IMG/VR virus record: IMGVR_UViG_3300009164_003735
Span: 1-29,435 of that record
Length of the DNA stretch: 29,435 nucleotides
DNA from: a virus
Strand: one strand, 5' to 3'
The notes under the pieces are model-generated. The model worked only from the letters and a program-made list of their open reading frames with translations, was not told where the DNA came from and made no database searches. The translations under genes and the position numbers were made by a program. Positions 1 through 29,435 of this stretch are shown here, piece by piece (within the stretch, counting starts at the first letter, position 1; the number at the start of each line of letters is the position of its first letter).

Positions 1-1
1 C

Positions 2-244
2 GACACAGCAATGCAAATGATCGAACGCAAGTTCGCAGATGCAGGTTACACTGTGCCACAGATTGTTTTCTGGAACCTAAACAGTTCAGACAACGTGCCT
101 GTTAAGGCTGACAAGAGTGGTGCGGCTTTGGTAAGTGGATTTAGCCCAAGTATAATGACCAGTTTGCTGTCCGCTGATTTGGATCAATTCACTCCAGAAG
201 GTATCATGCTTAAGACTGTAATGGTCCCACGCTACGATATCTAA
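2..244 (+). CDS. DUF2828-type protein, C-terminal fragment
   Basis: The reading frame is open from the left edge, so the gene starts before the window; the first ATG at 11 is internal. The visible 80 residues contain the pattern IVFWNLN, then a VSGFSPSIM stretch, then a short tail ending in a tyrosine-containing MVPRYDI. This matches my memory of the end of DUF2828 (a von Willebrand A/TROVE-like family found in T4-like marine phages, bacteria and eukaryotes), where the FWN and SGFS motifs are conserved. Function in phage is not established. A strong terminator follows 16 bases after the stop, so this gene ends its transcript. Family call is by motif, not by alignment. Confidence 0.72.
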   Translation, partial: DTAMQMIERKFADAGYTVPQIVFWNLNSSDNVPVKADKSGAALVSGFSPSIMTSLLSADLDQFTPEGIMLKTVMVPRYDI

Positions 245-260
245 AAAACAATGTTTTTAG

Positions 261-286
261 ATAGCACCTTTGGGTGCTATTTTTTT
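261..286 (+). terminator. intrinsic terminator after the DUF2828 gene
   Basis: Perfect 8-bp stem ATAGCACC/GGTGCTAT with a TTTG loop, followed by a run of six or more T. It lies 16 bases after the stop codon at 242-244 and separates this gene from the unit beginning at 356. Confidence 0.9.
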
Positions 287-355
287 AGATTAACAGACGC
301 TGTAATAAATAGTTATTTTGTACAAGAACAATGATAATTTTAAAGAAAATGTTAA

Positions 356-1135
356 ATGAGTGTAGAGAAAATAGAATATTATTTAGGTAAAGATGAGTTT
401 AAAGACAAGTACTTTAAATCGGAGTTTCCTTCTGCATATCAGGACATATTTTCAAAAAAAATAAATCCTGAAGAATATCGATCTGCCGTGTTACGAATAA
501 ATCAATGGTATCCTGATATAACTTTTGCTTTTAATAACCTTGGTTATAGAAGTAATTTTGATTACAATGTTGAAGAATTAAAAAACAAAAAAATAATATT
601 ATGTTTAGGTTGTACTGATACTTTTGGTATAAATCTAAACTACAATGATATATGGCCTACCAATCTTTCGAAACAGATGCCCGACCACGTAGTGTTAAAC
701 ATGGGAATAATTGGAGGGAGTTGCGATACAATGTCAAGGGTACTTGTAAAAATAACTCAAGTATTGAGCGAAGAGATAACAGCAGTATGTGTCCTTTGGC
801 CGCATAACAACAGGCGAGAATTTGTCAGTAAAGAATTTACAGGAATAATTACATCTCATGATGGAGAAATAGTTCCGTACGAAGATTATTGGGATTTTAT
901 AGATTGGAAATCAGATAACTACAACATTTTTAAAAATAAACACCTAATAACAAATATTGCCAAAGCTAATAATTTTAGCCTGTTTGACTTAACAATAAAC
1001 AGATTTGATAAACGTGTGCCGTTTGACTTTGCAGGAAAATACTATGCATTGGGTACAAATAGTCATACTGCAATTTCTAATTATTTTTATAAGAAAATAA
1101 TGGGGCTTCCGAGCTTATTTGAAAATGGCAAGTAA
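356..1135 (+). CDS. SGNH/GDSL-hydrolase-like protein
   Basis: 259 aa. Residues 80-91 (a hydrophobic strand, then LGCTDTFG) resemble block I of phage SGNH-like proteins, usually LGCSFTYG, followed by W at 100. A glycine-rich NMGIIGGS at about 115-122 fits block II, and a late SH in GTNSHTAIS near the C-terminus could supply the catalytic histidine. Known SGNH enzymes hydrolyse esters or acetyl groups on lipids, glycans or peptides. Oddity: the usual nucleophile serine is replaced by threonine at 87, so activity is uncertain. The ATG has only a weak Shine-Dalgarno sequence. The gene is visibly more AT-rich than the early cluster at 1676-4160, and its 3' end overlaps the next gene by 11 bases. 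Confidence 0.6.
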   Translation: MSVEKIEYYLGKDEFKDKYFKSEFPSAYQDIFSKKINPEEYRSAVLRINQWYPDITFAFNNLGYRSNFDYNVEELKNKKIILCLGCTDTFGINLNYNDIWPTNLSKQMPDHVVLNMGIIGGSCDTMSRVLVKITQVLSEEITAVCVLWPHNNRREFVSKEFTGIITSHDGEIVPYEDYWDFIDWKSDNYNIFKNKHLITNIAKANNFSLFDLTINRFDKRVPFDFAGKYYALGTNSHTAISNYFYKKIMGLPSLFENGK

Positions 1136-1487
1136 AACTACATTCTTTTTTTATTTTTCCGGTGGCAATGCAGATTCTATGGTAAGTATTAAACATAAAA
1201 AATATTCCAAAATAGATGCAAAAGTAGATAAAGTTATTGAGTTTGATTCTTATTCAAGTTGGTTCGTTCCTACTGCATTTGAGATTAAAAATAATTCAGC
1301 CAATAGCATAGTTTTCATTGGTGTAAGTTCTTTTGTAGAAGGTATATCAGCTAAAAAACAGCTATTGAAAACACTGAGCAAAAAGTTAAACGGAAATCAT
1401 ATTACAGACTTATTAAATACAACTACCTTAAATTCCGGCGATGAACTTACATTACGATGCAAGGGATATATAATCAACCTTAGTTAG
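1125..1487 (+). CDS. hypothetical protein, possibly beta-rich
   Basis: 120 aa from ATG 1125; a TTG at 1119 is possible but less likely. It overlaps the end of the SGNH-like gene by 11 bases, which suggests translational coupling. I do not recognise the family. The sequence has an aromatic N-terminus (FFFYFSGG), alternating hydrophobic strands and several Ser/Thr/Asn-rich stretches, with no cysteine cluster, no nucleotide-binding loop and no convincing transmembrane helix. Position suggests a joint role with the SGNH-like protein. Confidence 0.55.
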   Translation: MASKTTFFFYFSGGNADSMVSIKHKKYSKIDAKVDKVIEFDSYSSWFVPTAFEIKNNSANSIVFIGVSSFVEGISAKKQLLKTLSKKLNGNHITDLLNTTTLNSGDELTLRCKGYIINLS

Positions 1488-1490
1488 TTT

Positions 1491-1498
1491 TATAAATA
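1491..1498 (+). promoter_or_regulatory. T4-like late promoter box TATAAATA with overlapping hairpin
   Basis: Exact TATAAATA just after the stop at 1487. It overlaps the left arm of a 7-bp perfect inverted repeat, ATAAACT (1496-1502) and AGTTTAT (1511-1517), which extends inward by a G-U and a C-G pair. No start codon follows within the usual distance, so the box may be inactive or may serve the metallopeptidase gene at 1676. Confidence 0.4.
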
Positions 1499-1583
1499 AA
1501 CTGCGGCTGTAGTTTATATGTAAAACATTGCCTCCAAGCAAAAAAGAAAGTTCGTTACTTGCCCGGCCGCTTCAATTACACCC

Positions 1584-1606
1584 AGGACCTATGGTCCTAT
1601 TCTTTT
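1584..1606 (+). terminator. possible weak intrinsic terminator
   Basis: Perfect 6-bp stem AGGACC/GGTCCT with a TAT loop (1584-1598), followed by the U-rich ATTCTTTT. It sits between the 356-1487 unit and the sigma70 promoter at 1620, where a terminator would be expected. The U-tract is interrupted. Confidence 0.45.
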
Positions 1607-1619
1607 GATTATGCAACAG

Positions 1620-1648
1620 TTGACACTTTAGTTAAAAACCAGTATAAT
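1620..1648 (+). promoter_or_regulatory. consensus sigma70 promoter
   Basis: TTGACA at 1620-1625, a 17-base spacer and TATAAT at 1643-1648: both hexamers perfect at the ideal spacing. Predicted transcription start near 1655, giving a leader of about 21 bases that holds the Shine-Dalgarno sequence AAAAGG (1665-1670) and ATG 1676. It decides the start of the downstream gene. Confidence 0.85.
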
Positions 1649-1675
1649 ACTTACATTGTACAACAAAAGGCAACT

Positions 1676-2077
1676 ATGGAATATCTTGTAAAATCGCGCA
1701 GTGAAAAAACTAAAAAATTTATTAATGCTATTTTACCAAGCATGATCCGTCAGTTGGGGCTTGAGCGTAGTCGTAAATTTTTACTAATTGATGTGTGCCG
1801 ATTAGAACACGACAAAGGACTTACTACATCATTAGCTGGATTAGACTCGTATGTGATTGCCCTACATCCTGCAAAGTGGCAAGAAATGGGTATTACTTTA
1901 GCACACGAAATGGTACATGTTAAACAACTTGCCAGAGGCACATTGAAGGCAGATGGCGGTGATAAATGGTGGAGAGGCAAAAAGTACAGTAAACGTACTA
2001 AGTACTTAGATATGCCCTGGGAGATTGATGCCTTTGCAAGGCAAGAACTTATTTTTCGTAGATCATTAGAGGAGTAA
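1676..2077 (+). CDS. HExxH zinc metallopeptidase-like protein (paralogue 1)
   Basis: 133 aa. The zinc motif HEMVH lies in LAHEMVHVKQLARG, and a second motif WEIDAF further on supplies a likely Glu ligand; the same HExxH plus E-x-D/G-A arrangement occurs in two other genes of this window (22680, 27550). The family is small phage zincin-like peptidases of unknown substrate. I chose ATG 1676 over a longer in-frame reading beginning with TTG 1559, because a perfect sigma70 promoter lies inside that extension, AAAAGG sits 5 bases before ATG 1676, and the extension has no ATG. The next gene begins 5 bases after the stop, with its ribosome site GAGGAG across the stop codon, so the two are probably co-transcribed. 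Confidence 0.75.
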   Translation: MEYLVKSRSEKTKKFINAILPSMIRQLGLERSRKFLLIDVCRLEHDKGLTTSLAGLDSYVIALHPAKWQEMGITLAHEMVHVKQLARGTLKADGGDKWWRGKKYSKRTKYLDMPWEIDAFARQELIFRRSLEE

Positions 2078-2082
2078 CTACA

Positions 2083-2271
2083 ATGTTAAAAGAGAAAAGA
2101 GAAAAATTAGAGAAAGAATTAATTGCAGCCAACGATGAGGCCGCAGAGCACTATCTCACTATCAATGGCGATAATGCCAATGAAGAATATATTAAACGTC
2201 GAAATCGAATTATGAATTTGCACTACGAAATTAGTATACTTTTCCGTTTGACAAGTAAAGGTCATCAATAA
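2083..2271 (+). CDS. small charged helical protein
   Basis: 62 aa, with GAGGAG upstream at about 2069-2074 and ATG 2083. The N-terminal third is a run of Lys/Glu with Leu spacing (MLKEKREKLEKELIAA), typical of a coiled coil, and a second helical segment follows. No family is recognised. It lies in the early-type operon starting at 1676, with 5-base and 15-base gaps to its neighbours. A small adaptor or host-takeover protein would fit, but this is only context. Confidence 0.7.
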   Translation: MLKEKREKLEKELIAANDEAAEHYLTINGDNANEEYIKRRNRIMNLHYEISILFRLTSKGHQ

Positions 2272-2286
2272 TCATTGGAGGTTAAT

Positions 2287-2754
2287 ATGCCTTGGATTGA
2301 AAATGTAGCTGCCGCTGATATCCCGACAGGGTTCCATCACGCGGCTGGCGAAAATAGTATGCTGATCAGTATTGTGGATCCAGCCAGCTGGAGACCTGAA
2401 GCCAAGCATCAGTTTAAAGAGCGTCACAACTTTGAGTTCTTGGATATTGAAGAAAAGGACTTTGCCTTGGACGAAGCTATGCGTTGTAGTTATGAGCAGG
2501 CTGCAGAGCTTGTTCGACTACTGCAACACGCATTGGCTAATCGTATGAACGTGGTTGTTCATTGCTATGCTGGCATTTGCCGTTCTGGTGCGGTCTGTGA
2601 GGTAGGAGTCATGATGGGCTTTGACGACACTGAAAGATTCCGTAGTCCAAATCTTTTGGTTAAACATCGAATGATGAAGACGTTGGGCTGGACGTATGAT
2701 CCGGACGAAAAGCCAAACTTAGATGACTGGCGCACCTTTAAATCAGTTGACTAA
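2287..2754 (+). CDS. dual-specificity/tyrosine phosphatase-like protein
   Basis: 155 aa. The signature VVVHCYAGICRSGAV at about residues 93-107 is the CX5R phosphate-binding loop (HCxxGxxRS) of cysteine phosphatases, with the catalytic Cys and Arg both present. An acidic stretch earlier (LDIEEKDFALDE) could supply the general acid. Proteins of this class remove phosphate from Tyr or Ser/Thr, and phage members are common though their targets are unknown. ATG 2287 is preferred to TTG 2275 because GGAGG (2277-2281) is correctly spaced for it. The next promoter overlaps the last codons. Confidence 0.85.
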   Translation: MPWIENVAAADIPTGFHHAAGENSMLISIVDPASWRPEAKHQFKERHNFEFLDIEEKDFALDEAMRCSYEQAAELVRLLQHALANRMNVVVHCYAGICRSGAVCEVGVMMGFDDTERFRSPNLLVKHRMMKTLGWTYDPDEKPNLDDWRTFKSVD

Positions 2755-2775
2755 TCTCTAAGCCTGTGTTATAAT
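2747..2775 (+). promoter_or_regulatory. strong sigma70 promoter
   Basis: TTGACT at 2747-2752, 17-base spacer, perfect TATAAT at 2770-2775. Predicted start near 2782, about 20 bases before ATG 2803, which has AAAGGA upstream. The -35 box overlaps the last codons and stop of the phosphatase gene. Likely drives the 2803-4160 unit. Confidence 0.85.
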
Positions 2776-2802
2776 GTTACATTAAACAGTAAAGGACATA
2801 CT

Positions 2803-2976
2803 ATGGCAGGCAAAGCAAAATCGGTTTATTTGACTATAAACCCAAAAGGCACATTTAAAACAGTATTTCATAAGATGTTCTTTGATGCTAAAGCATACAA
2901 CGAATATGTTAAGTCAGATGAGTTTAAAGCCAAATGGCCTGCAGAAGAGTTTGATATTGTAAAAGAAACTTACTAA
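2803..2976 (+). CDS. small basic hypothetical protein (57 aa)
   Basis: ATG 2803 preceded by AAAGGA (2791-2796); stop TAA 2974-2976. First gene behind the promoter at 2747, and the next gene's AAGGAGG follows directly after its stop. The protein starts MAGKAKSVYLTINPKG and holds many aromatic and lysine residues with a KWPAEEF segment near the end. I recognise no family. Placement as the first gene of an early-type transcript, with proper signals on both sides, supports it as real despite its length. Confidence 0.75.
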   Translation: MAGKAKSVYLTINPKGTFKTVFHKMFFDAKAYNEYVKSDEFKAKWPAEEFDIVKETY

Positions 2977-2988
2977 AAAGGAGGCAAT

Positions 2989-3576
2989 ATGCCAAGTGTA
3001 TTCTTAGTAAGCGACACGCACTTTGGACACACAGGTGTATGCCGCTTTACCCGTAACGATGGTGTTACAAAATTACGTCCATGGGATGATGCAGATGAAA
3101 TGGACGAAGCCATGGTCAAGGCTTGGAATGACCGTGTCAAGCCTACTGATAAGGTCTACCATTTAGGTGACGTTGTGATCAACCGTAAGGCATTGAAAAT
3201 CTTACATCGATTAAACGGTGACAAAGTGTTAATACGCGGCAACCATGATATCTTTCGTGATGACGAGTACAGACAATACTTCCGTGAATTACGTGCCTAC
3301 CACGTTATGAACGGACTTATTTTAAGTCATATTCCATTGCACCCAGAGTCATTAGGCCGGTTCGGTACTAACATTCACGGTCACTTACACGCTAATCGTG
3401 TAATGATGGAACCTGCAGGTAAGTATGGAATTCCTGTAGTTGATACTCGCTACCACTGCGTTTGCGTGGAACAACTTCCGGATTTTGCTCCTATCTTATT
3501 TGAAGATGTCATTAAACGCATTGAAGCAGAGGGCGGCACTGTTGGCTTTAAGAGTGGCAACGGACCAACGATGTAA
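2989..3576 (+). CDS. calcineurin-like metallophosphoesterase (small, phage type)
   Basis: 195 aa. Full metallophosphoesterase motif set: SDTHFGH near residue 8 (D-x-H), YHLGDVV (GD), IRGNHD (GNHD), LSHIPLH and NIHGHLH (GHLH). These bind the two metal ions of the active site. Family members act on phosphodiesters or nucleotides; YfcE/MPP-like proteins are the nearest general group I can name. AAGGAGG at 2979-2984 gives a very strong ribosome site for ATG 2989. A second, larger enzyme of the superfamily is encoded at 24937. The substrate cannot be read from sequence. Confidence 0.9.
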   Translation: MPSVFLVSDTHFGHTGVCRFTRNDGVTKLRPWDDADEMDEAMVKAWNDRVKPTDKVYHLGDVVINRKALKILHRLNGDKVLIRGNHDIFRDDEYRQYFRELRAYHVMNGLILSHIPLHPESLGRFGTNIHGHLHANRVMMEPAGKYGIPVVDTRYHCVCVEQLPDFAPILFEDVIKRIEAEGGTVGFKSGNGPTM

Positions 3577-3577
3577 T

Positions 3578-3694
3578 ATGACATATATTACAAATAAGTA
3601 CAAATCCATCCGACTGCCCAATGAACCGGGCATGTTGGAATGGTTAATCGAAATGTATCCTAATTCAGGATACTACATTGTAGAGGTAATATAA
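3578..3694 (+). CDS. small hypothetical protein (38 aa)
   Basis: ATG 3578 follows the previous stop by one base, and the stop TAA 3692-3694 lies one base before the next ATG at 3696. The exact fit between two certain genes supports a real gene. The product begins MTYITNKYKSIRLPN and contains an LEWLIEMYPNSGYYIVEV segment that could form a helix followed by a strand. No family is recognised. A longer in-frame reading would start at 3440 inside the phosphoesterase gene and is unlikely. Confidence 0.6.
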   Translation: MTYITNKYKSIRLPNEPGMLEWLIEMYPNSGYYIVEVI

Positions 3695-3695
3695 T

Positions 3696-4160
3696 ATGCC
3701 AAAGTGTTATCAATTAATTGGAGTTCCGGGCAGTGGAAAAAGTACCTGGTTTTTAAATCAAGATTGGGCAGTCACGTGTGTCTACATTAACACTGATAAG
3801 TGGGTTGAAGTTTACGCCAAGGAAGTAGGTCGAACCTACTCCGAAGTATTCGTAGATTTTATGCCCACTGCTGTAGACTTGATGGCTAAAGAAGTTATTG
3901 CGGCCCGTGAATTAAAACGTGATATCATTTGGGATCAAACCAGTACAACTGTAAAAAGTCGTGCCCGTAAGTTTAACATGTTACCCGACTACGAACATAT
4001 TGCTGTAGTGTTTAAGACGCCTGAACACACAGAACTTATTCGTCGGTTAGGCAGTCGCCCCGGAAAAGACATTCCAGATCATGTTGTTGCCAGTATGATT
4101 GCCAGTTGGGAAGATCCAACTGAAGAAGAAGGATTTACAGAGATTTGGTATGCAGGTTAA
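3696..4160 (+). CDS. P-loop kinase, AAA_33/polynucleotide-kinase-like
   Basis: 154 aa. The Walker A loop GVPGSGKST at residues 9-17 begins the protein; INTDKW follows, then a hydrophobic strand with IIWDQTSTT (Walker-B-like position) and an R-rich lid (RRLGSRPGKDIPDHVV). This layout matches the AAA_33 group that includes the kinase domain of T4 polynucleotide kinase (PseT). No phosphatase domain is attached, but phosphatase-like and phosphoesterase genes lie directly upstream, so an end-repair or nucleotide-salvage role is possible by inference. AGAGGT precedes the ATG. Last gene before a strong terminator. Confidence 0.85.
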   Translation: MPKCYQLIGVPGSGKSTWFLNQDWAVTCVYINTDKWVEVYAKEVGRTYSEVFVDFMPTAVDLMAKEVIAARELKRDIIWDQTSTTVKSRARKFNMLPDYEHIAVVFKTPEHTELIRRLGSRPGKDIPDHVVASMIASWEDPTEEEGFTEIWYAG

Positions 4161-4187
4161 AATAGGACCTTTAGGTCCTATTTTTTT
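4161..4187 (+). terminator. strong intrinsic terminator ending the left early cluster
   Basis: Perfect 9-bp stem AATAGGACC/GGTCCTATT with a TTTA loop, followed by seven T, directly after the kinase stop at 4160. It marks the left edge of the late-type metabolic island. Confidence 0.92.
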
Positions 4188-4206
4188 GGCTATGCATTCT
4201 TGATCC

Positions 4207-4214
4207 TATAAATA
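4207..4214 (+). promoter_or_regulatory. T4-like late promoter box
   Basis: CTATAAATATTAGATAC contains an exact TATAAATA, 21 bases before ATG 4236. In T4 such boxes are read by host RNA polymerase carrying gp55 and gp33, so this predicts late expression of the 4236-5538 pair. Confidence 0.82.
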
Positions 4215-4235
4215 TTAGATACATTTGGAGTGGCA

Positions 4236-5000
4236 ATGAATTTATTTAGGAATCGAACACAAGAAGAGCGTGATACTATTGTGTCAAACTTTAAAGATGT
4301 TATTAGTCTTGAACAGGTACTGACTAAAGACGATATCAACGAACTATTAGAATTATACAAAACTCGATCAAATAAAATACACAAAAACACAGGTCCAGTA
4401 ACCAGCGAGTTGCGAGACGATTTTAATAATATTCCTGTACTTAAAAAGATTTTTGAAAAAGTAAAAGAAGAAATTGGCGAGTGCAAAATATACACTGCTT
4501 TCTTTTTTGATGTAGTTAGCCCGCATATTATACACAATGACGATGATAAATTAGGACCTGTGACGTATAAAGGTATCACTATTCCACTTCAAATAGAATA
4601 CGAAGAAGGATACGATGAAGGGCAACATCCGTATCTATGTTTCTTTGATCAATACTATCTTGAAGGACCAAGTAAGTTTTTTGGTGGCGCACCTCGAGAA
4701 ATCGAATCTTATTATAACACACCAATATACGAGTACAGTCAAGTACATAATAAAAGTACAGAACCGTTAAGTAGAGATATTTTTAACCAATACTTAACAC
4801 ATTGCCAGTACTTTTGGTTTAACGGTCTCAGTTTCCAATCTGCACAGCCTTGGATTCCGGGAAATGTAATAGTGTTTGACGCTGTGAGATTACATTGTGC
4901 AAGTAATTTTAAAACTCAAAACATTAAAAGAAAGATAGGCATTAGTATGTTCACTTACTTAGGTGAAATGCCAAAGGATCAAAAATATGTTAAACAATGA
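4236..5000 (+). CDS. 2-oxoglutarate/Fe(II) oxygenase-like protein
   Basis: 254 aa. The double-stranded beta-helix metal site is visible: H100-x-D102 in IIHNDDD, distal H220 in FDAVRLHCAS, and R232 in KRKIGIS, which would bind 2-oxoglutarate. Between them IPLQIEY and IPGNVIVFD fit core strands. Such enzymes hydroxylate amino acids, lipids or small molecules; phytanoyl-CoA- or Asp/Asn-hydroxylase-like members are frequent in marine phages. ATG 4236 is chosen over GTG 4230 because TGGAG (4226-4230) is spaced for it and overlaps the GTG. It overlaps the next oxygenase gene by 14 bases, suggesting coupled production of two oxygenases. Confidence 0.78.
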   Translation: MNLFRNRTQEERDTIVSNFKDVISLEQVLTKDDINELLELYKTRSNKIHKNTGPVTSELRDDFNNIPVLKKIFEKVKEEIGECKIYTAFFFDVVSPHIIHNDDDKLGPVTYKGITIPLQIEYEEGYDEGQHPYLCFFDQYYLEGPSKFFGGAPREIESYYNTPIYEYSQVHNKSTEPLSRDIFNQYLTHCQYFWFNGLSFQSAQPWIPGNVIVFDAVRLHCASNFKTQNIKRKIGISMFTYLGEMPKDQKYVKQ

Positions 5001-5538
5001 GTATGCCTACAAAATTGATATTGATCTTGATATAGATTATTTAAAAAAATTAGTTCTTGAAACAGAACATCCCACAGTTGAAGGATTACATCCGCACCAA
5101 CGCCTTGTTGAGCTTGATGATTATATGCGTTCACTAAAAGAACGTTTTCCATTCTTAAGTGCTATGTATAATATATACGACTGCCGTCCCGGTGTAGATA
5201 TACCATTGCATATTGATGCCGCAAGAGATTGTGCGTTTAATATTCCTATTATAGGAACTGAAGATTCTCATACTATATTTTACAAATTAAAAGACGATGG
5301 AGAATCTGAATTCCTGCCAACTCGAGTTTATAACATTATTAAGTCTCCAGTTGAAGAAACTTTTAAATTTACACTGACTTCTCCTACATTGATAAACAAT
5401 ACCGTACCACACGCAGTTAAAAACGGAAACCAGCGTCGAGTAATCATCAGCTGGAGTGTGAACAAGAACCACTCTTTTTCACAAGCAAAAGAGCTGTTTA
5501 AAAAAGCTATTAGTGTGGATGTTGCAACCTTGCAATAG
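4987..5538 (+). CDS. 2OG-Fe(II) oxygenase, aspartyl/asparaginyl beta-hydroxylase-like
   Basis: 183 aa from ATG 4987, preceded by AAGGA at 4975-4979; an upstream ATG at 4963 adds eight residues. H75-x-D77 lies in IPLHIDAARD, distal H132 in VPHAVKNG and the 2OG-binding Arg at 140/141 in NQRRVIISW. This is the compact layout of Asp/Asn beta-hydroxylase-type phage oxygenases. The substrate is unknown. It forms a two-gene late unit with 4236. Its last 29 bases overlap, tail to tail, the end of a third oxygenase gene on the other strand. Confidence 0.8.
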   Translation: MLNNEYAYKIDIDLDIDYLKKLVLETEHPTVEGLHPHQRLVELDDYMRSLKERFPFLSAMYNIYDCRPGVDIPLHIDAARDCAFNIPIIGTEDSHTIFYKLKDDGESEFLPTRVYNIIKSPVEETFKFTLTSPTLINNTVPHAVKNGNQRRVIISWSVNKNHSFSQAKELFKKAISVDVATLQ

Positions 5539-6223
5539 CCTTTGCTACGTTGGCTGAATTAAAAGGAATATTCATAATTAAATGGATACTGTCATTAGTC
5601 CAGCTAATTGTTCTATGAGTTTTACGTGTGTTAATATAATAAGCACGACCCATTTCAATAGGTAGTTTTCGATCAGTATCGATGAGCCAGTCGTATTGCA
5701 AAGGTGCGCAGTTATTTAAAAACACTGCAATCCTGAAACTTTCACGAGGCATAGTAGGATGATCTCGATGCGGGACAAAATAGCCACCAATATTTGATTT
5801 AATTAAAAATGTTCTGCCAATAGGTTGGAATTCGTCAAGTAACGGTTGTAAACTTTTACATTGATCGTAGACCACTGTCTTTTCTACAAAATCATTTTCG
5901 CTTAATCTTCGACCAGCTTCCATACTTGCTTGTGGAAGGCTGGGATTGTCTGTGTGACTTTTACCAGGTAAGTTTGACAACACTAAACCTTGTCTATTAT
6001 TGGGCTTGTCGGTTCTTGGCAAATAGTCAACCCAGTCGTTATCAAACTGTGCAACTTCTCGCATAAATTGTCCACAATTAATTTTAATATTCAATGGCTC
6101 GAAATCACCAAGATTTAGCAATGCTAATTCATTAGCGACTGTTTCGAGTGTAACTTGACTAACATCGAATTTAGGGGCTTTGCCGCTATGTCCAGGCGGA
6201 ACTACTTTATTTGAATCTGTCAT
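5510..6223 (-). CDS. aspartyl beta-hydroxylase-like 2OG-Fe(II) protein
   Basis: 237 aa. GGYFVPHRDHP at about 146-156 holds H152-x-D154 and RKTHRTISW holds the distal H203. The usual Arg of the RIHL motif is replaced by Ser at 212 (NDSIHLIMN), so 2-oxoglutarate binding may differ or be lost; the relative at 11558 keeps this Arg. Family members hydroxylate Asp/Asn in proteins or small molecules. AAGGAGG (6229-6235) gives an excellent ribosome site. Last gene of a leftward three-gene unit (7902 to 5510) with the nitroreductase fusion just upstream. The N-terminal 20 residues are polar and probably disordered. Confidence 0.78.
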   Translation of the reverse strand: MTDSNKVVPPGHSGKAPKFDVSQVTLETVANELALLNLGDFEPLNIKINCGQFMREVAQFDNDWVDYLPRTDKPNNRQGLVLSNLPGKSHTDNPSLPQASMEAGRRLSENDFVEKTVVYDQCKSLQPLLDEFQPIGRTFLIKSNIGGYFVPHRDHPTMPRESFRIAVFLNNCAPLQYDWLIDTDRKLPIEMGRAYYINTRKTHRTISWTNDSIHLIMNIPFNSANVAKAIARLQHPH

Positions 6224-6233
6224 ACAGACCTCC

Positions 6234-7352
6234 TTATAAGTAATTTATCATCGAATACTTGGATGGTCTATTTTTTCTGTTATCGGATCTTCTAATAGTG
6301 TGATCAGTATTTGATAAGTCAAAACCCATTTCAACACCGTCTTTTATAACTTTTCTAACTTGTAAAGAGTCCGGCGTAGCATATCCAAACCCAACTGAAA
6401 TAATTGCAGTATGGTTAGGACGATTTAATCGATCAGCAATTTCTCTTCCGCCAAGTGTTCCGCAAAATCCTGTTCTCACACCCAGCTCTTCTGCTTGACA
6501 CATAGCCATAGTAGCACTGATAATACAATCGTTGTTAGTTCTTAGCCATTCGCTTTCACCGTATGGATTACGTGTTGCTGGTTGAGTTTTACCTAACCAA
6601 ACAATAACAATAGGCGCTAACATTTGTCCGTTATAGCGTCGTGGTCCGGGACCAGGTGCTGCTCTTACTTTGTTAAGACATGCAGTATTCTCCCAGAACA
6701 GATAGTCTTTAAACTCTTTTCCTTCTGTAGAATCAGTTAATACATGTATTTCAAAATCGTGATGACCTTGTTTACTTGGCGCTTGATATGCACATTCGAG
6801 AATAGTTTCTAACTTATCGTTTTCAACTTCAATGGGATCCCACCATTTAGCAGTAAATCGTTTTTCAAGATGATTATGTAGATACTCTTTCTTAGGACCA
6901 TCTACAATTGACTCAATTAGCAACTGACAATCATTATAGATCTTAGTAACCGCTACCTGTTCAACTTCTTGAGTAGTTATCACCTGTAATGCAATAGCTT
7001 GCTGAGATGTATATTGTAAGTTTTTAAAAACGTAGTTTACAATTAGATCTCTTAAAAAATGATGAGCAGTGATCTCTTTTTGTTTATTACCAACAAGTGC
7101 AGACTTATCGCCTTTCCAATATCTACTACCTACAAATATCATACGTTCGTTGTTATCCAACTCAAGGCCCTCGAGATACGCATTAATAACAATTTTTATA
7201 TCGCGGCGGCAAAAGTCAACAGACGGAACAGTTTGCGGAAATCCCTCAAACCCCAGTGTTTGAGTCTGCGTGTGGGCATTGATAAATGCCATTGTCTCTT
7301 CTAAACAAAAGTCCTTGTTATCAAGTAACATTTTATAAGCATTTATATACAT
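6234..7352 (-). CDS. nitroreductase fused to a virion-structural-type domain
   Basis: 372 aa in two parts. Residues 165-325 look like a nitroreductase: an RFTAKWWDPI start, AYQAPSKQGHHDF (the APS motif near FMN), then an NNDCIISATMAMCQAEELG helix and a GFCGTL segment. Such enzymes use FMN and NAD(P)H to reduce nitro, quinone or similar groups, and relatives can oxidise or dehydrogenate. Residues 5-110 (NKDF, CRRDIKIVINAYLEGLE, the NNER and GSRYWKG segments) resemble the CxRDvgyivda...Dl..GgN...Y repeat I remember from cyanophage virion proteins. The fusion is in one uninterrupted frame. A GAAGG-like ribosome site precedes ATG 7352. It sits second in a late-promoted leftward unit, 4 bases after the previous gene. 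Confidence 0.72.
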   Translation of the reverse strand: MYINAYKMLLDNKDFCLEETMAFINAHTQTQTLGFEGFPQTVPSVDFCRRDIKIVINAYLEGLELDNNERMIFVGSRYWKGDKSALVGNKQKEITAHHFLRDLIVNYVFKNLQYTSQQAIALQVITTQEVEQVAVTKIYNDCQLLIESIVDGPKKEYLHNHLEKRFTAKWWDPIEVENDKLETILECAYQAPSKQGHHDFEIHVLTDSTEGKEFKDYLFWENTACLNKVRAAPGPGPRRYNGQMLAPIVIVWLGKTQPATRNPYGESEWLRTNNDCIISATMAMCQAEELGVRTGFCGTLGGREIADRLNRPNHTAIISVGFGYATPDSLQVRKVIKDGVEMGFDLSNTDHTIRRSDNRKNRPSKYSMINYL

Positions 7353-7356
7353 AAGT

Positions 7357-7902
7357 TTAACCTTCTAACGAATCGACAAACGCTGTTATAGTATTCCAAT
7401 CAATATGCATAGGTATTTTAAAACACAAAAATATGCATTCTTCGCCGTCAATTTTACAATCTTGATGTGGACACAGTCCGTCAATAACAGTGGGCTTATC
7501 AACTACTACTTCATCGACAAACGAATCCATCAATGCTAAGTGTTCGATTGGGTCTTGCATTGGCCCCATCAATGCCGGTCGCCCTCGAACCAACGGAACT
7601 TTATACGAATAAAATTTAGTGATGAACGAACCAACAATTGGAAAAATAACCATCCCATTACACGCCGGAAATATATGTGGGCCGCTTGTATTAACTACAG
7701 AATTGAATGCAACAGTGCCCGTATGCGGTGCACCAAAGATTTCTAAAATATCAAACAATCGTAATATTTCAGCATTTTCTAAAATTTCATCAAAATCAAG
7801 TTCAAGGAAACCACCTTTTGTAGCCGAGTCTCCAGACTTATGTTCGTTATATAATGCCAATAATAATTCTTTGTTGTAATCAATGTTAAATGTTTTATAC
7901 AT
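7357..7902 (-). CDS. hypothetical protein, possible degenerate cupin/2OG-like fold
   Basis: 181 aa. It is rich in short hydrophobic strands (GMVIFPIVG, FLCFKIP) with SGPHIFPACNG in the middle and GLCPHQDCKIDGEECIF late. The order recalls the beta-helix of the oxygenases next to it, but no HxD metal pair and no C-terminal Arg are evident, so it may be a non-catalytic relative or something else. A good ribosome site (AAGGA) precedes ATG 7902, with a GATAAATA late box further upstream. First gene of the unit that includes the nitroreductase fusion and an Asp-hydroxylase-like protein. Confidence 0.6.
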   Translation of the reverse strand: MYKTFNIDYNKELLLALYNEHKSGDSATKGGFLELDFDEILENAEILRLFDILEIFGAPHTGTVAFNSVVNTSGPHIFPACNGMVIFPIVGSFITKFYSYKVPLVRGRPALMGPMQDPIEHLALMDSFVDEVVVDKPTVIDGLCPHQDCKIDGEECIFLCFKIPMHIDWNTITAFVDSLEG

Positions 7903-7919
7903 GTTGTGTTCCTTAAAAA

Positions 7920-7927
7920 TATTTATC
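7920..7927 (-). promoter_or_regulatory. T4-like late promoter box (GATAAATA)
   Basis: On the minus strand TTAGATAAATATTTTTAAGG places GATAAATA 17 bases before ATG 7902, with AAGGA between them. Predicts late transcription of 7902-5510. Confidence 0.72.
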
Positions 7928-7941
7928 TAAATTTTTTTTGG

Positions 7942-7954
7942 GTAAAGACTTTAC
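7942..7954. promoter_or_regulatory. 13-bp palindrome between divergent promoters, possible operator
   Basis: GTAAAG-A-CTTTAC is a perfect inverted repeat. Its right arm covers most of the -35 box of the rightward promoter at 7950, and it lies 14 bases from the leftward late box. A regulator bound here could affect the rightward promoter. Chance occurrence in AT-rich DNA is possible. Confidence 0.35.
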
Positions 7955-7978
7955 TTCTCCCACAAATTATGCTAAAAT
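7950..7978 (+). promoter_or_regulatory. sigma70 promoter with extended -10
   Basis: TTTACT at 7950-7955, 17-base spacer, TAAAAT at 7973-7978, preceded by TGC, which makes an extended -10 (TGnTAAAAT). Predicted start near 7985, 14 bases before ATG 7999. Confidence 0.6.
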
Positions 7979-7998
7979 ACTATAGTGATCCTATTTAT

Positions 7999-8652
7999 AT
8001 GCACATGCAAGTTATAAAACTAAACAATGAAAATATAGAACTGTTGGTTAAGTTCTGCGACAAAGCAAGGCTGGCAGGCTTTTCTAACAATACCTCACCA
8101 GCAAAGATGAAGTTCAACGGGCATCAAGATATGGCGCATCCTCCTGAATTTTGGGGATTGTTAGTCGACGGCAACCTTGCTTCAGTCAGCGGTTGCCATA
8201 AATGGCCCGACGCTGATAGAAACTATACCACAGTGCGATGTTTGTTTAGGAGTGCTACACTACCCGAATATGATCACTTGATTCCGGGGCTGAGTAAGAA
8301 TCATATGAACAGTGTACCTTTTAGTATTTTACTACCTTATCAGATCCAGTATGCATTAGATAACAACTGTAAAGATTGGTTAATAACTACAAGCCACGGA
8401 GATCATGATGTTAGCGGGAAAATGAAACGTACCCACCGTGCATTACAACTGCTTGAAAAAAGAGACATTGTTAAATTTCACAGAGAATCAATTGTTTATC
8501 ATATACCACAAACTTTGTGGAGAATTAATTTAACTCAGTATCACAGTGCATTATGCGCATTTCATTCATCTCGAGAGCGATTAGGCATAGGGCTCGACGA
8601 TGAATATTACAATATGATTAAGAATGGATTTGTTAGTAGGCCTTTGGAATAA
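7999..8652 (+). CDS. GNAT-like acetyltransferase fold protein
   Basis: 217 aa from ATG 7999 (MHMQVIKLNN); a second ATG six bases on is equally possible, and both lie just after the promoter at 7950. Features that fit the GNAT fold: a helix-rich N-terminus, a strand FWGLLVDGNLASVSG, a strand VRCLFRSATL, then PFSILLPYQIQYALDNNCKDWLI resembling the acetyl-CoA helix and the following strand. The classical Q/RxxGxG/A loop is not evident, so the assignment is by overall pattern. A second protein of this type is encoded at 11588. The last 20 bases overlap the end of the ANL gene on the other strand. Confidence 0.5.
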   Translation: MHMQVIKLNNENIELLVKFCDKARLAGFSNNTSPAKMKFNGHQDMAHPPEFWGLLVDGNLASVSGCHKWPDADRNYTTVRCLFRSATLPEYDHLIPGLSKNHMNSVPFSILLPYQIQYALDNNCKDWLITTSHGDHDVSGKMKRTHRALQLLEKRDIVKFHRESIVYHIPQTLWRINLTQYHSALCAFHSSRERLGIGLDDEYYNMIKNGFVSRPLE

Positions 8653-9571
8653 TCTTGCAGCCTGCGCTTTTTCTACCTTTGTAGATATACCAATTATTCC
8701 ATAACTCAACGCAGTCGCCTGTTGGTAACCATGTGTCACCTATGATCACACTGTTGCCTTTTAAGAATAATTCTCCGTTAACAATTTTAGTATCAGCCCA
8801 GCAGGTATCGCCAAGCGGTACACCTTGATCAAATACTGTTAACTCATCACCCTGTGCAAATTTGTGATTAATAATGATAGGCCCTGCTTCAGTCATTCCG
8901 TAATTCATTATAAAATTTACTCCACGATTAATCCAAAATTCTACATGATACTTATGTACACAGTCACTGCCTGCAACTGTTAAACGTAGATTGGGTATGG
9001 CTAACTCTGAGTTGACTTTGATCAACGCATCTATATGTACCGGAATTAGATGTGTAACGGTGATATTATGTTGCTGTAGTAATTTAAAAAAGTTAAATGC
9101 ATTGAACTGCTCTATAAGATTGTATGCACCGCAGAGCAACCCTGCAATAGTTTGGGCACTTAATCCGCCTGTATGATTTAGAGAGCATACAGTTAGTATG
9201 CGATCCTGATCAGTAATCTGCTGGCATTCTACAGCATTCTTTGCATTAGCCATAATCATTCGTTCGGGCATAAAGAGTTGTTTTCGAATACCTGAACTAC
9301 TGCCACTACTAAACAATGTGATTCCAAATTCGTCGGGCAACGTAACTGGTAGTTGTACTAATTCTCTTTTAAACTTAGGCATAATAGCCACGGCTTTATT
9401 TAAACTTGCAGCCTTAAGAACGTCAAGTAATACAGTCCAATCGGTAGCGTAGCTTACTGGTACATACTCTCGTTCAATGACCATATCATATAACTGTTGG
9501 TAAGTTAGATTATTAATGGCTAATTTATGAGAATATTTTTGAACAGTGGAAGTAAAGGTCTTAAATAGCAT
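8633..9571 (-). CDS. truncated ANL adenylate-forming enzyme (acyl/aryl-CoA ligase-like)
   Basis: 312 aa, against about 500-550 for complete ANL enzymes. Core motifs are present: A3-like FSSGSSSG at 87-94 (ATP loop), A5 NYGMTE at 213-218, A7 PTGD at 273-276 and A8 KGR at 288-290. The protein ends about 22 residues after A8, so the mobile C-terminal domain with the A10 lysine is absent, and the N-terminus is also short. ANL enzymes activate a carboxylate as acyl-AMP; without the C-terminal domain, thioester formation may need a partner. The start is ATG 9571 because a TATAAATA box lies 8 bases upstream; a longer frame to 9709 is only antisense of the next gene. Confidence 0.82.
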   Translation of the reverse strand: MLFKTFTSTVQKYSHKLAINNLTYQQLYDMVIEREYVPVSYATDWTVLLDVLKAASLNKAVAIMPKFKRELVQLPVTLPDEFGITLFSSGSSSGIRKQLFMPERMIMANAKNAVECQQITDQDRILTVCSLNHTGGLSAQTIAGLLCGAYNLIEQFNAFNFFKLLQQHNITVTHLIPVHIDALIKVNSELAIPNLRLTVAGSDCVHKYHVEFWINRGVNFIMNYGMTEAGPIIINHKFAQGDELTVFDQGVPLGDTCWADTKIVNGELFLKGNSVIIGDTWLPTGDCVELWNNWYIYKGRKSAGCKIIPKAY

Positions 9572-10277
9572 GAGCGAAATATTTATAGGTATTACAGTGG
9601 ACGTATTTTTTATTAGTTTCAAAGAAAGCAACAGTGAAATAAACTGGCAACGTACAAAAGAACTGCATCCAGATGCAGTGAGATTGCACGGCATAACGGG
9701 CATAGACAAAGTCCATTTGCTTTGTGATGATCTATGTCAAACTGAATTCTTTTGGACAGTTGACGGAGATAATTGGCTTACTCATACTTTAGAATATCAT
9801 GAACAAATTAATAGTGATTTATTAATGTTCAAAGCTAACGATCCGTTACACAAAAATTTAACCTTATTAGGCGGAGTTAAATTATGGAGGAAAGGCAGCA
9901 TTGTAAATCGAGATATGAGTAAGGGCGATTTCAGTCTAAACGCAACACAAACCAAAATGGTTATTGATCAAGCATATTCAGACACAATCTATAATAAGAC
10001 CCCGTATGACGCATGGAAGACTGCTTTTAGACACTGTGTTAAATTGATGAGCGTGATATTTCGATCCAGACCAAATGCTAAAAACATAGATGTATATATT
10101 GATCAATGGAAGGCCTGCGAGCATATAACAGAATTAAATGCAATCTGGGCATATCAAGGATACGTTGACGCTAAAGAATACGTTGAAAAATTTGATAACA
10201 ATTTAACAGAGCTGTATAAGATAAACAATTACACGTGGCTCGAAAAATATTTTAAGGGTAAACATGGGGCATCTTAA
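9570..10277 (+). CDS. glycosyltransferase-like protein (phage DGD family)
   Basis: 235 aa from ATG 9570. VDVFFISFKESNSEINW near the N-terminus, LHGITGIDKVHLLC, and FFWTVDGDNWL at about 62-72 match a phage family that I recall beginning MDVFFISY, with a DGD motif like the DxD of nucleotide-sugar transferases. On that comparison GTG 9597 could be the true start. AAAGG at 9555-9559 favours ATG 9570, which shares the palindrome CATG with the start codon of the divergent ANL gene. The substrate is unknown. It is followed by a DUF6356 gene overlapping by 14 bases and a methyltransferase-like gene, probably one operon. Confidence 0.65.
   Translation: MSEIFIGITVDVFFISFKESNSEINWQRTKELHPDAVRLHGITGIDKVHLLCDDLCQTEFFWTVDGDNWLTHTLEYHEQINSDLLMFKANDPLHKNLTLLGGVKLWRKGSIVNRDMSKGDFSLNATQTKMVIDQAYSDTIYNKTPYDAWKTAFRHCVKLMSVIFRSRPNAKNIDVYIDQWKACEHITELNAIWAYQGYVDAKEYVEKFDNNLTELYKINNYTWLEKYFKGKHGAS
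9580..9587 (-). promoter_or_regulatory. T4-like late promoter box for the ANL gene
   Basis: Minus-strand CTATAAATATTT holds an exact TATAAATA ending 8 bases before ATG 9571. With T4 spacing the transcript would start about two bases before the ATG, leaving no room for a ribosome site. The box lies within the first codons of the divergent gene. Confidence 0.7.
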
Positions 10278-10458
10278 AGACGCAAAGACAACTTATTTCA
10301 AACATTTGATGTATGCCAGCTATTTTAATTTAATAGCAATTGGTATAGTTGTAACTGGGATTATACACAGCGTATTTCCATTTTTGTTTAAGTATACGCC
10401 ATATAACTTGGCTAAGAAAATTGTAGATGGAACCGAAAGGCAGTTTAAACATGATTGA
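10264..10458 (+). CDS. DUF6356 family small membrane protein
   Basis: 64 aa. HLKDAKTTYFKHLMYA followed by a hydrophobic helix (FNLIAIGIVVTGIIH), then SVFPFLFKYTP, closely matches my memory of bacterial DUF6356 proteins: HL...TY..HL..A, one membrane helix, then a H..FPFLF motif. Function is unknown. One transmembrane segment at about residues 19-36 predicts inner-membrane location. ATG 10264 lies within the end of the glycosyltransferase-like gene, and its own stop overlaps the next start by 8 bases, so the three genes are probably translated together. Confidence 0.72.
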   Translation: MGHLKDAKTTYFKHLMYASYFNLIAIGIVVTGIIHSVFPFLFKYTPYNLAKKIVDGTERQFKHD

Positions 10459-11077
10459 AAAAATTGAAGGTAAAGACGTAAACTTCTCGTCAGTAACTCG
10501 ACACATCCCCGAAGTGATGAATGCACTTTACGATAGAGAAGCATTTTCTATTGTTACACTTGAGGAAATACGAGATGCATTCCGAACTAAACAGATGCAG
10601 AGTAAGGCATGGATGATGAGTAAAATTAAGGAACTAAACTTGGACAGCAATAGTCGAGTACTGGTAGTAGGGTCTTGGTTAGGATTTACCAGCTATTGTC
10701 TTTTTAAATTAGGTTTCAGTAATATTACAGAAACCGATCCCGATTCAAGATTAGAAAAATTAGCAATACACTTGAATAGAAAAAATCCTAACTTTAAACA
10801 TCTATCGGAAGATGTTAATGCTATCGATCTTAGCGGCTACGATTTAATTATTAACACCAGTTGCGAGCATATCGCCGATAACTCCTGGTATGAGCGCATT
10901 CCTGCAAGTGCAAAAATTGTTTTACACAGTAATAATCTCGAAGGATACGATCATGTTAATACATGTGAATCAGTCGAGGAGATGTCTTCTAAATATCCAA
11001 TGGAGCTCAACTTTACAGGCGAGCTTAATCTTGGATCATATTCAAGATTTATGCTGGTGGGTAATCGACGCACATAA
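10451..11077 (+). CDS. Rossmann-fold methyltransferase-like protein
   Basis: 208 aa from ATG 10451; GAAAGG at 10435-10440 is the ribosome site, and ATGATTGA overlaps the previous stop. RVLVVGSWLGFTS at about 69-81 is a glycine-rich SAM-binding loop, with acidic ETDPDS after the next strand and YDLIINTSCEHI at the motif IV position. The NTSCEHI and HSNNLEGYDHVNTC segments resemble a methyltransferase-like family common in T4-like marine phages. The target is unknown. The gene's last 29 bases overlap tail to tail with the oxygenase gene on the minus strand. Confidence 0.7.
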   Translation: MIEKIEGKDVNFSSVTRHIPEVMNALYDREAFSIVTLEEIRDAFRTKQMQSKAWMMSKIKELNLDSNSRVLVVGSWLGFTSYCLFKLGFSNITETDPDSRLEKLAIHLNRKNPNFKHLSEDVNAIDLSGYDLIINTSCEHIADNSWYERIPASAKIVLHSNNLEGYDHVNTCESVEEMSSKYPMELNFTGELNLGSYSRFMLVGNRRT

Positions 11078-11558
11078 CAACATGTATACGCTCATCAGTT
11101 AATGAGCCATTGATTGCTGTATGCTTCTTTGTTGTGTCAGTCCAATAAATTACACCTTCTCTCAAGTGATGACATTTGTGTAGATGGGGCCAAATCATCC
11201 AAGAGTGAAAGTTTGTAACTATAGGAATATGAATACGCGAAGTAAAATCGCTGTGTACGCTGTAGCTACTCTTAGTAGACATTCCCATAATTCGAGTTCT
11301 AAACCCGCCGTACTTTGTAATATACTTTTCAAGCAACGAGCCCCGAAGACTCGGCTGAATATGAACATAATCATTTTCTAATTTGTTTTCAAGATGTTCT
11401 ACTTGGCCAACACCAGTGTGCCAGTCCTCAACTCCTTCTACATTAGTTTGTAGAATGACTTGATTTTCTTGATTCTTATGCACCAAGTATATATCCATTA
11501 CTTCTTTTTTAAGTGCTTCAAGCTCGTTGAAGACTTCTAATACTCTGATAGTTTCCAT
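11049..11558 (-). CDS. aspartyl/asparaginyl beta-hydroxylase-like 2OG-Fe(II) oxygenase
   Basis: 169 aa. H102-x-D104 in YSVHSDFTSR, IHIPIVTN core strand, distal H146 in KKHTAINGS and R158 in DERIHVVM: a full 2OG-Fe(II) site with the RIHV Arg retained. It is a single-gene leftward unit between rightward genes. An ACTAAATA box lies 5 bases before the only plausible ATG (11558), and no Shine-Dalgarno sequence fits between. As in the other oxygenases here, the substrate (protein side chain or small molecule) cannot be told. Confidence 0.8.
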   Translation of the reverse strand: METIRVLEVFNELEALKKEVMDIYLVHKNQENQVILQTNVEGVEDWHTGVGQVEHLENKLENDYVHIQPSLRGSLLEKYITKYGGFRTRIMGMSTKSSYSVHSDFTSRIHIPIVTNFHSWMIWPHLHKCHHLREGVIYWTDTTKKHTAINGSLTDERIHVVMCVDYPPA

Positions 11559-11563
11559 GCAAC

Positions 11564-11571
11564 TATTTAGT
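11564..11571 (-). promoter_or_regulatory. late-promoter-like box (ACTAAATA)
   Basis: Minus-strand ACTAAATA matches TATAAATA at six of eight positions and ends 5 bases before ATG 11558, the same spacing as the desaturase box at 21663. Weaker than the other boxes. Confidence 0.4.
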
Positions 11572-11587
11572 TAGATATATAACATGT

Positions 11588-12262
11588 ATGGAAAATAAAG
11601 AATACAAAATTGTCCCGTTTACTAAATTGAATGCGCCTGGTCACTACATTAAGACTAAGGTAATTCCATGGTGCGAGGAAATATCAATTGAGTCGCATCC
11701 TAATCCAGATAAGGGCAGTCCTGCTGCCTATAATATGGGTGCATTAAATTGGCTGGAACGAAACGAAACGTTGGCAAACATCCTTTGGAATAAAAAAAGA
11801 TTTTACAAGGGAAATGGACAATACTATTTTTTAGAGAAAAATAATGCTATAATTGCTGGATCCGGCATTCATCGTTCTGAATTTTGTCCTGAGATTGCCT
11901 TAGGATCTGTTAGGTCATTTGTTAACAAAGAATATCGAGGATACCATTTTCTTGGTGACATTTTATGGCCTGCTCAATTAGCATGGGCAACACGAAATAA
12001 TTATAAAATGATAATTATTACAGTCAACAAGTACAATAGGAGACTGTTAAATATTATTAAAAGGAACGGAGTTGGCCATCAAAAAAACAGGACTATAGAA
12101 AAGTTTTTCCATAATGGAGTAGTAGACGTGCCGTTTCCTATTGAGATTAACGGAATAACGCAATGGGCAATAGGACACCGGATTGACGAAGCATACAAAT
12201 TTGATTGGGAATTAATTAGATCCCATACAGAAAAAAATACAAAATTACAAAAACTAACTTAA
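11588..12262 (+). CDS. GNAT-like N-acetyltransferase fold protein
   Basis: 224 aa. QYYFLEKNNAIIAGSGIHRS (paired strands), IALGSVRSFVNKEYRGYHFLGDILWPAQLAWATRNNY (substrate strand, a RGYHFLG turn in the place of the RxxGxG loop, then a helix) and MIIITVNKYNRRLLNIIKRNGV (a last strand and helix resembling the usual N.....Y...GF pattern) support a GNAT fold. Such enzymes move acyl groups from acyl-CoA to amines. The ATG at 11588 has little ribosome-site complement. It precedes the desaturase pair by 59 bases that hold a late promoter box, so it is probably its own unit. Confidence 0.62.
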   Translation: MENKEYKIVPFTKLNAPGHYIKTKVIPWCEEISIESHPNPDKGSPAAYNMGALNWLERNETLANILWNKKRFYKGNGQYYFLEKNNAIIAGSGIHRSEFCPEIALGSVRSFVNKEYRGYHFLGDILWPAQLAWATRNNYKMIIITVNKYNRRLLNIIKRNGVGHQKNRTIEKFFHNGVVDVPFPIEINGITQWAIGHRIDEAYKFDWELIRSHTEKNTKLQKLT

Positions 12263-12283
12263 AAACACATAGCTGTAATAGTA

Positions 12284-12291
12284 GATAAATA
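12284..12291 (+). promoter_or_regulatory. late promoter box (GATAAATA) within a small inverted repeat
   Basis: GATAAATA lies 30 bases before ATG 12322. It is framed by a perfect 6-bp inverted repeat, TAGTAG (12279-12284) and CTACTA (12292-12297). Likely late promoter of the desaturase/ATP-PPase/Rieske operon at 12322-15599. Confidence 0.65.
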
Positions 12292-12321
12292 CTACTACAA
12301 CTCCTATTTTGAGGCTGCTAA

Positions 12322-13083
12322 ATGATATTTGGTTCTACATTAAAAAATCTTAACCTGCTGACATTGTGTTCAACGATGGTAACTATTACAGGCATTTTTT
12401 ATTTAGATACAATTACTTGGACAAACGTTGCTACAGTTGGTTTAATGTTTTATATTTTTAACATATTAGGTATATGGATAACACTTCACCGTTACTATTC
12501 GCACAAATCCTTTGAATTTGGTCATCCGTTTATAAAATGGAGTTTCACTGTATTATCAATATTAGCTGGTAGAGGCAGTCCATTAGGATGGGTTTACATT
12601 CATCGACAACATCATGCATATTCAGATACTGAGAAAGATACACATAGTCCTAAACATACTGGTTATAACTTATTTGCCTTCCGTGCAGGCCGACCTCAAG
12701 AATCAGAAACTATGAAGATATTTGTAGTAAAGGATCTAATGACACCGGTGCATTTGTTTTTACACAAATGGTACATGGCAATTATTCTCTTATTTGTAGT
12801 ATTGCTGGCAGTCATTGATCTTAAAATTTTATACTTTGGTTGGGTAGTACCTATATTATTAATCCAGATAAGTCAGTATAATTTTAATTATTTTGGACAT
12901 ATGCACGGTTATAGGAATTTTAATACAAAGGATAGTAGTAGAAATAATAAATGGTTATTTCCTGCAATATTAGGAGAAGCATGGCATAACAATCACCATG
13001 GGAATCCAGGCGCAATATCTACACAGACACAATGGTGGGAGTTTGATCCTGCTGGAAGTATTATTAGGATGATTAAAAAATGA
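12322..13083 (+). CDS. membrane fatty-acid desaturase (delta-9/acyl-CoA desaturase-like), copy 1
   Basis: 253 aa. Three histidine boxes bind the di-iron centre: HRYYSH at 56-61, HRQHH at 94-98 and HNNHH at 222-226, the order and spacing of delta-9-type acyl-lipid or acyl-CoA desaturases. Hydrophobic spans at about 11-55, 72-85 and 148-185 fit a polytopic membrane protein. These enzymes use O2 and electrons from a ferredoxin or cytochrome b5 to place a double bond in an acyl chain; no electron carrier is encoded nearby. The FGHMHGYRN segment before the last box is also typical. It overlaps the next desaturase gene as ATGA. Confidence 0.92.
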   Translation: MIFGSTLKNLNLLTLCSTMVTITGIFYLDTITWTNVATVGLMFYIFNILGIWITLHRYYSHKSFEFGHPFIKWSFTVLSILAGRGSPLGWVYIHRQHHAYSDTEKDTHSPKHTGYNLFAFRAGRPQESETMKIFVVKDLMTPVHLFLHKWYMAIILLFVVLLAVIDLKILYFGWVVPILLIQISQYNFNYFGHMHGYRNFNTKDSSRNNKWLFPAILGEAWHNNHHGNPGAISTQTQWWEFDPAGSIIRMIKK

Positions 13084-13862
13084 AAAAGTATTTGTACCCA
13101 AGGGAATGGTTTTTTATAATAATGCAACTGACAGCTGGTTGTGTAACCCTATGGGCATTACTTAATCCGGCAAGTATTGAATACTGGTTACTGTCGCTAT
13201 TTGGATATTTTTTAATAACCTGTCTCGGAATTACTGTTACATTTCATCGATTGCTTACACATAAATCATATACACTCTGGAAACCACTTGAGTATCTGTT
13301 CAGCTACTTTGCCAACATTGGTTGTACTGGTAGCAGTGCTGGTTGGGTATTTGTGCATAAAATGCATCACAGACATGCAGATAAACCCGGTGACCCACAT
13401 AGCCCAGTAATCTTAGGGCCAATGGGTGCAATTATAGGAGACTACAGCGTAGATTTTAATAAGTGGATTGTTAGGGATATTATTAATGACCCGGTACATA
13501 GATTCTTACACGAATATTACATAGGTGTAGTATTAGTTACACTTGGACTGTTATTAGCAATTGATCCTATGATCGCTATATATCTATACCTAATCCCAGT
13601 ATTCATGAATACCATTGCATCAAGGTTTAGCAATTGGATAGATCATGATCCTAAGTTTGGTAAAAAGGTTGTTAAGAATTCTGATCAGTCACACAATGTT
13701 TGGTGGTGGGCGCTCTTGACATTCGGGGAAGGATGGCATAATAATCATCATGTACGCCCCGGCGATTATAGAATAGGACAAAAGTGGTGGCAGTTTGACC
13801 CGGGTAGATATGTAATAGAACTACTAATGCTACTGCGTCTTGCAAAAAATGAAAGAAAATAA
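13080..13862 (+). CDS. membrane fatty-acid desaturase, copy 2
   Basis: 260 aa. Histidine boxes HRLLTH at 56-61, HKMHH at 93-97 and HNNHH at 220-224, at the same spacing as copy 1, with hydrophobic spans between. The body differs strongly from copy 1 (for example DPHSPV against DTHSPK, and a DHDPKFGKK region), so this is not a recent duplication. Regiospecificity cannot be read from sequence. The start overlaps the stop of copy 1 (ATGA) and the stop overlaps the next start by one base (TAATG), so copies 1 and 2 and the ATP-PPase are tightly coupled. Confidence 0.92.
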   Translation: MKKYLYPREWFFIIMQLTAGCVTLWALLNPASIEYWLLSLFGYFLITCLGITVTFHRLLTHKSYTLWKPLEYLFSYFANIGCTGSSAGWVFVHKMHHRHADKPGDPHSPVILGPMGAIIGDYSVDFNKWIVRDIINDPVHRFLHEYYIGVVLVTLGLLLAIDPMIAIYLYLIPVFMNTIASRFSNWIDHDPKFGKKVVKNSDQSHNVWWWALLTFGEGWHNNHHVRPGDYRIGQKWWQFDPGRYVIELLMLLRLAKNERK

Positions 13863-14773
13863 TGGATACAGAATTAAACGGTATTGGCAAAGATAAGTGG
13901 ATCAAATACCACTTTAATGGTAATACTACAAGGGTAAATCCTAAGGATAATTTTGCTGTTAAACTTACAAAAAAATCAACTGTATCGTTGTCCTTTGATA
14001 AAGCCTGCGAACTTGTTGCAGAAGAGCTTTACGAGATTAACAAGGGTAAAAAAATCTTTGTGCCTATGAGTGGGGGTTGCGATAGTGAAACTGTTGCAAG
14101 AACACTTAAAAAAATGAAAATAGATTTTACTCCTATTATTCATGAAGTATGGGGCACAGGCTTTCCGTTAACCTATACCGACAGCTGGTGGGCATATAGG
14201 TGGTGCAAAGAAAACAATCTTGAACCTGTTGTAAAAGATATAACTACATTAGAATTATTTGCCGAAGTAAAACCATTTATTGATAAAATAAAAGGACGTA
14301 AACTTTACCCTGCACAGAACATTTGTTTGGCAGAATATGCAAGAAAGCATGACGGCATAGTTATTAACGGACAGGCCTTTCCAGAATACTTTCCCGATCA
14401 TACATTAGATTATCTAATCGATATAGTTAGGGATAAGGGCTTTTATATGCCCGACGGTAGTTTACGATCTGGTTGGTTATTACACGAAGATGATTTCTAT
14501 ATAGATATGCATAATCCAGGTTACCACACGTATAATTTTTTAAGTTGGACTCCTGAAATTGTACTGTCATATGTTAAGGCAAGAGATATGACACTATCCA
14601 GTGAAGAGAATAAATTTAAAATTATGAACTGTTTGCCTCGCCCTAAGATAGGAGCGCCTGATGCAGTTTGGTATCTATTAAGAGAATATCAAAATAAACT
14701 TAAACGTAAATACGGAACCAGTGAATTATCCTTCATTGGCACACACGAAGAAATGTTAGGAATTTTGGAATAA
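13862..14773 (+). CDS. ATP-pyrophosphatase (asparagine-synthase/QueC-like) protein A
   Basis: 303 aa. MSGGCDSE at about 69-76 is the SGGxDS PP-loop of the adenine nucleotide alpha-hydrolase superfamily, which activates a carboxylate, carbonyl or tRNA base by adenylation and then adds N or S. There is no glutaminase domain. The rest (HEVWGTGFPLTY, YPAQNICLAEYA, VINGQAFPEYFP) resembles a phage/environmental family without named function. It follows desaturase 2 with a one-base overlap and precedes the Rieske gene by one base, so a joint pathway is likely. It might form an amide or thioamide on an activated acid; this is inference. Confidence 0.78.
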   Translation: MDTELNGIGKDKWIKYHFNGNTTRVNPKDNFAVKLTKKSTVSLSFDKACELVAEELYEINKGKKIFVPMSGGCDSETVARTLKKMKIDFTPIIHEVWGTGFPLTYTDSWWAYRWCKENNLEPVVKDITTLELFAEVKPFIDKIKGRKLYPAQNICLAEYARKHDGIVINGQAFPEYFPDHTLDYLIDIVRDKGFYMPDGSLRSGWLLHEDDFYIDMHNPGYHTYNFLSWTPEIVLSYVKARDMTLSSEENKFKIMNCLPRPKIGAPDAVWYLLREYQNKLKRKYGTSELSFIGTHEEMLGILE

Positions 14774-14774
14774 T

Positions 14775-15599
14775 ATGTTTTTAGGGCATGTAACTGATTT
14801 TGAAGAAGGCACTTATACGCCTATAGAACAATTAGATAATAAGTACGTATTGGTAAAATCAAATAATCAATACAAAATTATTTCTAATGTATGTCCGCAT
14901 CAACGGAGTATTATATCAACGAAGTCGGGAATAGGTAGCAGAGTATGCCCCTATCATAATTGGAGTTTTACTTTAGAAGGTGCTCCTATTAAGTCAGGCC
15001 GTACAGAATACTACTGCAAAAACGAAACAGCTTTAGAAGAATTACCTGTCTACGAATGGAATGGGTTTTTATCAACTGCACCCATAGCCTGCAAAGAACT
15101 TGAGTTTGTAGATTTAACTAACCTAAAATTAGTCGAAAAGAGAATTGATCTCGTTTCTGCTGTTCCCGAGAATATCATGGACTTGTTTTTAGATGTAGAT
15201 CACATAGCCACAATTCATGCGGGAGTCTATGACCAAATTGGACTATCTAACATCAGTGAAGTTGACTGGGTTTACTACGACAATCGCAGTTTGCAGCTGG
15301 TAAGAAAACACGATGGATACGGTGCTGCATGGTTAGCAGTTTATCCTGAAACTATGATAGAGTGGCAACCTGGAGCAGTTTTTATTACTGTTGCTATTCC
15401 CAACAGCACTAATAGTTCACGAGTTGTGGTTTACAAATATAAAGACTTGTCTGATCTAAAAAACAGCTACGCATTGAATCAACAGGTATGGGAAACAGCT
15501 TGGGCACAAGATAAAGAACAATCTCAAATGTTAACCGAGTTTGCTCAAACTAATCTTGAAGAATCTAAATATCATTTTAGATCGTTTCTCAACCGTTGA
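14775..15599 (+). CDS. Rieske non-heme iron oxygenase alpha-subunit-like protein
   Basis: 274 aa, shorter than typical alpha subunits (about 330-450). The Rieske cluster ligands are C40-x-H42 (NVCPHQ) and C58-x2-H61 (VCPYHNW). The mononuclear iron site shows D140-x2-H143-x4-H148 in DLFLDVDHIATIHAG, the spacing of classical ring-hydroxylating oxygenases. A later Asp in WAQDKEQSQ may be the third ligand. Such enzymes insert O2 using electrons from a reductase, which is not encoded here and would have to come from the host. It closes the 12322-15599 operon; its last 11 bases overlap ATP-PPase B on the other strand. Confidence 0.88.
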   Translation: MFLGHVTDFEEGTYTPIEQLDNKYVLVKSNNQYKIISNVCPHQRSIISTKSGIGSRVCPYHNWSFTLEGAPIKSGRTEYYCKNETALEELPVYEWNGFLSTAPIACKELEFVDLTNLKLVEKRIDLVSAVPENIMDLFLDVDHIATIHAGVYDQIGLSNISEVDWVYYDNRSLQLVRKHDGYGAAWLAVYPETMIEWQPGAVFITVAIPNSTNSSRVVVYKYKDLSDLKNSYALNQQVWETAWAQDKEQSQMLTEFAQTNLEESKYHFRSFLNR

Positions 15600-16488
15600 C
15601 ATTTTCATAAAACCGTCTAACCTTTCCAGGTTCTAATTTTAAATGATCTATTAGTTGATAATACGGAATACTTATTCCGTGTTGTCGATATGGCAATAAT
15701 GGAGTTTGTAACCAATCAAGATTTTCAAATCCGACATATTTAGGAAAATACAACAACTGATCTTTCCAGTATTTTCCGTATATTAATGGTTTAATGTAAT
15801 AATCCCAGCGATCAACTGTTTGTAACTTAACGCCTTTCTTGTGCAGACCGTTACCATCGAAATATACATGGGAATGTAAGGCAGCTTTAAATATATCATC
15901 AGTGATAATACTTAACAGGAATTCGGGAGTGTCTCCGTAGAATACAACACGCCCTGGCCTATCCACTAATTCAAATGCTCTATGTCTTACTACTTCGGGC
16001 GAGTTATAACTTATAAAATAGTAAAATTGGTTACGCTGACTAATGTGAATAAATGGATCGTGCGCCATTTGTATCAAATCTTGGTCGGCTGGTAACAGTG
16101 TTAAGAACTTTTTCCATAATAAACTGTATTTGTGAATACCAGTTCGTTCACATTCTTCTTCAAGGTCGGAACGAATTGCATCTACATCAACATCTATTAT
16201 GTTAGTTTTTATCTGATACTTAGCATCTACTAATTTTAAATTTTCATATTCAAAATCGTTATAGCCTGGCAAATACATAAAGTATGTATCAATTGGGATT
16301 CCTTGCGAATGGAAACTATGCAAGACACTTTGGCTATCTAAACCTGAACTTAAACTGAGCATTAGTTTAGAGTTGGACTGAGCCAATTCGACTGCACGTC
16401 GATCGTTTTCTTCTTTCATGTTCCCGGGAACACGGCCACACGATTTAAATTCGAAATAGAATTTTTTGTCATCAAACCCGTAGTTCAT
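15589..16488 (-). CDS. ATP-pyrophosphatase-like protein B
   Basis: 299 aa. LSLSSGLDSQSV at about 44-55 is the PP-loop with the first Gly replaced by Ser (SSGLDS). Downstream TYFMYLPGYNDFEYEN and MAHDPFIHIS have the look of an asparagine-synthase-type hydrolase without a glutaminase domain. I chose ATG 16488, because AGAGG lies six bases before it, over ATG 16509, which would place the ribosome site inside the gene. It is one of three ATP-PPase genes within 4.7 kb, diverging from an unknown gene at 16529. The adenylated substrate is unknown. Confidence 0.72.
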   Translation of the reverse strand: MNYGFDDKKFYFEFKSCGRVPGNMKEENDRRAVELAQSNSKLMLSLSSGLDSQSVLHSFHSQGIPIDTYFMYLPGYNDFEYENLKLVDAKYQIKTNIIDVDVDAIRSDLEEECERTGIHKYSLLWKKFLTLLPADQDLIQMAHDPFIHISQRNQFYYFISYNSPEVVRHRAFELVDRPGRVVFYGDTPEFLLSIITDDIFKAALHSHVYFDGNGLHKKGVKLQTVDRWDYYIKPLIYGKYWKDQLLYFPKYVGFENLDWLQTPLLPYRQHGISIPYYQLIDHLKLEPGKVRRFYENVNG

Positions 16489-16510
16489 AAATACCTCTAC
16501 ATTAAGCAAC

Positions 16511-16518
16511 TATTTACA
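16511..16518 (-). promoter_or_regulatory. possible late-promoter variant (TGTAAATA)
   Basis: Minus-strand TGTAAATA, one base from TATAAATA, ends 22 bases before ATG 16488, close to the spacing of the box at 4207 to its gene. Tentative. Confidence 0.35.
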
Positions 16519-16528
16519 CTAAAATAAT

Positions 16529-17287
16529 ATGACAAATAAAAAAATAGGTTACGAACACTTTTATAAAGACTCAAGAGGCAATAGAAGACGAAGCGGAATC
16601 TTTGCTCCGGGCATTGATAGATTCATCCTAATAGATGATTACGACTTTTGGATGACTTTTGAAACTGCGGAGTTGATTAGTTCTAAAGTACCAACAGTGG
16701 CATATATTCTTCCACCTACCGACTTCGAATTAACTAATGCAAACTGCATTGGGTATACAATTTTTAATAAAACAAAGCAACGTATTGGGCCAAGTCCTAT
16801 ATCCATTGCAAGGCAGAATCCACAGTTAAAGTTTTTATTCGACTATACAAAGATTACATTCTCCGACATACCCGAAGATTACAAAACGGATGATCGTCGA
16901 CCTATGCTGACTAAACTACAAGAGTGGGCAGATTATGTCCACAATCTTGTTTATGTAATTAACATGACCGAAGCATTGTTTAACCCGTTTAACAATAAAG
17001 ACTTCGTGCAGAAATATGCAAACCCGCAATGGCTTGCAGGATTAAAATCTAAGGTTGATAGATCTGCAACTGAAAATGGTGTATTCTTTGAAATACGCCA
17101 TGCATTGTATATGGCTAACAACATCGAAGATGCCGAACTTCGTATACTTAATATTTGGAAAGAACATTATCACGAACAGCAATATATGCTACACGGATTT
17201 TATAAAATATGGAACAGGCCTGTTCCCGAAGAACTTGCAGATGTAGCAACTTATAAACCAGAAACTGTATCAACTTTTATTGTATAA
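16529..17287 (+). CDS. hypothetical protein between two ATP-PPase genes
   Basis: 252 aa, unrecognised. The N-terminus is basic and polar (NKKIGYEHFYKDSRGNRRRSG), then IDRFILIDDYDFWMTFETAEL and VPTVAYILPPTDFEL suggest alternating strands and helices; the C-terminal half is helical with Trp/His-rich EHYHEQQYMLHGFYKIW. There are no membrane spans, cysteine clusters or nucleotide loops. The gene ends one base before ATG 17289 of ATP-PPase C, so the two are probably co-translated, which suggests a partner or substrate-handling protein for that enzyme. Confidence 0.65.
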   Translation: MTNKKIGYEHFYKDSRGNRRRSGIFAPGIDRFILIDDYDFWMTFETAELISSKVPTVAYILPPTDFELTNANCIGYTIFNKTKQRIGPSPISIARQNPQLKFLFDYTKITFSDIPEDYKTDDRRPMLTKLQEWADYVHNLVYVINMTEALFNPFNNKDFVQKYANPQWLAGLKSKVDRSATENGVFFEIRHALYMANNIEDAELRILNIWKEHYHEQQYMLHGFYKIWNRPVPEELADVATYKPETVSTFIV

Positions 17288-17288
17288 T

Positions 17289-18542
17289 ATGATCAATCTT
17301 AACGACACACTTTACTTTTCCAGTATCAGCTTTAATTCTTACTACAATGATGTATGGAACAACATATATCAAGAATGTGATGCAGGCGGCAAGTTCTATA
17401 TTAATGTAGCTAAGAGATTAAACCCTTGCAGGTTTGTTACACGCCACGGTGAATGGAGTTTGCCTTGGAAACAGGAACTAATTCCAGGATTCGAAATGCC
17501 TGCATACGATCCTTCATTTAGCAAATCCTTTAGTGAGATCACAGATACAAAAGCATTATCTATTAAGCAACAAATACAGCAAGGAAAAAAGTTTGCAGTT
17601 ATGTACTCGGGCGGGATTGACAGTACTGTTATCATGGCATCACTGTTAAAAAACTTAACTGCTGAGGAACTTACAGAAATTACAGTCTGCGCCAGCACTG
17701 AATCAATTATAGAAAATCCTGTATTTTGGAAAAAGTATATCTTTGAAAAATTTAAGATTCTTGATTCTAATAGTAATAAGTACGATGACTTAATTGAGCA
17801 AGGACTTACGCCTATTACTGCCGACGAGGGCGATTGTATATTCGGTACTGTGTTCGGACTAACACTTTATAACCACTACGATTATTACATCCAAGACATG
17901 GATAGGTCAGTTCGCATTAATCTACGCAATTTAAAATATAAAATCAGTGATCCTAATGTACATTTTAGTGTTTACAAAGAGTTGATAATTAAACATTTGA
18001 GCATCGAAGGTGACAACACATTTGGTAGATTACTCTACGAAAAATATGCACACAACATTAAAACTTCTAACGTGCCTGTGCATAGTCTACATGATTTTTT
18101 CTGGTGGTTGATCTTTAATGTTAAATATCTCAACTGTGCTGTAAGGGGTGCGTTATATTACAACGATCGAGTAGAATGGAAAACAGCTATCGAAACTGTA
18201 GTCAATTGGTACAGTGATCCAGAATACCAACTTTGGTCCATGGTCAATAATAACAATGGACAGAAAATAAACTATACATTGGCATCTTATAAAAATGCTG
18301 CCAGACAGTATATATGGGAGTTTGATAAGAACGATTGGTACAAGAATTTTAAGATTAAACTTGAATCAATGTGGACCATTGCTCATCAGCAGAATGTAGA
18401 CAAAATCGAACTTGATCGTAGACCTGTAGCCAGAGTGGGGTTGACTAAAGACTACGAAATGCTATATATTAACGATCCTGGGGTGCAGGACTTCTTTAAA
18501 CACCACTTGAAAAATTTTAAAATTGACTGGAGAGAAAATTGA
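17289..18542 (+). CDS. ATP-pyrophosphatase (asparagine-synthase-like) protein C
   Basis: 417 aa from ATG 17289; TTG 17280 would overlap the previous gene. The PP-loop MYSGGIDSTV at about 105-114 (S107-GGID-S112) is a canonical SGGxDS. The N-terminal 100 residues contain FYINVAKRLNPC and other segments not seen in A or B, and a following ADEGDCIFG segment recalls the GxDE/E-G-D region of asparagine synthase C-domains. The C-terminal region is helical and Trp-rich. There is no N-terminal cysteine glutaminase, so an amino donor other than glutamine, or a partner, is expected. The TctC gene follows 8 bases later. Confidence 0.75.
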   Translation: MINLNDTLYFSSISFNSYYNDVWNNIYQECDAGGKFYINVAKRLNPCRFVTRHGEWSLPWKQELIPGFEMPAYDPSFSKSFSEITDTKALSIKQQIQQGKKFAVMYSGGIDSTVIMASLLKNLTAEELTEITVCASTESIIENPVFWKKYIFEKFKILDSNSNKYDDLIEQGLTPITADEGDCIFGTVFGLTLYNHYDYYIQDMDRSVRINLRNLKYKISDPNVHFSVYKELIIKHLSIEGDNTFGRLLYEKYAHNIKTSNVPVHSLHDFFWWLIFNVKYLNCAVRGALYYNDRVEWKTAIETVVNWYSDPEYQLWSMVNNNNGQKINYTLASYKNAARQYIWEFDKNDWYKNFKIKLESMWTIAHQQNVDKIELDRRPVARVGLTKDYEMLYINDPGVQDFFKHHLKNFKIDWREN

Positions 18543-18550
18543 GGGAACTT

Positions 18551-19462
18551 ATGAAAAAGATTATTGCAGCTTTAATGGCTACATTTGCACTTTCGGCTAT
18601 TGCCAAAGAAAACATTACTATTGTATACGCATGGGGGCCGGGCGACTCTGTTGCTAACTACCATAGAACCATTGCCAATGAGGCAAACAAGATTCAAGAC
18701 AAGTACAACTTTATGTTTGATACTAAACCAGGTGCAGGCGGCGCTATTGCGGTTAATCATGTATTGGCCACCCCTAATACTGTATTAGCACACAGCACAG
18801 CATTTTTTGTTCGACCTGTAGTTTATCCTAACGAAAGTTACGATTTGACACAGTTAAAAGAACAGTATGTTCATTGTATGGCACCAATGGCAGTTACATC
18901 ATCTAAGTTTAACGCATGGAAAGATGTTTCAGCTGACGCTAAGGTCAGTGTTGGTATTTCAGGTCTCGGAGTTACAACACATTTGGCAGCATTGCAGTTA
19001 CAAAAGAAATACGCTAACTTAAACATTATCCCGTTTAAGAGTACTAATGACAGTATGCTTTCTATGGTATCGGGTCAAACTGATTTCCACATTGGCTTTA
19101 TCAGCGAAGCAGAACAGTGGAGTAAGGAAAATGCCAAAGCAGATCGTAAGGTTAGCGTATTAGGCATTACAGGTAACAAGGCTGTTAACGGATATCAACC
19201 ATTAGTTAATCAAGGCTTTGATCGCAGTTTTGCTGATATGAACGTCGGTCATCATCTGCTATTGCCTATTAAGAGTGACGACGCTCGACACAAAGAGTTT
19301 CATTCTATCTTTACTAAGGCTGCACAGACTCCTGCTGTTCGAGCAGCATATGCAGTAGACTATTGCGAACCGCAGGCAGTGCAATACGATGCACTACCAA
19401 AGTTCTTTAACTTCCATACTGAATATTGGAAGAAACTTAGTTCAGGAATTAAACTAAACTAA
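18551..19462 (+). CDS. TctC/Bug-type periplasmic solute-binding protein with signal peptide
   Basis: 303 aa. The N-terminus MKKIIAALMATFALSAIAKE is a classic Sec signal peptide with AIA before the likely cleavage point. After it YAWGPGDSVANYHR and KPGAGGAIAVNHVL match the first strand and the PGAGG motif of the TctC/Bug family (tripartite tricarboxylate transporter receptors), which bind carboxylates in the periplasm. The membrane subunits TctA/TctB are not in the window, so it would work with host permeases, act as a scavenger, or have a new role. GAGGG precedes ATG 18551; the TTG at 18539 is rejected because it lies in the overlap with the previous stop. A terminator follows. Confidence 0.82.
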   Translation: MKKIIAALMATFALSAIAKENITIVYAWGPGDSVANYHRTIANEANKIQDKYNFMFDTKPGAGGAIAVNHVLATPNTVLAHSTAFFVRPVVYPNESYDLTQLKEQYVHCMAPMAVTSSKFNAWKDVSADAKVSVGISGLGVTTHLAALQLQKKYANLNIIPFKSTNDSMLSMVSGQTDFHIGFISEAEQWSKENAKADRKVSVLGITGNKAVNGYQPLVNQGFDRSFADMNVGHHLLLPIKSDDARHKEFHSIFTKAAQTPAVRAAYAVDYCEPQAVQYDALPKFFNFHTEYWKKLSSGIKLN

Positions 19463-19465
19463 TTT

Positions 19466-19488
19466 AAAGGCTCTTAGGAGCCTTTTTT
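19466..19488 (+). terminator. intrinsic terminator after the TctC-like gene
   Basis: 8-bp stem AAAGGCTC/GAGCCTTT with a TTAG loop, followed by six T. It ends the 16529-19462 rightward unit. Confidence 0.9.
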
Positions 19489-19499
19489 ATATACACAAT

Positions 19500-19964
19500 A
19501 TGCCTACTACACATTTAGCAACTACAACAGATAAACTGGGTAACACTATAGATATTCTGCACACTGATAAAATTGGTATGAGTCCAATCTTTACTTTCTT
19601 CTTAAGGCAGATGGCCGAGCTTATTGATAATAAGTTTGCATTTCCTGTAACTACTTGGACTGATAATGACAGCGCAGTATACGCAGTTCAAGGAGATAAA
19701 ATTTTAGGACACATTGTTTACAGTCGAGGTGGCCTAACAGGCAGCGATAATGTCTTGTATATTACACTCAGTGCAGTTGATTCTGAGTGCAGAGGTCGAG
19801 GTATCTACACAATACTACACGAGCATTTCGAAAATACTGCAAAGAAATTAGGATGCTCTGCTATATCAAGTCATATACATAAAAATAATGCTGTTAGATT
19901 AAAGTCTGCAGAAAAAGTAGGAATGCACACAGTGTTTAATTACGTTTTTAAAAGGTTAAAATGA
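19500..19964 (+). CDS. GNAT N-acetyltransferase
   Basis: 154 aa. LYITLSAVDSECRGRGIYTILHEHF at about 89-113 holds the R-G-R-G acetyl-CoA pyrophosphate loop at the end of strand 4, and ISSHIHKNNAVRLKSAEKVGM is the strand 5-helix 4 signature (N..A.....K.GF). This is the clearest GNAT of the four in the window. The acceptor is unknown. The ATG follows the terminator by 11 bases with no evident ribosome site, so initiation may be weak or leaderless. It overlaps the next gene by ATGA. Confidence 0.88.
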   Translation: MPTTHLATTTDKLGNTIDILHTDKIGMSPIFTFFLRQMAELIDNKFAFPVTTWTDNDSAVYAVQGDKILGHIVYSRGGLTGSDNVLYITLSAVDSECRGRGIYTILHEHFENTAKKLGCSAISSHIHKNNAVRLKSAEKVGMHTVFNYVFKRLK

Positions 19965-20551
19965 AAGCCCGATATTTTACAAAAGAAGATTTATTACAGG
20001 TACAAGAAATTATTACCAGTAATACTAAGATGCACGGCGTTGATATTAGCAAGGTAACTGATAAGTTTGTTCAAATGTTTGCAACAAGAGAAACTGGTAA
20101 AGGATCTATATGTGTAGCTGACGACACCGGGATTATACATGGCATACTAAAGATTACGTGGTCTGATAAAATTCCAGTTTGGTTTATAGATTTTGCATTT
20201 ATGAAACATACTGCTGATAGAAACTTAGTAAGGCAAACTATAAAAGCCTGTGCTGCCGGCATAGATTTTATCACAGACGAAGCAGAAAAACGAGGTCTTT
20301 ACGATTTTTACTATGGTGTTAGAGATCACTTAGATCATAGATTAGACATGCTGGTTAATGCAAGTCCTAATTTTAAAGAAAGATACGAAGTAAGCAACGT
20401 AGAACTTTTACAACCAGGACAAGCATCTAAATTTGCAGTATTTGATTACACCCGTATGCTATTAGGCACTCAAAACGCCAAAACAATTGTTATTAGACAG
20501 GCACATTTGCGCAAGGAATTTAGACCCCAATTATGGGCTACGACAGTTTAA
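19961..20551 (+). CDS. GNAT-like protein
   Basis: 196 aa. The start is MKARYFTKEDLLQVQEII, a typical GNAT first strand and helix. SICVADDTGIIHGILKITW (paired strands), VWFIDFAFMKHTADRNLVRQTIKACAAGIDFITDEAEKRG (strand 4, a degenerate loop, helix 3) and YDFYYGVRDHLDHRLDMLV then fit the fold. The Q/RxxGxG loop is degenerate, so catalysis is uncertain. The start lies in the stop of the preceding GNAT gene (ATGA), implying joint production and perhaps a heterodimer. Confidence 0.62.
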   Translation: MKARYFTKEDLLQVQEIITSNTKMHGVDISKVTDKFVQMFATRETGKGSICVADDTGIIHGILKITWSDKIPVWFIDFAFMKHTADRNLVRQTIKACAAGIDFITDEAEKRGLYDFYYGVRDHLDHRLDMLVNASPNFKERYEVSNVELLQPGQASKFAVFDYTRMLLGTQNAKTIVIRQAHLRKEFRPQLWATTV

Positions 20552-20554
20552 ATA

Positions 20555-20562
20555 TATAAATA
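20555..20562 (+). promoter_or_regulatory. T4-like late promoter box
   Basis: Exact TATAAATA 21 bases before ATG 20584, with CGGAGG (20571-20576) as a strong ribosome site. Serves the 20584 gene alone, since a terminator follows it. Confidence 0.8.
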
Positions 20563-20583
20563 CATTATAACGGAGGATCCACC

Positions 20584-20892
20584 ATGTGGAAAGTTACATA
20601 TAAATTAACACACCCAACTGATATTAAGACTGCTGAAAGTCCTATTCCACCAGATATGTTGGAAAAAATTAATGAAATGAGTATTTGGGCAATGGAACAT
20701 GGTTTGTTAGATCAACGAGAAGAACTTATTTCTCCTACAGAAAAACACATGATTTATATATGGGACTCTAAGGAAAGCCAACAAGCCTGGAGAGCAAAGT
20801 TTATAAATGACATCACTTATCTTGAAACACATTGGCCAGCACATATGGCATCAAATAGCGTGACCCATACTAAAGAAGTGGGTCCAGTATAA
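20584..20892 (+). CDS. hypothetical late protein (102 aa)
   Basis: A monocistronic late-type gene with its own TATAAATA promoter, strong GGAGG ribosome site and terminator. The product begins MWKVTYKLTHPTD and has a PPDMLEKINEMSIWAMEHG helix, then MIYIWDSKESQQAWRAKFIND, a pattern reminiscent of small dimeric alpha-beta barrel (ferredoxin-like) proteins, but without a recognised signature. The isolated, well-signalled unit suggests high late expression. Function is unknown; a virion or assembly protein is possible but not shown. Confidence 0.7.
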   Translation: MWKVTYKLTHPTDIKTAESPIPPDMLEKINEMSIWAMEHGLLDQREELISPTEKHMIYIWDSKESQQAWRAKFINDITYLETHWPAHMASNSVTHTKEVGPV

Positions 20893-20918
20893 AAAACGGC
20901 CTTAACGGCCGTTTTTTT
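20891..20918. terminator. bidirectional terminator between convergent genes
   Basis: An 11-bp stem, AAAAAACGGCC (20891-20901) and GGCCGTTTTTT (20907-20917), with a TTAAC loop. The A-run and T-run make it work on both strands. Its right end overlaps the stop codon of the minus-strand desaturase (20917-20919). Confidence 0.9.
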
Positions 20919-21657
20919 ATTTCCTGACTAATTTAATTAGTTGCCACCCTAAATCAAATTCCCACCACTTATGTCCAAATCTTGCATCTGCAGGATGTGC
21001 GTGATGATTGTTATGCCATCCTTCCCCGGACACTAATATACCAGTAAAAAAGTTATTTGTACTCTTTTCTTTAGTATCGTAATTTCGATATCCGGATAGA
21101 TGATTTACTGTATTAATAGCACTACCGGCATGCCACACCATCAATGTAGGAACAAAGTATCCAAATACTACGCCGTCGACACCAAATAGACTGTAGACTG
21201 CAACCAAATATATAAAGTTTACTGCCCAATAATTTTTATGCATCCATGTATGAAACTTAGAACGCAGTAAATCTGGAACATATTTAATTTTAGGATGATC
21301 AAGCATACTGGCAAATTGTATACGTAATATACTAACATGATGTGGACTATGTGGATCTTTGCCTGTATCTGTAAATCTATGATGTTCTCTATGAATGGCA
21401 ACCCAGCCTATACTTGATCCATTTCCTCCCAAGGATGCAACAATAGTGCCAAGGTATTCAAACCACTTAGGGGAGTCAAATGATTTATGACTTAGTAATC
21501 TATGATATGTTACTGTGCCACCCATGGTGGCAAATATAAGATATATTACAAATGCAATGATCCAATTTTCAATACTGCCAATATAGATACCGTAGGCAAG
21601 AACGAGGTGGGCAAGGACGTGATAAACAATGAGGGAATTTTTAGAAACTGCTAACAT
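20917..21657 (-). CDS. membrane fatty-acid desaturase, copy 3
   Basis: 246 aa from ATG 21657. Boxes HRLLSH at 52-57, HREHH at 89-93 and HNNHH at 215-219, plus NHLSGYRNYDTK before the last box, are classic for delta-9-type membrane desaturases. The DPHSPHH segment is shared in form with copies 1 and 2. I prefer ATG 21657 to ATG 21678, because a GATAAATA late box lies in the first codons of the longer reading, ending 5 bases before 21657. It is a separate leftward unit, 5 to 8 kb from the other copies, at the right edge of the island. Confidence 0.92.
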   Translation of the reverse strand: MLAVSKNSLIVYHVLAHLVLAYGIYIGSIENWIIAFVIYLIFATMGGTVTYHRLLSHKSFDSPKWFEYLGTIVASLGGNGSSIGWVAIHREHHRFTDTGKDPHSPHHVSILRIQFASMLDHPKIKYVPDLLRSKFHTWMHKNYWAVNFIYLVAVYSLFGVDGVVFGYFVPTLMVWHAGSAINTVNHLSGYRNYDTKEKSTNNFFTGILVSGEGWHNNHHAHPADARFGHKWWEFDLGWQLIKLVRK

Positions 21658-21662
21658 ATAGA

Positions 21663-21670
21663 TATTTATC
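21663..21670 (-). promoter_or_regulatory. late promoter box (GATAAATA) for desaturase 3
   Basis: Minus-strand AAGATAAATATC. The box ends 5 bases before ATG 21657, so T4-like initiation would put the first RNA base at or next to the A of the start codon. It stands back to back with the sigma70 promoter at 21694. Confidence 0.6.
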
Positions 21671-21693
21671 TTAACCATATTCGCCTAAAATAT

Positions 21694-21722
21694 TTGACAC
21701 ACTCAGTTAATTACTGTATAAT
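21694..21722 (+). promoter_or_regulatory. perfect consensus sigma70 promoter
   Basis: TTGACA (21694-21699), 17-base spacer, TATAAT (21717-21722). This is the ideal host promoter and marks the start of the right early-type cluster. The predicted RNA start (about 21727-21731) coincides with ATG 21728. Confidence 0.9.
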
Positions 21723-21727
21723 AACTT

Positions 21728-22282
21728 ATGAGCAAAATATCAAAAAGTCTCGAACGTAATACCTTTCAAAAAGAAGGAGCAATCCGGCGAGCAAAAGAAA
21801 AGGGAGAAGAGCCGAATCAAGCCTACATTGATATGTGGGATCAGATCAAGATTGATGAAGCTAACAAGATTCACGATCCCGCTTGGCAAAAAGATAACAT
21901 GGAGTACGACCTCCGCAGTACTGATTGGATTTTAGAGAAAGTTCGCAATAACGATAACTATGCTCAAAATTTATATGCCGCTATGTGTAACAATGATTTT
22001 ATCAAACGTGAGATGTGGCCAGTATTAAAAGATCAACGGTGGTCGTGTAGTTGGAGACATAGCGGTGGCATAATTTCTGACATGCAAGAAAAAGGCGACT
22101 ACATTGATTGGTACTGTAGCGGCATTGGTAATAAAGAATCTGGTTTCGGTTTAGACGGGTACGAACCTACTCCAGATCCCGATGGCCGAGACTACGTGCC
22201 AGAAAGTGTAGTAACTGAAGAAATTGAAAATGATTTATACACTTTAGGCTGGCTTGTTGTTAAATATAAAGATGAGGAATAA
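21728..22282 (+). CDS. conserved phage protein of unknown function
   Basis: 184 aa. The core DLRSTDWILEKVRNNDNYAQ, WPVLKDQRWSCSWRHSGGII, DYIDWYCSG and the final LGWLVVKY resemble a protein I remember from many T4-like marine phages without assigned function. The N-terminal 45 residues are Lys/Glu-rich. An in-frame TAA at 21722-21724 rules out a longer reading, so ATG 21728 is the only early start; yet it lies where the consensus promoter should begin transcription, so the message would be leaderless. The next gene starts 2 bases after the stop, and GATGAGGA gives that gene its ribosome site. Confidence 0.75.
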   Translation: MSKISKSLERNTFQKEGAIRRAKEKGEEPNQAYIDMWDQIKIDEANKIHDPAWQKDNMEYDLRSTDWILEKVRNNDNYAQNLYAAMCNNDFIKREMWPVLKDQRWSCSWRHSGGIISDMQEKGDYIDWYCSGIGNKESGFGLDGYEPTPDPDGRDYVPESVVTEEIENDLYTLGWLVVKYKDEE

Positions 22283-22283
22283 C

Positions 22284-22463
22284 ATGGAAAAACTTACATT
22301 TAATGCTGATGATATTTTTGAAGATATCCCCGGAGATCCGGATAATGTTATAATGAAAATTCCTCCGGAAATTTGTGAAGCACAGGGTTGGAAAGAAGGT
22401 GACATAATGAATATCACTGTGGAGAACGGTGCAATGATTATTAGTAAACAAAACAATGGCTAA
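22284..22463 (+). CDS. AbrB/MazE-type (SpoVT-AbrB fold) small protein
   Basis: 59 aa from ATG 22284; earlier starts lie in the previous gene. The C-terminal half, MKIPPEICEAQGWKEGDIMNITVENGAMIISK, follows the SpoVT-AbrB pattern (kIP.e.....gw..GD.v.i....g.iii), a swapped-hairpin DNA-binding fold found in AbrB regulators and MazE antitoxins. The N-terminus FNADDIFEDIPGDPDN is acidic. No toxin gene adjoins it. It overlaps the IF-1 gene by 8 bases, so it may be an autoregulator of this early operon or a lone antitoxin against a host toxin (inference). Confidence 0.7.
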   Translation: MEKLTFNADDIFEDIPGDPDNVIMKIPPEICEAQGWKEGDIMNITVENGAMIISKQNNG

Positions 22464-22677
22464 AAAAGAAGATTTATTAGAACTTACAGGCGCAATAGAG
22501 GAAGTGTTACCTAACTCAACATTTAGAGTTAAGGTAGATAATATGGCACAAATAGTATTATGCTATATGGGCGGCAGACTTAAAAAAAATAAAATTAAAG
22601 TTATCTTAGGTGACAAAGTTAGAATCGAAATGTCACCGTATGATTTAACCAAGGGTAGAATTACGTATAGGATGTAA
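22456..22677 (+). CDS. infA: translation initiation factor IF-1, phage-encoded
   Basis: 73 aa, the family's usual size (72 in E. coli). The OB-fold pattern is clear end to end: MAKKEDLLELTG start, LPNSTFRVKV, GRLKKNKIKVILGDKV and SPYDLTKGRITYR, each aligning by eye with bacterial IF-1. IF-1 sits in the ribosomal A site and helps IF-2 and IF-3 choose the start codon. The middle (NMAQIVLCYMG) departs from the usual GHxVxAHISG, so the conserved histidines there are missing. The ATG lies 8 bases inside the AbrB-like gene, and the next gene starts 2 bases after the stop. Early-type transcription is predicted from the promoter at 21694. Confidence 0.93.
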   Translation: MAKKEDLLELTGAIEEVLPNSTFRVKVDNMAQIVLCYMGGRLKKNKIKVILGDKVRIEMSPYDLTKGRITYRM

Positions 22678-22679
22678 TT

Positions 22680-23342
22680 ATGAATTCAGTTCTTGAACGT
22701 GTTAGAAAAGTATGCGAACGTGTTCGAGAAAAAAATACTTCGTCGATGTCTTTTAAAAAACTTGTTAGCAACACAAGGCGAGAATTTAGAATACAAGATA
22801 TTGATCTTAGTATAAAAATCAAAAAAGATAATCTATTAGACGATAGTCATTTTTACATTATAGCGTTTTATGATCCCGAAAATGATCGTCAAAATGAAAC
22901 TCCTATTGAAGTAATAGTGTATCATAATTTTAACAGCGACGAGCAATTTAAACAAATCCACACTACTGAATTTCTTATTCAAATTTTCGACGCAGTAGTA
23001 CACGAACTACGACATCAACAACAGAGCAGATCAAGATATCACCAAACGTTTAGTGATCATGCAACCCATCCGTATAGCAAGTATCTTGCAGACCCAGACG
23101 AGCTCGATGCCTATGCATTTAGTATTGCTATTGAATTATTAAGAGCCATGCCCGTTACTCGAATAACAAGATACATGACCAAATTAACTGTATTAAGTAA
23201 AATGAAAAAGCATGACATGTTCATTAGTCCTGCCCTACATAGCTATGTGTTACATTTTTACAACAATCCGTTGTTGAATCGACTGTCCAAAAAGGTGTTT
23301 AAACACTTAATAGTGATTGACACCCGACAAATTTTCCAGTAA
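22680..23342 (+). CDS. HExxH zinc metallopeptidase-like protein (paralogue 2)
   Basis: 220 aa. HELRH in VVHELRHQQQSRSRYH gives the zinc histidines, and DPDELDAYAFSIAIELL supplies the likely Glu ligand, the same layout as the genes at 1676 and 27550. The N-terminal VRKVCERVREKNTSSMSFKK is basic and helical, and FYIIAFYDPENDRQ precedes the catalytic helix. Family members are phage zincins of unknown substrate. The ATG follows the IF-1 stop by 2 bases. The sigma70 promoter for the next gene begins inside the last codons. Confidence 0.78.
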   Translation: MNSVLERVRKVCERVREKNTSSMSFKKLVSNTRREFRIQDIDLSIKIKKDNLLDDSHFYIIAFYDPENDRQNETPIEVIVYHNFNSDEQFKQIHTTEFLIQIFDAVVHELRHQQQSRSRYHQTFSDHATHPYSKYLADPDELDAYAFSIAIELLRAMPVTRITRYMTKLTVLSKMKKHDMFISPALHSYVLHFYNNPLLNRLSKKVFKHLIVIDTRQIFQ

Positions 23343-23345
23343 AAT
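23317..23345 (+). promoter_or_regulatory. strong sigma70 promoter
   Basis: TTGACA (23317-23322), 17-base spacer, TAAAAT (23340-23345). Predicted start near 23352, about 26 bases before ATG 23378, which has a GAGG ribosome site. The -35 box overlaps the end of the metallopeptidase gene. Confidence 0.82.
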
Positions 23346-23377
23346 ACAAGTATAGCAACACACACTACGAGGCCAAA

Positions 23378-24070
23378 ATGTCTGCAGAATATACTGTAAG
23401 TGAAGTTTTGAAACTGGCATGCAGTGCCCAGCGAGCTAACAATGCATATTTAAAAGAAGCCGAATCCGTTTATGCCAGTGACGGCATATTTGTGTGTCTC
23501 AAATACGATAATAAAACTCTGATTCGACATGCTTTGGGTATAGAAACGTTTGGAAATACTGAACAAGAGTTCCGACCAGCTACGTTGTACGTTGAAGAAC
23601 AAGATGCTGTTCTTACAGAAGAAATTAAAAGCTATTATCGAAGATTAATGTTTGCCGCAGTCAAGGGTGACAATGAGTTTCAAACGGAAGTAAATTCAAT
23701 TTTAAATTCCGAAACAGTTGGTAAGAATAAGATTGGATTTTTAGCATGTCTACCTTCGGTATATGCCAGAGATAAAAGCAGATCAGAATTTAAGCGTAAC
23801 ATTAAAAAATGTGAGGATCGATATTTGGCAGAAGTTAATACTGTAATTTTTGACAAGGACTGTGAAATACTTGAATCAGTTAAGTCAAAAACCTTTGAAG
23901 GTTACAATATTTCTGCTATAATTGACAGTGTAATGGTATCTTGGTTTAGTAAGCTACCAGTGACTATTGGTCCAGCGGTGCTGGTCAAAGGCAAAGTTAA
24001 AGAACATAGACATCACTGGTTTACTAAAAACTTTGAAACAAGACTTAACTATGTAAAGGTTATACAATGA
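23378..24070 (+). CDS. hypothetical early-type protein (230 aa)
   Basis: First gene behind the promoter at 23317. The product starts MSAEYTVSEVLKLACSAQRAN, then has a strand-rich FVCLKYDNKTLIRHALG, a helical middle with KIGFLACLPSVYARDKSRSEFKRN, and a C-terminal stretch SWFSKLPVTIGPAVLVKGKVKEHRHHWFTKNFETRLNYVKV that looks like a small beta-barrel with a His-rich, basic loop and could bind nucleic acid. No family is recognised. It overlaps the next gene by ATGA. Confidence 0.65.
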   Translation: MSAEYTVSEVLKLACSAQRANNAYLKEAESVYASDGIFVCLKYDNKTLIRHALGIETFGNTEQEFRPATLYVEEQDAVLTEEIKSYYRRLMFAAVKGDNEFQTEVNSILNSETVGKNKIGFLACLPSVYARDKSRSEFKRNIKKCEDRYLAEVNTVIFDKDCEILESVKSKTFEGYNISAIIDSVMVSWFSKLPVTIGPAVLVKGKVKEHRHHWFTKNFETRLNYVKVIQ

Positions 24071-24315
24071 GCAAAGCAAAGCATAAACCTCACCAATGGA
24101 TTGACGGAGAGACTGCTGACCGCATTACCAGTCTTAACCTAAAAGACTATCGTGCATACCTAAAGAAAGAATTGAAACAGTGGAAGAAGAATCCACGTAG
24201 CGATGCCAACCCTGATGGCTATTGGCTACATCCAGAAGATGTGGGCCTGAACATACAGACCATTGCGGCATTGGATTTAGTTATCAGCCATTTTGTAGTA
24301 ACGGAGGATGAATAA
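24067..24315 (+). CDS. small hypothetical protein (82 aa)
   Basis: ATG overlaps the previous stop (ATGA), and the stop overlaps the next ATG by one base (TAATG). The protein is basic in the middle (LKKELKQWKKNPRSDANPDGYW), with a YWLHPEDVG segment and a C-terminal helix ending acidic. No motif is recognised. The tight coupling on both sides makes it a real gene of the early cluster. Confidence 0.72.
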   Translation: MSKAKHKPHQWIDGETADRITSLNLKDYRAYLKKELKQWKKNPRSDANPDGYWLHPEDVGLNIQTIAALDLVISHFVVTEDE

Positions 24316-24737
24316 TGAGTGACGAATTTGAAAAGTATGATGCTTTTGCTAAACATATGGAAGAACGTTTTCCAAAGATGTTTGCTGGCAAGTACGGCGG
24401 CTTTGCCTGTGGTGAGGGTTGGTGGCCCATTCTTGAAGCACTGTGCGGACAAATTCAACATCACATCGATTGGAAGAATAAGACTTCAGAGGTTGTACCA
24501 CAAGTAACTGTAGCACAGATTAAAGAGAAGTTTGGCGGCTTACGTTTCTATTACGATGGTGGCGACGATGAGATTAGCGGGATGGTTAGTATGGCAGAAT
24601 CGTGGGCCGCCCGCAGTTGTGAAACTTGCGGTAATCGAGCTACTAAACAGACCACAGGGTGGATTAAGAACTTATGTGATAAACATTTTGAAGAATACGA
24701 AACTCGTAAAAAAGAAAGATTTAAGGAAGATACTTGA
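24315..24737 (+). CDS. conserved phage protein with zinc-ribbon-like C-terminus
   Basis: 140 aa. GEGWWPILEALCGQIQHH, then VAQIKEKFGGLRFYYDGGDD, GMVSMAESWA and CETCGNRATKQTTGWIKNLCDKH follow a pattern I recall from many phage proteins of unknown function: a GWWPI/LC helix, a KEKFGxLRFY strand, and a C-x2-C with a later C-x2-H that could bind zinc. It is translated from ATG 24315 overlapping the previous stop, and its own stop TGA lies within the TTGA that starts the next gene. AAGGA near its end serves the following gene. Confidence 0.75.
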   Translation: MSDEFEKYDAFAKHMEERFPKMFAGKYGGFACGEGWWPILEALCGQIQHHIDWKNKTSEVVPQVTVAQIKEKFGGLRFYYDGGDDEISGMVSMAESWAARSCETCGNRATKQTTGWIKNLCDKHFEEYETRKKERFKEDT

Positions 24738-24762
24738 CAAAATTCAGTTATCCTGTTATACT
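24734..24762 (+). promoter_or_regulatory. sigma70 promoter overlapping a TTG start codon
   Basis: TTGACA (24734-24739), 17-base spacer, TATACT (24757-24762). Predicted start near 24769, inside the 24734 gene, so it would serve the phosphoesterase at 24937 and later genes rather than the gene it overlaps. Confidence 0.72.
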
Positions 24763-24940
24763 ACAATGGAACAATCAGAGTGTTCCGTGGTGGAATGAGT
24801 GCTGTGCTCAAGTGTTAGAAGTGTTTGGACTTCCAGGGCATAGGTTTGTTTACCGCCCCCATGAAGATCATATGGTGTTTGAATTTAAAACTAAAAAAGA
24901 TCAAACATTGTGTAAAATTTTATTATCGGAAAAATTATGA
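24734..24940 (+). CDS. small phage protein with TTG start (68 aa)
   Basis: Starts at TTG 24734: AAGGA (24722-24726) is spaced 7 bases before it, TTGA overlaps the previous stop, and no ATG occurs until residue 46 (HEDHMVF). The protein reads VILQWNNQSVPWWNECCAQVLEVFGLPGHRF and then MVFEFKTKKDQTLCKILL, a sensible short alpha-beta protein. A W-N-x-C-x-FGLPGxRF style protein is, I believe, common in T4-like phages, function unknown. The start codon is also the first half of a perfect -35 box (TTGACA). The end overlaps the next gene (ATGA). Confidence 0.65.
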   Translation: MTKFSYPVILQWNNQSVPWWNECCAQVLEVFGLPGHRFVYRPHEDHMVFEFKTKKDQTLCKILLSEKL

Positions 24941-25791
24941 AGATTAAAGTAGTATCAGATCTCCATCTTGAGTTTTCTGACATCAACATTAAGAACGATG
25001 AAGGCTGTGATGTCTTAATCTTAAGTGGCGACATTATGGTTGCTACGGATCTGCACGATCACCCTGAACCAGCAAATACTGCTGATCAAACAGCTATTGC
25101 CAACGGCACTGGACTTGGTCGAAAGCAGATATCTGCTCAACGGTTCCGTGACTTCTTAAAACGTTGCAGCTTTCAGTTTCCTCATGTTATCTACGTTGCT
25201 GGCAACCACGAGTTCTATCACGGCAAATGGAATCAAAGTTTGATCACACTGAGTAACGAATGCGCCAAGTTCCCTAACGTCTACTTCTTAGAAGCAGGAT
25301 CCAAAAAGATTGACGATGTGACTTTTATCGGTGGTACATTGTGGACTGATATGAACAAAGGCGATCCTGTTACATTGCACTCTGTACGTGACATGATGAA
25401 CGACTTCCGTGTTATTAAAAAGGATCTTGAAGGTTACACTAACCTTAAACCTCATGACACGGTTATTCGTCATCGTCATATGCTGGGTTATATCAAGCAG
25501 ATTGTTGCCGAGAAGCCGGATGAGAAGTTTGTTGTAGTTGGGCATCATGCTCCAAGCAAACTTAGTACTCATGAGCAGTATGCAGACCAACATCTAATGA
25601 ACGGTGCTTACAGCAGTGACCTAAGTGAGTTCATTATGGACCGTCCGCAGATTAAACTGTGGACACACGGACATACACATCATCCCTTTGACTATGTCAT
25701 TGGAGAGACTCGTGTTGTTTGCAACCCCAGAGGCTACGAAGGCTATGAGCCAGATAGCGGCTGGAACCCTAACATTGTAATAGAGGTATAA
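24937..25791 (+). CDS. calcineurin-like metallophosphoesterase (large)
   Basis: 284 aa with all superfamily motifs: SDLHLEF near residue 9, LSGDIM, VAGNHEFYHG, VVGHHAPS and WTHGHTHHPFDY. These bind the two-metal centre that splits phosphoester bonds. The segment after GDI (HDHPEPANTADQTAIANG) is an insertion compared with the short enzyme at 2989. Similar proteins are common in large phages; the substrate (nucleotide, nucleic acid or protein phosphate) is unknown. ATG 24937 overlaps the previous stop (ATGA). Codon use looks richer in GC than in the island genes. Confidence 0.92.
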   Translation: MKIKVVSDLHLEFSDINIKNDEGCDVLILSGDIMVATDLHDHPEPANTADQTAIANGTGLGRKQISAQRFRDFLKRCSFQFPHVIYVAGNHEFYHGKWNQSLITLSNECAKFPNVYFLEAGSKKIDDVTFIGGTLWTDMNKGDPVTLHSVRDMMNDFRVIKKDLEGYTNLKPHDTVIRHRHMLGYIKQIVAEKPDEKFVVVGHHAPSKLSTHEQYADQHLMNGAYSSDLSEFIMDRPQIKLWTHGHTHHPFDYVIGETRVVCNPRGYEGYEPDSGWNPNIVIEV

Positions 25792-25792
25792 A

Positions 25793-25951
25793 ATGGAAAA
25801 AGAAACAATCAATATTGTTGATCTAACAAGAATTACTGCTAAAAATATGTACGAGATGCTGATGGAGTTGGCAAGTCATATTGAAAAATTGCAGATGGAA
25901 AACCAAGAACTTAAAAATAAACTGGCACTGCACGATGACGACCTTAAGTGA
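25793..25951 (+). CDS. small coiled-coil protein (52 aa)
   Basis: ATG 25793 follows the previous stop by one base, with GAGGT upstream at about 25783-25787; stop TGA 25949-25951. The C-terminal half, MLMELASHIEKLQMENQELKNKL, is a leucine-heptad coiled coil, preceded by INIVDLTRITAKNMYE. It overlaps the next gene by 17 bases. The heptads suggest a dimerising partner of a neighbouring early protein. No named family is recognised. Confidence 0.72.
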   Translation: MEKETINIVDLTRITAKNMYEMLMELASHIEKLQMENQELKNKLALHDDDLK

Positions 25952-26222
25952 AAAAGATGTAGTGAAGTTTAAGAAATGGCTTAAAAGTCATTTAGCATAC
26001 GGGCCTGTAACAGTAGTGTTTACAAAGAAGGATGGAACAGAACGAGTAATGGAATGTACAACCAGTCCCACACTTGTTCCAGTTGAGACTTTGGTAGAAA
26101 GTGCAGAGCCTAAGCGTGAAAAGAAAGTGAATGAAGATGTTATGCCAGTGTATGACTTAGAATCAAAACATTGGAAGAGCTTTAGATGGGACAGTATTAA
26201 ACAAGTGAGATTTACACTATGA
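25935..26222 (+). CDS. WYL_2/DUF2693-type Sm-like protein
   Basis: 95 aa from ATG 25935; an earlier in-frame reading lies in the coiled-coil gene. VTVVFTKKDGTERVMECTTSPTLVP and the C-terminal VYDLESKHWKSFRWDSIKQVRF are the hallmarks of DUF2693 (WYL_2, an Sm-like SH3 beta-barrel common in T4-like phages). Between them lies a charged linker (EPKREKKVNEDVM). The family's role is unproven; a regulatory or nucleic-acid-binding part is suggested by its fold. The next gene overlaps by ATGA. Confidence 0.85.
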   Translation: MTTLSEKDVVKFKKWLKSHLAYGPVTVVFTKKDGTERVMECTTSPTLVPVETLVESAEPKREKKVNEDVMPVYDLESKHWKSFRWDSIKQVRFTL

Positions 26223-26446
26223 GACAATTTATCGAAGATACCTGTGAAATTATCTGCGATACTAATGGTCGAAAGATTGTTGCAGATGTATTAGACTTTA
26301 AGGATCGCCAGTATCTTAAAGTAAGTGTTGACAAGAGTGTCAAGGTTCAGTTACAATGGAACGGTAAGTTTTACGAAGGTAGTGTTGCCGGTCTAACATT
26401 TAGCACAGACGGTCCTACTGTTAACAATTATAGGCAAGGTAGATAA
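26219..26446 (+). CDS. small beta-rich hypothetical protein (75 aa)
   Basis: ATG in the stop of the DUF2693 gene (ATGA); the stop is one base before the next ATG. The sequence alternates strands (CEIICDTNGRKIVADVLD, YLKVSVDKSVKVQLQWNG, FYEGSVAGLTFSTDGP), consistent with a small beta-barrel. No family is recognised. Its coding sequence also holds TTGACA and TACAAT with an 18-base spacer (26328-26357), a possible weak promoter for 26448. Confidence 0.68.
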   Translation: MRQFIEDTCEIICDTNGRKIVADVLDFKDRQYLKVSVDKSVKVQLQWNGKFYEGSVAGLTFSTDGPTVNNYRQGR

Positions 26447-26447
26447 T

Positions 26448-26873
26448 ATGAAGATCGGACTAAGCTACAGTCGTTGCGTCTTAGACATTGTTGAAGGCCG
26501 TGTAGACATAGAAGATGTACTGGTATTGATTACCCGTACAGATTTTGACCCACGTGATGACGAACAATGGTCTGGTATCTGGGAAGGATACTGTTTAGGT
26601 GGTATGAGTAATCCCGAATGGGGGCATTACGACTTCCGCAGTAAAGACGATGAAGACAAGTTCCGTAGTGTGAGCATCATGCTTTACACAGATGGTAAAA
26701 TGCATCAGCCGCGTCAGTTTGGTGCTCATCCTCGTCGACGCCCGGAAATTTGGTTAGAAGCAGTTCTGCCAAGTATCGAATTAAAAAAGAATCCTGCTGC
26801 CAAAATTGCTTGGGACAAGTTCCAAACAGTTGCAGGTTTAACCAACGTAAATTTAGATAAGGAATACAGATAA
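26448..26873 (+). CDS. conserved phage hypothetical protein (141 aa)
   Basis: The sequence starts [35 protein letters not shown], with [18 protein letters not shown] and a later [20 protein letters not shown] remember this arrangement from a phage protein of unknown function widespread in T4-like marine phages. It has no catalytic motif. AAGGT about 10 bases before the ATG is the ribosome site. The stop overlaps the ClpP start by one base (TAATG), so the two are probably coupled. Confidence 0.75.
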
Positions 26874-27493
26874 TGCCAGGTTTAATCCCAATGGTGGTCG
26901 AGCAAGAAGCTCGAGGTGAACGCAGTTACGACATTTACAGTCGCCTACTTAAAGATCGCATTATAATGTTGGATACAGATGTTAACGAACATACATCCAG
27001 CGTTATTGTAGCACAGTTGCTATTTTTAGAAAGCCAGGGTAATGAAGATATTACATTCTTTATTAACAGCCCAGGTGGCAGTGTAACCGCCGGCTTAGCC
27101 ATTTACGATACTATGCAGTTTATTAAACCGGACGTAGCTACCTACGTTATGGGACAGGCTGCAAGTATGGGTAGTTTCCTTGCACAGGCGGGTGCGGTTG
27201 GCAAGCGTTGTGTGCTGCCGGAAAGCCGTACAATGATACATCGAGTAAGTTCAGGTACTCCGGGCACACGTGGCTCAGTACACGTACAGGAACTACAGTT
27301 TGAAGATGCTCGACGTAGCTTTGAAGAAAGCCAGCGTATTAATCAGCGTCTAACTGAGCTGTATGTCAAGCATAATACAGCTGGAAAAACCTACGAACAG
27401 CTATACGAAGCTATGAAATTTGATACGTTTTTGAGTGCCGCAGAAGCAGTTGCGTATGGCTTGGCAGATAAAGTCATTGATAAACGCCCATAA
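26873..27493 (+). CDS. clpP: ClpP-type ATP-dependent protease proteolytic subunit
   Basis: 206 aa, the normal ClpP length. Visible parts: [20 protein letters not shown] (oxyanion loop), [14 protein letters not shown] with the catalytic Ser, [12 protein letters not shown] with the catalytic His, and [22 protein letters not shown] with the catalytic Asp and the FLSA..A..YGL.D signature. The triad is intact. ClpP forms a 14-subunit chamber fed by ClpX or ClpA; no Clp ATPase is in the window, so host unfoldases are the likely partners. Phage ClpP is thought to turn over host or phage proteins during infection. The last gene before the 27514 switch. Confidence 0.95.
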
Positions 27494-27513
27494 AGTGCGT
27501 AGATAACTTGTAA

Positions 27514-27553
27514 CCATAGTATACTATAAATATATGATAGGAGTATACTATGG
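27514..27553 (+). promoter_or_regulatory. 12-bp inverted repeat that would sequester a start codon (RNA switch-like)
   Basis: CCATAGTATACT (27514-27525) and AGTATACTATGG (27542-27553) are perfect inverted copies separated by 16 bases. In RNA read through from clpP they form a 12-bp stem holding the ATG (27550-27552) and part of the ribosome site. The late box TATAAATA begins at the end of the left arm, so late RNA would start near 27538 and lack that arm. Confidence 0.75.
27525..27532 (+). promoter_or_regulatory. T4-like late promoter box
   Basis: Exact TATAAATA (CTATAAATATATG) 17 bases before ATG 27550; TAGGAG (27538-27543) is the ribosome site. No good -35 hexamer lies at sigma70 spacing, which supports a late promoter over a host one. 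Confidence 0.78.
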
Positions 27554-28275
27554 CTCGCAAACCATTCAATTGGGCACTGTTGGACAGGGAAAACTTGTAC
27601 ACTATGATGTACGAGTTGAAGCCTCTTATAGTAGACAAACGTCTTGCTATTAAAGACCTACAAAAACTACTGTCAGCTCATATTAAATGGCATCTTCCTA
27701 TTAAAGTCACTATCAAACGTGACAGTAGCCACGAAAATGGTGTAGTCTATATTGGCGGGGCATATTATTCAAGTTACGATATTGACGATCGACGCCATGT
27801 AGAAATAGTGTTTAGTTACAAAAATACAGATTCGAAAATTAAACTATCAGAAACACGCTGGGACAGAATGTGTCGATTATTTGCAGATACAATGTTGCAT
27901 GAAATAATTCATGTACGCCAATATAGGACTCGATCATTTAAAGATATTCCAGGATACGAGAGTACAGCATATTATGCCAGAGATCGCAGACAGCAAGAGT
28001 ACTACGGTCATAAGGATGAAATGGGCGCATTTAGTTTTAATATTGCATGTGAACTATATGATAAATTTGGCGACAACTTTGATGCAGCCAAACACTATTT
28101 GGACACTAATTTAGCTAAACGTGCCAAAAAAACCTGCTGGCACAAGTATATGAAAACATTTGATTGGAATCATAACCATCCAGTTATACGTGCTATGAAA
28201 AAGAAAATCATCCGAAACTTACCATATGCCCAAATTGGTAAGCCATTTAAAACGCCAGATCACTTGACCTATTAA
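27550..28275 (+). CDS. HExxH zinc metallopeptidase-like protein (paralogue 3)
   Basis: 241 aa, the longest of the three. HEIIH in MLHEIIHVRQYRTRSF provides the zinc histidines, and GHKDEMGAFSFNIACELYDK holds the likely Glu ligand; SFNIACEL matches SIAIEL in paralogue 2. The N-terminus MARKPFNWALLDRENLYTMMYELK is helical, then a strand pair (VVYIGGAYYSSYDID). The C-terminal 70 residues are basic. Substrate is unknown; phage zincins may cut host or virion proteins. Expression is predicted to be late only, because read-through RNA would hide its start codon in a hairpin. Confidence 0.8.
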   Translation: MARKPFNWALLDRENLYTMMYELKPLIVDKRLAIKDLQKLLSAHIKWHLPIKVTIKRDSSHENGVVYIGGAYYSSYDIDDRRHVEIVFSYKNTDSKIKLSETRWDRMCRLFADTMLHEIIHVRQYRTRSFKDIPGYESTAYYARDRRQQEYYGHKDEMGAFSFNIACELYDKFGDNFDAAKHYLDTNLAKRAKKTCWHKYMKTFDWNHNHPVIRAMKKKIIRNLPYAQIGKPFKTPDHLTY

Positions 28276-28292
28276 AGTTTAGACTGTATAAT
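28264..28292 (+). promoter_or_regulatory. strong sigma70 promoter for DNA ligase
   Basis: TTGACC (28264-28269), 17-base spacer, TATAAT (28287-28292). Predicted start near 28299, with an AGG-containing leader and ATG 28323. The -35 overlaps the end of the metallopeptidase gene. Confidence 0.85.
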
Positions 28293-28305
28293 AAACATAT
28301 TATAC
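28286..28305. promoter_or_regulatory. inverted repeat over the -10 box and start point, possible operator
   Basis: GTATAAT (28286-28292) and ATTATAC (28299-28305) are perfect inverted copies with a 6-base spacer, covering the -10 box and predicted start point. A repressor could sit here, or the right arm may just be chance in AT-rich DNA. Confidence 0.35.
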
Positions 28306-28322
28306 ACAACATAGGTATCACA

Positions 28323-29435
28323 ATGAGCGACCCTTGCTATCAAGTTATTAGTGATTTGGAACTGCATCCCAGCCGTTTGAATAAAGAAGCTATTGTTTTG
28401 GCGCAGGCCGAAGCAGGCAATAGTGAATTCTTTCAAGGCTGTCGTCTTGCTCTTGATCCTATGATTACATTTGGATTGAAACAAATCCCGGAGAAGAAAG
28501 ATGAAGATGGCGTTGGGTTACCTTGGGATAGTTTTAGTCTCATTATTACTGGTTTTGTTAATCGCTCATTCACAGGTAACCTTGCTCGCGACACAGTCGC
28601 TAATATGATGAAGAGTGCCACTAAGGCACAGTGGAATGGTTGGTACCGTCGCATACTGATTAAAGACCTGCGCTGTGGAGTCAGTGAAAAAACCATTAAC
28701 AAAGTTGTGGAGAAGATGTATGCTGATTATGCTATTCCTGTTTTTGGTTGTCAGCTTGCTCACGATAGTGCTAATCATGAATCAAAAGTCACAGGGAAGA
28801 AACTTATCGAAGTTAAATTGGATGGCGTTAGGGTTATCACTATTGTATACCCTGACGGTCGTGTGGATATGTTTAGCCGCAATGGCAAAGAACTTATTAA
28901 CTTTCCCCACGTAACAGAACAGTTTAAATCTATTGCAGATACATTACCTGAACCTTGGGTATTCGATGGCGAGATTATGAGCGGATCGTTTCAAGACCTG
29001 ATGAAGCAAATACATCGTAAAAGCGATGTCAAAGCTAACGATGCTGTACTTAATTTGTTCGATTGTGTTCCTTTAGAACACTTCGAACAAGGTGTATGGA
29101 ACGCTACACAAGAATTCCGTAGCAATCATTTAACAGAGTTTATGAATCATCATCAAGATGCATTACCTAATGTATCAATGGTAGGACAAGAACTGGTTGA
29201 TTTGGATACAGAAGAAGGTCAGATTCGTTATAAAGAAATTAATGTCAAGGCAATTGCCGGCGGGTACGAAGGCATTATGCTTAAAGATTTAGAAGCTGGC
29301 TACGAATGTAAACGTAGTGTGGCGTGGTTGAAGTTAAAGCCATTCATCGAAGTATCATTGGAGGTGGTGGATGTTGAAGAAGGAACAGGAAGAAACGTTG
29401 GCAGGCTTGGAGCGATTGTCTGCCAAGGAGTCGAC
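28323..29435 (+). CDS. ATP-dependent DNA ligase (T4 gp30-like), 5' part
   Basis: 371 codons are visible with no stop, so the gene runs off the right edge; T4 gp30 has 487 residues. The N-terminal helical domain includes WNGWYRRILIKDLRCGVSEKT. Nucleotidyltransferase motifs follow: LIEVKLDGVRV (motif I with the adenylated Lys, KxDGxR), MFSRNGKE (motif Ia), WVFDGEIM (motif III), GGYEGIMLKD (motif IV) and WLKLKP (motif V). Ligase seals nicks in phage DNA using ATP. ATG 28323 follows a strong sigma70 promoter (28264) and an ATAGGT ribosome site, which fits early expression. Confidence 0.95.
   Translation, partial: MSDPCYQVISDLELHPSRLNKEAIVLAQAEAGNSEFFQGCRLALDPMITFGLKQIPEKKDEDGVGLPWDSFSLIITGFVNRSFTGNLARDTVANMMKSATKAQWNGWYRRILIKDLRCGVSEKTINKVVEKMYADYAIPVFGCQLAHDSANHESKVTGKKLIEVKLDGVRVITIVYPDGRVDMFSRNGKELINFPHVTEQFKSIADTLPEPWVFDGEIMSGSFQDLMKQIHRKSDVKANDAVLNLFDCVPLEHFEQGVWNATQEFRSNHLTEFMNHHQDALPNVSMVGQELVDLDTEEGQIRYKEINVKAIAGGYEGIMLKDLEAGYECKRSVAWLKLKPFIEVSLEVVDVEEGTGRNVGRLGAIVCQGVD

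Follow-up and report, generated by a model that had tools for sequence, protein, structure and literature searches.

What would a phage do with a secreted solute-binding protein that has no permease gene beside it? The question is raised by a TctC/Bug-family gene in a linear IMG/VR virus fragment of 29,435 bases (hereafter the window, meaning the whole stretch of DNA that was analysed), which was assessed with Pfam, an AlphaFold model and dN/dS. The gene occupies positions 18551–19462 of the plus strand, as a preliminary description of the sequence had it, with an ATG at 18551 and a stop codon ending at 19462, and encodes 303 residues. That it is carried by a phage, also claimed there, is borne out by the classification of the record as a virus fragment and by a predicted head-maturation protease at 26873–27490 (phrog_94, E 8.9e-43), a match that links the fragment to the tailed phages. 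T4-type gp23, the major capsid protein, is encoded in five of the 15 larger related records, and one of these copies shares 66% identity with its counterpart in PA5oct and similar jumbo Pseudomonas phages.

Fold and ligand cleft

The protein matches Pfam TctC (PF03401) over residues 53–296 with 39.1 bits (cut-off 27; E 8e-10), and neither PHROGs nor the GenBank phage collection contains a match to it. Its N-terminus (18551–18604, plus strand; residues 1–18) resembles a signal peptide. Signal peptides were scored with a rule of our own, not SignalP, by which the window protein is positive; the rule places the cut after residue 13, but by eye a cut between AIA and K, after residue 18, is preferred. 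The PGAGG motif lies at 18728–18742 on the same strand (residues 60–64, with KPGAGG spanning residues 59–64), and P60, G61, A62 and G63 are invariant in all 16 rows of the phage TctC alignment (A1), so that both the signal peptide and the motif of the earlier reading could be recovered.

The AlphaFold model, computed with 45 phage sequences (pLDDT 92.6, pTM 0.87), adopts the two-lobed Bug fold. Its top PDB relative is closed TphC (7NDS; VIA Z 31.8, rmsd 2.2, 278 aligned), followed by TBP and BugD; TctC/Bug structures fill the first 11 VIA rows (Z 24.6–31.8), and the next family reaches Z 17.6. Open TphC scores below the closed form (Z 26.9), and thus the model resembles the latter. A profile of the 45 phage relatives likewise finds TphC, with 143.9 bits and E 6.5e-41. 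The terephthalate-binding proteins TphC and TBP (PDB 7NDR, 7NDS, 8HKA) have the same fold but are only about 20% identical and are not encoded by a phage, and TphC differs at loop and pocket positions. Bordetella BugD (2F5X) and Bug27 (2QPQ), secreted TctC proteins with Z 31.1 and 30.5 against the model, are binders of aspartate and nicotinate, respectively, according to excerpts of PMC5812351.

The residues that hold the ligand in TphC, and its loop motif P-F-x-A-G-G-x-x-D, are taken from the available part of PMC8556258. At the loop, the window protein has AWGPGDSVA (residues 27–35) where TphC has PFSAGGTAD, and the canonical motif is thus missing. Within the pocket, T155, K177 and T179 of TphC are kept in the alignment as T142, K163 and T165, but Q150 is replaced by S137, G178 by S164 and N197 by F183. 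None of D32, S33, T142, K163, T165 and F183 varies among the 16 rows of the phage alignment. A mapping of TphC P86 onto the window protein was dropped because two alignments disagree on it. A ligand cleft is therefore likely to be kept in the window protein, as judged from sequence and model, but its chemistry appears to differ from that of TphC, and since the loop is altered and a pocket asparagine has become phenylalanine, the "carboxylate" of the preliminary description is a guess, although other pocket residues are retained. The family assignment survives but the canonical type does not, and sequence and model together make the protein a member of the TctC/Bug family that is not a canonical carboxylate-binding Bug.

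Phage relatives and selection

Two viral scans placed relatives of the window protein at 46 IMG/VR loci. When the genome collection was scanned with this family, the 15 stretches that fitted the pattern included no relative. Of 398 Pseudomonadota genomes searched with a profile, seven had a hit at E ≤ 1e-10, the highest at 58.3 bits, which is ordinary background. Cellular plasmid Bugs are 21–26% identical to the window protein among the matches listed (30 of 105). In a tree of 77 rows, obtained by a quick search with SH-aLRT as its only support and with some weak deep forks, the window protein falls within a phage-only set of 37 rows (SH-aLRT 95). One outlying phage copy (L014:19029), to which GenBank phages contain no match, groups among the cellular proteins, and several copies are very long-branched. 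It had been proposed to infer the host by phylogeny against host Bug proteins; this was abandoned, given the separate phage clade, the stray copy and the long branches, and the host is not readable from such a tree because the core relatives form a clade of phage proteins alone.

Against its nearest relative (L015), which holds 210 residues of the protein and is 98% identical across them, the gene has a dN/dS of 0.057 at an unsaturated dS of 0.34. Among 15 other comparisons dS was saturated in 11, and the remaining four gave 0.064–0.10 at dS above 1.8. By these ratios the window gene is under strong purifying selection and, being encoded by a virus and apparently kept by selection, it qualifies as a putative auxiliary metabolic gene. 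TctC is found in all 15 larger related records, with two or three copies in eight of them, and a second TctC-family ORF lies no more than six genes away in 22 of 47 TctC loci, a neighbourhood count that left out the locus of the window itself (L024). When identical ORFs are excluded, an export signal is seen in 53 of 56 distinct TctC ORFs, compared with 13 among the 556 other ORFs that reach 150 aa in the same loci. The three negatives are a copy with a visible signal that failed the rule (L002), one with a frame-extended start (L026) and L013:394, which is likely not a TctC.

Phage Bug proteins are already known as bare annotations from uncultured phages. The UniProt entry A0A6J5M1T7, a "Bordetella uptake protein" of an uncultured Caudovirales phage, has the Bug fold (TM 0.89) at 27% identity, and four further Bug-type entries from uncultured Caudovirales are 14–18% identical; like the first, they are annotation only. 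A survey of titles and abstract openings returned no paper devoted to TctC/Bug or DctP binding proteins of phages. The matching part of PMC8290583 holds no TctC gene, and the match there seems to be a primer.

The g25/PP-loop module and its binding proteins

In the window, TctC follows two genes on the plus strand. The first, g25 (16529–17287), has no recognised fold, and the ATG of the second, the PP-loop ATPase or "ATP-PPase C" (17289–18542; motif SGGIDST), lies 1 bp past the end of g25. The TctC ATG lies 8 bp downstream of the PP-loop gene end at 18542, and a terminator-like hairpin (19466–19485, plus strand; 8 pairs, loop of 4, T-rich tail) stands directly 3' of TctC, which agrees with the earlier placement of TctC directly behind ATP-PPase C in one unit. 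A GAGGG at 18541–18545 on this strand, picked by eye, overlaps the stop codon of the PP-loop gene and is a possible ribosome-binding site. The T4 late promoter TATAAATA occurs six times in the window with 4.5 expected, and none is claimed; sigma-70-like sites in the window were not above shuffled sequences.

The PP-loop ATPase scores 16.8 bits against Asn_synthase and 22.3 bits against LarE, each under its cut-off, and 18.5 bits against Asn synthetase across the PP-loop. A second cluster of PP-loop proteins has little in common with PP-loop C outside the motif region (BLASTP). For g25 there is no Pfam domain over the cut-off, no NCBIfam match and no PDB sequence match; PHROGs offer a family of unknown function (E 0.025), and its AlphaFold model (pLDDT 86.8) has no Foldseek match at E ≤ 0.001, the best VIA hit having Z 3.8.

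The pairing of TctC with a PP-loop gene recurs in other phages. Of 209 ORFs that are at most two genes away from TctC, 26 carry the PP-loop motif, compared with 7 of 870 farther off; such close neighbours occur at 22 of the 47 loci, one of which (L016) has a false motif. These TctC-centred counts include near-identical loci, and therefore the viral records were rescanned by the PP-loop gene alone, with no reference to TctC, which gave 41 viral loci that form 28 clusters at 90% identity. In 27 of the 28, the gene adjoining the PP-loop gene on its upstream side is g25. Within three same-strand genes downstream, 16 clusters have at least one binding protein, either TctC or DctP of the TRAP type (TctC in 9, DctP in 13): three clusters have TctC only, seven DctP only, six both and 12 neither. 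By contig name, five of the nine TctC-positive clusters (L117, L119, L120, L121, L114) come from contigs of the first scan. Within the same loci, 25 of the 61 downstream slots hold a binding-protein ORF, but only 6 of the 435 remaining positions do (odds ratio of about 50). By gene order, g25, the PP-loop ATPase and then TctC and/or DctP form a conserved module.

The tie is not obligatory, since in nine of the 47 loci (L017–L020, L022, L023, L035, L003, L004) TctC sits in a structural block directly after a head-closure gene (phrog_218, E 1.8e-41), with a tail-tube family further upstream, a position that speaks for late expression of these copies.

The preliminary description had also noted that TctA and TctB permease genes are missing, and this extends to the relatives: TctA was found in none of 14 related virus records and none of a further 10 that include the window, and the same holds for TctB, i.e. 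neither occurs in the 24 records (the window and 23 related ones), all of which are fragments. No complete TTT transporter (TctCBA) is thus seen in these fragments, nor is DctM in the 15 larger related records, likewise all fragments. This is less odd than the earlier reading supposed, because orphan Bugs are normal: most Bordetella Bug proteins lack a TctAB of their own or a neighbouring permease, according to excerpts of PMC5812351 and PMC5994714, but they are cellular, unlike the window protein. In viruses, a tctA domain is mentioned for SUP05 contigs in the accessible text of PMC6359870. Turning back to the module, DctP belongs to a different family of solute-binding proteins. We know of no PP-loop module for Bordetella Bug proteins.

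The phage DctP belongs clearly to PF03480 (185 bits) and occurs in nine of the 15 larger related virus records, sharing with TctC the slot behind the PP-loop gene. By our rule an export signal is present in none of 23 distinct phage DctP ORFs, and in the PP-loop locus set in 16 of 17 TctC ORFs and none of 16 DctP ORFs. Matches to DctP among GenBank phages are weak and include a bacterial sequence filed as phage. What a transporter binding protein would do inside the cell is the question that these signal-less proteins in the PP-loop slot raise.

Related runs are also found in bacteria. A genome scan with the DctP alignment returned 32 bacterial loci; of the 24 starts that were tested with our rule, 14 have a signal and 10 have none, the latter including L087, whose N-terminus is longer and uncertain. 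A Xanthobacteraceae MAG (L068) carries a run of a DctP without visible signal and g25-like, PP-loop-like and cluster-40-like genes, a likeness seen by eye and, for g25 and PP-loop C, also in alignments A6 and A7; in L062, a contig of 504 kb from a "bacterium" MAG, a g25-like gene, a PP-loop-like gene and a DctP gene stand in a row. At L064, L066, L071 and L080, a cluster-40 gene directly precedes a signal-less DctP, and Pfam identifies the gene ahead of cluster-40 in L064 as an MFS transporter. The cluster-40 protein resembles a 2-oxoglutarate oxygenase by eye, and Pfam finds nothing significant in it. Searched with the phage TctC profile, 11 of 12 such bacterial genomes gave no match, and the 50 matches in the Xanthobacteraceae MAG mark an ordinary Bug-rich genome. 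As separate observations, signal-less DctP genes beside PP-loop or cluster-40 genes lie at L021:11923–12867 and in its relatives, at L068:4001–4933 and at L062:3917–4936, and the bacterial run of MFS-type transporter, cluster-40 and signal-less DctP spans L064:3–2117 and L066:2066–4939, with Pfam applied to L064 only.

Possible roles of the phage Bug protein

Building on family, fold, export signal, selection and synteny, we infer, tentatively and with a little less than even confidence, that this phage-resident secreted Bug catches a small ligand for a host permease and serves the g25/PP-loop module. TctC, the final gene of its unit, would be expressed during infection, and its product would be exported to the host periplasm and close there around a small polar ligand. 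The ligand would then pass to a TctAB-type or other permease of the host, the phage lacking its own, and inside the cell it, or a product of it, may serve the g25/PP-loop module, as the conserved synteny suggests. Where related phages have another TctC in this slot together with a DctP that lacks a signal and is presumably cytoplasmic, each compartment would seem to be served by a binding protein of its own within a single pathway. Three roles had been offered initially, namely supply of a carboxylate to the host, feeding of the island enzymes and action at the cell surface, and the conservation of the TctC–PP-loop link across phages, with binding proteins so enriched in the downstream slots, favours the second. 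Counting against it are the 12 of 28 PP-loop loci without a binding protein in the slot, the nine TctC copies in structural blocks and the altered ligand loop, and genes of phage islands can adjoin without working together. If the proposal is correct, the phage-only Bug clade, with its several copies per genome, and the uncharacterised PP-loop module to which it keeps a conserved link would amount to nutrient or precursor capture built into infection.

A fairly unlikely alternative, which nevertheless deserves weight, is that the gene is nutrient-scavenging cargo, an extra Bug for carboxylate or amino-acid uptake by the host that is unrelated to the PP-loop module. Phages do carry single binding proteins, as with PstS for phosphate. 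Orphan Bugs are common and may share few permeases (excerpts of PMC5994714 and PMC5812351), and TctC stands apart from a PP-loop gene in about half of its loci, including the late structural block. Against this speak the concentration of binding proteins just downstream of the PP-loop gene and the signal-less DctP in the same slot, which cannot be a periplasmic scavenger. A bolder version of the favoured scheme, which we regard as distinctly unlikely, would be a two-compartment relay of large phages, with the exported Bug catching a compound outside and the signal-less DctP holding that compound or its product inside, in which the g25/PP-loop pair makes a small molecule of benefit to infection; the pathway would be shared with some bacteria, and the two unrelated families of binding proteins would be interchangeable.

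Slightly less probable again is a periplasmic sponge, decoy or signal that, by binding a compound made by the host or present outside the cell, silences a sensor, blocks a host transporter or neutralises an inhibitor with no import at all. The lack of a permease in the 24 records would suit such a role, as would the ligand-loop residues unlike those of TphC, and BctC illustrates that a TctC protein can signal (PMC5812351, in part), but no sensor kinase was seen beside TctC in the window, and orphan Bugs usually have no such role. An improbable reading is a repurposed fold, enzyme-like or structural, for example a component of the virion or cell surface: it could draw on the nine loci next to head-closure and tail-tube genes and on the fact that periplasmic-binding folds can be enzymes (yeast Thi5 reaches Z 15.7 against the model), but the nearly universal export signal is ill-suited to a virion part assembled in the cytoplasm, and the nearest structures to the model are Bugs closed around a ligand. 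That a bacterial contig was miscalled as viral is scarcely credible, for although the fragment is linear, shows no capsid gene and has many metabolic genes, it holds the head-maturation protease, its relatives encode T4-type capsid proteins and the clade is missing from the genome scan.

Several other genes were noticed in passing. The window has three fatty-acid desaturase genes (PF00487; 12322–13083, 13080–13862 and 20917–21678), similar ones being present at the bacterial locus L062, and a Rieske-type oxygenase gene (PF00355) at 14775–15599 within the metabolic island. An AMP-binding (acyl-activating) domain protein is encoded on the minus strand at 8633–9709, and the 372-aa ORF at 6234–7352 combines a C-terminal nitroreductase domain (Pfam) with weak N-terminal matches to tail-fibre PHROGs. 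In the jumbo-size record IMGVR_UViG_3300027708_000012 (L127; 345369 bases), a desaturase-like gene, PP-loop C, DctP and a homologue of the window ORF at 21728 are clustered.
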